Source: Verrucomicrobium sp. BvORR034 (lineage in GTDB: Bacteria > Verrucomicrobiota > Verrucomicrobiia > Verrucomicrobiales > Verrucomicrobiaceae). From it: 64,000 nucleotides of DNA. Made by a program: the position numbers and the translations under genes. The notes beneath the pieces were generated by a model. The model ran no database searches, was not told the DNA's origin, and saw only the letters and a program-made list of their open reading frames with translations. The stretch is from the NCBI RefSeq assembly GCF_000739635.1, contig NZ_BATQ01000058.1, positions 1 through 64,000 on the forward strand, in the 5' to 3' direction. This document shows positions 1-64,000 of the stretch, in pieces; the stretch's first letter is position 1, and each line of letters begins with the position of its first letter.

Positions 1-331
1 TGACCGCGTTTTTACAAACGTAGCTACGAGTTGCTTCTGCTGCGGTGCGGGAGGGGGGAAGCTTGTGGATGCATTCGTGAGAATGCGTGGGTGCAAGTGG
101 TCGTGTAGGGCGGCTTGACCTCTTGTCGTGCGAGCGATGCCCCCCTGACCGCGTTTTTACGAACGCAGATACGAGCTTCTTCTGCGGCGGTGTGGGAGGG
201 GAAGGAAGCTTGTAGATGCATTCGTGAGAATGCGTGGATGCAAATGGCCGAGTGGGGCGGCTTGGCCTCTTGTCGTGCGAGCGATACCCCCTGACCGCGT
301 TTTTACAAACGCAGCTACGAGATACTTCTGC
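1..331. repeat. Tandem ~146-bp repeat array, about 2.3 copies, cut by window start
   Basis: Three successive copies begin with the same block (TGACCGCGTTTTTAC) at positions 1, 146 and 292. The first two units are about 145-146 bp. The third follows the pattern for about 40 bp, to near 331, and then diverges. Each full unit has two short inverted repeats: GCGTTT-TTAC-AAACGC near its start, where base changes between copies mostly keep pairing, and GCATTC-GTGA-GAATGC near its middle. The conserved tail TCTTGTCGTGCGAGCGAT precedes each junction. Copies differ by scattered substitutions and small indels, so they are not recent duplicates. No coding frame is convincing. The array probably continues left of the window. 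Confidence 0.85.
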
Positions 332-621
332 GACAAGGTTCCATTCTTGAACTGGGCTTCATCTTCTGGGAGGCGTGTTCGTCGTCGGTGTGCATTGGCT
401 GATCCATCATTCAAACCTGCGACCAACTCAGCCCCCGAAGGATCAGGTCTGACAGGGCAGTTCAGTTGTCTCGTGCGATTTTCCTGCTCGGAGGTGCGAG
501 GGAAGTGCATTCTGCATGTTTGCTGCTTTGAGCGACAGCCTGCCCAGTCCCACAATCGCTTCACGCTGAGCGCTTGGATTTTGTGGTGGCGGTTTGGTAT
601 GTCCCGTGCCCAAGGGCTGGC
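332..621. other. Intergenic stretch without recognisable gene
   Basis: About 290 bases between the repeat array and the metallopeptidase gene. Open frames run through it on both strands, but they continue into the repeat array and have no recognisable protein content. No clear terminator or strong sigma-70 promoter was seen. The promoter of the downstream gene is presumably here. Confidence 0.5.
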
Positions 622-1770
622 ATGCTTTTCTTCAACCTTCCCAAGCGCCCCGTCGCGGTTCCCTCCACATGTGAGTGTGGTACCATCGTCTTTTTCGAGA
701 ACACCGTCTGTGTCGGTTGCGGTCGCCTGCTGGGGTATGTGCCGGAGACGGGGCGGGTTCATTCGTTCACGCAGGAGGCCTCCTCAGGAAACTACCGCAG
801 TGGTGATCCTGCGCTGAAGCAGCGGCGCTACCGCTCCTGCGAGCACCGGGGCGGTGTTCTCGGCTGCAACTGGATGATCCCTACCGGGGAATCGGTCAAC
901 CAATGCCAGTCCTGCTTGCTGACCCGGACCTACCCAGACATCAACATCCCCGGCAATGATGCCAAGTGGGCCCAGGCGGAGGCCGCCAAGCGGCGGGTGG
1001 CTTCGCAGTTGCAGCGTTTGGGCATCCCGCTTGTGTCACAGTTGCTTGCGCCGGAAGGGGTATGTTTTGATTTTCTGCAAACCTCACCTGGCGATGCGCC
1101 CGTCATCACCGGGCATGAGAATGGCGTCATCACCCTGAATGTGGATGAGGCCGATGCCGCCTCTCGCGAGCTGGTCAGGCAGCAGTTGGGGGAGGAGTTT
1201 CGCACTCTGGCCGGACACATGCGTCATGAACTGGCGCACTATTATTGGGACGTACTGGCGTCCGACCCCACGTGGCTGGCAGCATTCCGGCAGCGCTTCG
1301 GAGACGAGCAAGTGGACTATGGCGGCAGTCTCACTCAGTTCTATGGGGGAGGGGCGCGGCTCGACTGGAACCAGGACTGCATCACACCCTACGCCTCAGC
1401 GCACCCGTGGGAGGACTGGGCGGAGACCTTTGCTCACTTCCTGCATCTGCATGAGGGCGTGCACGTGGCACGCACTTATGGGTTGGAAGGCGGACAGTTG
1501 CCGTTCGCGATTCAGAAGTTTGATTTGAAGGTGCTCGGACCTCGAGTGCCCAAGCGGGAGGCGCGCTTCTTCCTGGAGGATATCAATGCGTGGGTGAAGC
1601 TCAGTCTGCTAACCAACGAGATGTCCCGTGCGCTGGGGCACCCCAATTCCTATCCCTTCGTGCTCAACGGCCCGGTCGTTGGGAAGTTGTGGTTTGTCCG
1701 ACAGAGCATCTCCCTCATTGCCGAGCGATTGCACGGAGCGAGCCAGACGGCCTGGTCGGCAGCTGCTTGA
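622..1770 (+). CDS. Putative zinc-binding metallopeptidase with N-terminal zinc ribbon
   Basis: A 382-residue protein. The N-terminus has paired cysteine motifs (CEC near residue 16, CVGC near 30, later cysteines near 74 and 100) that look like a zinc ribbon. The centre has the zincin motif HELAHYYWD, with HExxH as zinc ligands and catalytic glutamate. A downstream WEDWAETFAHFLH segment probably supplies further ligands. This layout matches the bacterial family of putative zinc-binding metallopeptidases with an N-terminal ribbon (DUF2248-like), whose substrates are unknown. No signal peptide is seen, so it is likely cytoplasmic. The ATG at 622 is chosen because AAGGG lies just upstream; a TTG at 574 would add 16 unlikely residues. 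It stands alone, with no obvious operon partner. Confidence 0.8.
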   Translation: MLFFNLPKRPVAVPSTCECGTIVFFENTVCVGCGRLLGYVPETGRVHSFTQEASSGNYRSGDPALKQRRYRSCEHRGGVLGCNWMIPTGESVNQCQSCLLTRTYPDINIPGNDAKWAQAEAAKRRVASQLQRLGIPLVSQLLAPEGVCFDFLQTSPGDAPVITGHENGVITLNVDEADAASRELVRQQLGEEFRTLAGHMRHELAHYYWDVLASDPTWLAAFRQRFGDEQVDYGGSLTQFYGGGARLDWNQDCITPYASAHPWEDWAETFAHFLHLHEGVHVARTYGLEGGQLPFAIQKFDLKVLGPRVPKREARFFLEDINAWVKLSLLTNEMSRALGHPNSYPFVLNGPVVGKLWFVRQSISLIAERLHGASQTAWSAAA

Positions 1771-1889
1771 CGAGGTGCCGAGCGGGCGAAGACGTCTGGA
1801 AGGCCAGCTTGTCGGCAAGACTCCGCCGATTGTGCTGAATAGCGTTTGACGGCACGGTCCGACGTCGCTCATTTGCGGTCGTTTCTTGC

Positions 1890-3719
1890 ATGAAGCTGAT
1901 CCGATCCCTTGCCCTAGGAAGATTCGCCTCCGGGGAGTTTCTCCGCCGCGTTGTATTGTGTCTGGGGTTGGCGATGCTTTCCGGTGCCGGAACGTTGCAA
2001 GCCCAGGCCTATCGCGGGGGCACTCAGACAGGGCCGTCCTTCGATGACATCCCCGTGATCGTTTACCGGATGGTCATTCTGGAAAGCCGGCGTCCGCTTG
2101 TCGAACACGGGGCGCAGTTTTCTGAAGCAGATTTTTCCACCCGGTTGCAGCAATGGCGCACGAGTGGCTCTGCTGATGTGGTAGTGGACAAGGGATTCAT
2201 CCTTCCAGAAGGCGCTCAGGCCATTGATCCGAACTTCAGTGGTGCGGGCGGCCGGGCTCTCATGATGGGCACGCAGGACAACCGGTCTCCCGGGCCGGCG
2301 ATGCGTCTCAAGTCCGGCCGTACGGCAGATGGATTCCATTCTGAAGTGAAGCTCAGTGTTTGGGCAATGTCGGGTCAGTCACTCAAGGACAGCCTCGCCA
2401 CCTTGGAAAACCCCGCGATGGTGGCAGGCTCAGCTCCTGTGAGCAGCCAGGGTCCCAAAGTTGCCGAGGTGCCCTGCCAGCAGGGCCCGGAAGTGCAGCA
2501 TGCTTGGAACAGCGCCTTGCGGACGGTGACGGCTCTGGTGTGCCAGTCCGGTGAAGGTTCAGGTCGCTACTGCAACATCTTCCTGAATCCCATTTCCTCC
2601 CGGCCATCCTGGATCGATCAGCCCGGATTGCCCAAGCAGTACAAGTCGGCTGACTTGCGAATGGTAGGAGGAGCGGTGCCCTCGAGCACTTTCTGGAGCT
2701 ACATCAAGAACACCCGGCCGGACATCATTCGTCCCAAGGTGATGGGTGGGGGGATCCTCGAACTTTTCTGGAGCGATACCGAATGGCAGACCTTCACGGA
2801 CCTGACCAAGCAGGCGGGCACTGCGTGGGCCAATTTGCCAGATGCCCGGCTCTCAGCGGAGAAGCCTTCCATCAAGCTGAACTCCCCGCAGATGAACGTC
2901 AGCATCTCCCTGGCCAGCGAACTGCCATCGCAAGGCTATCTGCTGAAGCTGGACTGCCCCACCATGACCTCCGAGAGCAGCGGAACAAAGCTCACGGGAG
3001 ACCAGTTTGGCATCTCGCTTCCGGCGTTGTGTGAATCGCACCAACATCGGTGGACAGTCTTCGCCCGGCTGGCGGGCAACGTGACCTATCTGCTCGCATT
3101 TCGACCTCAGTTTGAGGAAGCGGCGAATGTGGAGCCTTCCCGCGCCGTCGCCGTTCCAGATGCTCTCCCCGGAGGCAAGGCCACCGTGCCGGAGATCTCT
3201 GCTCCGGCACCGGTCGCCCCGATGCCTGAGCCCAAAGGTCCACCCCCGCTGCCCGAGGCTCCTCCCATGGCTCCGGTGCCAGCCGCTCAAGCGCTCCAGC
3301 TCTACGCAGGCGAGTGGCAGGGCACCATCTATGGCCGTCCCAACGCTCGCATGCGCCTCAGTTGCATGTGGGATGAAAAGCGGCAGGAACTGACCCGTGA
3401 TACCAAAATCGACATGGAGCCTGGTTATTCCCGGCCCATTCTGAACACCACGGTCTTGAGCCGTGATCCGGTGACCGGGGCGTTCAAGTCCCGCATGGTA
3501 CCCACCACCAAGACGCCTCCGGCGATCGCCGATGGCGAATGGGATGCCGTCAAGCGCACCTTCACGTGGAGCTCGGTGGACAAGCGCACCGGCAGCCGCA
3601 TGGTCACGACGGCCATGTTCCCTCTGGAGGGTGTGATGGAATGGCGTCAGGTCCTTACCCACTCAAGTGGGGAAGAGGCGATCAATGAAGGTGGGCGGAG
3701 TGTACGGGTAAAGCGCTAA
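1890..3719 (+). CDS. Secreted protein of unknown function, upstream member of a tandem paralogous pair
   Basis: A 609-residue protein with an N-terminal hydrophobic export signal ending near AQA (about residue 40). The first part carries a block (FDDIPVIVYRMV ... VVVDKGFILPEGA) also found in the next gene. A proline/alanine-rich linker at about 420-465 separates it from a C-terminal domain of about 140 residues (YAGEWQGTIYG ... EGVMEWRQ). That domain resembles DUF1579-type or lipocalin-like beta domains in its repeated xGEWxGxI and MEW motifs. It is probably periplasmic or cell-surface. The start is the ATG at 1890. Function is not recognised; pairing with the neighbouring paralogue suggests duplication and divergence. 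Confidence 0.75.
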   Translation: MKLIRSLALGRFASGEFLRRVVLCLGLAMLSGAGTLQAQAYRGGTQTGPSFDDIPVIVYRMVILESRRPLVEHGAQFSEADFSTRLQQWRTSGSADVVVDKGFILPEGAQAIDPNFSGAGGRALMMGTQDNRSPGPAMRLKSGRTADGFHSEVKLSVWAMSGQSLKDSLATLENPAMVAGSAPVSSQGPKVAEVPCQQGPEVQHAWNSALRTVTALVCQSGEGSGRYCNIFLNPISSRPSWIDQPGLPKQYKSADLRMVGGAVPSSTFWSYIKNTRPDIIRPKVMGGGILELFWSDTEWQTFTDLTKQAGTAWANLPDARLSAEKPSIKLNSPQMNVSISLASELPSQGYLLKLDCPTMTSESSGTKLTGDQFGISLPALCESHQHRWTVFARLAGNVTYLLAFRPQFEEAANVEPSRAVAVPDALPGGKATVPEISAPAPVAPMPEPKGPPPLPEAPPMAPVPAAQALQLYAGEWQGTIYGRPNARMRLSCMWDEKRQELTRDTKIDMEPGYSRPILNTTVLSRDPVTGAFKSRMVPTTKTPPAIADGEWDAVKRTFTWSSVDKRTGSRMVTTAMFPLEGVMEWRQVLTHSSGEEAINEGGRSVRVKR

Positions 3720-3837
3720 CTGCTTATCAGTTGCGATAGAGAGGTGGCAGAACAGGTCCTTGCGGCATTGCGCTTTGCGTTTGACGACAGGAGCTGGAAC
3801 CCCTTCTGTGTTGGCAGTAGCTTATCCATAAATTTCC

Positions 3838-5595
3838 ATGATTTCTCCGCGTCGCGTCTCCCGTCTCCATCGCTGGCCGGTTCTTAAAAGCGCAGTCTTG
3901 GCCGCTGTGTTGGGAGGGGTGCAAGTCTTGGCGTCGGCAACTGCGGCAGCTGCTCCCGCGGGGCCACCCTCCTATGACGATGTCCCTGTGTTGGTCTGCC
4001 GCCTCGTGGTAGTGGAAAGCACGTCCCAACTGGTGGACAAAGGAACGCAGTTGAGTGAATCCGCCTTCAATCAGGAATTGGAGCGCTGGCGTTCTACGGG
4101 CGGGGGCGAAGTGATCGTGGACGAAGGTTTCTTGATGCCTGTCGGTGCTGGGACGGTGAGCCCTCATTTTGATTCTGCCGGTGGGCAGGTGGTGCCAATG
4201 CCTGGGGGCGCGGGCGTGAGGGAGCCGGGGCTGACCTTGCGAATGGTGGCTCAGGCCCATGGGGCGAAGTTTCAGATCGCCGCGGCATTCGGAGCCTGGA
4301 GTCCCCCGGGAAAATCTCTGAAGGAGGGGCTTACCCTGACGCGATTGCTGCGTGCCCCCATGGAAGGGCGAACCGCTGGAGTGCTGGCAAGCCTGCAAGG
4401 GAGTCAGGCGGGCAAGGAGCTGGAGTACCAGTGGGAAACCGGACTGCAGCAAGCCACGGCTGTGTCGGGGCATTTGCTGCAGGGAGCGGGGGCGCGACTG
4501 CACCACTCTGTTTTCATTTTGCCGATTGCCACCCGTCCCTCGCTGGTGGCTCAGCCAGGCCAGCCTGTTCGTTTTCAGGGCGGGAGCCTGCAGTTGGTGG
4601 AGGGGCGAGTGCCCAGTTCGCTCTTCTGGCGGGTGGTGAACCATGTGCGCCCGGATCTTGCCCGACCGCCTGCCTATGCGGGGCGGGTGCTGGATCTCTA
4701 CTGGCCAGATGAAAAGTGGGGACTGCTGGTCAAAACCATGCAGGAAGCTGGGGGCTCATTTTCGGCCCTTCCGACGTTGCCGCTGACGGCCACCCCGGAA
4801 CCCCAACGAGTGGTGGGAAATGCCATGGTGGTCCGATGGAAATGGCAAATGCCCCTGCCAAGTGCGGCTTTCACCGTGGATATCGAAGATCCGCTCTCCG
4901 ATGGTGCGTCGGGCGGTGAGCCACTCGTCCGCCACTGCGAATCGCATCAAGGCCGCTGGATATTGTTTGCCCGCCCCATTGGCGAAGAGACGAGGCTGAT
5001 GGCCTTCCGCGCTACTTTCACGGGAGGTGAGACTGTGCCGGTGAAAGCCCTGGCGGTGACTGAGGAAACCATTGCCATGCCGGTAGCCGCGCCGGTCAAA
5101 ACTGCTGTCGCAGTCCCGGTCTCGCCCTCGGCTGTCACTGCTGCGTCCAAGGCGAATGCCCAAGGACCGCTGGACCTCTATGCTGGGGAGTGGTCAGGCA
5201 CGATCAACGGCCAGGCCAACTCCCGCGTGAAGATGATCTGCAACTGGAATTCGTCACGCACCCAATTAATGCGTGATAGCAGCGTCACGATCGATTCTGC
5301 CACACAGTCACCGGTGTACAGCTCCATGATCATGAAGTTCGATGAGCTGACGGGCAAGTTTCACTCCCAGATCGTGGCGAAGGATACCGACACCCCAAGT
5401 GTGGCAGAGGGGAGCTACGATGCAGCGACGAAGACTTTCATCTGGACCGCCGCCAATGACCTCACAGGTTATACTATGGTGACCCGGGCGGTGTTTCCTC
5501 GAGATGGCGTCATGGAATGGACTCAATCCGTTCTGGACCGAGAAGGGAATCTGGTCAGCCAGGGGGGCGGAAAGAACGTCCGTCAACGCCGCTAG
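3838..5595 (+). CDS. Secreted protein of unknown function, downstream member of the tandem pair
   Basis: A 585-residue exported protein with a hydrophobic signal (about residues 18-40, ending AAAAPA). It shares the architecture of the gene at 1890-3719: an N-terminal block (YDDVPVLVCRLVVVES ... VIVDEGFLMP), a middle region with the shared VPSS.FW motif, an Ala/Pro/Val linker, and the C-terminal YAGEWSGTINGQ ... DGVMEWTQ domain. The two are clearly homologous but well diverged, so the duplication is old. The start is an ATG at 3838, 118 bases after its paralogue, so it may have its own promoter. Its stop overlaps the convergent methyltransferase stop by four bases. Function is unknown. Confidence 0.75.
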   Translation: MISPRRVSRLHRWPVLKSAVLAAVLGGVQVLASATAAAAPAGPPSYDDVPVLVCRLVVVESTSQLVDKGTQLSESAFNQELERWRSTGGGEVIVDEGFLMPVGAGTVSPHFDSAGGQVVPMPGGAGVREPGLTLRMVAQAHGAKFQIAAAFGAWSPPGKSLKEGLTLTRLLRAPMEGRTAGVLASLQGSQAGKELEYQWETGLQQATAVSGHLLQGAGARLHHSVFILPIATRPSLVAQPGQPVRFQGGSLQLVEGRVPSSLFWRVVNHVRPDLARPPAYAGRVLDLYWPDEKWGLLVKTMQEAGGSFSALPTLPLTATPEPQRVVGNAMVVRWKWQMPLPSAAFTVDIEDPLSDGASGGEPLVRHCESHQGRWILFARPIGEETRLMAFRATFTGGETVPVKALAVTEETIAMPVAAPVKTAVAVPVSPSAVTAASKANAQGPLDLYAGEWSGTINGQANSRVKMICNWNSSRTQLMRDSSVTIDSATQSPVYSSMIMKFDELTGKFHSQIVAKDTDTPSVAEGSYDAATKTFIWTAANDLTGYTMVTRAVFPRDGVMEWTQSVLDREGNLVSQGGGKNVRQRR

Positions 5596-6338
5596 GCCAC
5601 ACCATTCTCCTGGGCGGCTCCTCGTCCGAAGATCAGCAAGTGATTGTTGAAGGGCGTGCCCTCGTGAAGGGGGCGGGCTGTGAGCAACTGCAAGCCGGCC
5701 TCATGCAGCACCGCCTCCAGTTGCCCTTGCTCCGGATAGGAGACGGGCGGGGACTTCATGAGTTTCACGCGGTTCATGAGCCTATCCGTCATGAGGGTGA
5801 CGCGGTAGCGCCAGTTGTCCGCCTTCAAGCCAGTACGAATCACCAGCCGCCCACCAGGGGCCACATGACGGGCAGCAGAGGTGAGCAAGGTCGCCTGTGC
5901 GTCGGTGGGCAGGTAGTGCAGCACATCCAGGAGGCAGACGTGACCAGAGATGTCTGGCCAGGGATCGCGGGCGTCCCCCTGATGAAACACGGGTGGATTG
6001 GGCAGAGCCTCCGCCGCCTTCCGCGCCGCAGCGATCTTATGGGGATCGAAGTCCAACCCATGCAGCGGACCCAGTGCGCCGCGTTCGAGGAGATAAAAGC
6101 AAAGCAGACCAGTCCCGCAGCCTACGTCCAGCACGGGCAGTGACGAGCCCGCCAACAAACCACCGACCCCTTGGTAAAGCGGATCCATCTTCACCTTCCA
6201 GTAGGCAAAGTGACGGTCGAACGGCGTGCCATACCGACCCGAAATGTTCCGGGCGACCACCTTGAGTGGATGAGCATCCGGCCGCCTCGCCACGAGGGGG
6301 GGAGGCGCTGGAGCCGGGGCTGGAGGAAGCGGGGTCAA
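5592..6338 (-). CDS. Class I SAM-dependent methyltransferase
   Basis: About 248 residues. SAM-binding motif I is clear (VLDVGCGTG near residue 70), followed by an acidic motif II (GLDFDPHKI) and the motif IV/post-I block (LLDVLHYLPTDAQATLL). The N-terminus is proline-rich and its start is uncertain: a TTG at 6338 opens the longest frame, with GTG codons soon after and no good ribosome site at any of them. It is the last gene of a three-gene minus-strand set (glycosyltransferase, lipoprotein, methyltransferase), 11 bases behind the lipoprotein gene. The substrate is not evident; context suggests an envelope lipid, glycan or small molecule. Its stop overlaps the convergent upstream gene. Confidence 0.8.
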   Translation of the reverse strand: MTPLPPAPAPAPPPLVARRPDAHPLKVVARNISGRYGTPFDRHFAYWKVKMDPLYQGVGGLLAGSSLPVLDVGCGTGLLCFYLLERGALGPLHGLDFDPHKIAAARKAAEALPNPPVFHQGDARDPWPDISGHVCLLDVLHYLPTDAQATLLTSAARHVAPGGRLVIRTGLKADNWRYRVTLMTDRLMNRVKLMKSPPVSYPEQGQLEAVLHEAGLQLLTARPLHEGTPFNNHLLIFGRGAAQENGVA

Positions 6339-6349
6339 CGAGGGGAGAA

Positions 6350-6973
6350 TTATAGCAGGTCGGTACCGTAGGTGCCTGACGCTGGAGACTTGAGCCGCGA
6401 CCGCAGGGCGCTGTCATCCAGGGCACGGTCAATCACATCCTGCAAGGCGCGGGACATCAACTCCCGCAACACGGGGATCGGAGAGCCGCTTCCGGGCATG
6501 TAGGCCCCCATTTCCCGCTCACCCGAATAGACACGGCTGAAAAGCACCTGGCCGCCCCCGGACCGAACCACATTCACACGGATCTTAACATAAGCTGCAG
6601 GTCTGACGACCTGATCGCAGCGCAGTTCGAGGATCTCGCCGGTGATCATGTAAGGAGCGGTGGTATGGGAAACCAGCATCTTCCGTGCGCTCAAACCGTG
6701 CGCGAAGGCATTGCGCACCAGTTCTGCCACCGGCACGTTGGCCATGATGTTTTCGATCGGTGTCCCGATAGGCGTTTTGACGGTTCCCAAATAGTAGGGG
6801 TGATCGTTGCGCAAATCGGCGAAGCGGCCGGCGGCGACGCGACGAGGTCCAACGGGGCCCTGGCTCAGTCCTGGTTGGTAGTCCAGGCTGACCGGAGTCG
6901 AGGAGCAGGCGGCGAGAATCAGCGCCATACCGGCGCCCAAATAGAATCTAAGCAGCGTCGCGGGAAATCTCAT
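6350..6973 (-). CDS. Predicted outer-membrane or periplasmic lipoprotein
   Basis: A 207-residue protein with a type II signal peptide: a hydrophobic stretch followed by lipobox LAAC, with the lipidated cysteine at about residue 23. The mature part has a mixed alpha/beta pattern (RVAAGRFADLRND ... YMITGEILELRCD ... VNVVRSGGGQVLFSRVYSGE), loosely like small YajG-type lipoproteins, but no family is assigned. It starts five bases after the stop of the glycosyltransferase gene and is followed 11 bases later by the methyltransferase, so the three are probably co-transcribed. It would be processed by the Lnt pathway encoded at 26471-28222. Confidence 0.75.
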   Translation of the reverse strand: MRFPATLLRFYLGAGMALILAACSSTPVSLDYQPGLSQGPVGPRRVAAGRFADLRNDHPYYLGTVKTPIGTPIENIMANVPVAELVRNAFAHGLSARKMLVSHTTAPYMITGEILELRCDQVVRPAAYVKIRVNVVRSGGGQVLFSRVYSGEREMGAYMPGSGSPIPVLRELMSRALQDVIDRALDDSALRSRLKSPASGTYGTDLL

Positions 6974-6978
6974 GGGAA

Positions 6979-7740
6979 CTAATTACTACGGAGCTTCCTT
7001 CCAAGCAACTTTGGAAGTCTTAACAGAAAGCCAAAGAAGAGCCGGGTGAACATCCAGGTGAGCAACACGTTGTCCCGGTAATAGTTGAAATGGGACACTC
7101 CGCCTTCGGCTTTGGTGAAATATCGGCACGGAGCGGGGACATTGAGAGGAGGGTGACCTTTCCAGATCAGCCGCATGGCCACCTCGGGGTCGAAGTCAAA
7201 GCGGCGGGCCCAGCGGGTCTTGTGCATGACCTGCTTGAGAGGTGCCGCAGGGTAAACGCGGAATCCGAAGAGACAGTCACCCAGATCAGACATCGTCTCC
7301 AGCCGGGCCCACCAGTTCGCGATCCGCCGGCCACGCAGACGGATGAGAGGGGCGCTGCTGTCAAATTGGGGCAAACCCAGCACGACCGCCTCCGGCTTGC
7401 TCTGGGAAGCTTCCATGAATTTCCTGATCGAGCCGGAGGCATGCTGCCCATCGGCATCCATGGTCAGCACATGCGTGTAACCTTCGGCCACGGCCTCGGT
7501 GGTGCCCCGCAATACGGCAGAGCCCTTGCCGGAATTTGTCGGCAGTTTGAGAATTCTGAGGTCGCCTTCGTGCTCGGACAAGAGCGCTTCCACTGCCTTC
7601 TCACTACCATCGGTGCTGCCATCCACCACCACCCACACCGGTGACCATTCTTCCAATGCACCCTTCACCGTCTCCACGAGCTTTGCGCCCGTGTTGAAGG
7701 AGGGAATCAGTAGAAGGTGAGTACGGGAGCGTTCTGGCAT
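6979..7740 (-). CDS. Family 2 glycosyltransferase
   Basis: A 253-residue GT-A fold glycosyltransferase. The N-terminus reads LLLIPSFNTG, the nucleotide-binding strand WVVVDGSTDGS, and the metal-binding DxD-type motif MDADGQHA is near residue 93. The C-terminal part is basic and hydrophobic (TWMFTRLFFGFLLRLPKLLGRK), suggesting peripheral membrane attachment as in dolichyl-phosphate-sugar synthase relatives. It is the first gene of a minus-strand cassette with a lipoprotein and a methyltransferase. The ATG at 7740 is the only good start. Acceptor and sugar are unknown. A similar mix of enzymes occurs in some aryl polyene clusters, but no polyene ketosynthase genes are nearby. Confidence 0.85.
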   Translation of the reverse strand: MPERSRTHLLLIPSFNTGAKLVETVKGALEEWSPVWVVVDGSTDGSEKAVEALLSEHEGDLRILKLPTNSGKGSAVLRGTTEAVAEGYTHVLTMDADGQHASGSIRKFMEASQSKPEAVVLGLPQFDSSAPLIRLRGRRIANWWARLETMSDLGDCLFGFRVYPAAPLKQVMHKTRWARRFDFDPEVAMRLIWKGHPPLNVPAPCRYFTKAEGGVSHFNYYRDNVLLTWMFTRLFFGFLLRLPKLLGRKLRSN

Positions 7741-7870
7741 CGCGCTGTCTTAGCAGGCAAGTTACGCCGTGCAAAGGTTTGCTTGTTTGAGGGCCTGATT
7801 GGACAAAAACCCGCAAATAAGGGGTGTGTTACGGGGCTCGCATTGCTGGCATGCGGCATCATCCTGCCTT

Positions 7871-7908
7871 GCGGGTGGGCACCCATGGAAAGGCCTTTCC
7901 ACACCCGC
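7871..7908. other. Nested palindrome in the intergenic gap
   Basis: A perfect 14-base palindrome (GGAAAGGCCTTTCC, 7887-7900) lies inside an outer inverted repeat, GCGGGTG (7871-7877) with CACCCGC (7902-7908). It sits in the 201-base gap between the minus-strand proline-rich protein gene and the glycosyltransferase cassette. No T-run follows on either strand, so a classic intrinsic terminator is unlikely. It could be a protein-binding site or an mRNA structure. Confidence 0.4.
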
Positions 7909-7941
7909 TCAGGTCCGTGCAGCAGTCGCAATTTTCTCGAC

Positions 7942-8841
7942 TCAGGGCACGCGAAACACCTTCTGGGTTGTGGGGTCCATCGCCAGCGATCCACTGGAAA
8001 GACCGGTCACGTCCAACTCATTGTAAGGAGGGTAAGGGCTCTTCACGCGACCTGGCTTGGCGGTCTTGGACCCCACCAGCGGGGCACCTGAGGCGGCCGG
8101 GCTGGGCGTGGAGGGTTTCGAATTTGAAGCGGTGCTGGGCTCGTCTGCGACGGTGGGCTCCTGACGGCGGGGCTCCGGCGCTGGCGTGCTGTCGGGACTC
8201 GTCACGGGCGAGTTGGAAGTCGTGGTGACAGGGGAGTGGTTGCCGCTTGCAGGCTTCGAAGGGGTCTCGTCCGGCTTTGGAGTTGCGGGCGCGTTGTTCT
8301 TTGGCGTCTGCGTTTTGCCCAGAGAGGGGGAGGGTTCCTGGCGACGGGTCGGGGGCTCCACGGGTTTCTGCCGCGTAGGCGGTGCAGGTTCCGAAGGAGG
8401 AGACTCGTAAGGAAGGTCCTGTTGCGTCCGCTGGCCGGCATTGGGTCCCTGCCGGCTCACCGGCGGGTCATACTCTTCATCGGGGCTGACAGCCGGATTG
8501 GTGCGAGGGCGAGGGGCCGGACGTTCTGGCTGGTCATAATTTTCCCGATCATAGTCGCCGGAACCGCCAGGAATCGGCGGAGGAGCATCCAGGTTGAAGC
8601 GCCGGGGCTGCCGGCCTTGGCCTTGCGGCGGAGAAGAGCGGGTGGGCGGATATTCGTTGTAGCTGGGCGGTGATTCGTCCCGGTCCACCAAGCCCTTGAA
8701 AAAATTGACGATTCGTGAACCAAGTTTCGCAGGTGGCTGTGATGGGTCGCGGTCTGCCGCGAGGCCTTGGCTGAAGGGAGTGATGAGCAGGGCCGCGGCC
8801 ACAAAAAGGGGGGTGAGGCCGGGCTGGGTGGGCGTTTTCAT
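7942..8841 (-). CDS. Exported proline-rich, probably disordered protein
   Basis: About 299 residues from the ATG at 8841; a TTG at 8877 would add 12. An N-terminal signal peptide (hydrophobic stretch ending GLAADRD, about residue 30) is followed by a short structured-looking segment (GSRIVNFFKGLVDRD). Then come roughly 200 residues very rich in proline, serine, threonine and charged residues, which look intrinsically disordered. The last 40 residues (SPYPPYNELDVTGLSSGSLAMDPTTQKVFRVP) look ordered and could be a conserved tail. No catalytic motif is visible. It may be a periplasmic or cell-wall spacer protein. Confidence 0.65.
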   Translation of the reverse strand: MKTPTQPGLTPLFVAAALLITPFSQGLAADRDPSQPPAKLGSRIVNFFKGLVDRDESPPSYNEYPPTRSSPPQGQGRQPRRFNLDAPPPIPGGSGDYDRENYDQPERPAPRPRTNPAVSPDEEYDPPVSRQGPNAGQRTQQDLPYESPPSEPAPPTRQKPVEPPTRRQEPSPSLGKTQTPKNNAPATPKPDETPSKPASGNHSPVTTTSNSPVTSPDSTPAPEPRRQEPTVADEPSTASNSKPSTPSPAASGAPLVGSKTAKPGRVKSPYPPYNELDVTGLSSGSLAMDPTTQKVFRVP

Positions 8842-8952
8842 GACGAAAAAAGGTGGTCCAAATCGACGGAGTTGCAAGTGCTTTGGGAATCCGAAGTTTT
8901 CACCAAGGCGTGGACTGGCTGGCGCAAACCCGAGATTGGGGGGATGCTTCTG

Positions 8953-9003
8953 ACGGGGGTGCCCCGTGATCTATTCATCGGGACACCGGGGTTCGATCCC
9001 CGG
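8953..9003. other. Two adjacent GC-rich hairpins between hpnD and the proline-rich protein gene
   Basis: Hairpin one pairs ACGGGG (8953-8958) with CCCCGT (8962-8967) around a three-base loop. Hairpin two pairs CCGGGG (8986-8991) with CCCCGG (8998-9003) around TTCGAT. They lie just downstream of the minus-strand hpnD stop. There is no T-run, so a Rho-independent terminator is not proven. Hairpin two resembles a tRNA T-arm, but no tRNA surrounds it. Confidence 0.4.
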
Positions 9004-9013
9004 GAGTCTGACT

Positions 9014-9862
9014 TCAAACGGCTCGCATGAAGCCGCGGGCCGTGTAGGCACCCAGAATGGCGAACTTACGAAGCTTGCTCAATCCGATGCGGCGGCCAAA
9101 GACCTGGAAGCGGTGTTTGCGGATCTTCTGGAGGATCTCGCTGTACACCTGGGCCATCATCTCTGCGGCGAGCATGCGATGCCGGTCCTCCTCCGGAAGG
9201 AGCCTCTCGGCTTCCGCATAGTAGTGCATTGCCTTCTGATACTGGTGCTCCATGAGCGCCTCGAAACTGGCCGGCGGGCGTCCTTCCAGAATCTGACGCT
9301 CTGTGACATGAAAGCGCCTCAAGTCTTCCAAAGGCAGGTAAATGCGGCCGTTGCGGGCGTCCTCGCCGACATCGCGGATGATGTTGGTGAGTTGCAGGGC
9401 ATAACCCAGTGCCACCGCATAGTCTTTGCACGCAGGGTTCGTGTAGCCAAAAATTTCGATGCTGACCAGACCCACCACACAGGCCACCTTGTAGCAGTAG
9501 GCCAGGACCTCTTCCTGGGTTTCATAGAACCGGTGGTCAAGGTCGCTCGCCACGCCATCGATGATCTCGGCCATCATGGCGCGATCAATCGGATAGCGCT
9601 TGGGCAGTTCTGCGATCTCGCTCTGGAGATCGTCTGGATGGGGGAACCCGTGAAGAAGGCCGTCCCGCCACTCTTGAAGCATTTTCCGCCGCTCTTCCAC
9701 ACTGGCGATGTCCTCATCTCCAATGTCGTCCACCACACGGCAGAAGGCATAGAAGGTCATCATGTCCCGCTTCCGGGTCCGTGACAACGTTGACAGGGCG
9801 AACGCGAGGTTCGACTTGCTGCGTCGTGCGATCTGGTTGGTGACGGACTCGCCAGGGGTCAT
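9014..9862 (-). CDS. hpnD: Presqualene diphosphate synthase (squalene/phytoene synthase family)
   Basis: A 282-residue all-helical prenyltransferase. Both aspartate-rich substrate/Mg-binding motifs are present: DDIGDE at residues 45-50 and RDVGED at 163-168, the latter followed by GRIYLPLEDL. The stretch CYKVACVVGLVSIEIFGY is typical of the HpnD branch, which condenses two farnesyl diphosphates to presqualene diphosphate for squalene and hopanoids. A phytoene synthase remains a lesser alternative. Its ATG overlaps the stop of the upstream membrane-protein gene (ATGA, 9859-9862), so translation is probably coupled. No hpnC, hpnE or squalene-hopene cyclase gene is in the window. Confidence 0.85.
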   Translation of the reverse strand: MTPGESVTNQIARRSKSNLAFALSTLSRTRKRDMMTFYAFCRVVDDIGDEDIASVEERRKMLQEWRDGLLHGFPHPDDLQSEIAELPKRYPIDRAMMAEIIDGVASDLDHRFYETQEEVLAYCYKVACVVGLVSIEIFGYTNPACKDYAVALGYALQLTNIIRDVGEDARNGRIYLPLEDLRRFHVTERQILEGRPPASFEALMEHQYQKAMHYYAEAERLLPEEDRHRMLAAEMMAQVYSEILQKIRKHRFQVFGRRIGLSKLRKFAILGAYTARGFMRAV

Positions 9863-10779
9863 GCTTCTTCGAGGGAAACGGGAGCATCATCAACATACCC
9901 ACCCCACAGGAGAAGCAAGGCAGCGCTGACGAAAAGCCACAAATGGATGGTGGCGATGAGAACCCCTTCCAGGAAGAATCTTGCCATAGACAGGTTTCCT
10001 GATAGTTGATCAGGAAGAATCCCTAAACAAAAGTGGAGGAGCGCGAGGATGGGGAGGGCGGTGACGGCAAACGAAGCCAGCAGCTTCCCGCGTTGCAGCC
10101 ACCATTGGAGGGTCAGTTCTCCCACGCGGAAGAAGCTGCCGCGCAATGTGGCGATGGCCAGGGGCAGGGGCGCAAGGAAGAGCAGGTATTCCGGCAGGAG
10201 CCATTGTTTGGCAAAGTTCCACTCCGGTCCGGGCTGTTTTTGGATCCACCACCAGGGCCACTGATAGGCGGCGAGCACGATCACATTTGGCCACCGGATC
10301 AACGTCTGACGAAGGGAGAGCCCTTCTTCAGTGAAAATATTGCGGGTGTTGATCAGGTAGCAACCAAACCATACCTGGGTGAAGGCGCAGATCAACGCCT
10401 GCAGGGTGGCGTCTGCCCAATGGCCGGGCCAAAAGGAGGGGAACGCCAGCACCCGGTGAAAGAGGAGGCCGAACTGCTGCCATCCACTGGCCAGACCGTC
10501 CAAAAAGATCTGGGGCCAGGGGGCCATCTCCATCGCCAGTCGTTCCGGTGCCACTGCGGCGGTGCCTGCCTTTATGGCCGTTCGGTGGTCCCAAAAGCGG
10601 GTGAAAGTGAGGCTCGCCGTGAGCCAGAGCACCGGTGCGGGGTGTCGGCCCAGCCAGTTGAGTGCCTGACGGAATATCTTTGCCAGGGGGTGGAGAAAAA
10701 GATGCAGGCCCAGGCAGAGCGCGAAACCGCCCAGCCAGAGAAAAGGAATGGCATCTTGATAGGGTGACAAGGAAAGCAT
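9859..10779 (-). CDS. Polytopic membrane protein of unknown function
   Basis: A 306-residue protein with about six to seven hydrophobic spans (for example IPFLWLGGFALCLGLHLFL at the N-terminus and WLFVSAALLLLWGGY at the C-terminus). It is rich in tryptophan and aromatic residues, and no family motif is recognised. The ATG at 10779 opens the frame. Its stop overlaps the hpnD start by four bases, so it is translationally coupled to isoprenoid synthesis. A role in lipid or membrane handling is plausible from that context only. Confidence 0.7.
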   Translation of the reverse strand: MLSLSPYQDAIPFLWLGGFALCLGLHLFLHPLAKIFRQALNWLGRHPAPVLWLTASLTFTRFWDHRTAIKAGTAAVAPERLAMEMAPWPQIFLDGLASGWQQFGLLFHRVLAFPSFWPGHWADATLQALICAFTQVWFGCYLINTRNIFTEEGLSLRQTLIRWPNVIVLAAYQWPWWWIQKQPGPEWNFAKQWLLPEYLLFLAPLPLAIATLRGSFFRVGELTLQWWLQRGKLLASFAVTALPILALLHFCLGILPDQLSGNLSMARFFLEGVLIATIHLWLFVSAALLLLWGGYVDDAPVSLEEA

Positions 10780-10865
10780 CTGTCAGCCCGAGGAAATACA
10801 GAAGGATGCCGGGGTTGTCACTGATAAGCTGCAAAATGGCCCGAAGCCATGGCGATCAGCCTACA

Positions 10866-13800
10866 TTACACCCTGGACAGCTGACGCCGCAGGGAAACGT
10901 CCAGCACGGCAATCACCATCACAAGGGTGACCACCATGACGATAAAGTTCATCCAAAGGGTCGGCACTCGCAACTCCTGCCACCAGGGTTTTACTTTACG
11001 GGTATTGTTGCCAGCGGTCGCGGCGGCACTGCTCACCCGGGATTCACCAAGGGTGGTGGTCGCAGCGGCCCGTGCTTCATCCTCCGTCGCCGGGGCAGGG
11101 GACGAGGGTTCAAAGAGGGGGTAGGTCTTGACTGTGCCGAAGAACACGTTGGGGCTGGCAGTGCGGCGGTAGTCTTCGCGTTCCATCTCCGCCTTGGTCA
11201 CCAGGTCCAGGACCTTTCGGTTCACATAGATTTCTTCCGCGCTGACGCCTTTCTTCAGCTTCATGTCGTCGGGAGAGAGGTGGCCTCTCGATACGCTTTC
11301 CTGGATGCGCCGCAGCCGGCTGCTGACGCCGGAAGCATCCACATCCTGCAGCCCGGAGACGACGGCTAGCGCCTGCTTCGTCAAATCCAGATCCGCCCGT
11401 TGTTCCTCGGTCATGGGGATGTGCCGGGGCAGGTTGATGAGGCCCTGGATGCGGTCCTCCAGCATGGACTGGGCGCGGCTGAGCGGATTGAGCTGGGCCT
11501 GGGAGATGATCGCGCTCTCATAGGACCAGCGCAGGGGCATGATCTGGCAGATCAGCGGGACCTTGAGCTTGCTGGCCTCGGTCGTGTCCTTGTCCTCGCC
11601 CTTGGCCGACCACTGGCGGATGGAATACACGAAATCCAGGTTGCGGTTCATTTCCTCGTACTTGATCAACGCCCCGCCGAGAATGATCTGGGGGATGAGC
11701 AGCAGAGGGATGATGTTCAGCGCCGTACGGATGTCGTGCACGAGAGTGGAGACGAGCAGTCCCAGGCAGACCCCGGTGAGAGAGGTCATGAACATCCAGA
11801 ACAAGTGGACGACGAACATCTCCCGAAGCTCCAGCACCGCATTGCCAATGAGCAGATAGATCACGCACTGGATGAGTGAGAAGGTCGAGAGTGAGAGAAT
11901 TTTCCCGATGATGTAGTACCGCACCCGGAGGTTGTGATTTCGCTCCCGGTTTAGCATCGGCCGGTCGCGGATGATCTCATCCGCGCTGTTTGTCAGCCCC
12001 AGAAACATGGCCACCACCAGAGTCAGGAACAGGTAGGTGGGAATGTGGAAGGCGCTGGCGAAGGTATAAGAGTCATCCTCCGAGTACCGGAGGACCATAG
12101 AGATGAGAAAGGCCAGCAAGGGCGCCTCCAGAAGCGTCGTCAGGAGGTTCGCCCGGTTCCTGAGCTTGCTCAGGAAGGCCCGCTTTATCATCGTGGCAAA
12201 GAGGATGGACTCCTCCCGCATGGTGAGACGGGGCGGCTTGGGCAGCTTGCGCTGTTGCGAAAGCGACTCTCCGCGAGACTCCTCCCGTCGGGCATTTTCC
12301 CGCCGGGTTTCCGACTGCGACATGCTGCTCATCAGCACATGCGTCTGGTAGCGGTCACGCCAGAAATTGGGCGGGAACCGCCGTGCTGCCATCAGGTGGC
12401 CATCGGTGGTGCGCTCGTGGATGATATCGCCGCTGATATCGCGAAGGGGCGTCTCCAACACATCGAACACCAAGTCTGGCGTGACCATGTCCGGCATGGG
12501 CACATTGGCCGCATTCTCCTCCTGAGGGGCGGTCTCTTCGCAGTAAGCCTGCCAGAAGTACTCAAGCATGCCCTGCGGCGTGCCGAAGTAGGCCATCTTC
12601 CCGCCCTTGTCGAGCAACAGCGCCTTGTCGAACATCTGCAGGAGCTTCATGCTCGGCTGGTGGATGGAGGCCAGGACGATCTTGTTGCGTGCCAGGGAGC
12701 GGATGAGATCCAGGACGTGCTCGGAGTCCTTGGAAGACAGGCCGGAGGTGGGCTCATCGAAGAGGTACACATCCGCAATGCCGATCATGTCCAGGCCGGC
12801 GTTGAGCCGCTTGCGCTCACCACCGCTCAGGAACTTCTGCTGAGGGGTCCCGGCAAGCCGGCCTCGCATCTCATTGAGGCCAAGCTCCACAAGCTTGGCA
12901 TCCACACGCTTCCGCCTCTCGTCCCCGGGCAGGTGAGGACAGCGTACGGCGACAGAGAAATCGAGGTTTTCCTGAACCTTGAGCAGGGAGTCAAAGGCGT
13001 CCTCCTGCGGGATGTAGGCGACATAAGGACAGAGGTTGTCCAGGCTCCCATAAAGCGGGAAGCCATTCATCTGAATGTCGCCGAATCGGGGCTTCAACTG
13101 GCCGCCGATGGTGCGGAGCAGGGTGCTCTTGCCGCATCCGCTGGGGCCCATGACGCAGATCATCTCCCCGCGCCGGGCGGTGAGGCTGATGCTGTCCAAA
13201 GCTGTGTCACGCTGGTCGAAACGGTGTCCCACCTCGCGCAGTTCCACCTGCCGGATGATGTTGCGTTCCTCCTCGATGATCCGGTCGGCAAAGTGGCAGC
13301 GCAGGTACTGTCCCTCTCCGAGGGTCAGGGTGTCCCCGTCATTGAGAATGGCCCGGTCTTTGATGGGGATGTTCCCCACGAGGATGGGCCGGTCGGCGCG
13401 CAGCACCTCCAGTTCACCGGTCTTGTCCTCGTAGTTGCAGATGATCTTGAGCAGGATCTCGCCGTCGCCATCCTGGGAGAGGAGGATGTCCCCTTCGTCC
13501 AGCAGATCCGGGTTGTTGGAGACGAGGTAGGTGTTGCGGCTGCCTTCCAGGCGGAATTGCTCTCCGAACTCCCTCGCACGGCGGCGCAGTTCCTGAAGAG
13601 AGATTTCCAATTCATCCTTGGCGATGATCTTGTCTTCGATCGAGGCCTCGATGATGGTGCCTTCGCGCAGCCGCTTGCCGTTGATCTTCGCGTCGGTGTC
13701 GCGCAACGCCTCAATGGTGACCCCGAGACCGAAGCTGATACGGAGGTTCGTGCCTCGACTGCGGGTCTGGGAGATCTCGGCGCTGCCCTCGTCGGTTAGG

Positions 13801-14648
13801 GTCAGATAAAGCTGGGTGCCTGTGAGGTTCTTCTTGGCATTGAAGTAGCCAATGAGATCCGCGTAGTCCAGGGAGACATCGTCCAGCACCACGCGCTCGC
13901 CCTGATACAGACGGGAGAAATCGCCGGGGCGCAGGGTGCGGCTGCGGACCAGCACCGAGGTGGCACCGACGTTTTTGATCAGCAGCAGGTTCTGGTAGCG
14001 GAACGCGGCCACGGAGCAGTCCTCGCCCAAAGAGCGCAGGAGCACGTCGCATGGCTCGTGGGCCGCGATGCGCAGCATCTCCAGCGGCTGCCCGCCTTTG
14101 CTGCGGAACTCCCCATCATCTGCGGGTTTGTCCTCGGCATTGAGCTGATAAACAATGTCGATGGCCTGGGCGGCAATGCCCAGGTTCGTCATGAACAGGT
14201 AGAACTCCACCAACTGTTGCCGGGAGTTCTCTGAGCGGGAAATTAGGAGGTAGAGCTGTACCCCAAGAAGGATTTTCTGCTCGACCGTCAAGCTGCGGCT
14301 CAGGTCACGAGCCCGGGCGCTGAGGTCCTGGGGCTTCTGGAGCGCTTCGAAGTAGATGCGGCGCAGCTCAGAGTAAATGGCTTCCGGGTAGTCATACCGC
14401 ATGAACCCCAGGCTGGAGTCGATCTCCTCCTCCATCACGGAGCCGTCGATCTTGGAGAACCCGGCAAACACCTCCATGAGCACCGGCAGCATGGTGTTGC
14501 CAGCTGAATCCGGGCTGCGGCCCGTGAAACGGGTCAGGAGGCGCTGCCACCAAGTCGAGCGCCCACCCGTCAACGGCGATAGCGCCGGCCGGGCCGACCC
14601 TTTTTTGGGGCGCGGAGGGGGCGGCTGGGGTTCGGCGGAGGGCGACAT
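10866..14648 (-). CDS. Giant ABCG-type ABC transporter with TerB-like and FHA-like N-terminal domains
   Basis: A 1260-residue protein from the ATG at 14648; a TTG at 14654 is the alternative. A proline/basic tail is followed by a TerB-like helical domain (about 50-180, KIDGSVMEEEID) and two regions with FHA-like signatures (INGKRLREGTII near 320; ILVGNIPIKDRAILNDGDTLTLGEGQYL near 430). The ATP-binding cassette comes next: Walker A GPSGCGKS at about 501-508, signature LSGGERKR near 606, Walker B VYLFDEPTSG near 626. The ABC2-type membrane domain has about six spans between 820 and 1010, and a final membrane span lies near 1235. The cassette-before-membrane order and sequence are those of ABCG/White half transporters. 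FHA modules suggest control by a Ser/Thr kinase. The substrate is unknown. Confidence 0.85.
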   Translation of the reverse strand: MSPSAEPQPPPPRPKKGSARPALSPLTGGRSTWWQRLLTRFTGRSPDSAGNTMLPVLMEVFAGFSKIDGSVMEEEIDSSLGFMRYDYPEAIYSELRRIYFEALQKPQDLSARARDLSRSLTVEQKILLGVQLYLLISRSENSRQQLVEFYLFMTNLGIAAQAIDIVYQLNAEDKPADDGEFRSKGGQPLEMLRIAAHEPCDVLLRSLGEDCSVAAFRYQNLLLIKNVGATSVLVRSRTLRPGDFSRLYQGERVVLDDVSLDYADLIGYFNAKKNLTGTQLYLTLTDEGSAEISQTRSRGTNLRISFGLGVTIEALRDTDAKINGKRLREGTIIEASIEDKIIAKDELEISLQELRRRAREFGEQFRLEGSRNTYLVSNNPDLLDEGDILLSQDGDGEILLKIICNYEDKTGELEVLRADRPILVGNIPIKDRAILNDGDTLTLGEGQYLRCHFADRIIEEERNIIRQVELREVGHRFDQRDTALDSISLTARRGEMICVMGPSGCGKSTLLRTIGGQLKPRFGDIQMNGFPLYGSLDNLCPYVAYIPQEDAFDSLLKVQENLDFSVAVRCPHLPGDERRKRVDAKLVELGLNEMRGRLAGTPQQKFLSGGERKRLNAGLDMIGIADVYLFDEPTSGLSSKDSEHVLDLIRSLARNKIVLASIHQPSMKLLQMFDKALLLDKGGKMAYFGTPQGMLEYFWQAYCEETAPQEENAANVPMPDMVTPDLVFDVLETPLRDISGDIIHERTTDGHLMAARRFPPNFWRDRYQTHVLMSSMSQSETRRENARREESRGESLSQQRKLPKPPRLTMREESILFATMIKRAFLSKLRNRANLLTTLLEAPLLAFLISMVLRYSEDDSYTFASAFHIPTYLFLTLVVAMFLGLTNSADEIIRDRPMLNRERNHNLRVRYYIIGKILSLSTFSLIQCVIYLLIGNAVLELREMFVVHLFWMFMTSLTGVCLGLLVSTLVHDIRTALNIIPLLLIPQIILGGALIKYEEMNRNLDFVYSIRQWSAKGEDKDTTEASKLKVPLICQIMPLRWSYESAIISQAQLNPLSRAQSMLEDRIQGLINLPRHIPMTEEQRADLDLTKQALAVVSGLQDVDASGVSSRLRRIQESVSRGHLSPDDMKLKKGVSAEEIYVNRKVLDLVTKAEMEREDYRRTASPNVFFGTVKTYPLFEPSSPAPATEDEARAAATTTLGESRVSSAAATAGNNTRKVKPWWQELRVPTLWMNFIVMVVTLVMVIAVLDVSLRRQLSRV

Positions 14649-14905
14649 GGGCAACGAGGGCGCAAACTAGGCATGGCATACGGGCGCACACAAGGGCAAG
14701 TGCATGAGCTTGGCCGCTTTTTGGCACTGAGGAAGACTCAGGGCTTGAACATTCTTGACAACGCTGTCACTAAACCCTTGCTCAACCTTCGGACCGTGCA
14801 ATCGGGTGCGTCCGGGGTCTGAGCGTCAGCGTTCCGAAATTTAAGGGTTTCCACGACCTCTGTTCGGTGTATCCTTCCTAAAGCCCTCTTTTTTACTATT
14901 TCACT
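14649..14905. promoter_or_regulatory. Divergent promoter region between the ABC transporter gene and ftsH
   Basis: This 257-base gap must drive transcription in both directions. A TTGAAC at about 14743 and a TTGACA at about 14754 are candidate -35 hexamers for ftsH, but no convincing -10 element lies at the right distance from either. No CIRCE element was seen. It is assigned from gene layout rather than from motifs. Confidence 0.4.
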
Positions 14906-17011
14906 ATGTTCGACGAAGAACAGAATCCCCAGCGCAACAACCGCAAGACGCCCGAGCCCCAGTTTAACTGGAAGGGGTTGGTGCTTCTCGGCGCATCCGC
15001 GCTCATCATCGCATGGGCCTTTTTCCTCAACCAGGACAAGAGCCTCGGCGGCGGTAGCAAATTGAACTTTGCAGAGTTCAAACAGTTGCTTGAGAACGAC
15101 CAGATTATCAGCACCAAGGAAAAGCCCCTGTTTCTGATCACCAATCAGGGCACTGGCACAGAATACCTGAGTGGTGTTTACACCAAAGGTGTGCCTGTGG
15201 ATGGCAAAACCAAGGTGCCAGATGCCAGCTTCACCACGGAAGTGAACATCGCTTTCCAGAAAGATGAGCTGCATCGGATGATCGAGAAGGCCAACAGCGA
15301 GCGTCTCGCCGCTGCTGAGAAGGAAGGCATCGACAAGTCCAAGGTGGAGTCGATCGTCATCACCCCGAAGTATGAGACCAACTACACCGGTACGATCTTC
15401 TTCACCCTGCTGCCGATCCTCGTGTTTGTCGGCCTGTTCCTCCTGATCCGCCAGCAGATGAAGATGGCAGGCCGTGGAGCGATGAGCTTTGGCAAGAGCC
15501 GGGCCCGTCTTCTCAACCAGGATCGCAACAAGATCACCTTCAAGGATGTGGCCGGCGTGGAAGAGGCCAAGGAAGAAGTCTGGGAACTGGTGGAGTTCCT
15601 CAAGGATCCCAAGAAGTTCCAGCGCCTGGGTGGCAAAATCCCGAAGGGCGTGCTCATGGTGGGCTCTCCTGGTACGGGCAAGACGCTCCTCGCCAAGGCC
15701 ATTGCAGGTGAGGCTGACGTGCCATTCTTCAGCATCAGCGGTTCCGACTTCGTCGAGATGTTCGTGGGGGTGGGTGCCAGCCGCGTGCGTGACATGTTCG
15801 AGCAGGGCAAGAAAAATGCCCCGTGCCTGATCTTCATTGACGAAATCGACGCCGTGGGCCGCCATCGTGGTCATGGGCTCGGTGGTGGACATGATGAGCG
15901 CGAGCAGACGCTGAATGCCATGCTCGTGGAGATGGATGGTTTCGACACCCAGGAAGGCGTCATCATCATTGCTGCCACGAACCGTCCTGACGTGCTGGAT
16001 CCCGCTCTGCTTCGCCCCGGCCGCTTTGACCGTCAGGTCACGGTGAGTCTTCCGGATGTGAAGGGGCGTGAGGAAATCCTCCGCGTCCATGCCAAGCGCG
16101 TGAAGCTGAGCGAGAACGCCGACCTGAGCAAGGTTGCCCGTGGGACCCCCGGCTTCTCTGGTGCCGAGCTTGCCAACATCATCAACGAGGCGGCCCTGCT
16201 GGCGGCTCGTAAGAACCTCAAGGCCATTGGTACCCCCGAGCTTGAAGAAGCCCGTGACAAGGTGCGCTGGGGCCGTGAGCGCCGTAGCCTTGCTCTGAGC
16301 GAGAAGGAAAAGGAAAACACCGCTTATCATGAAGCGGGACACGCTATCCTGATCGAACTGCTGGAGCACACGGATCCCCTGCACAAGGTGACCATCATCC
16401 CCCGCGGCCCCTCCCTCGGCTCCACAATGTGGCTGCCGGAAGAGGACAAGTTCACTCACCGGAAGAGCGAGCTTCTGGACGATCTCGTGGTCGCCATGGG
16501 TGGCCGCGTGGCAGAAGAAGTCCAGTTCAGCGACGTGACTAACGGAGCGATGGGTGACATCCGCCAGGCGACGAACATCGCTCGTAGCATGGTATGCGCC
16601 TGGGGCATGAGCGAGAAGCTCGGCATGGTGGAATACGGGGAAGGGGACGGAGCCGTCTTCCTGGCCCGTGACCTCGGTCGTTCCCGCAACTACAGCGGTG
16701 CCACCGCTCAAAAGATTGACGAGGAAGTGAAGCGTCTCATCGACGAAGCCTACTCCAAGGCCAAGGACATCCTGCTCGCCAACAAGGACAAGTTGGACGC
16801 CATCGCCCATGCCCTTCTGGAGTTTGAGACGCTCGACGGCAGCCACATCAAGGAGATCATGAAGACCGGGAAGATCCAGAATCCTCCCCAGTCTCCCAAG
16901 CCTCCTACACCCCCACCCGTACCCAAAGCCACCCCTGAGCGGACTCCCAGCTCTGCTGAAGACGAACAGGAAGGCGGCCTGCCTGGCGGTGTTGTCGGTG
17001 TTCCGGCCTGA
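14906..17011 (+). CDS. ftsH: ATP-dependent zinc metalloprotease FtsH
   Basis: A 701-residue membrane AAA+ protease that degrades membrane and regulatory proteins. Two membrane spans (about 29-46 and 156-178) flank a periplasmic domain. The AAA module has Walker A GSPGTGKT (253-260, with Ser where many FtsH have Pro), Walker [12 protein letters not shown], and the second region of homology ([20 protein letters not shown]). The protease domain has the zinc motif HEAGH at 475-479. The C-terminal tail of about 45 residues is proline-rich, then acidic. A strong terminator follows at 17036-17077, so it is probably monocistronic. Confidence 0.98.
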
Positions 17012-17035
17012 TTGGTGAACTCTTGATCCTTTTAC

Positions 17036-17077
17036 AAAAAGCGCCTGCATGCTCTCCAGCGTGCAGGCGCTTTTTTT
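17036..17077 (+). terminator. Rho-independent terminator of ftsH
   Basis: A perfect nine-base GC-rich stem, GCGCCTGCA (17041-17049) with TGCAGGCGC (17062-17070), is flanked by A5 on the left and followed by T7 (17071-17077). It starts 24 bases after the ftsH stop. Confidence 0.93.
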
Positions 17078-17126
17078 GTCGTCTAGGCAAGCGCCCCAGC
17101 GAGATTTTTCGGTCTTGTTGAACTTG

Positions 17127-17230
17127 AAGGGGTTGCGAGGCAAAAATTCGCCTCGGGAAAAACCCCTTGCACCACCCGGTGCATCCCCGTACTGTCAATT
17201 CTGTCAGTTCGTCAAAGCATGCCGCTTTGA
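17127..17230 (+). other. Cluster of stem-loops; candidate structured leader or small RNA
   Basis: Three stem-loops lie close together in the 456-base gap between the ftsH terminator and the RRM gene. First, AAGGGGTT (17127-17134) pairs with AACCCCTT (17161-17168), enclosing a second stem CGAGGC (17136-17141)/GCCTCG (17150-17155). Second, GCACC/GGTGC spans 17169-17182. Third, TCAAAGC/GCTTTGA spans 17212-17230. No long reading frame is convincing here. The rest of the gap (17231-17533) holds no gene that can be supported. The structures may be part of an autoregulated mRNA leader or an independent small RNA. Confidence 0.5.
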
Positions 17231-17533
17231 GGCCCAGTCCTGGAAATGCTTCGCAAATGCGCTGTCCAAGCCCGCGAAAAGCACCTAACCGCCTCTCCTT
17301 CCAGTCATCCATGACTTTGGAAGCTCTTTGTGCTGCCTTGACCCGCCACCGTGCATCTTCGGCGATGCCAGCCGTCTCCGCCGGTGGCCAGAACTGCATG
17401 CGAAGCCCCAGTCGCGCCGCACTTTCTCCGTTCGCTTCGGATATAGCTGGATCTGCCGTTTCTGCGGATCCGTGCCGTGCCACGCCCTGGTCATGCTTCG
17501 CTCCAAAACCAGAGAAAACGAAATACCGTTCCG

Positions 17534-18256
17534 ATGAGCGACTACAACAGCAATGGCTCCGGCCGCCCGAACGGGCGCCGTGGAGGCCGCCGCCACCGCA
17601 GTGGCAACCACCGCCCCGACAGCAACCGGAGCAGCAATAGCAGCAGCAGCAGCGATACCCGCGGAAACTTCCGCCCCAACCGCTCTAAGCCCCCTGAACC
17701 CACTGGATTCCAGAAGTTCCTTTCGGTGGTGACGTTCGGTCTGCTTGGCAAGCCCAAAGCTCCTGCCAAGCCTGCTCCGCAACCCAAAGCCCCTCGTGAA
17801 CTTGGTCCGATCGCCCGTGGTGATCGTGAAGCCGCCAAGTCCCGTGTTGAGTCCAGTCCGAAACCAGCCCGTCCCCCGCGGCAGGCCCCGATTTCGACGG
17901 AAGTCACCACGGAGCGCCTCTATGTGGGCAACCTGAGCTATGATGCCTCTGAGAGCGATCTCTTTGAGCTCTTCAACGGCTCCGGCCGTGTGAAGAACGC
18001 TGAAGTGGTGGTGAACAACCGCACCCAGCGCTCCAAGGGCTTTGCCTTCGTCACCATGATGAGCGTGGACGAAGCGAAAAAGGCCGTGGACGACCTCAAT
18101 GGGAAAGACTTCATGGGACGCCCTCTCGTGGTGGGCGGTGCCAAGCCCATGTCCCCTCGTGATGATGAAGAGCCGCAGCAGAGAGAATCCTCGGAGGCAC
18201 CTGCCGCCGCTGCCTCGGAAACCTCTGAAGAGCCCGGCCCGACCCTTGCCGCCTAA
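17534..18256 (+). CDS. RNA-binding protein with one RRM domain
   Basis: A 240-residue protein from the ATG at 17534; in-frame extensions upstream lack homology. The N-terminus is Arg/Gly/Ser/Asn-rich and probably disordered. A classical RRM spans about 128-205, with RNP2 LYVGNL and RNP1 KGFAFVTM, and the C-terminal tail is acidic (DDEEPQQRE). Single-RRM bacterial proteins of this kind bind single-stranded RNA and are often cold-responsive. The long structured leader at 17078-17533 fits post-transcriptional or autoregulation (inference). A strong terminator follows at 18287-18323. Confidence 0.85.
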   Translation: MSDYNSNGSGRPNGRRGGRRHRSGNHRPDSNRSSNSSSSSDTRGNFRPNRSKPPEPTGFQKFLSVVTFGLLGKPKAPAKPAPQPKAPRELGPIARGDREAAKSRVESSPKPARPPRQAPISTEVTTERLYVGNLSYDASESDLFELFNGSGRVKNAEVVVNNRTQRSKGFAFVTMMSVDEAKKAVDDLNGKDFMGRPLVVGGAKPMSPRDDEEPQQRESSEAPAAAASETSEEPGPTLAA

Positions 18257-18286
18257 GCAAGCGAGTTTCGGAAATTGACCTTCCTC

Positions 18287-18323
18287 AACCGCCTGTCGGC
18301 TTTCTGCTGACAGGCGGTTTTTT
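18287..18323 (+). terminator. Rho-independent terminator of the RRM gene
   Basis: An 11-base stem AACCGCCTGTC (18287-18297) with GACAGGCGGTT (18309-18319), an 11-base loop, and a T-run (18318-18323). It lies 30 bases after the RRM stop and just upstream of miaA, so miaA needs its own promoter or readthrough. Confidence 0.92.
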
Positions 18324-18356
18324 CTTGTGCCCGACAGGCGATGTCCCACCTTGGGG

Positions 18357-19277
18357 GTGCGCATCGGTTCCTATCTGTCAGCTCTTGTGTCCGCCAGCCC
18401 CGTCATCAAACCCTTTTTTGTGGTCGGTCCTACCGGCTCAGGGAAGTCTGCGCTCGCAGTGGAACTGGCGGAGCGTTGGGGCGGGGAGGTGGTAAATGCG
18501 GACGCTTTCCAGCTCTACAAGGGACTCGATATCTGCACGGCGAAACCCACTTCAGAGGAGCGTGCGCGAGTTCCTCACCATCTCTACGATGTGCTTGCCC
18601 TCACCGAGGTGGGAGACGCGGCCTTCTATTCCGAGCTGGCCAAACAGGTGATCGAAGAGATCGCGTCCCGGGGCAAGGTGCCGATTGTGGTGGGAGGCAG
18701 TGGGTTATATATCAAAGCGCTGACTCACGGCCTGAGTCCTCTGCCGTCAGACGCCAGCTTGCGTTCGAAGCTTGAGCACCTCACTACTAGAGAACGCGTG
18801 GCTTGGCTGTTGATGCGGGATCCCCACGCTGCGACGACGGTGAACTTGAAGAACGACCGCTATGTCACGCGGGCCTTGGAGATCTGCCTCCTTACCAGTC
18901 AGCCTCAGTCGGAGCTCCGTTCCGCATGGAAGCTGCACGAGCCTGACTATCACGGCGTGCGTCTGCAGTGGCCCAAGGAGGCGTTGCACATTCGCATCAA
19001 CCAGCGCGTTCTGAACATGGTGAAGGCCGGCCTTGTGGCGGAGATCGCTGAGGCAGGGGAGCTTTCTGGTACAGCAGACAAAGCCATTGGGGTGAATGAG
19101 GTGCGTCGGTACCTGGCAGGGGAGTTGTCTGAGATCGAGATGATTGAGGCCATCCAACTCGCGACCCGCCAATACGCCCGGCGTCAGGAGAAGTGGTTCC
19201 GGCGGGAGAAAGGTTTTCAGGTGCTGGAGATGGAAGAAGGGCAACGGGAATGGCCGCAAATCGACTGGCCTTTGTGA
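18357..19277 (+). CDS. miaA: tRNA dimethylallyltransferase
   Basis: About 306 residues. It adds a dimethylallyl group to A37 of tRNAs that read UNN codons. The P-loop is GPTGSGKS near the N-terminus, followed by the catalytic and substrate motif DAFQLYKGLDICTAKP, then VGGSGLYIKAL and the C-terminal RQYARRQEKWFRRE segment, all typical of MiaA. The start is uncertain: GTG codons at 18327, 18357 and 18387 are in frame, none with a good ribosome site. The first almost abuts the preceding terminator, so 18357 was chosen to give normal family length. Confidence 0.93.
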   Translation: MRIGSYLSALVSASPVIKPFFVVGPTGSGKSALAVELAERWGGEVVNADAFQLYKGLDICTAKPTSEERARVPHHLYDVLALTEVGDAAFYSELAKQVIEEIASRGKVPIVVGGSGLYIKALTHGLSPLPSDASLRSKLEHLTTRERVAWLLMRDPHAATTVNLKNDRYVTRALEICLLTSQPQSELRSAWKLHEPDYHGVRLQWPKEALHIRINQRVLNMVKAGLVAEIAEAGELSGTADKAIGVNEVRRYLAGELSEIEMIEAIQLATRQYARRQEKWFRREKGFQVLEMEEGQREWPQIDWPL

Positions 19278-19347
19278 GTGGGGGGACCCCGGCATTTGAG
19301 GCTTGCCGGTGAGAGTCATTCTCCGGTATTCTCCAAGGCACCCCCAA

Positions 19348-20892
19348 ATGAAACCTCTGTTGGTTTGTTTCCTCGGATCTTTCTGTCTGGCTGGACAGGT
19401 GGCTGCCCAGCGTCTGGACTGGAAGCCGGATGAATTTGTTTCACTGACTTCGCTGCCCTGGTTGCAGAAAGAGAGGACGATGGAGGAAGTCCTGAAGTTG
19501 ATCTTCAAAGAGCCGGATCCCGAAATTCGCTATCCCGTGCTCGCGGAGTATTTCGGCAAAGAGGTTTCAGTTCTCGATTTGTCGAAAGCATTCAACTTGT
19601 GCATCAAACTGGAGGGAACACAGCAGCCCAGTCAACTTGTGGGCGTCTTGTTGCCATTGTGGGCGAAGCGGGATCCAGCGCATGCGCTGGTCAAAGTTCG
19701 TGAACTGATGGAGCGGGTCATCTTGGAAGGTGGGCCCTTGGCACTGGATTCGTGGGAGGGTCCTGGTTGTCGGCTGGTCAGCCTGAAAGGGTTTAGGGAG
19801 GCTCCTTATTGGCTCTCTCCATGGTCTCTTGGTGGGTTGGGACCAGCATTGGCAGAGGGTGACCAGCCACCGGAGGCACGTAAGCGACGGATGCTGGAGT
19901 ATGCGGGTCTTTTTGTCGACAAGGTGGGGGCGCTCCCGGCAGCGGGTCCAATTCGTTACCCGACGTTAAATCGCCCTTTGTTGGACGTGCTGGAACTTCC
20001 GTTGCCGTTGCTCCGCGGAAAGTTGCAAGGGGCCAACGAAATCGAGTTCGATGATCCAGCCTATAGAGCTGCAGTTGCGAGAATGCTCCGTTTGGATCCA
20101 GCCTCGGCGGCCCAGTGGGTGGATTCTCTGAAAGGGGATCGACTGGGATATCTCAAGTTATGGGCGCAGCTTGACCGGCCTGGCTTGTTGAGGTGGATTC
20201 TTGAAAGGCATTCTGTGGAGGCTGATGCCGCGCCAGATGCAGAGAGCGTATTGCTTGGCAGCGTGGATGACGAAACCCGCAAGCGATGGCTGGATGTGGC
20301 AGCTCGAAAATCGGAGACAGGGGAATCCCATCTGACGGCCTTGTTGTGCGAGTGGGCACGAAGCGACCCTGAGTCCGCGCTTTCAATGGCAGTAGAATTC
20401 CGCGATGCGGATCTCATCTGCGATGTGGCAAATCGGGCAGTCTATGGGGGAGCGTCACTCTACAACACCAGCCACTATGGAATCGGTGTGCTCCGGACAT
20501 TTGATCTGACGCCGGTAAAGCGAGCTGCGAACGGGGAGGCAAAACAGTCTCTCGACTGGCACTGGGGAATCACCGAGATGGAGCAGTGGCTGGACATTGA
20601 TGTCGCCGAAGCTGCTGAGTACGGATTCAAGTATCTCACCCAAATGCAGGGTGCGAATAGTGCTTCTCGCGAGAGTTTGATCAAGCTTTTCTCGGGTGAT
20701 GATGGCTATGCCTCAGACTCCGATATGATTGACCGGACCCTTTGCGCGCTCCGCTTCTGGGCCATGTGGAAGCCCGAGACCATGAGAAAGTGGATTGCCA
20801 CCCTGAACGATCCAGAGATGCAAAAGGCTCTGACCTGGACGCTGGAGAACCCCTGGGGCAAGAGGAATTCACCGGTTGGGGTGCCGCGGTGA
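19348..20892 (+). CDS. Exported protein of unknown function
   Basis: A 514-residue protein from the ATG at 19348, with a signal peptide (KPLLVCFLGSFCLAGQVAAQ). The mature part is helical and rich in WA/W-containing repeats with DPxxA patterns (for example WAKRDPAHAL, LRLDPASAAQWVD, WARSDPESALSMA). These recall the short helical-repeat proteins common in Verrucomicrobiota exported proteomes. No catalytic residues are recognised. It lies between miaA and aroB on the same strand, 70 bases after miaA. Confidence 0.7.
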   Translation: MKPLLVCFLGSFCLAGQVAAQRLDWKPDEFVSLTSLPWLQKERTMEEVLKLIFKEPDPEIRYPVLAEYFGKEVSVLDLSKAFNLCIKLEGTQQPSQLVGVLLPLWAKRDPAHALVKVRELMERVILEGGPLALDSWEGPGCRLVSLKGFREAPYWLSPWSLGGLGPALAEGDQPPEARKRRMLEYAGLFVDKVGALPAAGPIRYPTLNRPLLDVLELPLPLLRGKLQGANEIEFDDPAYRAAVARMLRLDPASAAQWVDSLKGDRLGYLKLWAQLDRPGLLRWILERHSVEADAAPDAESVLLGSVDDETRKRWLDVAARKSETGESHLTALLCEWARSDPESALSMAVEFRDADLICDVANRAVYGGASLYNTSHYGIGVLRTFDLTPVKRAANGEAKQSLDWHWGITEMEQWLDIDVAEAAEYGFKYLTQMQGANSASRESLIKLFSGDDGYASDSDMIDRTLCALRFWAMWKPETMRKWIATLNDPEMQKALTWTLENPWGKRNSPVGVPR

Positions 20893-20965
20893 GCATCCGG
20901 GGAATGCATGCCCCATCTAAAACCCACTTGCACTCAGCCCTGGTCCGGTCATGACTGAGGGTTCC

Positions 20966-22051
20966 ATGTCTGAATGTCTCTCAGTCCGCGTCGATCTCGC
21001 CGAACGTAGCTACGATGTCTATGTAGGGAGCGGTTTGCTTCCGCATGTGGGAACCTACGCGACGGAACTTCTGGGAAGGAAAAAGTGCGTGGTAGTGACG
21101 GACACCAACGTGGAGCCTCTCTACGGTCAGACGGTGATCGACAGCCTCGAGCAGAGCGGGATCACTGCCACCCTGGTCGCCGTTCCGGCGGGTGAGCCCA
21201 GCAAGGCCATGTCGGTGGTGGAAGATGTGTGCCGGGAGATGCTGAAGGCCGGGCTTGATCGGAAGTCCTTCCTGGTGGCACTCGGCGGGGGCGTGATCGG
21301 GGATTTGGCTGGGTTTGCCGCCTCAATCTTTTTGCGCGGAATTCCCTTCATTCAAGTGCCCACGACGGTGCTTTCCCAGGTGGACAGCAGTGTCGGCGGC
21401 AAAACGGGCGTGAACACGCCGGAGGGCAAGAACCTTCTCGGTACCTTCTACCAGCCCAGCCTGGTGCTGGCAGATGTGGACACCCTCTCCAGCCTCCCAG
21501 AACGGGAGTATCGCGAGGGGTTCGCGGAGATCATCAAGCACGCCGCCATCCGGGATGCCTTCATGTTTGAAGCCATCGCCGAAGTGGGAGAGGGTAAAGG
21601 CGACCTTGCAGCGTTGATCCACCGGAATGTGGCGATCAAGGCCCGCATTGTGGAAGCGGATGAACATGAAACCAAGGGGGAGCGGGCATTGCTCAATTTC
21701 GGCCATACCATTGGCCATGCCATTGAGGCCAGCGCCGGTTATGGTCAGTTGCTGCACGGGGAGGCCATCAGCCTCGGCATGATTGCGGCGACGTCATTGT
21801 CCGCTCAGCTTGCCGGGCTACCGCCTGTTGGCCGCGCGAAGATCGCCAACATGGTGAAGCTCTTCAACCTGCCCACCCGGCTTCCGGAAGGGATGACCAC
21901 CGAGACCATCCTGGACTACATGAAACACGACAAGAAGTTCAGCGAGGGAAGCATTCGCTTTGTACTGCTTCGCGCCCTCGGGGATGCCTATGTGAGCAAG
22001 GATGTTACCGAAGCGCACATCGTCAGTGCGATCAAAGGGCTGCGGTTTTAG
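20966..22051 (+). CDS. aroB: 3-dehydroquinate synthase
   Basis: 361 residues. It converts DAHP to 3-dehydroquinate in the shikimate pathway, using NAD and Zn. Clear motifs are the glycine-rich NAD site (ALGGGVIGDLAGFAAS), VPTTVLSQVDSSVGGKTGVN, the zinc/active-site GFAEIIKHA, NFGHTIGHAIE and LLHGEAISLGM. The ATG at 20966 is preferred because GAGGG lies about six bases upstream; an ATG at 20951 is the alternative. The gene ends four bases inside the stop of the convergent M56 gene. No other shikimate gene is nearby. Confidence 0.97.
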   Translation: MSECLSVRVDLAERSYDVYVGSGLLPHVGTYATELLGRKKCVVVTDTNVEPLYGQTVIDSLEQSGITATLVAVPAGEPSKAMSVVEDVCREMLKAGLDRKSFLVALGGGVIGDLAGFAASIFLRGIPFIQVPTTVLSQVDSSVGGKTGVNTPEGKNLLGTFYQPSLVLADVDTLSSLPEREYREGFAEIIKHAAIRDAFMFEAIAEVGEGKGDLAALIHRNVAIKARIVEADEHETKGERALLNFGHTIGHAIEASAGYGQLLHGEAISLGMIAATSLSAQLAGLPPVGRAKIANMVKLFNLPTRLPEGMTTETILDYMKHDKKFSEGSIRFVLLRALGDAYVSKDVTEAHIVSAIKGLRF

Positions 22052-25000
22052 TTCGCGATCTGACGGTGAAACTCCTGTGATGGGGCGCCCGGCACAAGAT
22101 ACGCTTCGAGGGCTTGAAATCCAGGTTCAGCGGGAAGCGTGAGATGATGCTTTCCGGGAGCCTCAAAATTGAGGCTCTCTATGATTAGTCTTCCATCTCC
22201 GTCGGTGAATTGTTCCGCCTTGTTACTCGTGTAGAGATGGCTCGTGTACCGCAAACTGACAGGCTTGTTGCGGCAGGGGGAGCCATCTGGCTCCAGAATC
22301 GTGACGTGGATGGGTGGGCTTGGACGGACCTTGAAGCTGAACTCCCGGATTGGTTTCTTTTCATCGATTGCGAACAATGGGCTTTCGATGAAGAGGGAGC
22401 CGGCGTTGAGCACCAGTCGGTATTTGTTGCCGAAGGGGAGGTTCGAGAAGTAGACCGTTTGAGAGTCCTTCAAGAATTCTACTCTGGGGTCTATGGGAGG
22501 TCTTGAGATGCCAAGCTCGCTATTGTCCAGAACGTCAGCCGAGATATTGCCAAGACGATCGGAGAGTTCGAGCTTTGCGACAACGCTTCCCGCCGGAATC
22601 AGGGACATTTCGTGCACGATGGGGGCTGCACCAGCGGTGACCACGAAGAACGGGAACCTTCTGGACAGGGTGTAGCCCTTCAGGCCATGCCCCTCGGTCG
22701 ATACCTGGGCTCCCAGAGGCGCATTGAATTGCAGGGAATTGTTGACCACCTTGACAAATGTTGGCCTGGCCTGGACGTTGAACGCAACCTCACCTGAAGC
22801 CGGAGGACTGTCTTTCGGAGGGACCAGATTAAAGATGATCTTGCGGGTCTCTCTTTGTTCTTCGGCGGGGTTGGTCGGGGGCGTTTCGGTGATTCCTGAT
22901 CGGGTGATATAGAGATCCAGGTCGCTCTGCGAATGAGCGAGGTCTCTTTTCCAGGTGAGTCCTCGTCCCAAAACAACTTCCAAGGGGCCTGGGGAAAGAT
23001 CTCCTAGGACGACTCGTTGGCTCCTGAGCCCGCGGTCTATCGGGATGGCTGATCTCCAACCCACACTGAGTTGCCAATCGTTTAATTTAGGGAGAGTGAG
23101 CGTGGAAGTTGCGGAGAACTTCACACCTGCAGCGAGTTCAGGGAGGAGGCCAAGAGGGTCATGAATGGTTGCGTCAAATTTCAGCCCTCTAGAGAGATGA
23201 ACTTTCAGATTGTTGGTGCGACTGGCCCCACCTTGCGGGATGAGCAATGCCTTGGGGGCATATCCAGGAGCTTTGACGATCACACCATATAGGCTGGACG
23301 GATGACAAACATCCAGATCCAGGCGACCTTCACGATCTGAAGCAGTCGAAGCGAGCGGGGGCTGTTGGTCATACCAACTGCCAAAGGAGCTTCCCCAGCC
23401 GCGGCCTCCGCAGAACGCCCATGCGCCTTCGACTGGTTTGCCAGTCTCTTGGTCGAGTACCCTCAGCGTGATTGGAGTGACTCGCTTCAAAGTAAGAGTT
23501 CTCGCTTCGCCCGGTAAAAAACGTATGCCCCCAAAAAGGGTCCACTCATAACCGTGAGCAAACGCTTCCAACGTGACGCGGGACGAACCTGTAACATGGC
23601 CGAAGCGGATCCGGCCGTCTGATTGAGATTCAAACGGAGATCGAAGTTGGAATGCGCTTCTTTCAGGCGCCGAAGAATCTACTGTAACCATCGCACCAGG
23701 GATCGGCTCGCCTGCTTCGTTGACGATTATCAGTTCTGCCGGGAATCCTTTTTCGAGTCTTACTCGGTGGGGGGCTGTGCTGGATGCAAGGTCAGGCGAG
23801 GGTATCCTTGTAGTGACCGGAGCGTGCCCATCAGGCCAGGCGGAGACTTGTGCCCACTGCCCTCTCCCGCGGACATTAAAGTGCGACGCCATATCCGTCT
23901 CGAATGCGTCTGATATTCCAATAGAGAACGTTGCGATCTCGATCTTCGTTTTGCCCCCAGGCAAGGTTACTCCGGCTTCGTCAACCAGTTGTGCTTGGGC
24001 CGACCATTCGACATCGGACTCTTTTGGCAGGTTGGTCTCGACGGCTGAGATGGCGGCAATTCTCTCTTCATCGGTCATCGCGCGGGCTGCACGAGGTACG
24101 GCGACAACAGCGAAGACAAGCGACAAAGCCGTCACCGCATGGATCATCAGACCCGGTTGCCAGAGGGGGCTCAGACTTTCATGACTGGCATCGGTCGGCA
24201 TAAGGAGAATCCTCCGCAACCTCGTCATCAGGTGGTGATTTCCTGTGGCAGCTAATGCAAGACCCTCATCCCTGAACGTTTCCAATTGAGCCAATGCTCT
24301 GGCATACGTCTGACGATCTGAGTTCATGGAAATGACAAGGTCATCGCAGGCGAGCTCAGCCTCCCATCGTGCCCGGCGGACCAGATCTCTGGCGGCAGGG
24401 TTGAAGAAGAGCAGAGTCTCGACTGCGGTCAGTGCCAGATTGATCGCCGGATCCCGTCGTTTAAGATGGGCCAGTTCATGCAGAAGCAGCGCCTGCAACG
24501 ACTTTTGGTCCATTCTGCCAATCAGCTGTGCTGGAAGCAGAACCACCGGACGAATCCAGCCAACGACCAGGGGCACGGAAAGAGCGGGCGCAGCCAGGAC
24601 CTCGGCCGTGTGCAGACCGATTCTGGCCAGAAGTTGGTCGACGTAGGGCGGGCCGACCCATGGGGATGCTCCTAATCTGATGCGGGCGAACATCCGGTGT
24701 CCGACCAACAACCGCAGGGTGAGCAGCACGATTCCCAACACCCATCCCAGAGCGATGAGGGCGGCCCAGTTGGATTGTCCTTGGGGGCTTGAGGGAAGCT
24801 GAATCTCATTGGACAATGGCGCTGACAATGCGGCTGTTCTATCAGTGCGTGAGTTGGAATGCCCTCCCGGCGACATTGTTGCGGGAGTTGTGGAAGCAGC
24901 CTCGGCGCGGGCTTGGAGGACGTGAGGCGCGACGGTAGCGCGGCCCAACCAAGCCACGGTGGTTGGGATACAAAGGGTCAACAACGCGATTGCTGTCAGA

Positions 25001-25149
25001 CAGATCCGATGACGCACTTCTGGCGAACGTCGTCGGCACAGTGCCAAAATGGTGGCTGTGACAGCCAGAATGACTAACCCCTGCCACAGGGAATGGAGCA
25101 AGCCCATCCCAAGATGGTTGAGCCAGGGAGAGATGATGATCGCTTCCAT
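22048..25149 (-). CDS. BlaR1-type M56 family membrane metallopeptidase with large extracytoplasmic tail
   Basis: 1033 residues. The N-terminal third matches the M56/BlaR1 sensor protease: membrane spans near 15-38, 50-68, 130-150 and after 330, and the zincin motif HELAH at 224-228 followed by KRRDPAIN and a downstream EAELACDD ligand segment. In BlaR1 systems this domain cleaves the repressor BlaI. The remaining ~650 residues are extracytoplasmic, with repeated Ig-like carboxypeptidase-regulatory features (LRVLDQETGKPVEGAW and similar), not a penicillin-binding domain. Two palindromes at 25183-25242 lie upstream. No BlaI-type repressor gene adjoins it, which is unusual for the family. Confidence 0.85.
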   Translation of the reverse strand: MEAIIISPWLNHLGMGLLHSLWQGLVILAVTATILALCRRRSPEVRHRICLTAIALLTLCIPTTVAWLGRATVAPHVLQARAEAASTTPATMSPGGHSNSRTDRTAALSAPLSNEIQLPSSPQGQSNWAALIALGWVLGIVLLTLRLLVGHRMFARIRLGASPWVGPPYVDQLLARIGLHTAEVLAAPALSVPLVVGWIRPVVLLPAQLIGRMDQKSLQALLLHELAHLKRRDPAINLALTAVETLLFFNPAARDLVRRARWEAELACDDLVISMNSDRQTYARALAQLETFRDEGLALAATGNHHLMTRLRRILLMPTDASHESLSPLWQPGLMIHAVTALSLVFAVVAVPRAARAMTDEERIAAISAVETNLPKESDVEWSAQAQLVDEAGVTLPGGKTKIEIATFSIGISDAFETDMASHFNVRGRGQWAQVSAWPDGHAPVTTRIPSPDLASSTAPHRVRLEKGFPAELIIVNEAGEPIPGAMVTVDSSAPERSAFQLRSPFESQSDGRIRFGHVTGSSRVTLEAFAHGYEWTLFGGIRFLPGEARTLTLKRVTPITLRVLDQETGKPVEGAWAFCGGRGWGSSFGSWYDQQPPLASTASDREGRLDLDVCHPSSLYGVIVKAPGYAPKALLIPQGGASRTNNLKVHLSRGLKFDATIHDPLGLLPELAAGVKFSATSTLTLPKLNDWQLSVGWRSAIPIDRGLRSQRVVLGDLSPGPLEVVLGRGLTWKRDLAHSQSDLDLYITRSGITETPPTNPAEEQRETRKIIFNLVPPKDSPPASGEVAFNVQARPTFVKVVNNSLQFNAPLGAQVSTEGHGLKGYTLSRRFPFFVVTAGAAPIVHEMSLIPAGSVVAKLELSDRLGNISADVLDNSELGISRPPIDPRVEFLKDSQTVYFSNLPFGNKYRLVLNAGSLFIESPLFAIDEKKPIREFSFKVRPSPPIHVTILEPDGSPCRNKPVSLRYTSHLYTSNKAEQFTDGDGRLIIESLNFEAPGKHHLTLPAEPGFQALEAYLVPGAPSQEFHRQIAN

Positions 25150-25182
25150 AAATCAAGCTGCGCAGTCGAGGAGGGATGAATG

Positions 25183-25242
25183 TACGATGATTATCGTATA
25201 AAATGGCATGGGTGGTCGGATCTAGTCAACGATAATAATCGT
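25183..25242 (-). promoter_or_regulatory. Paired BlaI-like operator palindromes upstream of the M56 gene
   Basis: Two perfect inverted repeats share the half-site ACGAT-N4-ATCGT. One is TACGATGATTATCGTA (25183-25198) and the other ACGATAATAATCGT (25229-25242), with centres 45 bases apart. A minus-strand TTGACT (25229-25224) touches the outer palindrome and an AT-rich TTTTATACG overlaps the inner one, so they appear to bracket the promoter, though the -35/-10 spacing is not ideal. Spacing and dyad form fit BlaI/MecI-type winged-helix repressors; the repressor itself is not encoded nearby. Confidence 0.7.
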
Positions 25243-25281
25243 ACTTGCGTTCGAGGGTTCGCTTTGAAACCCGGTGCGTTG

Positions 25282-25309
25282 TTGACACACGCCAGGGCAA
25301 CTGTACAAA
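25282..25309 (+). promoter_or_regulatory. Candidate sigma-70 promoter of dprA
   Basis: TTGACA at 25282-25287 and TACAAA at 25304-25309 are separated by 16 bases, about 48 bases upstream of the dprA ATG. The -35 is a perfect match and the -10 matches four of six positions. Confidence 0.55.
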
Positions 25310-25356
25310 TGAGTAGTTGTTTTTCTTCGCGCTGACCATCGCCATTCAGTCCTCCT

Positions 25357-26460
25357 ATGACCCGCACCGAAGCCTATCTCGTCCTCAACCTTCTTCCCAA
25401 AATCGGTCCCGTTCGAGTGCGGCGCTTGGTGGAGTGGTTTGGCGGGCCGGTGGAGGCTTTGTCGGCACTGGCGGCAGACATCAAGCGGGTGGAGGGCTTC
25501 GGAGAAGAACTGGCTCAACTGGTGGCCGGGTGGGAAGATCGCGTGGATCTGAGCAGGGAGTTGCGGAGAATCGAGGAAGAGCGGATCACCATCCTGACCC
25601 AGGAGGATGCCAGTTATCCCAAGCTGCTGAAGCAGATCTATGATCCACCGCTGGTGCTCTACGTGAAGGGAACGTTGCTCCCGCGGGACCAGCATGGGAT
25701 CGGCATCGTGGGTTCACGGCATGCCACCCAGTATGGCTTGAGCACGGCCAAGAAGCTGGGCTTCCAGCTTGCCTACGCCGGATACAGTGTCATCAGCGGC
25801 CTGGCTCGTGGCATCGACACCGCCGCCCACGAGGGGGCGCTGGCCAGCAAGGGGCGGACGATCGCGGTGATCGGCTCAGGTCTGGGCAAACTGTACCCAC
25901 CGGAGAACAAAGCCCTGGCAGAAAAGATCGCCGAAAACGGGGCTGTGATCAGCGAGTTCCCGGTGGATTGCCCGCCGGACAAGCAGACATTCCCCATGCG
26001 AAACCGGATAGTGAGCGGATGGAGCTGCGGGATTGTCGTCGTGGAAGCCCCGGGCCGAAGCGGCTCACTTATCACGGCGCAGCAGGCCGTGGAGCAGGGG
26101 CGAACAGTCTATGCGGTGCCCGGCAACATTGACAGGCCTTCATCACAGGGGTGCAACCGGCTCATTCAACAGGGTGCCAAGCTCATCCTGGACGGCGGGG
26201 ATGTGCTGGATGATTTGATGACGCTTTTCCCGACCGAGCCTCAGGCACCCAAGATGGAAAGCGTGCAACCCGGCGTCACTCTGGCCGCGGACGAGGCTGC
26301 GGTGTTTGAGGCCATCGGCTCAGGGGAGGTTCATATCAATGAAATCACGGAACGCTGTACCACGCTCTCCGGACCGGTGGTCTCCGCGACGCTCATGAAG
26401 CTGGAGATCAAGCGGGTCGTGAAGCCACTCCCGGGAAAGCACTATGTGAAGCTGGTGTAG
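25357..26460 (+). CDS. dprA: DNA-processing protein DprA
   Basis: A 367-residue protein that loads RecA on incoming single-stranded DNA during natural transformation. The N-terminal helix-hairpin/SAM-like region (about 1-70) is followed by the Rossmann-like DprA core. Signature motifs are IGIVGSRHATQYG, ISGLARGIDTAAHEGAL, IGSGLGKLYPPENK, PPDKQTFPMRNRI and VVVEAPGRSGSLITAQ. A winged-helix-like C-terminus (about 300-367) matches the usual DprA/Smf plan. It ends ten bases before the stop of convergent lnt. No other competence gene is in the window. Confidence 0.96.
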   Translation: MTRTEAYLVLNLLPKIGPVRVRRLVEWFGGPVEALSALAADIKRVEGFGEELAQLVAGWEDRVDLSRELRRIEEERITILTQEDASYPKLLKQIYDPPLVLYVKGTLLPRDQHGIGIVGSRHATQYGLSTAKKLGFQLAYAGYSVISGLARGIDTAAHEGALASKGRTIAVIGSGLGKLYPPENKALAEKIAENGAVISEFPVDCPPDKQTFPMRNRIVSGWSCGIVVVEAPGRSGSLITAQQAVEQGRTVYAVPGNIDRPSSQGCNRLIQQGAKLILDGGDVLDDLMTLFPTEPQAPKMESVQPGVTLAADEAAVFEAIGSGEVHINEITERCTTLSGPVVSATLMKLEIKRVVKPLPGKHYVKLV

Positions 26461-26470
26461 GTTCCTGGTG

Positions 26471-28222
26471 CTATTTCGCGTTGGCTCCTGAAGCGGTTTC
26501 GGCGGGTGGGGCGGGGGCGGTCTTCGGCTTGCGGGAAAGGATGAGCTTTCCTGCGATGGTGAGACCACAGAGGCTGAGCATGACGATGGAGAAGAGATCG
26601 CCGAAGCGGGCGTAGAACGTGAGTTCCGGCTTCTTCTCGATCATGACCTGTTGGTCCAGGACTCCTTTGGTGAAGACGCTGCCTTTGCGGTCCATCAGCT
26701 TGGCCCCTTTGGGGATGCGCCCCTGGGCGTCGATCACACACGTCACTCCGGTGTTGCACGCCCGGGCCATGGGGCGGCGCAGTTCGATGCTGCGAAAGAT
26801 GGCGTTGGCGAGGTGAACTTCGTTCTCTTCACTCTGAAGGAACCAGCCGTCGTTGGTCAAGTTCACGATAAGCTGAGGGGCCTCGCGGGCGAACTTCCGG
26901 GCGAGCCGGCCCACAGTGTCTTCAAAGCAGACCAGCGGGATCAACTGGACGCCTTCAGGACGATCAAGCAGGAGAGGCTCGGTGGAAATGCCCGGCTGAA
27001 AATCGCCTGGGAGCACATTTCCCAATGCGGCACGCACCAAGGGGATCTCACGCAGCGGCAGATATTCCCCAAACGGAACGAGATGGATCTTCTGATAGAG
27101 CTGGTGGTGATCGAAGGTGCCCTTCATGAGAGCGGCTCCGGTGTACATCGCTTCATTGGGGAGCTCGATGTCCGTCCCCGTCAGCAGGGAGAAATCTCCC
27201 ATGCCGAGTACGTCGTTGAGGAAGGGAATGTGATTGGGATCATGGAAGCGGTAGGGGAGGGCGCTTTCCGGCCAGATCACGAGATCGGGTTTGTTGTCCG
27301 AAGGACGGGTCACGAAGAGCTCGGTGAGCCGTGCCAGGCCGTGGTAGATTTCCTCGACCCCCTCACCCGTGCCCCTTGCCAGGAACTTTTCACCCTGGGG
27401 CAGATTGAGCTGAACCATCAAAAGATTGAGGCGCACCGACTCCCCTGAGGGGCGGGAGAGCTGGTACACGCCGTAACCGAAGTTGGTCAGCAAGAGGCAG
27501 ATGGCCAGAAAGAAGTCCGCATGAGGGCGGACGCGTGAGGTGCGAACTTCCTGCCGGAAACGCAGCACGGTGTTGTATCCGATGGCGGCCACAAACACCG
27601 GCAGAAAAGAGAGGCCGGTGACGCCCACCAGATCCGCGCTCTGGATCATGGCGATGTTGGAATGGAGGGCCACCCCAAGACCGTTCCAGCCAAATCCGGT
27701 CATGACGATGCCGCGAAGCCACTCACAGGTCACCCACATGGCCCCAGTCAGGAAGGCCGACCGCAGCGACTCCAGTGAGACGCTGAAGAGTTTCCCGGAA
27801 TCCCCGTCGGTGGGCAGTCCGTCCGCACTGATGCGGGGGCGGGCGATGGATGCGGCGAAAGAGCCCCACAAGCCCCAATAGAGAGAAAGGTAAAGACTCA
27901 ATCCAAGCACCGCTCCCATGCCCATCAGTTCGGGGCCCCAGCCCATCCACTCGTTGCCGACGGCTCCATGGACCACCCGGGAGGAATGCCGCACCCAAGC
28001 GAGATTGGGCACGAAGAAAGCCAGCCCGGCCGCAAAACCGACCTTGAACCCATGCCGGACCCTGGATTTTTTCTTTTCCAGACTGAAGAGCCGGTTGCTC
28101 CACAGGGCGTAAAGGACCGGGAATATCCAGAGCCAGCCGAGCAGGCCGATGTTCCAGCGAGGGTAGGCAAAAGTGAGGGCAAATCCGCCGGCAAGGGCAA
28201 GGAGATAACGGGTGAGCCGCAT
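26471..28222 (-). CDS. lnt: Apolipoprotein N-acyltransferase
   Basis: 583 residues. It N-acylates the lipid-modified cysteine of lipoproteins in the inner membrane. About seven N-terminal spans precede a nitrilase-like periplasmic domain with the expected catalytic triad: Glu in WPESALPYRF, Lys in YQKIHLVPFGEYLPL and Cys in PLVCFED. The motif NLTNDGWF and a last C-terminal span complete the family pattern. It is somewhat longer than the E. coli enzyme, with an insertion near residues 120-140. It serves lipoproteins such as those at 6350-6973 and 34033-34224. Confidence 0.95.
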   Translation of the reverse strand: MRLTRYLLALAGGFALTFAYPRWNIGLLGWLWIFPVLYALWSNRLFSLEKKKSRVRHGFKVGFAAGLAFFVPNLAWVRHSSRVVHGAVGNEWMGWGPELMGMGAVLGLSLYLSLYWGLWGSFAASIARPRISADGLPTDGDSGKLFSVSLESLRSAFLTGAMWVTCEWLRGIVMTGFGWNGLGVALHSNIAMIQSADLVGVTGLSFLPVFVAAIGYNTVLRFRQEVRTSRVRPHADFFLAICLLLTNFGYGVYQLSRPSGESVRLNLLMVQLNLPQGEKFLARGTGEGVEEIYHGLARLTELFVTRPSDNKPDLVIWPESALPYRFHDPNHIPFLNDVLGMGDFSLLTGTDIELPNEAMYTGAALMKGTFDHHQLYQKIHLVPFGEYLPLREIPLVRAALGNVLPGDFQPGISTEPLLLDRPEGVQLIPLVCFEDTVGRLARKFAREAPQLIVNLTNDGWFLQSEENEVHLANAIFRSIELRRPMARACNTGVTCVIDAQGRIPKGAKLMDRKGSVFTKGVLDQQVMIEKKPELTFYARFGDLFSIVMLSLCGLTIAGKLILSRKPKTAPAPPAETASGANAK

Positions 28223-28302
28223 GGGGCATTCCCTTCATGCAAACGCGGGATTCGCGCAAGTGGCGGATATGGCAGGTGTAGGCTGGCCTGGGAGCAGACA
28301 AT

Positions 28303-28336
28303 AAAAAAGCGTGAGCCACACCAGGGTGGCTCACGC
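28303..28336 (-). terminator. Rho-independent terminator for the minus-strand His/Asp-rich protein gene
   Basis: An 11-base perfect stem, GCGTGAGCCAC (28309-28319) with GTGGCTCACGC (28326-28336), has a six-base loop. On the minus strand it is followed by a T6 run (28308-28303). It lies 18 bases after the stop at 28355 and separates that gene from lnt. Confidence 0.93.
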
Positions 28337-28354
28337 TCAATGAGAAGGGCAAGA

Positions 28355-28915
28355 TCAGTTCCCGAAGAGCTTCTTCAGAATCCCGCCAGGACCACGGGGC
28401 CGGTCTTTGTCACGATCGCGGTCATGATCGTGATCGTGACGATCCCTGTCCTCAGCACGGGCAAAGAGGTAGCCTTTCTGGTCCTCCACCTGTTTCACGA
28501 GGGTGCGGGTCTGCCAGAGCGCGCTCCGTGTCCGCTCAGTCAGGCGCAGGTTCTGGCTGGACTGGGAGACTTGATCCATCGCATTCCTCAGGGAGTAGAA
28601 GGTGCCCTGTAGCTTGCGGGAGGATTGGCGGGACTCTACATCCGACCTCAAGGTGTGGCTGGCAGCCTCCAAACTGCGGGCGGCGTCCAGAAAGCGGCGC
28701 TCGCTGCCACGAGGTGGTCCCTGTTTGTGACGGCGGAGGTCGGACTCATAGGAGTCCACCAGTTGATGGGAGGTGCTATCCAGCTGTGTTACTGCAGCGG
28801 GGATACGATCACGGTCACGATCTCCCTTGGGGGGAGCGGCGCTGGCGGGGGTGGCGAGAAGAGAGATGAGCGCAAGGGCGGCCAATCCGGTGGAGAGCAA
28901 CTGGTTCAGTTTCAT
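28355..28915 (-). CDS. Exported helical protein with His/Asp-rich C-terminus
   Basis: 186 residues from the ATG at 28915. The signal peptide ends near ATPASAAPP. The middle is helical with heptad-like spacing (LDSTSHQLVDSYESDLRR, FLDAARSLEAASHTLRSD). It ends in an alternating Asp/Arg/His run (about residues 155-172) and a basic tail. The D/H run could bind divalent metal or be a simple-sequence expansion. No family is recognised. It has its own terminator downstream. Confidence 0.65.
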   Translation of the reverse strand: MKLNQLLSTGLAALALISLLATPASAAPPKGDRDRDRIPAAVTQLDSTSHQLVDSYESDLRRHKQGPPRGSERRFLDAARSLEAASHTLRSDVESRQSSRKLQGTFYSLRNAMDQVSQSSQNLRLTERTRSALWQTRTLVKQVEDQKGYLFARAEDRDRHDHDHDRDRDKDRPRGPGGILKKLFGN

Positions 28916-29103
28916 GGCTTTTTGGGGAAATAGTGTCACTCTGCAACTGACGGGGTTGCTGAGCAATCTATTCATCCGTTGAAAAGAAATCGTCAGTGGA
29001 AAGAACCTGGCTGCGGCCAAATAAACAATTCGCGGGAATCAACCTCTTTTCCCCCGAGGAAACATTTTCATCACCCAAGAGCAGGTCCTCGCTATGGTCG
29101 CCG

Positions 29104-30525
29104 ATGGCCCGTCCGAAGCCCGCCGTTATTTTTATCTTCATCACCCTGTTTTTGGATATTTTCGGGGTCGGGCTCATCGTGCCAGTGCTTCCTGAACTCG
29201 TGCAGCAGATGGAAGGCGGGGACGTCTCGCATGCCGTTCATGCGCTGGGCTGGCTGGGCTCGATCTACGCTTTGATGCAGTTTGTGTTCTCGCCGGTGCT
29301 GGGGAGCTTGTCTGACCGGTTTGGCAGGCGACCGGTCATCCTCCTGGCGTTGCTGGGCTCCGGTCTTGACTATCTGTTGCTCGCCTGGGCTCCCAGCCTG
29401 GTGTGGCTCTTTGTGGGCCGGGTGATTGCGGGGATCACCGCGTCGAATTTCAGTGCGTGCAGTGCCTACATTGCCGATGTCACTCCGCCGGAGAAGCGGG
29501 CGGCCGGCTTTGGGATGATCGGTGCCGCCTTCGGTTTGGGCTTTGTGGCCGGGCCGCTGGCGGGCGGTTGGCTGGGGGATGTGGGGCTGCGGGTGCCGTT
29601 TTTGGTGGCCGCAGGCATCACCCTCCTGAACTTCCTCTACGGGCTCTTCGTGTTGCCAGAATCGGTGAAACGGGAAAACCGCCGCCCTTTTCAATGGGCC
29701 AGTGCGCATCCAATCCGGTCGCTGATGGCGCTGCGCCGATGGCCCATTGTGGTGAGTCTGGCCGAGACGCACTTCTTCATCCATCTGGCGCAAAACATTT
29801 ATCCCAGTCTCTGGGTCCTTTACACAGGCATCCGATACGGCTGGGACACCAAGCACGTCGGAGCCTCGCTGGCCATCGTCGGCATCCTCATGGCCGTGGT
29901 ACAGGGAGGGCTGGCAGGGAAGATTCTTGGCGTCTTGGGAGACCGGAAGGGCCTGGCCTTGGGATTGCTGGCGACCGCTCTAGGCATGGTTGGCTACGGT
30001 CTGGCCACCCAAGGCTGGGTGGTCTATCTGGTGCTTGTTGTTGGAGCGTTGGGCTGCATTGCCGGGCCAGCCGCGCAAGCGATGATTACTCGCGAAGTGG
30101 GGCCGGATGAGCAGGGGGCCGTTCAAGGCGCGCTCAACAGTCTCACCAGTGTGGCAGGGATCGTGGGCCCCATGCTTTGGACGTGGCTCTTCGCCATCGG
30201 GATCGATGCGGATCCTGCGAAGATGCAGCCGGGGCTGTCGGGAATGGTGGGTTCGACGGTGTTTCAGCTCGCTGGCGTCATTGGTCCTGCAGCATTCGCT
30301 GGTGTGACTGCCACCCAGCTTGGCGAGCCTTCACTCGGCTCCTGGCCGGGACTGCCGTTTCTCGGGGCAGCCGTAGCGACCTTGATCGGACTGGTGATGG
30401 CCTGGCGAGCTGTCGGGCGGAAGTCACCACTGGATGAGGGCTGGGAGCCATCGCCTCAATCGAAGACGGAAAGCCTCAAACGGGACTCATGCAAGCCGGG
30501 GCGGGACAAGATCAGCGTTTCATGA
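29104..30525 (+). CDS. Major facilitator superfamily drug/tetracycline-type efflux transporter
   Basis: 473 residues with about 12 spans. The N-terminal span [21 protein letters not shown] is followed by the loop 2-3 motif [13 protein letters not shown] and then [26 protein letters not shown], as in the TetA/DHA1 group. It is a probable proton antiporter for a small molecule; the substrate is not predictable. The ATG at 29104 gives a normal N-terminus, and the upstream extension is unlikely. Its last 14 bases overlap the end of the convergent Kelch gene. No TetR-type regulator adjoins it. Confidence 0.85.
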
Positions 30526-31570
30526 ACCACACCTGCGGGGTGCGATAGCCGGGGCGTGCCTCACCACTGGGGATCACCCAACCTCCCTGCCATGGGGTGA
30601 CCGGTGCGGTGGCCAGGGAGAACGGCACGGACGCGAGCTCCAACCAAGTGCCAGTGCGGGGGGCGAAGAGAAGTCCGCTTTTGGGAAAGCCCGGATGATC
30701 GGTCTCTGGCTTGAACCCGACCTTGCTGCCATCATCACCTGAAGCAATCAGAAGCCCTTCTGCAATGGAGGGTGTCGGGGAGGGGGCCGCGACGACCACG
30801 CGGGGAAGGTCTGGCAATTTCTCCCATCCGCTATTGGGAGTATATCGCCAGGCGTCCTTCAGCCAGATCCGGCTGGCCTTGCCATCTGGGCCGGCCTGTA
30901 AACCTGCTCCGCCAAAGAGATAGAATGCTCCTTCCCATGACCCTGCTACGGCCAGCATGCGAGGTGTCCCTGGGCACTGAGGAAGCTCTTGCCAGGTAGC
31001 TGCTACATCGCTCAGGCGGAGGGCCCAGAGCGTGGCCATCGCCGAGGTTGCGTCCGGGCGATCAATCCCGCCTGAGATGTACAAGACCTCATTCACCAGT
31101 GCCCAGCTCATGTTGGCGCAGGGCTTGGGAAGCTTGGGGAGAGGTCGAGTGACCAGCTTCCCTTGATCGAGTCGCAGGGCAAACGCATCTGCCACATGCC
31201 CGGTGGAGTGGCTGCCGCCTGCGCAGATCACCTCATCCTTCCAGGTGACGCTCGCGCCGTAGCCCAGCGGTTGGGGGAGTTGGCCCGCCTTCTGCCAGGT
31301 TCCCTCCGGCTGGTTCAGCGTCCACACCGTGTCATACCAGACTTTGGTCCCGCCTTCCCAAGGGCGTTTGCCTGGGAAGTTGGCTCCGCCCGCGGCAAGT
31401 AGCACGCCGTGACTCACGCCGCTGTACATGCTGGCAAAACCTTCAGCATCCGACAGGGCGGGAAGTTTCTCCCATTTCAAGGGAGGTTCGGAGGCCGTGA
31501 CAGTGGCCATGGCAATAAGGACGGCAGTCATACCTGAGACGAGTGCGCAGAGATGGTGAGGTTGTTTCAT
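30512..31570 (-). CDS. Kelch-repeat sialate mutarotase-like exported protein (NanM-like)
   Basis: 352 residues from the ATG at 31570, with a signal peptide (ALVSGMTAVLIAMATVTAS). Kelch-type beta-propeller repeats are visible (LLAAGGANFPG, VICAGGSHSTGH, LYISGGIDRP, FYLFGGAGLQ, LIASGDDGS). The GGANFPGKRPWEGG segment is characteristic of N-acetylneuraminate epimerase/mutarotase proteins, which convert the alpha anomer released by sialidases to beta. It starts 35 bases after the stop of the RraA-family gene and is probably co-transcribed with it. A sialidase (52125) and a NanA-like lyase (61778) elsewhere in the window support the sialate reading. Confidence 0.75.
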   Translation of the reverse strand: MKQPHHLCALVSGMTAVLIAMATVTASEPPLKWEKLPALSDAEGFASMYSGVSHGVLLAAGGANFPGKRPWEGGTKVWYDTVWTLNQPEGTWQKAGQLPQPLGYGASVTWKDEVICAGGSHSTGHVADAFALRLDQGKLVTRPLPKLPKPCANMSWALVNEVLYISGGIDRPDATSAMATLWALRLSDVAATWQELPQCPGTPRMLAVAGSWEGAFYLFGGAGLQAGPDGKASRIWLKDAWRYTPNSGWEKLPDLPRVVVAAPSPTPSIAEGLLIASGDDGSKVGFKPETDHPGFPKSGLLFAPRTGTWLELASVPFSLATAPVTPWQGGWVIPSGEARPGYRTPQVWFMKR

Positions 31571-31605
31571 GGATGACAGGTGAACGCGTTGGGTCCCATC
31601 GCTGG

Positions 31606-32361
31606 CTACCATTCGCCGTCTTTATGGAACTTTGCCCGGGCAGCTTCTCCGAACTGACGCCCCGCTGCCGCCAATTGATCGAGGATCTGACTGGCCGCCA
31701 GTCCGGAGGTGCCACGTGCGGCCGGGATGACGGTGTTGCATTCGTTCGCGTCCATGAAGCGGGCGGCATCCATGAGGCCGGCTTCGTCTTCCGGAGGGAC
31801 CACGAGGAAGCCGTGCTTGTCCGCATGAATAAGCTGGCCGGGCTGGACGGGCGTGCCAAACACCTCAACCTCACAGTTCCATCGCACCGGGTGAACGGCC
31901 GCATGGCCCACGCAGAGACGTCGTGCCAGGGCTTTGAATCCCGCGTTGGTCATCTCATCCACATCGCGAATGGCACCGTCCACGATCGTGCCCACGCAGC
32001 CCAGAGCACGATGCATGTTGCTGTTCACCTCACCCCAGAAGGCTCCGATGACCCCTGGCTTGTCCAAATCTTGCACGACGACAATCTTCGGCCCTGGCGC
32101 ACTGGCCACGTACTCCCGGTATCTCAACCAGGCGTCAGGGGACTGGGTGCGGTGGTTGGGATTGCTGGGCTCGATGACCACGGTCACCGCGTACCCGACC
32201 ATGGGGCCCATTTGCGGCATGTAGTCCCGAGTTTCCTCCCTGTTGAAGCCGTCAGCACAGGGATTGCGCCGGGTGATCTGCTCCCAGCCGTTATAGATCG
32301 TGGGAGTGTTCCAGCGTTTCAATTGCAGCAGGTCAGAGTGGGGAAGGCGGGGAGCATTCAT
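31606..32361 (-). CDS. RraA family protein (4-hydroxy-4-methyl-2-oxoglutarate aldolase-like)
   Basis: 251 residues from the ATG at 32361. The conserved RraA-fold core is visible: GEVNSNMHRALGCVGTIVDGAIRDVDEM, with the Arg-Asp pair used for oxaloacetate/pyruvate chemistry in HMG aldolases, and VFGTPVQPGQLIHADKHGFLVVP. Family members are either metal-dependent aldolases/decarboxylases or RNase E regulators; the retained RD motif favours an enzyme. It precedes the NanM-like gene by 35 bases. Its divergent neighbour at 32500 is a GHL10 hydrolase. Confidence 0.85.
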   Translation of the reverse strand: MNAPRLPHSDLLQLKRWNTPTIYNGWEQITRRNPCADGFNREETRDYMPQMGPMVGYAVTVVIEPSNPNHRTQSPDAWLRYREYVASAPGPKIVVVQDLDKPGVIGAFWGEVNSNMHRALGCVGTIVDGAIRDVDEMTNAGFKALARRLCVGHAAVHPVRWNCEVEVFGTPVQPGQLIHADKHGFLVVPPEDEAGLMDAARFMDANECNTVIPAARGTSGLAASQILDQLAAAGRQFGEAARAKFHKDGEW

Positions 32362-32499
32362 TGCGGTTCTGGGAGATGGCACCGAGCTTAACGTCTGCCA
32401 GGGGGGGGCTTCACTGGTAAAGAAGGCGGACCAGCTCGACGGCGGCCGAGGGGATTGGGAGCTTGCGCAGCCGGGCATTTCAAGGCATGAAGTGCGCGC

Positions 32500-33996
32500 A
32501 TGCCCCCCACCTTCATCCACCGGATCCGGGTACACCTGGCCACCGCGGTTGTGTCTGCCCTGGCCACGGGACTGGTGCCGTTGCCTCTGGCGGCCCAGAC
32601 CCAGGTGCCGACTCCACCCCAGCCGTTGCGGGAGTTTCGCGGGGCCTGGGTTGCGACTGTAAGGGGCATTGATTTTCCCTTCGAGCCCGGAGATCCCACC
32701 GCCAAGCAGCAGGCTGAGCTCACGGGCATTCTCGACAAGGCCGTGACCCTCAAGTTGAACGCCCTTATTTTTCAGGTGCGGCCTGCCGGGGACGCGGTGT
32801 ACGCGTCGAACCTCGAACCCTGGTCCCCATGGCTGACCAATGAGATGGGCAAGGCTCCAGCCCCGTTGTGGGATCCCCTGGCGTTCTTTATCAAGGAGGC
32901 GCATGCCAGGGGTATTGAACTGCATGCCTGGTTCAATCCCTTTCGCGCCCTGAGCGGTCCCAAGTACAAAGGGGCAGGCAAACACATCACGATCACGCAC
33001 CCCCAGTGGTGCATGAAGTACGGGGAGGACACGTGGATGGATCCGGGTGAACCAGGGGTGCGTGCGCACTCGCTTGCCGTAATGCAGGATGTGCTGACCC
33101 GGTACGATGTGGATGGCATCCACATGGACGACTACTTCTACCCCTATCCCGTGAAGGGTGCGCCCTTCCCTGATGACCGCAGCTACAGCGCCTACCAGAA
33201 AGCGGGCGGCAAGCTGGGCAAGTCTGACTGGCGGCGTGAGAACGTGAACACCTTTGTAGAGGAGCTCTACAACATGGTGAAGCGGGAGAAATCCTGGGTG
33301 CGAGTGGGCATCAGCCCCTTCGGCATCTGGCGGCCCAACTATCCAGCTGGCTATGCGAAGGGGGCGCTGGATCCCTATGAGGCGCTTTCCGCAGACTCCC
33401 TAAAGTGGTTGCAGCGAGGGTGGGTGGACTACATGGCTCCTCAGCTCTACTGGCCGAACGAGCCAAAGAACCTGAGCTTTGCCGCGCTGTTTGACTGGTG
33501 GCTTTCGCAGAACACGGCCCGCCGCCATATCTGGCCCGGCATGGCCTCAGACAGAGTGCTGCAGGATCGCCAGCCCCATGAGATCCTTCGCCAGATCGGA
33601 ATCGTGCGTATGCGTGCCGCTTACATGCCGCCGGGGCATTTGCACTGGAACTACAGTGCCCTTGGCAAGAACAAAGGAACCCTTGCCGATCTCTGCCGTC
33701 AGCGGGCTTATCAAGAGTTTGCCATCCCCCCCTCGGCCTCCTGGCTGGGGACGGAAAAGCCGCTCACGCCGGTGATGAACGTCTCAGGAAACACTGTTTC
33801 ATGGGACTATCTGGACGAGCGCATGTTGAGCCTCACCAAGTGGTGGCTGGTGCAGACGTATGAAAACGGCAACTGGGTGAGCAAGAGATTGCTGCCCACA
33901 GAGGTGAAAATCTACACGTTGCCCCCTGGTGCCAAGGCCGTGGCCATCCGGGCCATCAGCCGTTCTGGGATCAGTGGAGACCCCGTCGTGCGTTGA
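32500..33996 (+). CDS. Exported glycoside hydrolase-like GHL10 family protein
   Basis: 498 residues with a signal peptide (TAVVSALATGLVPLPLAAQ). The TIM-barrel domain of the GHL10/DUF187 type starts with FRGAWVATVRGIDFP and continues with LNALIFQVRPAGDAVYAS, LHAWFNPFRAL, the acidic strand YDVDGIHMDDYFYPYP, WVRVGISPFGIW and VDYMAPQLYW. Known relatives (DigH type) cleave denuded peptidoglycan glycan strands. A ~90-residue C-terminal beta domain follows. It would act in the periplasm or outside the cell, close to the PBP and wall genes further along. Confidence 0.87.
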   Translation: MPPTFIHRIRVHLATAVVSALATGLVPLPLAAQTQVPTPPQPLREFRGAWVATVRGIDFPFEPGDPTAKQQAELTGILDKAVTLKLNALIFQVRPAGDAVYASNLEPWSPWLTNEMGKAPAPLWDPLAFFIKEAHARGIELHAWFNPFRALSGPKYKGAGKHITITHPQWCMKYGEDTWMDPGEPGVRAHSLAVMQDVLTRYDVDGIHMDDYFYPYPVKGAPFPDDRSYSAYQKAGGKLGKSDWRRENVNTFVEELYNMVKREKSWVRVGISPFGIWRPNYPAGYAKGALDPYEALSADSLKWLQRGWVDYMAPQLYWPNEPKNLSFAALFDWWLSQNTARRHIWPGMASDRVLQDRQPHEILRQIGIVRMRAAYMPPGHLHWNYSALGKNKGTLADLCRQRAYQEFAIPPSASWLGTEKPLTPVMNVSGNTVSWDYLDERMLSLTKWWLVQTYENGNWVSKRLLPTEVKIYTLPPGAKAVAIRAISRSGISGDPVVR

Positions 33997-34032
33997 CTTT
34001 GCCGGGCAGGCCCGAGGAAATACTGCGCCGCC

Positions 34033-34224
34033 CTAGAGGGGCGGTGCCACGTACACGCCTGTGGAGGGTGGCGGGGTGCGGTGATCGAGAGACTCATCGG
34101 CCTTGTGCTCGATCTTCTCACCCAAGATCTGCATGTCCTGACCGAGACCTTTGGTGGCCATGCAGGAAGAGAGGAGCAGGGAGGCGGCTCCCAAGGCCAA
34201 ACCGAGCAGAAGGGTTTTCTTCAT
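34033..34224 (-). CDS. Small entericidin-like lipoprotein
   Basis: 63 residues from the ATG at 34224. The type II signal (KKTLLLGLALGAASLLLSSC) has lipobox LSSC. The mature part MATKGLGQDMQILGEKIEHKAD matches the compact amphipathic pattern of entericidin A/B lipoproteins (TKGxGxDxQxxGEKI). It has an unusual Pro-rich tail (RTPPPSTGVYVAPPL) beyond normal entericidin length. It lies 37 bases downstream of a methyltransferase gene on the same strand. Only one copy is present, without a recognisable antidote/toxin pair. Confidence 0.75.
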   Translation of the reverse strand: MKKTLLLGLALGAASLLLSSCMATKGLGQDMQILGEKIEHKADESLDHRTPPPSTGVYVAPPL

Positions 34225-34261
34225 GACTCCAAGGTAGTCATCTCTGTCGATCGTTCGCAAG

Positions 34262-35056
34262 TCAATTGCGTCGCAAAACCAGCACGATGTCGGCATAGCT
34301 GTCGTCCAGCTTCCGGAGGTCCTCTGCATCGTAGTGGAAATCGTGACAGGCCACGCAAGTGAAGTCGGGGACTTTGCGCAGCAGGGCTTTCACCTGGCGG
34401 GCATTGTAGGTGCGGAACTCCCAGCGCGTTTCCTGAATCCCGGTCCGGCCGTCTTGGGTGATGTGGAGACGGGTGCGCAGTTTCTCGCGGCGCGTCTTGC
34501 GGTCGGGTGGCCAGGTGTGGGTGTTGCAGACGACTCGTACGCCATCGCGATTTCCTGCCCACCGCTCGTGCTGTTCGTTGGGATCATCGTAGTCGGTGAG
34601 ATGAATGCCCAGCACATACAGACCGCCAGGGCGGAGGCTGTCGGCCACCCGCTGCAAATGGGAGGCAGCACCCGCTTCCTCCATCACGTACTTGAAGGTG
34701 CTGACCAGACAATGGGCGAGGTCGAACTTCGTCTTGGCCTTGCGAGGAAGGGTGAAGTCTTCCATCCGGTCCTCCCACACCGTGCCTGGGGCCTTCAGGG
34801 TCTCCAGCCGCTGCCGTGTGTAGGCTGTCATGTTTTCGTTCAGGTCAAAGCCCCACACGGTATGGCCGCGTTGGGCGAGGGCCGCCATGAGCCTGCCGGA
34901 TCCGCATGCGGGTTCCAGGACTCGCAGGGGTTTGTTGCCTGCTTTCCCCCCGTGACGCTGCATCATGGTCTCCAGGAAGGCGACTTCTTTGTCCGTGTCC
35001 TGGTCAAAGATGATGTCGTAGTAAAAAGGCGTGTCGTACCAGTCGGCGAGAGTCAT
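34262..35056 (-). CDS. Class I SAM-dependent methyltransferase
   Basis: 264 residues from the ATG at 35056 (a GTG at 35083 would add nine). The N-terminus LADWYDTPFYYDIIF is typical of a widespread uncharacterised methyltransferase family. Motif I is VLEPACGSGR, followed by GFDLNENM (motif II), the DxxxC.V.TF segment, and LRPGGLYVLGIHL. The family's substrate is unknown. It precedes the entericidin-like gene and is divergent from the hypothetical gene at 35193. Confidence 0.85.
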   Translation of the reverse strand: MTLADWYDTPFYYDIIFDQDTDKEVAFLETMMQRHGGKAGNKPLRVLEPACGSGRLMAALAQRGHTVWGFDLNENMTAYTRQRLETLKAPGTVWEDRMEDFTLPRKAKTKFDLAHCLVSTFKYVMEEAGAASHLQRVADSLRPGGLYVLGIHLTDYDDPNEQHERWAGNRDGVRVVCNTHTWPPDRKTRREKLRTRLHITQDGRTGIQETRWEFRTYNARQVKALLRKVPDFTCVACHDFHYDAEDLRKLDDSYADIVLVLRRN

Positions 35057-35192
35057 GTCAGGTGTCGGGAGCGGATGGGTCACGTATCATGGCGGGGGCC
35101 AGCCCCCAGTTCAACCGCAGAACTTGCGCCGAGGACAGGAAGCAAAGCCCCGCACTTGCGGCCGGGAAATCTCTCGTCAACGTATCAGTCCC

Positions 35193-35699
35193 GTGTCGTC
35201 GCTTCCGTCAGCCCCGTTTCAGACTCCGCGCCAGATCTTTGCCGCCTTTGATCGCGGAGATCTTTCGCGGGAAGCTTTTCGTCAAGCCATGAACGAGCAC
35301 GCCCTCCAGCTCATTGAGGAGATGGAAGAGGTGCATCAGAATCCCGTGGCTGCCTGGATGGAACACCTGAGGAGCCGACGGGCGGCAGGGAAACTCGGCC
35401 GCGAGTATGGGGAGGCCATGGTGCGTGAACTGCTGGTGGCGCTCTCTGAGGTGCCTGAGTTTCCCCTCGCACGCTGGCTCTGGAACGCGGACCGGCCACA
35501 CCTGCCGTTGTACTGTTTTCTCCGGCCCAAGGCGGAACCAGTATTCCGGGTGCAAAAGATCGTCAGCGCTCCGTTTGTCGTGATGGTGCGGGTGGAGTAC
35601 GGCAGCAGTGAAAAGTCCCAGACCGTCCGGGAGAAGTTTACCTTTACTCGTGATCAGGTGGGGCGGCTCCGGATGTCTGCGCGGGAGCGTGTGAAGTAG
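35193..35699 (+). CDS. Conserved-looking hypothetical protein
   Basis: 168 residues from a GTG at 35193; the true start may be the ATG at 35289. It has a helical first half (QIFAAFDRGDLSREAFRQAMNEHALQLIEEMEEVHQNPVAAWMEHLRS) and a beta-rich C-terminus (VFRVQKIVSAPFVVMVRVEYG ... KFTFTRDQVGRLRM). No family was recognised, and no signal peptide or membrane span is seen. It is divergent from the methyltransferase gene, 136 bases away. Confidence 0.6.
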   Translation: MSSLPSAPFQTPRQIFAAFDRGDLSREAFRQAMNEHALQLIEEMEEVHQNPVAAWMEHLRSRRAAGKLGREYGEAMVRELLVALSEVPEFPLARWLWNADRPHLPLYCFLRPKAEPVFRVQKIVSAPFVVMVRVEYGSSEKSQTVREKFTFTRDQVGRLRMSARERVK

Positions 35700-35760
35700 T
35701 TCTGAGCGCTCCCATTGCAAAGAACGAGGGAGGGCTTCCGTATTTTCTTTCCTCGCACCC

Positions 35761-36918
35761 ATGTTGTTTGTCCCTTCTTTCCTCAGGCCCTGGATTTGGT
35801 TCACCTGTCTGGCTCTTGGCGTCATGCCGGCTGTGGCAGAGGCTCGCACGGTGAACTTTGCAGAGGTCGCAGGTCAGGCAGTGGGAGGAGGCTCCACCGA
35901 CCACCGGGAGGCTCTGGCCAAGGTGTTGAGTTCCCTGCAAGCAGGCGACATCCTCCTGGTTCCACCCGGGGAGTACCGGGTGGTGTTGGGAAAGGCGGGG
36001 CTTACGGTGCCGGTTGGCGTCACCATTCTGGGGCAGGGAAGGAAGTCGGTATTTGTCTTGGCCTCTGAAGGGGGTGAAAAGGAGTATCGGGAATTCTTGC
36101 GACCCCAAAGTGGGGTGGTCTTGGAAGGCATCACCATCGAGCGTCGGGGGGCCTTCCCGCTGGTGATGATGCCAGTGGTGGGCAAGGTGGAGGGGCTGAC
36201 CCTCAGGGGGGGCCGCTTCATCGGAAACTCGGCTGCCTATCCGGGAACTTACTGCCATGCGCTGCAGGTGGGTGGTGGTGATCTGTCCCAGTTTGAGATG
36301 GATGGGGTGGAGATTCGCGGCTGCACTTATGGCCTCTTCCAATCCAATCAAGCCAAGGGAAAGGTTGAAGGCGTCTTGGTGAGGAACTCGGAGTTCGCGG
36401 AGAATGAATCCTCTGATTTGGAGTTCAATGCTCCCAACGGCATCATGCGTGACATTGTCGTGCGCGACTGCGTGTTCCGTGACAATCGCAGCAAAAATGC
36501 CTCCGGTGGATTTGCGGTGGGCTTCGCCAACGTTCAGAAGGCAACCGTGCAGGACTGTCGCATCGAGAACTACGGGGCGGAGGCGCTGCACGTGGAGGAC
36601 CGCTCGGCAGAAGTCCTTCTGAAAGGCAACACGGTGGTGACCGCCTCAACCCTGCAAAACAACGGCATCATTCTCGTGGTCAATGCGTCGCATGGCGTCG
36701 TGATCGAGGGCAACTACCTGGATGCGCGTCGCAATGGCAACGCGACCCACATGGTGCTGGCCACGGCAGGAGGTTCGAAGTTTGAGAAGCCCACAGACGT
36801 GGTCGTGAAGGACAACATCCTGATCATGGGTGCCGCCACCAAGAAATGGTATCTGGAACCCGGAGTGGAGGCCGCGCCGCCATCCGGGAACAAAATCATT
36901 CCTTGGGAATCGCCCTGA
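35761..36918 (+). CDS. Exported right-handed beta-helix protein
   Basis: 385 residues with a signal peptide (FTCLALGVMPAVAEA). The body has the short repeating beta-coil pattern of parallel beta-helix (pectate-lyase-like) proteins: VGVTILGQGRKSVFVL, GVVLEGITIERRGAF, MDGVEIRGCTYGLFQS, MRDIVVRDCVFRDNRS, HGVVIEGNYLDARRNG. Such proteins are usually extracellular polysaccharide lyases or surface structures. No catalytic set could be assigned. It is convergent with nadC, eight bases away. Confidence 0.75.
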   Translation: MLFVPSFLRPWIWFTCLALGVMPAVAEARTVNFAEVAGQAVGGGSTDHREALAKVLSSLQAGDILLVPPGEYRVVLGKAGLTVPVGVTILGQGRKSVFVLASEGGEKEYREFLRPQSGVVLEGITIERRGAFPLVMMPVVGKVEGLTLRGGRFIGNSAAYPGTYCHALQVGGGDLSQFEMDGVEIRGCTYGLFQSNQAKGKVEGVLVRNSEFAENESSDLEFNAPNGIMRDIVVRDCVFRDNRSKNASGGFAVGFANVQKATVQDCRIENYGAEALHVEDRSAEVLLKGNTVVTASTLQNNGIILVVNASHGVVIEGNYLDARRNGNATHMVLATAGGSKFEKPTDVVVKDNILIMGAATKKWYLEPGVEAAPPSGNKIIPWESP

Positions 36919-36925
36919 GCAGGAG

Positions 36926-37777
36926 CTAGAGGAGCTCCAGAGAAAGGTCGAGCGCGCGGACAGTGTGCGTCAGCGCGCCGATGGAGATCGCATCGACACC
37001 CGTGGCGGCATACTGCGGCAAGGTGTCGAGGGTGATGCCTCCACTGGCCTCCAACAAGACTCGCTTGTCCACCACGGCTACGGCCTGGCGGAGCACGTCC
37101 GGGGGCATGTTGTCCAGCAGGATCACGTCCACGCCTTCGAGCTTCAGGAAGCGTTCCACCTGCTCCAGGGTGTCGGCTTCCAGTTCGATGCGCACTCGAG
37201 GATGCTTCTGGTGCACGGCCCGAATCGCTGCCTGCAAGTCTTCCTGGCGATCGTCTGCCAGCAGGTGATTGTCCTTCACCATCACCATGTCATAGAGGCC
37301 GATGCGATGGTTCGTGCCGCCCCCGCATTTGACGGCATGTTTTTCCAGCAGTCGCCAGCCGGGGGTGGTCTTCCTGGTGTCCAGGATCTTGACCGGGTGA
37401 GGGCGCACCGCTTCCACATGGCGGCGTGTCTGGGTGGCGATGCCACAGAGTCGCTGCAGGAAATTGAGAGCGGTGCGTTCGGCCGTGAGGATGCTGCGGG
37501 TGCGGCCTGCCACCTGAAGGATGGTGTCCCCGGGTTCAAAAGGAATCCCATCGTGTCGCTCCAGATGCACCGAAAGAGAGGGGTCCACCGCCTCGAACAC
37601 CTGCCGGGCGATGTCTGCTCCAGCAGTGACACCGCTTTCCTTGGCGAAGATCCTCGCCTTGGTCACGCTGTTTTCGGGGACGAAGAACTCGGACGTGATG
37701 TCTCCGCTGCCCACATCCTCCAGCAGCGCGGCTTGAATGAGGGTGACTGCGGATTCGGGCAGAAAGGTGTCAGACAT
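36926..37777 (-). CDS. nadC: Nicotinate-nucleotide pyrophosphorylase (carboxylating)
   Basis: 283 residues from the ATG at 37777. It makes nicotinate mononucleotide from quinolinate and PRPP in de novo NAD synthesis. Family motifs are EDVGSGDITSEF, ERTALNFLQRLCGIAT, ILDTRKTTPGWRLLEKHAVKCGGGTNHR, MVKDNHL, EADTLEQ, ILLDNMPP, LEASGGI and ISIGALTHT. The length is normal. It is divergent from the PBP gene. nadA and nadB are not in the window. Confidence 0.97.
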   Translation of the reverse strand: MSDTFLPESAVTLIQAALLEDVGSGDITSEFFVPENSVTKARIFAKESGVTAGADIARQVFEAVDPSLSVHLERHDGIPFEPGDTILQVAGRTRSILTAERTALNFLQRLCGIATQTRRHVEAVRPHPVKILDTRKTTPGWRLLEKHAVKCGGGTNHRIGLYDMVMVKDNHLLADDRQEDLQAAIRAVHQKHPRVRIELEADTLEQVERFLKLEGVDVILLDNMPPDVLRQAVAVVDKRVLLEASGGITLDTLPQYAATGVDAISIGALTHTVRALDLSLELL

Positions 37778-37971
37778 GGGGAGGGGGGATACTTCAAACG
37801 GCAACGCTCACTGTGCAAGGAAAGTCCGATTCCGCTTTTGGATTCCTCACTGCTCCAAATGCGTGCCGCCATGTTTGATTTTCTTTGCCAATTCACAGAG
37901 AATTCACGTGCCGTTCGCACGGCTTGCATTTGGTGGAAGCACAGGTGAGAGGAACTCCAATCCCATCCCGC

Positions 37972-40137
37972 ATGACCGATCCCGCTCTGCCGACTCCCGA
38001 GCCCATTCAAGCTCCGCGCCACCGTTTTCGTCGCATTTTTACCCGACTGGGATTGATCGTGCTCCTGCTTGGGGCTGCCGCTGGCACCACGGTGCTTGTT
38101 GTGTTTGGTCAGATGGCCCGGCAGTACGACATCGCCAAGCTGGGCGAGATGCCGCAGCGCTCGGTGGTGCTGGATGTGAAGGGGCGGGAACTGGGCAAGT
38201 TGCATGGGGAGAATCGCGTGGTGGTGCCTTTCACCAAGGTCTCGCCGTTCTTTATCAAGGCGCTGCTGGCCCGGGAGGATGCCCGGTTCTATGACCATGG
38301 CGGGGTGGATTACATCGGGGTGCTGCGGGCGGCGGTGCGCAACCTGAAGGACAAACGGGCGGTGCAGGGGGCGAGTACGATCACCATGCAGCTCGCCCGC
38401 AACAGCTTCGACGGGCTGAATGCGAAGACTCTCAATCGCAAACTGGTGGAAGTGATGCTCGCCAGGCGGATTGAGGCCGAGAAGTCCAAGGAAGAGATCC
38501 TTGAGCTCTATGTGAACCGCATCTTCTTCGGCAGCGGGCTCTATGGAATCGAGCGTGCGAGCAAGGCCTACTTCGCCAAGTCGGCCTCCGAACTGACGCC
38601 CGGTGAATCGGCGATGCTGGCTGGCATCATCCGCAGCCCCAACCGCTTTTCCCCTTTCAGAAACTGGAAAGGAGCCCTCAAGGAGCGGGACGATGTGCTG
38701 AAGCGGATGGTTGCCACCAAGGCCATTAGCCAGGAGGAGGCCGATGCCGCCATGAAGGAGGACATTGTGGTGGCAGCGCTGCCCGTGATTCGCTCCCAGG
38801 ACAACTACATGATGGAGGCAGTGCGCCGCGATCTGGAACTGATCCTCAATGACCAGGATGTGGAAGACGGCGGCTTGGTGATCCACACCACTCTGGACAA
38901 GGACATTCAGGCGTCGGCTGAAGCTTCCCTGGAGAAGCGACTGAAGGAAGTGGAAAAGCAGCGCAGCTACAGTCACCCGACCAAGGCCCAGTTTGATGCC
39001 TCCTGGGATGGAGCGACGGAACCTCAGTCCGTACCTTACCTCCAAGGGGCGGTACTGGCAGTGAACAATCACACCGGCGGGATCCTGGCGGTCGTGGGCG
39101 GGCGGGACTACACACAGAGCCGCTTTGACCGGGCCCTTCAAGGGACCCGGCCCATCGGCTCGACGGTCAAACCGTTCATCTACGCCGCTGCTTTTCAGCA
39201 GGGCCTCCTCCCCGGCACCCTGGTGGAGGATGCGCCGATCCGCCCTGGCGAGTTGCAAGACACCGACACGAACTGGAGTCCGGGCAACTCTGATGGGAAG
39301 TTCCTGGGGTGGCAGCCCGCGTCGGTTGGCCTCGTGCGCAGCCGCAATGCCATGACGGTGCGGGTCGGAAACTATGCCGGCATGGAGAATGTGCTGGCGC
39401 TTCTGCGGGACTCCGGCTTGGGCGAGCCTCAGGTAATCACCCCCCAGATCTACATCGGGAACATGGGAACCAGTCTGAAGTCGCTCACCAGTGCGATGAG
39501 CGTGTTTGCCAATCAAGGGGTGAGAAGGCGGCCCTTTCTTATCGAGCGCATCTCCGACTCCGAAGGGGAGGTGATCTACTCCACCCCAGTGCTGGAGGCG
39601 ATTGCCATGCCTCACTACATCGCCAATGCCACACGCCGTCTGATGGAGAAGGTGATGGACCAGGGTACCGGAGCCCCCGCCCGCAGTGAGTATGGGTTCA
39701 AGGAAAGGGCGGGTGGAAAGACGGGCACCACCAATGACTACAAGGACGCCTGGTTCGTCGGCTACACTGGCGAGATCACCTGCGGCGTCTGGGTGGGCCT
39801 GGACATTCCGCAGACCATCGCCCCAGGCGGGTATGGCGGCAAACTGGCGCTCCCCGTGTGGGCGGATGTCATGAAGTCAGCGGTGGCGCTCGATTACAAA
39901 CCCGTTGCTCTGGCGGCGGAGGCTCTGGACAGCGAGGTGACCCTCTGCCGGGTGAGTGGACAACTCGCCACGGCTGCCTGCCAGCAGGCCGGGCAAGCGT
40001 ACACCGATGAGCTTCCGGTGGAAATGGTGCCGCAGTCAGCCTGCGCCGTGCATGGGGGAGGGGGAATTTTCACCCGAACAGAGCCACGGGAAAAAAAAGA
40101 CGGCTTTTTTGGCCGTTTGTTCCGATGGTTCAAGTGA
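37972..40137 (+). CDS. Class A penicillin-binding protein (glycosyltransferase/transpeptidase)
   Basis: 721 residues from the ATG at 37972. An N-terminal membrane anchor (IVLLLGAAAGTTVLVVFG) precedes the GT51 domain with catalytic Glu102 in REDARFYDHGGVD, then GASTITMQLARN and LYVNRIFFG. The transpeptidase has the SxxK motif at Ser397 (GSTVKPF), SRN, and KTG at 583-585. It polymerises and cross-links peptidoglycan. The C-terminus, after the ALPVWADVMK helix, carries a Cys-containing extension (CRVSGQLATAACQQAG) and a basic tail. The promoter presumably lies in the 194-base divergent gap with nadC. Confidence 0.95.
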   Translation: MTDPALPTPEPIQAPRHRFRRIFTRLGLIVLLLGAAAGTTVLVVFGQMARQYDIAKLGEMPQRSVVLDVKGRELGKLHGENRVVVPFTKVSPFFIKALLAREDARFYDHGGVDYIGVLRAAVRNLKDKRAVQGASTITMQLARNSFDGLNAKTLNRKLVEVMLARRIEAEKSKEEILELYVNRIFFGSGLYGIERASKAYFAKSASELTPGESAMLAGIIRSPNRFSPFRNWKGALKERDDVLKRMVATKAISQEEADAAMKEDIVVAALPVIRSQDNYMMEAVRRDLELILNDQDVEDGGLVIHTTLDKDIQASAEASLEKRLKEVEKQRSYSHPTKAQFDASWDGATEPQSVPYLQGAVLAVNNHTGGILAVVGGRDYTQSRFDRALQGTRPIGSTVKPFIYAAAFQQGLLPGTLVEDAPIRPGELQDTDTNWSPGNSDGKFLGWQPASVGLVRSRNAMTVRVGNYAGMENVLALLRDSGLGEPQVITPQIYIGNMGTSLKSLTSAMSVFANQGVRRRPFLIERISDSEGEVIYSTPVLEAIAMPHYIANATRRLMEKVMDQGTGAPARSEYGFKERAGGKTGTTNDYKDAWFVGYTGEITCGVWVGLDIPQTIAPGGYGGKLALPVWADVMKSAVALDYKPVALAAEALDSEVTLCRVSGQLATAACQQAGQAYTDELPVEMVPQSACAVHGGGGIFTRTEPREKKDGFFGRLFRWFK

Positions 40138-40141
40138 GCCA

Positions 40142-40375
40142 CTCCAGAGAGCCTCTGGCAACTAAATTGCTATAAGGCTGGGAGCTGGGAAAATTTCCGC
40201 AATTAGTATAAATAATTCTTGTGAAGGGTAGGGCATTTGCCTAATATTATTTCCAACGGCGTGCTGCTCTGGCAACAGAGGTCATCCACAGTGCGTTTCA
40301 GTACTCCAAACGGATTGTGGAAAAAAGCCCCGACATGTGGCTCGGGTAGGCAAATCCTCAAGACTCCATCACCCC
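40142..40375. other. AT-rich intergenic gap
   Basis: This gap is markedly more AT-rich than its surroundings around 40190-40260. It holds a CCAGAG/CTCTGG hairpin at 40144-40158 just after the PBP stop, without a T-run. It also holds a CTCTG-GCAA-CAGAG stem with a GNRA-type loop at 40267-40280. The string CTCTGGCAAC occurs twice (about 40153 and 40267). No gene is supported. Confidence 0.4.
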
Positions 40376-40954
40376 ATGAAATCGCGGAAATCATTGAATG
40401 GGACGTCCATGTCTTCGAACATCGGCGTCATCGCTGCACAGAGAAATGTATTGGCGGGAGATCGGCGAGGTGCGATCCCCCAAACCCCGCCGCAGAGCCG
40501 CAGGCGTGCGGCCTCCATGCGAAGTGCGGTGGTTGCGACGGACCGGCCCAGGGCTCTTGAAGCGGCCCACTATGCCGGAATCACGGTCAATCGGCTGATC
40601 ACCGTGAAAGAGCGTACGTTGGGCGTGTCGGCTGGAGGTCGGCTGGTGATCACGCTGGCTCAAGTACACACCCGACTCCGTGAGATGCTTCTCATGGAAA
40701 TCGGCCAGGACGTGAGCGACCTGCCAGAGGATGGGTACTTCTCATCCTCCCTCAATCCCACGACCAGGATGGAACTGCAGTTGCCCATCCAGAGCACCTA
40801 TTTCTGCGAGGTGAAGTGCCGCGTGGGGGTGAAGGCTCTGCGGGATGCCAATACTCCCGAAAAATTGGCCAAGGCCATCTGGTCTGCCATCCCGCTCGCC
40901 CATCGAGCCAGCACGGCCGTAGCGGAGGAGTCTGCTGAGTCATTTGCCGCATAG
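40376..40954 (+). CDS. Hypothetical protein
   Basis: About 192 residues from the ATG at 40376; ATG at 40409 is an alternative and neither has a clear ribosome site. The N-terminal 60 residues are basic and low-complexity. The C-terminal half looks folded (HYAGITVNRLITVKERTLGVSAGGRLVITLAQVHTRLREMLLMEIGQDVSDLPEDGYFSS). No family was recognised. It follows an AT-rich gap, and an imperfect hairpin with T5 at about 41151-41187 could terminate it. Confidence 0.5.
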   Translation: MKSRKSLNGTSMSSNIGVIAAQRNVLAGDRRGAIPQTPPQSRRRAASMRSAVVATDRPRALEAAHYAGITVNRLITVKERTLGVSAGGRLVITLAQVHTRLREMLLMEIGQDVSDLPEDGYFSSSLNPTTRMELQLPIQSTYFCEVKCRVGVKALRDANTPEKLAKAIWSAIPLAHRASTAVAEESAESFAA

Positions 40955-41211
40955 GCGATTGCCTGTCTCCCCATCAATCAACCGTTTCTTCACAGGGCCT
41001 TCCGGCTGGCAATCTTGCCTTTCGGGTGGCCCTTCTCTTTTGCATCGTCGAGCTTGCACTCGCTGACGGAGGGCGTCGGTGACGAAGATCAGGTTCGACG
41101 CAGCCTGTTGGGGATTGGAGTGCGATCCAGTGAATAGAAAGGAGACCAGGCCAGTCTGAATGGGCGGGGACTGGTCCAGACCTTTTTACTCCAACACCCC
41201 CTTGCTGCGCC
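40955..41211. other. Intergenic gap upstream of the DUF6600 gene
   Basis: 257 bases without a supported gene. The inverted repeat CCAGTC (41151-41156)/GACTGG (41169-41174) is followed eight bases later by TTTTT (41183-41187), which may be a weak terminator for the preceding gene. No clear promoter was identified. Confidence 0.35.
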
Positions 41212-43287
41212 ATGAAAACACTTCCATTGCTACTCTTAAGCTTCGCCCTTTGGTGCGTTGCTCTTCCGCCCCGTGCCGTGCAGGCACAGGAAACGGTCTC
41301 GTTCGAACTCTTCTACGACTCCCTGGATCCGTACGGTGAATGGATCGAAGTGGATGACTACGGGTATTGCTGGCGCCCCTATGCGGCCATGGATGACGCG
41401 ATGTGGCGTCCCTATTCCGATGGATCCTGGGCGCACACCGATGGTGGCTGGACCTGGGTGTCCAACGAAGACTTTGGCTGGGCCACCTATCACTATGGCC
41501 GATGGGCTCGCGTCATCGGAGTGGGGTGGGTGTGGGTCCCGGGGTATGAATGGGCCCCAGCGTGGGTGTCCTGGCGTGACACTCCCGACAAGGAGTATGT
41601 GGGCTGGGCTCCTCTGCCTCCCGAAGCACGATTTGAGATCTCCATCGGGTTCAATACCTGGGTCGATGATTACTACGACATCGGACCTTCCTGCTACAAT
41701 TTCGTGAGATACCGTGATTTCGGCGAACCCCGGCTGCGCACGGTGATCATGCCCTATGAGCGGAACGTCACGATCATCAACAACTCGATCAACATCACGC
41801 ACATCAGCTACCGTGATTCGATCGTGAACAACGTTTACATCGGCGGGCCCCAGTACGGATTTGTGCGGGAACGCAGTGCACGGGAAGTGAGAGAACTCAA
41901 GCTGCGTCGGCGGGACGACTTTGACTTCGACCGTATGCGCCGGGATCCCAAGGAATATGGCCGCGCCATCAACCACCGCGAGGGGGACAATTTCCTGGTG
42001 GCTGCTCCAAACATCCGTCGTTTTCGTGACGATGAGCGACGCGAACCCACCAAGGTGAAGGAGCGTGTGACGGACCGCCGCATCGACCGCGGCTGGGACG
42101 GCGTAAAGGACCCGGCCGTTGCTCAACGCATTCGCGAACGCATGCGTCAGGACGGTGATCGGACTCGTCCCCAAGTGATGCCAGAAAAAGTGATCGGGGG
42201 TCGGGAACGGGATGGCCGGATTGGCGCAAATGACGACCGGGATCAGAAGGGGCGGGATAATCGCGAAGGACGTGAGATGAACCGTGACGACCGTAGCACC
42301 GGACCTGGGGCTTTGCCTGGTGGTGGACGGGACGAACGCGTCACTCCTGGCGGAGCATCGCAGGCGGATATCGCCCGCCGTCTGGAAGAGGAGAAGAAGC
42401 TGCGTGAGCAGCGCGGCGGCACGGCCATGGATGACCGCGAACGCAAACGCAACAATGATGAAGATGGACGTGTGGGCCGCCCTGGTGGTGCTCCTCCTGA
42501 CATGGCTGACCGCCGTGAAAAGGAACGTCGCGATGCCATCGAGTCAGAGCAACGTCGTCGTGCCATGGAAGGTGAAGATGCTGCCAAGAAGAAGGAGATG
42601 GCCGACCGTGAACGTGTGGATCAAGATCGCGGCGAGAAGATGAAGGTGGACGCCCAGCGCGAAAAAGAGCGCCAGGCAGCCATGGAGTCCAAGAAGCGTG
42701 ATGACTCGGAACGCATGCAGCGGGATCGTGAGGAAAAAATGAGGGGTGATGCGCAACAGGAAAAAGAACGCCAGGCGGCCATGGAATCCAAGAAGCGCGA
42801 CGACGCGGTGCGTGCGCAGCGTGAACGTGAAGGCAGTGAGCAGGCCGCAAAGGAACGGATGGAAGGTGAACGTCGCAAGGCGATGGAGTCCCGCGCACGT
42901 GAGCAGAATGAGGGGCAGGAGCGCATGCGGAATGTGGAACGTGAAAAGCAGCAACGTGCTGTGAAGGAAGCGCAAGATCGCCAGCGCGCTGCCGCAGAAG
43001 GTGCCCAGCGTCGTGAAGCAGAGAATGGCCAGCGCAAGGCCATGGAGGATGCCCGCCGCCGGAGCGATGACAGCCAACGTGAGGCCGCGGAGCGCTCCCG
43101 TCGTGCAGCGGAAGAGGGCCGTCGTCAACAGATGCAGAGCCAGCAACGCCGCGCCGAAGAATCCCGACCCCAGCCCCAGCCTCAGATTCAGCGCCGGGAG
43201 GACACCCCCCCTGCAGGTGGTCGTGAGGGTGGCAAACGCGGCCACGACAAAGACGATGACAAGGAGAAGGAAAAAGGCCGCAAGTAG
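41212..43287 (+). CDS. Exported DUF6600-type protein with long charged helical tail
   Basis: 691 residues. The signal peptide ends near AVQAQE. The N-terminal 200 residues carry the Trp/Tyr-rich DUF6600 pattern (LDPYGEWIEVDDYGYCWRP, DGGWTWVSNEDFGWATYHYGRWA, GYEWAPAWVSWR, YVGWAPLPP). From about residue 390 to the end the sequence is almost entirely E, R, K, D, Q, A and M in dense i/i+4 opposite-charge spacing, predicting a long single alpha-helix or coiled coil. The segment with EKERQAAMESKKRDD is repeated (about 482-497 and 518-533). Function is unknown; a periplasmic spacer or structural rod is plausible. A terminator follows. Confidence 0.8.
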   Translation: MKTLPLLLLSFALWCVALPPRAVQAQETVSFELFYDSLDPYGEWIEVDDYGYCWRPYAAMDDAMWRPYSDGSWAHTDGGWTWVSNEDFGWATYHYGRWARVIGVGWVWVPGYEWAPAWVSWRDTPDKEYVGWAPLPPEARFEISIGFNTWVDDYYDIGPSCYNFVRYRDFGEPRLRTVIMPYERNVTIINNSINITHISYRDSIVNNVYIGGPQYGFVRERSAREVRELKLRRRDDFDFDRMRRDPKEYGRAINHREGDNFLVAAPNIRRFRDDERREPTKVKERVTDRRIDRGWDGVKDPAVAQRIRERMRQDGDRTRPQVMPEKVIGGRERDGRIGANDDRDQKGRDNREGREMNRDDRSTGPGALPGGGRDERVTPGGASQADIARRLEEEKKLREQRGGTAMDDRERKRNNDEDGRVGRPGGAPPDMADRREKERRDAIESEQRRRAMEGEDAAKKKEMADRERVDQDRGEKMKVDAQREKERQAAMESKKRDDSERMQRDREEKMRGDAQQEKERQAAMESKKRDDAVRAQREREGSEQAAKERMEGERRKAMESRAREQNEGQERMRNVEREKQQRAVKEAQDRQRAAAEGAQRREAENGQRKAMEDARRRSDDSQREAAERSRRAAEEGRRQQMQSQQRRAEESRPQPQPQIQRREDTPPAGGREGGKRGHDKDDDKEKEKGRK

Positions 43288-43318
43288 TTTGTTGAAACCC
43301 GTTTGAGCAAGTTCAGAG

Positions 43319-43352
43319 AGGTGTGCCCCGGAAACGGGTCACACCTTTTTTT
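43319..43352 (+). terminator. Rho-independent terminator after the DUF6600 gene
   Basis: Stem AGGTGTG (43319-43325) with CACACCT (43340-43346), extended inward by CCC/GGG, is followed by T7 (43346-43352). It lies 31 bases past the stop at 43287. Confidence 0.85.
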
Positions 43353-43478
43353 GTGCCAGATGTTGGATCTGCTGCAGCCCGTATCTCTCCGCCATCTCTT
43401 GCCAACAAAAAGCCTCCGCCCAAAATCGGACGGAGGCTCGTGACAGGTCTCAGATCGTGGGGAGCGGAGGCTCAACGC

Positions 43479-45443
43479 TTACTTGGCCACGGCCACTGGC
43501 TGTTCGATCTTTGCCAGGGTCTCTTTCACATGGGCCACAGTGAGCAGCTCGCTCAGCACCACCGGTTCCTTCTTGCCAGGGACATAGAGCACGTTCACGG
43601 GAACGGCGGCTTTTCCCAGTTCCTGGAGGGCCTTGAAGATGACCTCATCCTGATTGGTCCAGTCAGCTTTGAGAGTCACCACTCCGAGACGATGAAACTC
43701 GCTGCGCAAGGCGTCATCGCGGTACACGAGTTTGTTTGTCTGGCAGGTCACGCACCAGCGGGCTGTGAAGTCGATGTACACTGGCTTTTTCTCGTCGCGG
43801 AGCTGGGCCACCAGTTCTGGGGACCATTCCTTCCAGCTGAGGGCTGGCACGGCATTTTCTTCCGCCTTTGAGTTCTTCTTGATGGGCTCGGGCCAGGCGA
43901 GGGCCGTGCCGAAAATGGTGAATGCCAGTGTCAGAATAGAGGCGGTGAGGCGTGTGCGGGAAGATTTGTAGGGAAGCTGCCAGCGTCCATAGATCCAGCA
44001 CGCCACTCCCACCAGAACGAGTCCGAACATGGCCTTGAGCAGGCCGTACTCGTCCACCATGCCCGCCAGCGTCCAAAGAAGAAATGCGGCGGTCGCAAAC
44101 ATCAAGAAAGACATCGCCTGCTTGAAACTCTCCATCCAGGCACCCGGGCGGGGCAAGAGTGCCACGAGCTTGGGAAAGGCTGAGAGAAGCAAATAAGGGA
44201 AGGAGAGGCCGAGTCCGATGACGGTGAAGAACAGGAGCGAAGGGAGAGGAGGCAACACAAGCCCGTAAGCCAGGGCGGGAGCCAGAAAAGGGGCGGCACA
44301 AGGAGTGGCCACGATCGTGGCGAGCAGCCCTGAGAAGAAGGAGCCACCCAGGCCTGCCTTCTGCGTGAGGCCGCTGCCAACCGCTGTGGCGGAGGTGCCT
44401 ACTTCAAACAGACCGGCCATATTCAGGCCAAAGGCGAAGAGGAAGAGGGTGAGCAGCAGGACGAATACGGGCGACTGTAGTTGGGCTCCCCAGCCAACAT
44501 GGGTGCCTCCTGAGCGGAGAATTTGGATGGTTCCTGCGAGAATCCAGAAACAAATCAGCACCCCTAGGGTGTAAGCCAGCCCGTGCAGGACGACCCTGCG
44601 ATGGTCTTCCCCAGACTGGTTCACCACCCCGAGAATCTTGATTCCCAGGACGGGGAACACGCAGGGCATGACGTTTAGGATCAATCCTCCTGCGAAAGCA
44701 AGTAGGAGCTTTCCTGCCAGTCCGCCTTCGGCTTGCGGCGGGGCGGTTGCCTTGCCTGCTTCCGGAGGAGCGGGCGGGACGGGGGCAGGCTCCGGAGGGG
44801 CGGTCTTCGCTGCCGGAGTCGCTTCGGGCTGCTTGGCTTCCACGACCGGGGGCGGGTTCGGTGCCGCTTTTTCCGGTCCGGCCGACGCAAAGATGGTGGT
44901 GTTCGCGGCATTCACGCCGGGCTCACTGCCGAGGGGAAGAGTGAGGGTGAATGGCAGCTTCACCGGCATGCAGGTTTGCGGATCGCAAACGAGCGCGTCC
45001 ACCTGACCCTCCAGCTTCACTTCACTGCCCGCCGCCGCAGAGGCGGGAGGGGTGATCTGATAGGGGAGATAGACTGTTCCCTCGTAGGCATCCATCATGA
45101 CGCCCCCTGTGGACTGAATCCGATGGGTGGCAGGCCAGGGAAGCTCTTCTGCCTTCCAGCCTTCCGGCAGCTTCCAAGTGACCCGGGTGGGCAGGCCGGG
45201 GGCGCCATCGGGAATGGTCTTCCCATAGACGTGCCAGGTGGGCGAATGCTCAAGTTTGACAGCCACCTTGAAGGGCTTGCCCGCACCAACGGTGCTCAGC
45301 TCAGAAACGAGATCACCAGTCACCGGTTTGTTTTCGAGACCGAACTGAGCTCGCACCCCGAGTGGAGCCAGGAAAAGAGCGAGCAGGGCCAGGAGGAGCA
45401 AGCTGTGCCGTCGGGATTGGGGCGGGAAGGCGGTCATAGACAT
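43479..45443 (-). CDS. dsbD: Thiol:disulfide interchange protein DsbD
   Basis: 654 residues. It passes electrons from cytoplasmic thioredoxin across the membrane to periplasmic thiol proteins. The order is: signal peptide; periplasmic alpha domain with a Cys pair in LVCDPQTCMPV; Pro/Ala linker (about 200-235); eight-span beta domain with catalytic cysteines in NVMPCVFPVLG and ATPCAAPFLAP; C-terminal thioredoxin-like gamma domain with WCVTC near 565. All expected cysteines are present. ATGs at 45443 and 45437 are both possible starts. It follows pyrD on the same strand by 98 bases, with a CCGCTGA/TCAGCGG hairpin (45463-45483) between. Confidence 0.93.
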   Translation of the reverse strand: MSMTAFPPQSRRHSLLLLALLALFLAPLGVRAQFGLENKPVTGDLVSELSTVGAGKPFKVAVKLEHSPTWHVYGKTIPDGAPGLPTRVTWKLPEGWKAEELPWPATHRIQSTGGVMMDAYEGTVYLPYQITPPASAAAGSEVKLEGQVDALVCDPQTCMPVKLPFTLTLPLGSEPGVNAANTTIFASAGPEKAAPNPPPVVEAKQPEATPAAKTAPPEPAPVPPAPPEAGKATAPPQAEGGLAGKLLLAFAGGLILNVMPCVFPVLGIKILGVVNQSGEDHRRVVLHGLAYTLGVLICFWILAGTIQILRSGGTHVGWGAQLQSPVFVLLLTLFLFAFGLNMAGLFEVGTSATAVGSGLTQKAGLGGSFFSGLLATIVATPCAAPFLAPALAYGLVLPPLPSLLFFTVIGLGLSFPYLLLSAFPKLVALLPRPGAWMESFKQAMSFLMFATAAFLLWTLAGMVDEYGLLKAMFGLVLVGVACWIYGRWQLPYKSSRTRLTASILTLAFTIFGTALAWPEPIKKNSKAEENAVPALSWKEWSPELVAQLRDEKKPVYIDFTARWCVTCQTNKLVYRDDALRSEFHRLGVVTLKADWTNQDEVIFKALQELGKAAVPVNVLYVPGKKEPVVLSELLTVAHVKETLAKIEQPVAVAK

Positions 45444-45541
45444 AGGGGAGTAACGCCTGTCACCGCTGAAATGTTGTCAGCGGGGAGAGGTTCACACTAG
45501 TTGGAACGAAGATGGGAGGGCGCTCGTTGGAGCTTATTCCC

Positions 45542-46585
45542 TCAATTTTTGCCCGAGACGGTAAGTGCAGCGATATCGCGCACCAGAGCCGGACCCCGGT
45601 AGACGAGTCCGGTATACACTTGCACGAGGGCAGCTCCGGCATCCAATTTCGCCTGAGCCTGGGCTGCCGTCATGATGCCACCCACCCCGATGATGGGCAT
45701 GGAGGTGGGAAGGGCAGCGCGCAGGGTGGCGATGACTTCGGTGGATCGGGTGGTGAGAGGCGCTCCGCTCAGCCCGCCTGCTTCATCCGCCAGGCGATGA
45801 CCTGCGACGGCTTCCCGGGAGATGGTTGTGTTGGTGGCGATCACGCCATCCAGTTGCTGTTCTGTGAAGACACGTACCAGGCTGTCGATCTGGGCGGGCT
45901 CCAGATCGGGGGCAATCTTCACTAGCAGCGGCTTCTTGTCGCCGTGGCGGGCGGCGAGACGCTGTTGCTCTTCTTTCAAAGTTCCGACCAGCCGACGGAT
46001 CGGTTCCTCGGCCTGCAGATCCCGCAAGCCTTTGGTGTTCGGGGAGGAAATATTGACCGCGATGTAGTCGGCCACGGGATAAGCCGCCCGCAGGCAGGTC
46101 ACATAGTCGTCCACGGCCTTCTCGTTGGGAGTATCGAAGTTCTTTCCGATGTTCACGCCCACGATTCCGGTGCCCTGCCGCTTCTCGAGCCGGGCGACGG
46201 CGGCCTGGATGCCGGGATTGTTGAAGCCCATTCGATTGATGATGGCTTCCTTCTCAATAAGCCGGAAAAGGCGGGGGGTGGGGTTCCCAGGCTGCGGGCG
46301 GGGGGTGAGCGTGCCGACCTCGACAAAGCCGAAGCCAAGCGCACCCCAAGCGTCCACGGCGGCAGCCGACTTGTCCATACCCGCAGCCAGACCCACCACG
46401 TTTGGAAACTCCAGGCCGAGGACTTTGATGGGAGGTTGAGAGGGTGCGTCAGACTCAGCTCCTTCCAGCATCCCCAGCGCATGCCCCATTTTGAGCAGTT
46501 TCACCGTCCACTCATGGGCAGTTTCTGCGTCGAGCTGAAAGAGAAGGGGGCGAAGGAGTGGGTAGAGCCGGTGGATCAAGGACAT
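45542..46585 (-). CDS. pyrD: Dihydroorotate dehydrogenase (quinone), class 2
   Basis: 347 residues from the ATG at 46585, which gives the typical N-terminus LIHRLYPLLRPLLFQLDAETAHEW. It oxidises dihydroorotate to orotate at the membrane with FMN and quinone. Motifs are GLAAGMDKSA, FVEVGTLTPRPQPGNPTPRLFRL, INRMGFNN, VNISSPNT, ATNTT, GGLSGAPL and IIGVGGI; the class-2 N-terminal membrane helix and catalytic Ser region are intact. It is divergent from the kinase gene at 46745 and upstream of dsbD. Confidence 0.97.
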   Translation of the reverse strand: MSLIHRLYPLLRPLLFQLDAETAHEWTVKLLKMGHALGMLEGAESDAPSQPPIKVLGLEFPNVVGLAAGMDKSAAAVDAWGALGFGFVEVGTLTPRPQPGNPTPRLFRLIEKEAIINRMGFNNPGIQAAVARLEKRQGTGIVGVNIGKNFDTPNEKAVDDYVTCLRAAYPVADYIAVNISSPNTKGLRDLQAEEPIRRLVGTLKEEQQRLAARHGDKKPLLVKIAPDLEPAQIDSLVRVFTEQQLDGVIATNTTISREAVAGHRLADEAGGLSGAPLTTRSTEVIATLRAALPTSMPIIGVGGIMTAAQAQAKLDAGAALVQVYTGLVYRGPALVRDIAALTVSGKN

Positions 46586-46744
46586 AGGATGAATGTCGTA
46601 TGCCATACCGCGCCGCGACAAAATCGCAAATAGGGCGATCTATCAGAGAATTTAATTGTTTGACTGAAAATAATTGCCAAGGGTTCTTCTTATCTGTAGC
46701 ACGTAGCAACCAATACAGGTGCCCGGGGTTGGCGGAGAAGTGGT

Positions 46745-48145
46745 GTGGTGCCGTTTTGGCTTCTTTCTTTCGCCGCAACCTATTTCCCCGTCGTGTTCCA
46801 GTTTCTCCAGAGGATGCCCTTGTTTTGGAAGTTTCATTGCGCTGGTTGGATGTTGTTTTCTCTGAGCATGCTGCCTGTGCGGGTGGTGATCGCCAAGCCG
46901 GCAGGGGGAGAGTGGGAGAGCCTCGTGCCGGATATGATCTTCTTTCTGGGTCGTGACTTGCTGGGGTTTTTGCTCTGCCTTGGCTTGCGGTGGGTTTACC
47001 GCCGTCCGTTTGCCCAGAAGGCAAAGCCGGTGCAGTTGGCACCCTTGCTTGTGGGGCTGGCGGCGGCAACCGCCGCCGTGGATGGCTATGGTGCGGAATG
47101 GTTGTTCAGGATGTTGGGAATGGGACGGGGCAACGTGAGCGCGCCTATTTTCGTGGCGGCATCTTTTTGGCTGCATTTCATCATTTTTTTCTTCTGGGGC
47201 CTCATGTTCTTCATGCTGCGCGCCTTTATTCGCGCGAAGAGGAATGAGAAGCGGCTCGCACTTGCGGCGGCCCGGCAGAGGGAGTCGGAGCTCCTCATGC
47301 TGCGTGCGCACCTGGAGCCTCATTTCATTTTCAATGCTCTGAATGCCATCACCATCCTGTCTCACGGCAATACCAAGGTGATTCCTGTCGTCAGAGGGTT
47401 GTCTGACTACCTGCGATTCTGCCTGGCCAACCGGGACAAGCCGTTGGTCCCGCTGGGGGAGGAGTTGGATGCGATTGGCGAGTACCTGAAGGTGGAGCGG
47501 GCCCGCTTTGGCGATGACCTGATTGTGAGGATGGATGTGGACGAGGCCTCCAGCCGGCACATCCCCGTGCCAGGTGTTTTCATGATGCCACTGGTGGAGA
47601 ACGCAATCAAACATCGAGCCCCTGGCAATCACCCTCTCTACCTCTGGATCCAGGTGGACCACCGGAAGCAGGCGGGGGACGACGCCGTGCTGGAAGATTT
47701 GCGGATGCGCCCTGTGCACGGCGAGCGGCACGAGCAGGAAGCCGCCCCAGACTTACAGGAGGTGGCAGAGATGATCTTCGACAGCGAAGTGCCGGATTTT
47801 CTGGCGATGGAACGTGAGTTGATGATCCGTGTGACGAGCAATAGCGTCTGGAAGCCAACGGTGGAACGTGTGGATGTAAGTCCTGCCAGTGGCGTGGGGC
47901 TGAGCAACCTTCAGCGACGCCTGGAACTGCTCTATCCGGGGGAAGGGCGTACCGAATTCTCAATTGGACCATCGGAAGGCTATGTGGTGGCCCAGATTCG
48001 TATCCGTGCTCCCCTCCACGCCTTCAAGAACCGGGCGGGCGCTTCTCGTCCCACGCTGCCCGAGGTGCCCGGCCCGGGAGTGAAACCGCGTCGGAAGGCC
48101 GATACCTTCGCCGGGATCATCGGCACGCAGACTCCGCAGTCGTGA
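46745..48145 (+). CDS. LytS/YehU-type membrane sensor histidine kinase
   Basis: 466 residues from a GTG at 46745 with GGAG seven bases upstream; an ATG at 46814 is the alternative. About four membrane spans occupy residues 1-165. The His_kinase domain of the LytS type has phospho-acceptor His193 in LRAHLEPHFIFNALNAI. The HATPase N-box is LVENAIKHR and the G-box SGVGLSNLQRRLELLYPG. Between them is an insertion of roughly 90 residues, longer than usual. A basic tail follows. These kinases normally pair with a LytTR response regulator, but none is encoded next to it. Confidence 0.87.
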   Translation: MVPFWLLSFAATYFPVVFQFLQRMPLFWKFHCAGWMLFSLSMLPVRVVIAKPAGGEWESLVPDMIFFLGRDLLGFLLCLGLRWVYRRPFAQKAKPVQLAPLLVGLAAATAAVDGYGAEWLFRMLGMGRGNVSAPIFVAASFWLHFIIFFFWGLMFFMLRAFIRAKRNEKRLALAAARQRESELLMLRAHLEPHFIFNALNAITILSHGNTKVIPVVRGLSDYLRFCLANRDKPLVPLGEELDAIGEYLKVERARFGDDLIVRMDVDEASSRHIPVPGVFMMPLVENAIKHRAPGNHPLYLWIQVDHRKQAGDDAVLEDLRMRPVHGERHEQEAAPDLQEVAEMIFDSEVPDFLAMERELMIRVTSNSVWKPTVERVDVSPASGVGLSNLQRRLELLYPGEGRTEFSIGPSEGYVVAQIRIRAPLHAFKNRAGASRPTLPEVPGPGVKPRRKADTFAGIIGTQTPQS

Positions 48146-48220
48146 CGCACTGCGCAGGGCTTTTTTCCATGGCATAAGTTGGAGCCTGTGGTTCCGGATG
48201 GGAGGGTTGGAACTCCATCT

Positions 48221-49183
48221 ATGACCACAGTCCTTCGCAATCCTTGGTTCGCCATTCTGGTGCCTGCGCTCGTGGGTTTTGGAGCCGCGGTGTATGGGAT
48301 CCGTGCTTTCGAGCGCTATGACCTCGTCCTTTTCATCGGGGTGCCGATCTTGGTTTCATTTCTGTCGGCATTCTGCACCTCGTATCGCCGGGAGGTTGCT
48401 TACGGCAGGGCCTACGGGAGAGCCGTTGCTTCGCAGCTGGTATTGGGGCTGATGATCCTGCTGGTGGCGATGGACGGACTGATCTGCTTGTTGATGGCAC
48501 TGCCCCTCGCCATGTTGACCAGTCTCATCGGCGCGCTGGTTGGCATTGCTGCGGGGGCATCCTTTTCGAAAGGGGCTGGAACTCTCGTACCGTTGCTCGC
48601 GGTGGTCATGTTTCCGGGTTTGGTGGCCTTTGAGGGCCGCACACCCTTTTCCCCACCGCTGCGTCAGGTGGTTACCTCGGTGGAGATTGATGCGCCGATT
48701 GCGCGCGTCTGGGATGTCGTCGTCGCTTTCCCGCGAATCACCGCCGAGCCAGCATGGATTTTCAAGGCGGGCATCGCCTGTCCGATTGAGGCCAGGATCG
48801 AAGGCGTTGGTAAGGGGGCCATCCGCTATTGCACCTTTTCGACAGGGGATTTCGTGGAGCCTATCACCCAGTGGGATGCTCCTCATCTGCTGGCCTTTGA
48901 CGTCACTTCGAGTCCGGCCCCCACGGAAGAGTTCTCACCCTATGAGCATGTGGACGCCGCCCATCTGCACGGCCATTTGAGATCTGAACGCGGACAGTTC
49001 CGGCTCATCGAGAAAGATGGGAAAGTGATCCTGGAAGGCACCACCTGGTATCGTCACGAGATGGCACCGCAGTGGTATTGGGGACGAGTGTCGGAAACGA
49101 TCATTCATGAGATTCATCAGCGGGTGCTGGATCACATCAAGGAGGTGGCAGAGGAGGCTGGCAGCAACGTGGGTCCCAATTGA
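48221..49183 (+). CDS. Membrane protein with C-terminal SRPBCC (polyketide cyclase-like) domain
   Basis: 320 residues from the ATG at 48221. The first 140 residues form about four membrane spans (LVPALVGFGAAVYGI, LVLFIGVPILVSFLSAF, LVLGLMILLVAMDGLICLLM, LVPLLAVVMFPGLVAF). The C-terminal 170 residues match the SRPBCC/START-like helix-grip pattern: VEIDAPIARVWDVVVAFPRI, GAIRYCTFSTGDFVEPITQWDAP, and WYWGRVSETIIHEIHQRVLDHIK. Such domains bind hydrophobic ligands. No enzyme partner adjoins. It begins a run of small same-strand genes. Confidence 0.75.
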   Translation: MTTVLRNPWFAILVPALVGFGAAVYGIRAFERYDLVLFIGVPILVSFLSAFCTSYRREVAYGRAYGRAVASQLVLGLMILLVAMDGLICLLMALPLAMLTSLIGALVGIAAGASFSKGAGTLVPLLAVVMFPGLVAFEGRTPFSPPLRQVVTSVEIDAPIARVWDVVVAFPRITAEPAWIFKAGIACPIEARIEGVGKGAIRYCTFSTGDFVEPITQWDAPHLLAFDVTSSPAPTEEFSPYEHVDAAHLHGHLRSERGQFRLIEKDGKVILEGTTWYRHEMAPQWYWGRVSETIIHEIHQRVLDHIKEVAEEAGSNVGPN

Positions 49184-49205
49184 ACTCACGATCACGATTC
49201 CTCGC

Positions 49206-49742
49206 ATGCACCGCTATCTCACGCTTCTACTTCACCACCTTGGGTTTTGCGACCATCCTGAGCCTTGGATGGGACCGGTGGGGGACTGCTTCATCTCGGA
49301 CAAAGAGCTCACCTGTGCTTACCTCGCAGATCGAGGACCTTTTTCCCCAAGGGCAATCGAGATGGTCAGCGAAATGCTTGGGTTCACGATGGTTGCCACG
49401 ATCAAGGGGCGCCGATTCTTGATTGCGAAAAGCTATGTCGAGGAAATTTTACAGCACAGGGTTGTTCGTCGCGGAAAGGACTATGCCATTGGGGAGACCT
49501 ATTCGGCAGTCTACGAGCGCATGTTGAGATCGCGGGTCGTGCGTGACTTTGATGGGACGGGGTATTGGGTCTGCCAAGATGATCCTGTTGGCGGTTTTCG
49601 AGAGCACTTCAAGCCTATGACGGCCGCAGAGTTTCATGAGGAGACTTCTCACCTGCCGTTTGATGAAGCGGGTTTTCCGGTGGTGACACCGCCGGATGAA
49701 GAGACCTTGAGAATTGCCCGCAGCCTTCGCAAGCCGGGTTGA
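49206..49742 (+). CDS. Hypothetical protein
   Basis: 178 residues from the ATG at 49206, 22 bases after the SRPBCC gene stop. The sequence has no membrane span or recognisable motif (LTCAYLADRGPFSPRAIEMVSEMLG, RVVRDFDGTGYWVCQDDPVGGFREHF). Composition and codon use look like those of its neighbours, so it is probably a real gene. It may share the transcript of 48221-49183. Confidence 0.55.
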   Translation: MHRYLTLLLHHLGFCDHPEPWMGPVGDCFISDKELTCAYLADRGPFSPRAIEMVSEMLGFTMVATIKGRRFLIAKSYVEEILQHRVVRRGKDYAIGETYSAVYERMLRSRVVRDFDGTGYWVCQDDPVGGFREHFKPMTAAEFHEETSHLPFDEAGFPVVTPPDEETLRIARSLRKPG

Positions 49743-49854
49743 TTTTCGACCGATGGTGTCAGATTGATTTGAGCGACTACGAAGGCCCGGTGGACGTATG
49801 AATAAAAAATGAGCTGACGCACCAGATGAGAACTGGAAAACGTATCTCGTTGGC

Positions 49855-50244
49855 GTGAAAACCAACCTTCAGATTGTGCACGACCTGTACAAGGCGTTCC
49901 GCGAAAAAGACTACGATGCCTTTATCGTTCTCTGTGCGCCGGACCTGGAGTGGGTCCAGAACGAGGGCTTTCCGCGGGGGGCCACATGGCATGGACCACA
50001 GGCGGTGGTGGATGGCGTGTTCCGGACGTTTGACGACACCTGGGAGGACTGGAAGTACGAGGTCGAACGGTACCTTGATGCCGGCAACTCGATCGTCGTG
50101 GTCGGGCGCTATCGAGGGAGGCACCGTCTGACGGGCAAGACGTTCAATTCACCGGCCGCCCATATTTACGATCTCATCGGAGGCCGGGTGCAGCGCTTTC
50201 GCCAGTTCACCGACACCAAGGTGATCTGGGATGCGATGGAGTAG
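49855..50244 (+). CDS. SnoaL/NTF2-like family protein
   Basis: 129 residues from a GTG at 49855. It shows the typical NTF2/SnoaL cone fold pattern: IVHDLYKAFREKDYDAFIVLCAPDLEWVQNEGFPRGATWHGPQAVVDGVF, then VGRYRGRHRLTGKTFNSPAAHIYDLIGGRVQRFRQFTDT. This family includes steroid isomerases, dehydratases and ligand-binding proteins; no specific substrate can be assigned. Confidence 0.8.
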   Translation: MKTNLQIVHDLYKAFREKDYDAFIVLCAPDLEWVQNEGFPRGATWHGPQAVVDGVFRTFDDTWEDWKYEVERYLDAGNSIVVVGRYRGRHRLTGKTFNSPAAHIYDLIGGRVQRFRQFTDTKVIWDAME

Positions 50245-50310
50245 CGGTGAGGCGGACTGTGGTTGCCTGCAGAGAAGTTTTGGATAGCATGAGTCAATTC
50301 TTTGATCACC

Positions 50311-50634
50311 ATGTTTAGAGATTTACCGGAATCGGACTGGAAGAAGTTCAGGCTCATCCATCAGGCCGCTCTCCAGCGCTTTTCTCAAGGCAGACTGGAT
50401 GCCTTGCAGAAGCTTGCCGTGGCTGAAGGAAAGAATCCGCAGGAGCGCCTGATTGATGTCTTTGAGTTTGCACGACAAACCCAAAGAGAGATGGCGCGGA
50501 TCTTTGACAACCCCAAGAGATCCACTGCGTTGATGTTGCTTGCTCAGATGCACGCCGAGCAACTCGTCGAAGCGGAGGAATGGAATGGCCTCTCCGAAGA
50601 AACCCGCGAGATGGTCGAGGTGATCGTCAGATGA
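50311..50634 (+). CDS. Small hypothetical helical protein
   Basis: 107 residues from the ATG at 50311; a TTG at 50302 would add three. It is predicted to be all-helical and charged (IHQAALQRFSQGRLDALQKLAVAEGKNPQERLIDVFEFARQTQREMARIFDNPKR). No family is recognised. It lies 40 bases before the GNAT gene and may be co-transcribed with it. Confidence 0.6.
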   Translation: MFRDLPESDWKKFRLIHQAALQRFSQGRLDALQKLAVAEGKNPQERLIDVFEFARQTQREMARIFDNPKRSTALMLLAQMHAEQLVEAEEWNGLSEETREMVEVIVR

Positions 50635-50674
50635 CCCTGTCGTGTTGTCGTGGCCTTGCCGCTGCATTCATTGC

Positions 50675-51406
50675 ATGACTCAGCCCCTTCACGCTTTTCA
50701 TTGCCGCTGCCGTGCGCCTTACGAGGTGGAGCAGCATTTTGTGGGACGGCTCATCAAGTGCGGTTGGTGTGGCGTCTTTGTGGTTGTGCCACGCCGGGCT
50801 GGAGAGCCAGTGCATGTGCCGACATTTGCTCGCACGACCGACCGGCTGGAGATTGATCTGGCGGTGCGTCGCGACTGGCGTCAGGTGCACGAGATCGACC
50901 GAGATCCGGAAAACTATGGGTTCGAGATCTCCAGTCCCAACACTCCCCGCGAAACCCGTCGCAGGATCCGGGCAGGACGGTTTCCCTCCGGGTTCAAGAA
51001 GTCCGGGAGGTTGGTTTTCAAAGTGGTATTGAAGGAGACCGGAAAGGTGATTGGACTCGTGCCGGTGGGATACGTGCTGCCCTACTACAGTGTCAATCTG
51101 GGAGTGGTGATTCATCATCCCCATGCAGGAAAGGGATATGGACGGGAGGCCGTTGCGGCAGTCACGGCGATTCTGTTTGAGGAACTGGGCGTCTTCAAGA
51201 TCAATGCCATGTGTGACAGCCTCAACCTTCGGTGCGTGAACTTGCTGGAATCCGTGGGATTTGAGCGGGAAGGTGAGGCCCGTTCCTGGTTTCTGCATCC
51301 GACCCGCGGGTGGATCAACTCGCCTTATTTTGCGATGTTCAATCCCGCTGACGCCGCCATTCGGGCGGGACGGCTCGCTGTGCCGGGTGAAGGAGGAATA
51401 CCGTGA
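50675..51406 (+). CDS. GNAT family N-acetyltransferase with N-terminal zinc-ribbon-like segment
   Basis: 243 residues from the ATG at 50675. The first 45 residues hold CxC and CxxC pairs (HCRCRAPY ... IKCGWCGVF), resembling a small zinc ribbon. The rest is a RimJ/RimL-like GNAT domain: the acetyl-CoA loop appears as NLGVVIHHPHAGKGYGREAVAAVTAILFEELGVFKINAMCDSLNLRCVNLLESVGFEREGEAR. The acceptor is unknown. Its TGA overlaps the GTG of the next gene (51403-51406), so translation is probably coupled. Confidence 0.8.
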   Translation: MTQPLHAFHCRCRAPYEVEQHFVGRLIKCGWCGVFVVVPRRAGEPVHVPTFARTTDRLEIDLAVRRDWRQVHEIDRDPENYGFEISSPNTPRETRRRIRAGRFPSGFKKSGRLVFKVVLKETGKVIGLVPVGYVLPYYSVNLGVVIHHPHAGKGYGREAVAAVTAILFEELGVFKINAMCDSLNLRCVNLLESVGFEREGEARSWFLHPTRGWINSPYFAMFNPADAAIRAGRLAVPGEGGIP

Positions 51407-52056
51407 CGCAATCACCACGAAATGCTCCTTTGACGTTGCGATGGGCCCGTCTGGGGTTCTCCTTGCTGGCTCTTTCTGCGATCGCGGTGCAGTTCTATGA
51501 AAGTTACAGAGTCCGCCAATTCCCGGCGGTCAATTTTTTCAGCTTTTTCACGATTCAGAGCAACCTCTTTGCCGCAGCTGTCTTGTTGCGAGGGGGAAGC
51601 TCAGGCAGAGCCGGTCATGGCTTGAATACATGGAATATGATTCGAGGGGCGGCGGTGCTCTATATGAGCATCACGGGGGTGGTCTATGGCCTTTTGCTTG
51701 CGGGCTACCAGGAGGCTTTGCAGACCACCATTCCCTGGGTGGACACGGTGCTGCATCGCCTGATGCCTCTGGTGATGGTGGTGGACTGGTTGATGGATCC
51801 ACCGCGCAGCAAAGACATGACCTTCATTCACTGCGCCACCCGCTGGGCCGTGTACCCGCTGGCCTACGCAGGTTGGTCGCTGCTCCGTGGCACGTGGGCA
51901 AGCTGGTACCCGTATCCATTCCTCAACCCCCAGGTGGTTGGGGGGTATCCCATTGTGGCGCTTTACTGCCTGGGAATCGCGGCTGGTTCTCTGGCCTTTG
52001 TGGGAATGGTTGCCTGGCTGGGACGTCGCTGTCATCTGGAGGTGGAAGGGGGTTAG
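51403..52056 (+). CDS. Pr6Pr family integral membrane protein
   Basis: 217 residues starting at a GTG that overlaps the GNAT stop by four bases. It has about six spans and the family pattern FFSFFTIQSNLFAAAVLL, AAVLYMSITGVVYGLLL, LHRLMPLVMVVDWLMDPP, and YPLAYAGWSLLRG ... WYPYPFLNP. This matches the Pr6Pr/FAR-17a-like group, whose bacterial role is unknown. The coupling to an acetyltransferase suggests joint regulation only. Confidence 0.82.
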   Translation: MTQSPRNAPLTLRWARLGFSLLALSAIAVQFYESYRVRQFPAVNFFSFFTIQSNLFAAAVLLRGGSSGRAGHGLNTWNMIRGAAVLYMSITGVVYGLLLAGYQEALQTTIPWVDTVLHRLMPLVMVVDWLMDPPRSKDMTFIHCATRWAVYPLAYAGWSLLRGTWASWYPYPFLNPQVVGGYPIVALYCLGIAAGSLAFVGMVAWLGRRCHLEVEGG

Positions 52057-52124
52057 GAGTCTGGTCAAGGATTGTGACCAGGACATTCCTGCAAGTCACC
52101 CCGGTGGTGGCCGTAGATGGACGC

Positions 52125-53942
52125 ATGAGCGCTTTACGATTTCATTGGTGGCTGCGACTTGGGCTGGGGTTCGTGATGGTGGGGGCAGCTCTTCGTCTGA
52201 CGGGCCAGGAGCAGGGGGCTCCTGTCACCATTGTGGCCTTTGGAGATTCCACCACCGCGCCACGTGGGGCGGTCACGGTCTATCCTCTCCTTTTGCAGGA
52301 GGAACTGCGGCAGGTGCGGGTGATCAATGCGGGTGTGCCTGGTAACACGACCACGATGGCGAGGCAGAGGTTTGAGAGCGATGTGCTGGCCAAGAATCCT
52401 GAGATCGTGATCCTTCAGTTCGGAATCAATGATTCAGCCGTAGATGTCTGGAAAAAACCGGCAGCGACGGGGCCCCGGGTGACTCTCGATACGTATGAGG
52501 CGAACCTGAGATACTTTGTGCAGACCCTCAAGGCCCGAAAGACTGAGGCGGTATTGATGACGCCCAACCCTCTGCGCTGGACGGCCAAGCTCAAGGAAAT
52601 GTACGGACGCGAGCCCTACCTGCCGGAACAACCGGATGGCTTTAATGTCACACTGAATCCTTACGCTGAGAAGGTGCGGCTCATCGCGGCTGAAGAGAAG
52701 GTGGGGCTGGTGGATGTGCCGCCTGCCATGGTCGCACGAGCGGCGGAGATGAAAGGGAGTGTGGATCAACTGCTCGCGGACGGGATGCACCCCAACGATG
52801 AGGGACATCGTGTGGTGGGCAACCAGCTCAAGGCTGCTCTCCTGAAGATGGCGAAGGAAAGAAAGCTGCCGATCACGGCAGCCCCCGCCTGGCAGTCGAG
52901 TGGGGCCACGGCAATCATCCATCCTGCGGCCAGGGACATCACTCTCGATTCTCCGCATGACACCGTTTTGGGGAGTGGGCTGGCGCTGTTGAAGGATCGA
53001 ACCACGATGATGGCGGTGTATTCCACCCCCTCCAGCTACTACAGCAAGCCTGGCACGGTGTGGATTGCCGCACGACGCACGCTTGATGGTGGCAAGAGGT
53101 GGGAGGTGGAGCAGGTGGTGGCCCGTCATCCGGATTGTCAGCCCTCTCATCCCTCCGTGCTGGTTTCCAAGGATGGCACGATCCATGTCTTCTATCTCGG
53201 ATTCAAAAAGTGGGCGTGGCATGGAGTCAATCCCACCTCGGACACTTCCAGCGATATCTGGACGACGCGAAGCCAGGACCAGGGTGCCACATGGTCGGTG
53301 CCGCAGAGAATCTTCAACGGTTATAGCGGAGCCACCAATGGGGCTGTTGAAACGGCGGATGGGAAACTGGTGGTGCCGTTTTCCCACTACGTGAACAATC
53401 CGGGACGGCTGGTCAGCCGCGTGGCCATCTCCGCGGACGGCGGAAAGACTTGGGATCTGGGCGCGCCATTGGACATTGGTGGAGCAGGAGATCACGAAGG
53501 TGCCTTGGAACCGGCGGTGCTGCCGTTGAAGGACGGGCGGATTTGGATGCTGATTCGCACCACCCGCAAAGTCTTCTGGGAATCGCATTCTTCAGATGGC
53601 GGGCTCAACTGGACGGTGCCTGTGCCTACGACAATCGATGCCTCCTCCGCACCGGCCAGCCTGACCCGGTTGAGAGACGGGCGAGTGGCGTTGGTCTGGA
53701 ATCAGCGATCCAAGGCGAGAAGGGAGCTCCAGTTGGCGATCTCCGCCGATGATGGGAAAAACTGGTCTCCCTCAGTCCCGTTGGTGAGGGGAAAGAGTGT
53801 GACTTATCCCTATGTCATTGAAGGTCCCTCCGAGGGGGACCTGTGGATTGGCTATCACGATGTGCCGAATGGGTGGAACACACCGAGGGCGCGGCAGATG
53901 AGAGTGGATGTGAGCATGTTGGAGATGGTGAAGCGGGAGTGA
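52125..53942 (+). CDS. Exported SGNH-esterase / sialidase (BNR) fusion protein
   Basis: 605 residues from the ATG at 52125, with a signal peptide (about 1-28). The first domain is an SGNH/GDSL hydrolase: block I AFGDSTT (Ser42), block II around INAGVPGNTT, block III FGIND near 100, and the Asp-His pair DGMHPNDEGH (Asp219, His222). The second, from about residue 255, is a sialidase-type beta-propeller with four Asp-box repeats (SQDQGATW near 383, SADGGKTW near 436, SSDGGLNW near 491, SADDGKNW near 540). It fits one polypeptide that removes O-acetyl groups and cleaves sialic acid outside the cell. Other carbohydrate esters or glycosides remain possible. Confidence 0.85.
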   Translation: MSALRFHWWLRLGLGFVMVGAALRLTGQEQGAPVTIVAFGDSTTAPRGAVTVYPLLLQEELRQVRVINAGVPGNTTTMARQRFESDVLAKNPEIVILQFGINDSAVDVWKKPAATGPRVTLDTYEANLRYFVQTLKARKTEAVLMTPNPLRWTAKLKEMYGREPYLPEQPDGFNVTLNPYAEKVRLIAAEEKVGLVDVPPAMVARAAEMKGSVDQLLADGMHPNDEGHRVVGNQLKAALLKMAKERKLPITAAPAWQSSGATAIIHPAARDITLDSPHDTVLGSGLALLKDRTTMMAVYSTPSSYYSKPGTVWIAARRTLDGGKRWEVEQVVARHPDCQPSHPSVLVSKDGTIHVFYLGFKKWAWHGVNPTSDTSSDIWTTRSQDQGATWSVPQRIFNGYSGATNGAVETADGKLVVPFSHYVNNPGRLVSRVAISADGGKTWDLGAPLDIGGAGDHEGALEPAVLPLKDGRIWMLIRTTRKVFWESHSSDGGLNWTVPVPTTIDASSAPASLTRLRDGRVALVWNQRSKARRELQLAISADDGKNWSPSVPLVRGKSVTYPYVIEGPSEGDLWIGYHDVPNGWNTPRARQMRVDVSMLEMVKRE

Positions 53943-54123
53943 AGGATGATGGAATGCATCTCGGAGAGGTTTAGCCAGGCTCTGCCAGATCGAAAAAGCA
54001 CCAGACCTTCGCGGAAGAGACTTTCCGCGGAGTTGCAGGATCGATGCAATTTTGCCGAACTGGTTGCAAAATTAATGGCTGGTCCGACTGTCACGGCCCG
54101 CCCGGAATGGACATGCATTCACC

Positions 54124-54852
54124 ATGAACCCCGCCAGTCAGCAGCTTTTTCAAGATGCTTTGAGTCATGTGAAGCCTCAGGACATCCTTGAATTCTGCCC
54201 GGAGGAGCAAGGTGGGACGGGATACATCCATGAGTTCACGGCGATTTATCATGCCCGCGAGGTGCCGGAGGTCTATAGCTTCAACATCACGGAAACCATT
54301 GGGCTGACCCAGTGGGGTGAGGCGGATCAGGAGGCCAGCCCGGATCGGTTCCGCCGTTTTCGCATTTTTGCCAATGCGGTGGGGGCGGCGATGTGCTCAG
54401 GCAACAAGGGGCCGGATGACAACCTCCCTCCGAACTATCTGGCCATCAGCCTGCTCGATGATGCATGGGAATTGGGCGACGAGGCATTGCTTGGGCTGCT
54501 GGGGAAGGTGTATGAGGAAATGCACACCCGTGTGGTGACGGCCCGCTGGTGTGCGGACGATGCCCCTTTCCTCCTGCTGGGTCAGCTGCTTCTGGCCCTC
54601 CACGGCAACTATGACGTGGATCCCAACCAACTGGCGGGGCCGCTGATGGAGTCCGAGCGACTCCGGGCGAGACGCAAGGGGCGCGAGGTTTTCTTGTGGG
54701 GCTGCACGGTCTTCAACCAGATGCATATGCGCTGGCAAGACCGTCTGGCGCAAGCTTTTGCCGGGTATGCAGGGCGAGTCGAGGAACCTCTGGCCAAACT
54801 GCAACGCGGACTGGCCGGGAAAGAGGATCCTCGCCTGCTCGTGACGGGTTGA
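54124..54852 (+). CDS. Hypothetical protein
   Basis: 242 residues from the ATG at 54124, the only good start. It is soluble and helical in the second half (AISLLDDAWELGDEALLGLLGKVYEEMHTRVV ... LLLGQLLLALHGNYDVDPNQL). No family was recognised. It precedes the zinc-ribbon membrane gene by 34 bases and may be co-transcribed with it. The 181-base gap before it shows nothing further. Confidence 0.55.
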   Translation: MNPASQQLFQDALSHVKPQDILEFCPEEQGGTGYIHEFTAIYHAREVPEVYSFNITETIGLTQWGEADQEASPDRFRRFRIFANAVGAAMCSGNKGPDDNLPPNYLAISLLDDAWELGDEALLGLLGKVYEEMHTRVVTARWCADDAPFLLLGQLLLALHGNYDVDPNQLAGPLMESERLRARRKGREVFLWGCTVFNQMHMRWQDRLAQAFAGYAGRVEEPLAKLQRGLAGKEDPRLLVTG

Positions 54853-54886
54853 ATCCACCGAACGTTATGGCACGTTGGCAGTGTCA

Positions 54887-55189
54887 GTGAAGAAGCGATA
54901 TCACAACAGCCGTCCGCGCACGCCTGAGGTGTGCCCCGTGTGCGGGGAAGACGTGCCTCCAGGGGCACCTGCCTGCCGGGGGTGCGGGGCGGATCATCGC
55001 ACGGGCTGGAATCTGGCCGCGAGCGACTACGACGGTCTGGATCTGCCCAGCGACGAATTTGACTACGACGAGTTCATGCACCGCGAGTTTGGTCAGCGCT
55101 CCAAGTCAGTGTTTGGAGGGCTGAAACCCCTGTGGTGGCTCACCGCCGTCATCCTGCTCATCGCGATGGGCATTGCCCTTTTCCGATGA
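54887..55189 (+). CDS. Small zinc-ribbon protein with C-terminal membrane anchor
   Basis: 100 residues from a GTG at 54887, giving a MKKRYHNSR start; a TTG at 54875 and a GTG at 54881 are alternatives. Two CxxC pairs (CPVCGED ... CRGCGADH) form a zinc ribbon in the first half. An acidic linker (DYDGLDLPSDEFDYDEF) and a single C-terminal span (PLWWLTAVILLIAMGIALF) follow. This plan is common among small bacterial membrane-anchored ribbons of unknown role. Confidence 0.7.
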   Translation: MKKRYHNSRPRTPEVCPVCGEDVPPGAPACRGCGADHRTGWNLAASDYDGLDLPSDEFDYDEFMHREFGQRSKSVFGGLKPLWWLTAVILLIAMGIALFR

Positions 55190-55195
55190 GGGAGC

Positions 55196-56053
55196 TTACG
55201 AGGTCTCGTGGGCCCGGCCCCGCTCTTGTACCCGGTAGTCCGTCGGGGGGAGGCCGGTGAGTTTCTTGAAGTCCTTGCTGAAGAAGTAAGGGTCCCGATA
55301 GCCGCACTGCCGGGCAATTTCCTTGATGGGCTCGTCGGTATCGATGAGGCGGTGTTTGGCCTGGTTCATCCTTTCGCGTCTCAGCCAGTCGATGGGGCTG
55401 GTGCCCATGGTGCGCTTGAAGGTGCGGATGAAGTGGCTCACGCTCATGCCTGCCAGGTGAGCAAGGTCCGAGAGGCGCAGGGCGTCGGCATAATGCTGGC
55501 GCATGCGAATGAGCGGGCGCTCCAGGGTGCTGGGAACGGGCTCCGCGTCCTGGCCGCCGTCTTTGAAGCGGTTCTCGTACAGAAGCGAGAGCAGGCGGGC
55601 GACGGCCACGTGCATGGAGGCCGGGGCATTGGGGCTGGGGGACTCCAGGATGTTGAACGCATCCATGAAGCAGGCCTTCGTTGCAGCATCGTCCAGCAGG
55701 GGGAAGACGGGAGTTTCCCGAATCCGGAGCAGGGAGGCCAATGCATCCAGCCCGGGTCCCTCAATACGGACCCAGTACAGTTCCCAAGGGTGGAGGGGGT
55801 CGGCCTGGTACTGGTGGGGATGCCAGCAGGAGACCCAGTAGAGTCCTCGTGCCTTGACCCGGTGAACACGCCCTGCCACGCGCACCGTGCCCGAACCGCG
55901 CAGGCAGTACACCAACTCGTGTCCCGCCAGGGTTTCCCGCTCGATGTGGTGCGTTTTGTCGGCGGTCAGGTGCCCGGCCCGAACGGTGGTGTAGAGCGAC
56001 GCACGCACGGCATCCCGCTCCGTGTGGAAATAACTGCGTACAAACCGGGTCAT
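55196..56053 (-). CDS. AraC family transcriptional regulator
   Basis: 285 residues. The N-terminal cupin-like ligand domain (HELVYCLRGSGTVRVAGRVHRVKARGLYWVSCWHPHQYQ) is followed by the C-terminal double helix-turn-helix: LSDLAHLAGMSVSHFIRTFKRTMGTSPIDWLRRERMNQAKHRL and EIARQCGYRDPYFFSKDFKKLTGLPPTDYR. It is an AraC/XylS activator, and the cupin suggests a sugar ligand. Its target is not evident; the divergent HTTM gene at 56188 and the nearby sialidase fusion are candidates. ATG at 56053. Confidence 0.92.
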   Translation of the reverse strand: MTRFVRSYFHTERDAVRASLYTTVRAGHLTADKTHHIERETLAGHELVYCLRGSGTVRVAGRVHRVKARGLYWVSCWHPHQYQADPLHPWELYWVRIEGPGLDALASLLRIRETPVFPLLDDAATKACFMDAFNILESPSPNAPASMHVAVARLLSLLYENRFKDGGQDAEPVPSTLERPLIRMRQHYADALRLSDLAHLAGMSVSHFIRTFKRTMGTSPIDWLRRERMNQAKHRLIDTDEPIKEIARQCGYRDPYFFSKDFKKLTGLPPTDYRVQERGRAHETS

Positions 56054-56187
56054 TGTTGGGAGTGGCTATGAGGCTAGTCGAAATACGGGTGCGGGATCAA
56101 GAAACGTTCGACGGGGTTTTGAAGAACGCGCAATCAAGCACGGGAATTGCCAGTGGAGTTTCCATAAGGCATGTAGAATATTAGCGG

Positions 56188-57783
56188 ATGCAGAATTCCT
56201 CCGCCCGCATTTCTGACCCGGTTGAGACCGGCGGGCGGGCTCGTGGATGGTGGAGGGGGCTGGCATTCCTCCGGAAGATTGTCAGAGAGTTGGGGGAGGC
56301 TTTTGCTCTGGATCTGAGATCCCTGGCTCTATTCCGCATGGGTCTGGGGCTGCTGATTCTGGTGGATGTGGGGATTGCGATCACCAACGTGGAGGCGTTT
56401 TATTCTGACGCGGGCGTGCTGACCCGGCAGGTGCTGAAAGATCGCCTGTGGGAGAATCCGGCCCAGTGGTCGCTGCATGCCTTGCATGGCGGTGTGGGCT
56501 TTGAGAAGTTGCTCCTGACGGCGCAGTTGCTTGCCGGGGTGGGCCTGGTGGTGGGCTGGCGCACCCGCTGGATGAATTTTCTCTGCTGGGTGCTGGCCTG
56601 CTCATTGGAGACTCGGAATCCCCTGGTGAGCAATGGAGCGGATGCGGTGATGCGGCTTCTGTTGTTCTGGAGTTTGTTCCTGCCGTTGGGAGCCTGGTGG
56701 TCCTGTGATGCGAAAAGGCGTTCTCGGCAGGGAGAGGAGTCTCTACCGGTGCGATGGGTCTCGTTCCCGGCGGTGTGCTGGGTGATGCAGGTGGGGTTTA
56801 TTTATGTGTTCTCGGCAGTGATGAAGGATCGCGGGGCCTGGTTCGTGGAAGGTACAGCTCTGCAAACCGCCCTGCATCTGGACTTGTTTGCCCTGCCGGT
56901 GGGAGTGTGGCTCCGGGAGCACGCGGAACTTTGCCGATGGCTGACTCGGGGCACGGTCTCGCTGGAACTGGTGGGGCCGTTTCTCCTGCTCCTGACGGGG
57001 CGGTCGCCAGCTCTGCGCGGAATTCTCTGCATCGCTTTCATCGTGCTTCACCTGGGCATCGGGTTGTGCATGAACATTGGGGCCTTCCCCTGGATGATGA
57101 TCGCGGCCTGGCTGGCGCTGCTACCCGGCTCCTGGTGGGATCGCCTCAGAACAGGCGGGAAGAGCAACTCCTACCTGCTGTTGTCGCCAGCCATGCGGAC
57201 CCCTCCCGTGACGGTGGTTTTTACCTCCGTTTGCCTGGGGTATGTGTTCCTCTGGAACCTGCGAGGAACGGACTTCCCGCGTTGGGAGAAGTTCTTTCCG
57301 CGATCCCTGAACGGAATGGCTTTCGCGCTCAGACTGGATCAGCACTGGAGCATGTTTGCGCCTTTCCCGACCCGGGAGGATGGTTGGTTTGTCCTGCGGG
57401 CGGGCCTGTCGGACGGTTCCGAGGTGGACCTGTTGCGGAATGGCGAAGTGACAGACTGGAGCAAGCCATCCCGGCTAAGCTCCACCTTCAAGGACGCCCG
57501 CTGGCAGAAGTACCTGATGAATCTGTGGCTCCAGCGGTATCACGAGTTCCGCCCAGCCTATGGGGACTGGCGGGTGCGGCACTGGAATGAGGAGCATGGC
57601 GGACTAAGCCAGGTGGTGGCCTGGCAGTTCTACTTCATCCATGAACCCACGCTGGAGGGGGGCAAGACGGGGCCGTTGCAGCGGGTGCTGCTGGCCCAGT
57701 GTGAGCATGTGCCTGCTGGCGGGTCGGTCAGCGTCCCTTCTTCTTTTTCGACTTCAGGTCAGCCTTCTTCTCTTTCCCCCTGA
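56188..57783 (+). CDS. HTTM domain membrane protein (gamma-carboxylase-like)
   Basis: 531 residues. From about residue 45 it has the horizontally transferred transmembrane (HTTM) domain signature seen in vitamin-K-dependent gamma-glutamyl carboxylase relatives: LALFRMGLGLLILVDV, FYSDAGVLTRQ, PLVSNGADAVMRLLLFWSLFLPLGAWWSCD and VFSAVMKDRGAWFVEGTALQTALHLD. About eight to ten spans end near 360, and a soluble domain follows (LRLDQHWSMFAPFPTREDGWFVL). Its 3' end overlaps the convergent der gene by 56 bases. It is divergent from the AraC gene. Confidence 0.82.
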   Translation: MQNSSARISDPVETGGRARGWWRGLAFLRKIVRELGEAFALDLRSLALFRMGLGLLILVDVGIAITNVEAFYSDAGVLTRQVLKDRLWENPAQWSLHALHGGVGFEKLLLTAQLLAGVGLVVGWRTRWMNFLCWVLACSLETRNPLVSNGADAVMRLLLFWSLFLPLGAWWSCDAKRRSRQGEESLPVRWVSFPAVCWVMQVGFIYVFSAVMKDRGAWFVEGTALQTALHLDLFALPVGVWLREHAELCRWLTRGTVSLELVGPFLLLLTGRSPALRGILCIAFIVLHLGIGLCMNIGAFPWMMIAAWLALLPGSWWDRLRTGGKSNSYLLLSPAMRTPPVTVVFTSVCLGYVFLWNLRGTDFPRWEKFFPRSLNGMAFALRLDQHWSMFAPFPTREDGWFVLRAGLSDGSEVDLLRNGEVTDWSKPSRLSSTFKDARWQKYLMNLWLQRYHEFRPAYGDWRVRHWNEEHGGLSQVVAWQFYFIHEPTLEGGKTGPLQRVLLAQCEHVPAGGSVSVPSSFSTSGQPSSLSP

Positions 57784-59236
57784 TGGTCCACTGGAAGGGG
57801 AGGCCTTCTGCGGGCCAAGCCTCGCGGATGGTGCTCTCCAAGTGGCGCAGGTAGCTTTCCTGAAGCTTGTCCGCACGGTTGGCGAAGAGCACGATGTTCG
57901 GCACCGGAATGGCGGAGGGCTCGTCTTCCTTCCTAAAGGTGGCGTAGAGGAGATTGAAGGAGCTGCCGGAGCGGCCGACCGCGGCAGGGGAACTGGCGAT
58001 GGCTTTCTGCAGCATGCGGTTGAGCACGCCGGTGCCTGGAGGGTTCTTGGCACCGTGGTGCACGCGTTCAATGGCCTTGAAGACCTTGTCGAGGAACTGC
58101 TTCTCCTTGGCTGAAACCGGGATCATGGGAGCGTGGCGCAGGAAGAAAAATTCGCGCCCTGCGTTCTCCAGCAACTCCTCCGTACGATCCTTCATTTTCC
58201 CGGTGGGATGGTAGAGGTCGAATTTGTTGAGGAGGATGATGCAGGGCTTTTGGTACTCGACGATGAGGCTCGCGATCTTGCGATCCTGCATGCTGATGCC
58301 TTCTGCGCAATCCACCATGAGGAGACAAAGATCCGCCCGGCGGATGGACTTCGTGGCCTGCATGGCGCTGAAGGATTCCACCGCATCCTGGATCTTCGCT
58401 TTGCGGCGCAATCCGGCGGTGTCCACCAGGGTGTAGGTGTTTCCTGCGACCGTGCACGGAATGTCGATGGCGTCGCGGGTGGTTCCAGCGATTTCGCTGA
58501 CGATGGTGCGCTGCTCGCCCAAGATGGCATTGACCAGGGAGGACTTGCCGGCATTCGGCTTGCCCACGATGGCGATGCGGAGCGGCTTCTGCGGGCGGGC
58601 GGGCGCGGCCTCGTCTTCGTCTCCTTCCGTTGCTTCCTCGTCTGAAGCCTCCGCGTTGGCCTTCTTGGTTTTGTTTCGGGACGGGTACTTGGCAGGTTTG
58701 ACGCGTTCTGTGCTGCCATCTGCTGCCTGAAGGCCCAACTTGGTGATCGTAAGCGCCATGAGCTCGTCGATGCGCAGACCATGAGCGGCGCTGACGTCCA
58801 CGAGGAGATTGAAGCCCAGCTTGGCAAACTCCGCGCCATGGGCGCGGCGCTTGTCAGAATCCGCCTTGTTGACCACCAGGATGATGGGTTTGGGGCTCTT
58901 GCGAAGAGTACGGGACAGTTCCAGATCGATGGGCGTCACGCCCTCCACACCGTCCACGACGAAGAGGATGAGATCCGCTTCCTCCATGGCGAGGTTGGCC
59001 TCCGCCTGCACCTGGGCGGCGAACTCGTCCTCAATGGTGGCTCCGATGCCCCCCGTATCCATGATGTCAAAGGGCACCACGCCTCTGCGGCAGGTAGCGA
59101 CCAGACGGTCACGGGTGACGCCTGGGCGATCATGCACGATGGCGATGTTTTTGCCAGCGAGGCGGTTGAACAGGGCGGACTTCCCCACATTGGGGCGGCC
59201 GACGATAGCGACCATTTTAGGATTCTGGATTTCCAT
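57728..59236 (-). CDS. der: Ribosome biogenesis GTPase Der (EngA)
   Basis: 502 residues from the ATG at 59236. Two GTPase domains are present: G1 motifs GRPNVGKS (13-20) and GKPNAGKS, G3 DTGG and DTAG, G4 NKAD and NKFD. A C-terminal KH-like domain (LLYATFRKEDEPSAIPVPNIVLFANRADKLQESYLRHLE) follows, then a lysine-rich tail. It acts in 50S subunit assembly. Unusual is an acidic/basic linker of about 45 residues between the two G domains (KTKKANAEASDEEATEGDEDE), longer than in E. coli. It overlaps the pgsA stop by 20 bases and is probably co-transcribed. Confidence 0.96.
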   Translation of the reverse strand: MEIQNPKMVAIVGRPNVGKSALFNRLAGKNIAIVHDRPGVTRDRLVATCRRGVVPFDIMDTGGIGATIEDEFAAQVQAEANLAMEEADLILFVVDGVEGVTPIDLELSRTLRKSPKPIILVVNKADSDKRRAHGAEFAKLGFNLLVDVSAAHGLRIDELMALTITKLGLQAADGSTERVKPAKYPSRNKTKKANAEASDEEATEGDEDEAAPARPQKPLRIAIVGKPNAGKSSLVNAILGEQRTIVSEIAGTTRDAIDIPCTVAGNTYTLVDTAGLRRKAKIQDAVESFSAMQATKSIRRADLCLLMVDCAEGISMQDRKIASLIVEYQKPCIILLNKFDLYHPTGKMKDRTEELLENAGREFFFLRHAPMIPVSAKEKQFLDKVFKAIERVHHGAKNPPGTGVLNRMLQKAIASSPAAVGRSGSSFNLLYATFRKEDEPSAIPVPNIVLFANRADKLQESYLRHLESTIREAWPAEGLPFQWTIRGKEKKADLKSKKKKGR

Positions 59237-59798
59237 GACCGGATGCTTGAATTTGACGGACCGCCACAGCCAGATAGACCATGCCGGAACTGAAGATGAA
59301 GACGCCGGCGACGATGGAAGCAGGCAGCACGAGGGGGGTGAGATTGAGCATGGCCACGCTGACGGCGACGATTTCGCCGACTGTTGCGGACTTGCCCGTC
59401 CAATGAGGCTGGATATGGACAGAGCCAGCCACATGTTTGATGACAAAGGCACCCGCGATGCTGAACACCTCGCGAGTGAGATAGAGAATGACAAACCAGA
59501 GCGGCAGCTTCGCCGGCCAAGCCGTGACGCTGAGCGTGATGATGGCGGACATAAGCAGGAGCTTGTCCGCCAGGGGATCAAGGATGACGCCCAGTTTGCT
59601 CCGCTGGTTGAAGCGCCGGGCCACCCAGCCGTCGATGCCATCGCTCAAAGCGGCTGCGGCAAACACGGCCATGGCCCAATAGCGGAGAGACTCATTGGGG
59701 TGCCCCGTTTTCACGCTGTCCGAATAGTACACCGCAAACCCCACAAACACGGGGATGAGGAGAATTCGGGCCAGGGTGATTTGATTGGCGACAGTCAC
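59217..59798 (-). CDS. pgsA: CDP-diacylglycerol-glycerol-3-phosphate 3-phosphatidyltransferase
   Basis: 193 residues from a GTG at 59798 (GGAAG lies upstream); longer starts add an unlikely basic N-terminus. The complete CDP-alcohol phosphatidyltransferase motif is present: D53-x2-D56-G57-x2-A60-R61-x8-G70-x3-D74-x3-D78. About five membrane spans are seen. It makes phosphatidylglycerol phosphate, the committed step to phosphatidylglycerol. The first 20 bases of der lie inside its 3' end, which suggests coupled expression. Confidence 0.93.
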   Translation of the reverse strand: MTVANQITLARILLIPVFVGFAVYYSDSVKTGHPNESLRYWAMAVFAAAALSDGIDGWVARRFNQRSKLGVILDPLADKLLLMSAIITLSVTAWPAKLPLWFVILYLTREVFSIAGAFVIKHVAGSVHIQPHWTGKSATVGEIVAVSVAMLNLTPLVLPASIVAGVFIFSSGMVYLAVAVRQIQASGHGNPES

Positions 59799-59880
59799 AG
59801 GGGATCGCTTCCTTAACCCCGGTAACCTTGGGTTGCAAATCTTTACGGCACGGGTGGCCGGGAGGATGTAGGAAGTGGGC

Positions 59881-60363
59881 ATGAGCAAACCTCTCCCAGG
59901 CACCCCTGCACCCGACTTCACCGCTCCCATCGTAGGCGGCGGCCATGCCTCTGGCGATGAGGTGACGCTCAGCCAGTTGAGGAACAAGCCTGTGGTGCTG
60001 TACTTTTACCCCAAGGACAACACTCCGGGATGCACCACGCAGGCGTGTGATGTGCGGGATTCGTGGGCACGTCTCAAGAAGCTGGCGCATGTGCTGGGTG
60101 TGAGCGTGGACAGCATCAAGTCCCATGAGAAGTTCATCAAAAAGCACGAGTTGCCGTTTCCCATCATCAGCGACGAGCAGCACAAGATCGTGAACGCCTA
60201 TGGCGTGTGGGTGGAGAAGAGTCTCTATGGCAGGAAGTACATGGGCACGGAAAGAAGCACGTTTGTGATTGGCAAGGATGGTCTGATCAAGGCGGTGCTG
60301 GAAAAAGTGAAGCCAGCCGGTCATGTGGATCAGGTGATGGCGGCGTTGCAGGGATTGGACTGA
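59881..60363 (+). CDS. bcp: Thiol peroxidase Bcp (2-Cys peroxiredoxin)
   Basis: 160 residues from the ATG at 59881 with AGGAAG close upstream. Peroxidatic Cys51 and resolving Cys56 lie in TPGCTTQAC, the two-Cys Bcp/PrxQ arrangement. YFYPKDNTPG, SHEKFIKKHELPFPIISDE and GTERSTFVIGKDG are typical. It reduces peroxides with thioredoxin. Its TGA is immediately followed by the MITE-like element at 60364, so the coding region ends exactly at the insertion. Confidence 0.96.
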   Translation: MSKPLPGTPAPDFTAPIVGGGHASGDEVTLSQLRNKPVVLYFYPKDNTPGCTTQACDVRDSWARLKKLAHVLGVSVDSIKSHEKFIKKHELPFPIISDEQHKIVNAYGVWVEKSLYGRKYMGTERSTFVIGKDGLIKAVLEKVKPAGHVDQVMAALQGLD

Positions 60364-60584
60364 GAACCTGTTTGGATAAAAACACCTGGGTGTGGCAGGT
60401 TGCTTCAAGGGAACGAGATAGGTGCGGCTTCGCCGGAATGAAGGCCTGCCCCTGCAGGTTGCGGCCCTTTTGAGCCTGGACGGCGTTGCTCATCGGTTGT
60501 GAATCTCGATTCACGCCCTCTTCGCGCCTTGTCCAGACTCAAAATGCCTCGCAACACCCCCAGCGTTTTTATCCAAACAGGTTC
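60364..60584. mobile_element. MITE-like element with terminal inverted repeats
   Basis: The left end GAACCTGTTTGGATAAAAAC (60364-60383) matches the right end perfectly in reverse orientation (to 60584). The similarity continues imperfectly for about ten more bases. Inside, the 60459-60556 region folds back on itself (GTTGCG..CTTTTGAG.CTGGAC facing GTCCAGACTCAAAATG.CGCAAC), giving a long hairpin. The element is about 221 bp with no transposase, typical of a MITE mobilised by an IS with matching ends. Flanks are TGA on the left (the bcp stop) and TAA on the right, compatible with a TNA target but not an exact duplication. Confidence 0.85.
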
Positions 60585-60628
60585 TAACCTATTGAGTTTG
60601 GGGGCTGAAGTTTTAGCTTGTCGCCTAC

Positions 60629-61693
60629 ATGCACCGTCTTCCTCGCCGATCCTCCCTGGTCACGCAGACCGTTGATGTGTTGCGGGAGGCCATCCTGGCA
60701 GGGGAGTGGGTGGGGGTGCTGCCTGGGGAACATGAGCTGGCCCAACGGCTGCAGGTGAGCCGGGTGACGCTAAGGGCCGCGTTGACGGAACTGGAGCAGG
60801 ATCATTGGCTGAAAGGTGGGCAGGGGCGCCGCCGGGAGATCGTTGCCTCCGCAGGAAGGGAGGCAGGTCCGCCGATGAGCCAACGGGCGGTCGTGATGGT
60901 GTCTGCTGTGCCTGCTCACCAACTCCCGGCGGCCGCCGTGCTGTGGATGGACAAGCTGCGTGAGCATCTGGCAGATGGGGGCTGGCTGCTGGAGTTTCAA
61001 GAATGTGCCGCAGCCTACCGTCGGCAGCCTGGAGCGGCGTTGGAAGCCCTTCGAGCCCGGCTCCGCCCGGCCGCCTGGGTGCTGTATCGATCCACCATGG
61101 AGATGCAGCGTTGGTATGCGGAGCGTCGTCTTCCGGCAGTGGTGGCGGGATCCCTGCATCCAGAGATTAAACTGGCGTCTGTGGATGTGGATTTTACCGC
61201 CTGCTGCCGGCATGCCGCGGGGCGTCTGTTGGCTGCAGGGCATCAGCGTCTGGCGATTGTCCGGCCAGATACCAAAATTGCCGGGGATCTGGAAAGCGTG
61301 GTGGGTTTCGAGCAGGGGGCGGGAGGTCCGGTGATCACGGTGCTGCATCAGGGCACCGTGGAGAGTGTGGTGACGGGGTTGGAGAGAGTCTTCAGCGCAC
61401 GAAACCGGCCCACCGGGCTGTTTGTTTTTCACGTGCCCCATCTGCTGACCGTGCTGGGCTGGCTGCAACAGCGCGGCCTTGGCGTGCCCCAGGAGATTGC
61501 CGTGGTCTGCCGGGATCATGATCCACTGCTGGAGCACATGATCCCGGTGCCAGCCTGCTATGCGCCCAATGTGGATCTGTTCGCCCGCAAGCTCTCCCGG
61601 TTGGTGACGGACCGCCTGGATGGGGAGGCGTCGGCTCCAAGAACGGTGCGGATCATGCCCACTTTTGTAAAAGGCGGCACCCTGCGAAAATAG
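60629..61693 (+). CDS. GntR-type regulator with LacI-like periplasmic-binding sensor domain
   Basis: 354 residues from the ATG at 60629. The N-terminal winged helix is GntR-like (QTVDVLREAILAGEWVGVLPGEHELAQRLQVSRVTLRAALTELEQDHWL). The rest is a sugar-binding-protein-like domain (VVMVSAVP, WVLYRSTMEMQRWYAERRLPAVVAGS, HAAGRLLAAGHQRLAIVRPD, GLGVPQEIAVVCRDHDPLLEHMIP). Such hybrids are usually local sugar-responsive repressors. The aldolase/lyase gene 84 bases downstream on the same strand is the obvious target. A CCCGCT/AGCGGG hairpin (61724-61738) lies between. Confidence 0.87.
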   Translation: MHRLPRRSSLVTQTVDVLREAILAGEWVGVLPGEHELAQRLQVSRVTLRAALTELEQDHWLKGGQGRRREIVASAGREAGPPMSQRAVVMVSAVPAHQLPAAAVLWMDKLREHLADGGWLLEFQECAAAYRRQPGAALEALRARLRPAAWVLYRSTMEMQRWYAERRLPAVVAGSLHPEIKLASVDVDFTACCRHAAGRLLAAGHQRLAIVRPDTKIAGDLESVVGFEQGAGGPVITVLHQGTVESVVTGLERVFSARNRPTGLFVFHVPHLLTVLGWLQQRGLGVPQEIAVVCRDHDPLLEHMIPVPACYAPNVDLFARKLSRLVTDRLDGEASAPRTVRIMPTFVKGGTLRK

Positions 61694-61777
61694 GCGACCT
61701 GTCTGGGGAAAAGACAAGTGGTTCCCGCTGGGAGCGGGTCACGAGTGTTTTATGTTTCAGACTCAAATCGCACCCAA

Positions 61778-62698
61778 ATGACACCGTCGCATCCTCTTCA
61801 TGGCCTGGTGGTAGCCAGCCACACCCCGTTTCACCCGGATGGCAGCCTGAACCGGGGAGCCGTGGAGCAGCAGGCGGCCCACTATCTCCGCACTGGCGTG
61901 GGCACGGTGTTTCTCGGTGGCACGACGGGGGAAAACAGCTCCCTGACCTTGGATGAGCGGCGGGCTCTGGCCCAGCGCTGGAGCGAAGTCGCGAAGGGCA
62001 CGCCGCTCAAGCTGGTAGTACACGTGGGAACCAACTGCATCGCTGATGCCCGTGAACTGGCTGCTCAGGCGGAGACGCTGGGGGCGGTGGCGATATCTGC
62101 GCTCGCTCCCTGCTACTTCAAGCCGCGCTCTCTGGAGGTGTTGATCGCCTGCTGCGCAGAGATTGCCGCTGCGGCACCAGCGACCCCGTTTTATTACTAC
62201 GATATCCCTTCGATGACCGGGGTGTCGTTCCCGATGGCGGAGTTTCTCAATCAGGCGCCTGAGCGCATTCCGACGCTGGCGGGCTTGAAGTTCACCAATC
62301 CGGATCTCATGGCCTACCAGTCCTGTCTTCGGGCAGGGGAGGGGACGTGGGATCTGCCTTTTGGCGTGGATGAGCACATGCTTGGTGCTCTGGCGATGGG
62401 AGCCAAGGGAGCGGTGGGAAGTGGGTTCAACTTTGCTGCGCCGATCTATCTCCGGATGATCAGTGCCTTTCAGGCAGGGGATTGGGAAGCGGCTCGTCTT
62501 GAGCAGTTTCGCGGTGTGCAATTGATTCAGCTCTTCGCTGGCCTGGGGTACATGGCCGCAGCGAAAGCCGCGATGGGCTTTCTCGGTGTCGATGTGGGTC
62601 CTGCCCGGCTCCCGAACGCGAATCTGGGGGCTGCCCAACAACAGACGTTGAGGACAGAGCTGGAGAAGCTCGGCTTTTTTGACTGGGTGCGAGTCTGA
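61778..62698 (+). CDS. N-acetylneuraminate lyase-like aldolase (DapA/NanA family)
   Basis: 306 residues from the ATG at 61778; an upstream GTG would add 20. It is a TIM-barrel class I aldolase: GGTTGENSSL near 48-55 (carboxylate-binding), Tyr in FYYYDIPSMTG (138-148) and Schiff-base Lys171 in GLKFTNPD. The YYYxIP and KFT forms are those of N-acetylneuraminate lyases, whereas dihydrodipicolinate synthases usually show KE/KD. It would cleave sialic acid to N-acetylmannosamine and pyruvate. Another 2-keto-sugar-acid aldolase cannot be excluded. It is probably controlled by the adjacent GntR/LacI-type regulator. Confidence 0.82.
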   Translation: MTPSHPLHGLVVASHTPFHPDGSLNRGAVEQQAAHYLRTGVGTVFLGGTTGENSSLTLDERRALAQRWSEVAKGTPLKLVVHVGTNCIADARELAAQAETLGAVAISALAPCYFKPRSLEVLIACCAEIAAAAPATPFYYYDIPSMTGVSFPMAEFLNQAPERIPTLAGLKFTNPDLMAYQSCLRAGEGTWDLPFGVDEHMLGALAMGAKGAVGSGFNFAAPIYLRMISAFQAGDWEAARLEQFRGVQLIQLFAGLGYMAAAKAAMGFLGVDVGPARLPNANLGAAQQQTLRTELEKLGFFDWVRV

Positions 62699-62718
62699 TA
62701 GAGGGGCCGGAAGACCGC

Positions 62719-64000
62719 CTACCGTGGGATCGCGGGGATGTGGTAGGGCAATTCCTGTTGATACAGGCTCAGGCGGCGCTCCATCCTCTGGCGGGTGGGG
62801 GCAGGCACATTGGGATCAGCGAGCGCCTGTTGGGCGTACTTCTTGGCGTTCTCAAAATCGCCTGCCTCTGCATGCGCGGCTCCCAGCGTGTCGATGCAGT
62901 CTGCGTTCTTCCAGCCGCTCAACTCGCAGGCTTTGGTCGCTACCTGGACGGCCTTGGCTCCATCTCTGAGTTCGCCTTTGGGATGGGACCCCAGCAGGCG
63001 TCCCAACCAGTTCCAGGTTTCCACATCTTCGGGAAGGAGAGTGGATGCCGTGGTGAACTCTGTGAGCGCTTCGTCCCATCGGCCCCGGTTGACGTAGGCG
63101 ATGGCCAGGTTTTTGTGAGTCTGCCCGTCTTTGGGGGCCAGCTTGATGGCTGCGTCCAGATCGGTGAGGGCCTTTTCCGGCTGGCCTGCCTTGTCATATG
63201 CGGCTGCGCGGTTGTTGTAGGCGGGAACGTTGTCTGGGCGCAGACGGATGATCTCTGAAAAGTCGGCGATGGCGTCCTTCAGGGAACCTTCTGCCACGCG
63301 CAGCATGGCGCGGTTGTTGAGGGCAGGGGTGTAGGCGGGGTCGATCTTGAGGGCCTGATTGTAGTCCGTTTGAGCGTCCTTGGTGCGGCCCAGGTTCGCA
63401 TAGTTGAAACCGCGATTGTTGTAGGCAGAGGCGAAATTTGGCAGGAGATCGATGGCCTTGTTGAAGTCGGCCTGGGCCTCCTCGCGTTTGCCGAGGCTGG
63501 CCTTCGTCAGTCCCCGATTGTTGTAGGCGCCTGGGTTCTTGGCGTCCAGCTCGATGGAGGCATTGAAGTCTTCCAGGGCCTTCTCGTACTGGCCAAGATT
63601 CCGACGGGCCTCGCCCCGGCCAGCCAAAGCGTGGGCATAACGGGGCTGAATCTTGATGGCGTTGTCGAAATCTTGAAGAGCGAGGTCCCATTTTTGTTGT
63701 CCGTCGAAGAGATTTCCGCGGTTGTTCAGATAAATGGGGTCGCCGGGCTCAAGCTTGATGGCTTCGCTGTAGTCGAGAATGGCCCGATCATTCTCGCGCA
63801 GACCTTTTCGTGCCTCAGCGCGAACGGCATAAGCAGTGGCGGAGCTGGGATTGAGCTTCAATGCGGCGTCTGCATCCGCGATGGCCTTCTGCCAGGAGAG
63901 CTTCTCCACCCAGGCGAGAGCGCGATTCTGCAGAACGATCGCTTCGAACCGGGAATCCAGACCTTTGGCAAGGGCGGAAGTGTAATGGGTGATCGCGAGA
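62719..64000 (-). CDS. TPR-repeat protein, N-terminus beyond the window
   Basis: The open frame runs to the window edge without a stop, and the extra codons (ITHYTSALAKGLDSRFEAIVLQNRALAWVEKL) continue the repeat pattern, so the start lies to the right of 64000. At least ten 34-residue tetratricopeptide repeats are visible, with the recurrent YNNRG, ADYNKAI and LKPxx patterns. It is probably a scaffold for protein-protein contacts. No enzyme domain is seen in this part. It is convergent with the lyase gene, 20 bases away. Confidence 0.85.
   Translation of the reverse strand, partial: LAITHYTSALAKGLDSRFEAIVLQNRALAWVEKLSWQKAIADADAALKLNPSSATAYAVRAEARKGLRENDRAILDYSEAIKLEPGDPIYLNNRGNLFDGQQKWDLALQDFDNAIKIQPRYAHALAGRGEARRNLGQYEKALEDFNASIELDAKNPGAYNNRGLTKASLGKREEAQADFNKAIDLLPNFASAYNNRGFNYANLGRTKDAQTDYNQALKIDPAYTPALNNRAMLRVAEGSLKDAIADFSEIIRLRPDNVPAYNNRAAAYDKAGQPEKALTDLDAAIKLAPKDGQTHKNLAIAYVNRGRWDEALTEFTTASTLLPEDVETWNWLGRLLGSHPKGELRDGAKAVQVATKACELSGWKNADCIDTLGAAHAEAGDFENAKKYAQQALADPNVPAPTRQRMERRLSLYQQELPYHIPAIPR

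Follow-up and report, generated by a model that had tools for sequence, protein, structure and literature searches.

A candidate second, unlinked receptor for a BlaI/BlaR1-type switch in Verrucomicrobium sp. BvORR034

Described BlaI/BlaR1-type systems and the orphan receptor gene

Among the closest described systems, BlaR1 of Staphylococcus aureus cleaves the repressor BlaI directly (PMC9834060). In the same organism either the bla or the mec system is enough by itself to control blaZ and mecA, and MecI repression is not released by BlaR1 (PMC3149077). For Mycobacterium tuberculosis, a passage of PMC12565901 that cites Sala et al. 2009 gives blaC and genes for ATP synthesis and cell division as targets of BlaI (Rv1846c). 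In the PetR/PetP system of Synechocystis, a BlaI-family regulator with a very small regulon is broken down by a protease of the BlaR1 family, the signal being copper (PMC7896320).

We analyzed a window of 64,000 nucleotides from Verrucomicrobium sp. BvORR034, in which an M56/BlaR1-type gene (the orphan) lies between aroB and dprA (Table 1). Like BlaI/BlaR1 and MecI/MecR1 of S. aureus, the system proposed here comprises a BlaI-family repressor, an M56 zinc protease with an extracytoplasmic sensor, and operators that are common to different loci. Whereas the S. aureus receptors each come with their own repressor and a penicillin-binding sensor, the orphan by sequence has neither. The likeness to Rv1846c, as far as the cited passage describes it, is a BlaI with a target beyond its own genes; the further targets in M. 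tuberculosis are effectors, whereas the remote target here would be a second receptor. With PetR/PetP the system would share a very small regulon and a receptor signal other than beta-lactams, which in the present case we infer. PetR and PetP adjoin and involve a single receptor, in contrast to the two receptors, one of them unlinked, considered here. Within an incomplete coverage of the literature, no M56 receptor turned up that is encoded apart from the BlaI controlling it, nor a second receptor of this kind for a single BlaI.

Table 1. Features of the orphan locus in window coordinates
Feature	Position	Strand	Details
aroB, convergent flank	20951..22051	+	4-bp overlap with the end of the M56 gene
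Orphan M56/BlaR1-type membrane metalloprotease-receptor gene	22048..25149	-	ORF, 1033 aa, ATG start
Operator 2 (gene-proximal)	25184..25197	-	ACGATGATTATCGT; gene strand ACGATAATCATCGT; ends ~35 bp before the ATG
Proposed -35 TTGACT	25224..25229	-	overlaps the end of operator 1
Operator 1 (gene-distal)	25229..25242	-	ACGATAATAATCGT; gene strand ACGATTATTATCGT, inside TACGATTATTATCGTTGAC
Probable separate dprA promoter, TTGACA-N16-TACAAA	25282..25309	+	40 bp beyond operator 1; conserved
dprA, divergent flank	25357..26460	+	

The orphan protein scores 99.9 bits against PF05569, for which the curated cut-off is 31, and its Peptidase_M56 match covers residues 100–311 (E 2e-27). The HELAH (HEXXH) motif at residue 224 is kept across the clade to which the protein belongs, and an ACDD motif stands at residue 267. 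Judged by hydropathy only, the protein has hydrophobic segments at residues 20–38, 49–67, 131–149, ~181–210 and 333–351, an architecture of several transmembrane helices in the N-terminal part followed by an extracytoplasmic sensor. The ~680 residues beyond the last of these helices are probably this sensor, and they include a CarboxypepD_reg match (Pfam, residues 475–554). The protein has no Pfam match to a transpeptidase or penicillin-binding domain and no SxxK motif C-terminal to residue 356, and solved BlaR1 structures match it in the protease part only (profile positions 99–318). A penicillin-binding SxxK sensor and an adjacent blaI or mecI, which together define BlaR1/MecR1 beta-lactam receptors in the strict sense, are both missing. 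The predicted structure has a mean pLDDT of 47 and hints, at most, at a sensor rich in beta strands behind a helical N-terminal third.

The genome (8.58 Mb in 200 contigs, 99.96% complete) encodes eight BlaI and nine M56 proteins. Eight of the nine M56 genes adjoin a blaI gene; the orphan alone does not, and all eight BlaI are encoded on contigs other than the one that carries it. Across 14 genomes of the order, M56 genes stand beside blaI in 42 of 44 cases (one split gene counted once), the exceptions being the orphan and its orthologue in Verrucomicrobium sp. BvORR106. BlaR1-type receptors are matched to their repressor through this adjacency, whereas the match for the orphan is made through the operator alone. 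The mirror image, a BlaI gene with no adjacent M56 match, occurs at G003:C1:4694580, G003:C1:7746617 and G070:C76:185022. Another M56 protein of BvORR034, encoded beside a blaI (G000:C116, L037:1097-3991, minus strand), resembles by eye a penicillin-binding transpeptidase in its C-terminal part, and may be the true beta-lactam receptor of this genome. A single gene for a 529-aa protein adjoins aroB in the window (19303-20892), and at the corresponding place BvORR106 has two related genes (L074:8252-10979); we report these genes as a lineage-specific tandem family.

The paired operator and the BlaI that shares it

Both dyads upstream of the orphan match ACGAT-N4-ATCGT with zero mismatches and lie 45 bp apart, start to start. 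They are the only exact matches in the 64-kb window, for which base composition predicts 0.03. A scan of this promoter for the sigma-70 consensus scored no full consensus promoter. The sequence-only reading of this stretch had described the HELAH-bearing M56 domain, the long extracytoplasmic region that does not bind penicillin, the two perfect dyads, and aroB and dprA as neighbors in place of blaI, and each of these descriptions holds. Its model called for BlaI homologues and other matching operators in the genome; eight BlaI and, with the two here included, eight single sites were found, and the paired form recurs in front of a blaI gene on contig C66.

With ~4.4 single ACGAT-N4-ATCGT sites expected, a count of eight is only slightly raised and by itself uninformative; the informative feature is the paired arrangement. 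Searched as ACGA-N6-TCGT, N25-36, ACGA-N6-TCGT, it occurs at two places in 8.58 Mb (the orphan promoter and C66:12623-12680) against ~0.02 (0.017) expected from base composition. The reversed pattern, used as a control, occurs nowhere in the genome. The C66 pair precedes the blaI gene C66:12694-13101 (product 135 aa), with an M56 gene downstream. The orphan promoter hence carries the paired operators of the C66 BlaI, which makes it a predicted member of the same regulon. The M56 protein of C66 (1024 aa) aligns with the orphan at 32% identity over 1025 aa (E 3e-139), and the next M56 of the genome aligns in the protease part only.

The promoters of the other seven blaI operons contain quite different dyads, for example CTGTTGAN4TCAACAG, TGCTAAAN2TTTAGCA and CACTACATTTGTAGT. 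These blaI-M56 operons lie on contigs C191, C16, C116, C200, C127, C68 and C17 (loci L009-L014 and L016), and their dyads are paired or near-paired and sit shortly before the blaI start. Each BlaI thus appears to use a box of its own, and the box before the orphan is that of C66. Apparently, this genome uses one private operator code per BlaI, and the set of seven operons should be useful for learning BlaI specificity.

Beyond these two loci the paired box preceded no other gene of the genome, and we found no convincing match to a box plus TTGAC and no effector gene, beta-lactamase or penicillin-binding protein target with the paired box. This outcome suggests that the role of effector falls either to the receptors themselves or to genes with weaker, single boxes. 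The six other single-box sites were rejected as chance occurrences with neither blaI nor M56 as neighbor. Near matches with two mismatches at C68, C175 and C194 are embedded in long open frames, and that at C177 forms a poor dyad close to the start of an open reading frame. A further candidate, C123:44226, is situated immediately past the end of a long gene. In 115 genomes of the order the paired pattern turned up no more than three further times, in G006, G011 and G017; these boxes are different, mostly GC-rich, and were taken as chance.

The sequence-only reading had offered two explanations for the operators: either a remote BlaI-type repressor controls several genes through this box, or the receptor answers to another regulator. 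The former finds support as to the remote BlaI, in that a single BlaI operon elsewhere in the genome (C66:12694) shares the paired boxes and its receptor is the closest paralogue of the orphan, but "several" is reduced to two promoters. The latter is not needed.

Conservation and kinship in related genomes

Both loci are present in BvORR106 (G002), with boxes at both. The orphan orthologue of this species is 84% identical, with a dN/dS of 0.22. All 32 operator bases (32/32) are kept between the two orphan promoters, as opposed to 72 of 99 (73%) in the rest of the spacer (Fisher p = 3e-4). Another relative, G003, has a C66-type pair with boxes, and its aroB and dprA are separated by a short spacer that contains neither box nor M56 gene; in G001 also, aroB adjoins dprA without an M56 gene between them. 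The presence of the pair without the orphan in G003 indicates that the second receptor is dispensable. In the sister-genus genomes G004 and G014, a single blaI-M56 pair with boxes is located directly beyond aroB-dprA.

The similarities extend to the promoters and to the repressor. In each of the seven clade promoters the first box leads straight into TTGAC, and the spacing of the boxes is 43–45 bp. The 19 bases that comprise operator 1 and the proposed -35 of the orphan (TACGATTATTATCGTTGAC) are identical to those before blaI of G004 and G014. Boxes are found at the C66 BlaI and at all four of its orthologues (5/5), with TTGAC at the same place. A putative recognition stretch, KGSYTTVLKQFQVMHEKGL, is exactly conserved in these five proteins and occurs in no other BlaI of BvORR034.

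When the protease parts of these and other M56 proteins of the family were placed in a tree, the seven with boxes at their promoters grouped as a single clade (support 100/99). Three long lineages make up this clade, one each for the orphan, the C66 receptor and the sister genus, and their branching order did not come out with two outgroup sets. The location near aroB-dprA together with the shared box suggests that the orphan descends from a local pair minus its blaI. Loss of blaI from a copy at this location is the likely history of the orphan, and the protease tree neither supports nor excludes such a descent. Between sister genera (L077 of G004 and L078 of G014 versus L036), BlaI is ~73% identical and the paired M56 ~33%, a sign that the repressor is by far the slower-evolving partner of the sensor protease.

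Alternative readings and the proposed circuit

We consider it likely that one BlaI/BlaR1-type switch has the orphan as a second receptor, encoded at a separate locus. Its operators could instead belong to other players. The boxes sit in a spacer common to dprA and the M56 gene, so that they might serve dprA. This assignment is hardly credible, because the TTGACA/TACAAA segment nearer to dprA is conserved in BvORR106 and also in G003, which has no operators there; we do not think that this segment is part of the BlaI circuit. Moreover, the box geometry and the overlapping TTGAC fit blaI promoters on the strand of the M56 gene, and the boxes of G004 and G014 front blaI instead of dprA. Use of the boxes by an unrelated regulator is very improbable, since this box type tracks the orthologue of the C66 BlaI in five genomes and is absent from the other BlaI promoters of the same genome.

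The remaining alternatives accept the operators and question the role of the protein. The orphan could be a decaying relic of a lost blaI-M56 copy, with operators that survive for no other reason than the recency of the split. The absence of an orphan at aroB-dprA in G003 and G001 would fit this history, as would a slight relaxation of the protease part (dN/dS 0.31, versus 0.18 for the whole paired receptor). We nevertheless judge decay improbable: two species retain intact frames of 1031–1033 aa with the catalytic motifs, the overall dN/dS is low enough to speak against it, the operators were fully conserved while the surrounding spacer diverged, and the identity of 32% to other receptors indicates an old lineage instead of a recent copy. 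It is also conceivable that the orphan is an output only, a protease/sensor for another pathway that is controlled by the C66 BlaI without feeding back on it. The lack of an adjacent repressor and the strongly diverged sensor are compatible with this idea, and since other output genes were not found, the orphan could be one. We regard an output-only role as possible but doubtful, because all other M56 of the clade pair with this type of BlaI and the protease part is homologous throughout.

Returning to the orphan as a second receptor, there is strong sequence evidence that the C66 BlaI would repress both promoters, and remote control of the orphan is well supported as a two-promoter regulon of one repressor and two receptors. 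The gene, its boxes and their uniqueness, the paralogy and the persistence of this layout in two species are read directly from sequence; BlaI binding, repression, cleavage of BlaI by the orphan and the signal are what we infer from them. In the proposed mechanism, the BlaI of C66:12694 would bind as dimers at the two dyads in the promoters of its own operon and of the orphan; with the first box overlapping the -35 element, it would repress both loci. A ligand, not evidently a beta-lactam, would engage the sensor of either receptor, and the cytoplasmic zinc protease of the ligand-bound receptor would then cleave the C66 BlaI, so that repression is lifted at the two loci at once. With a single repressor acting on both receptor genes, either receptor may release both and each may raise the level of the other. 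Two sensors would thus probably feed one switch. In the fuller version, one BlaI would control, and be inactivated by, two receptors that are unlinked and differ strongly in their sensors; the result would be an OR-type input, mutual amplification and a closed regulon of repressor and receptors only. That version could equally prove right or wrong.

The orphan provides a clean test case for whether two inputs can act on a single BlaI switch. It is also a test case for what the non-beta-lactam BlaR1-type receptors, of which these Verrucomicrobiota have several per genome, sense and control.
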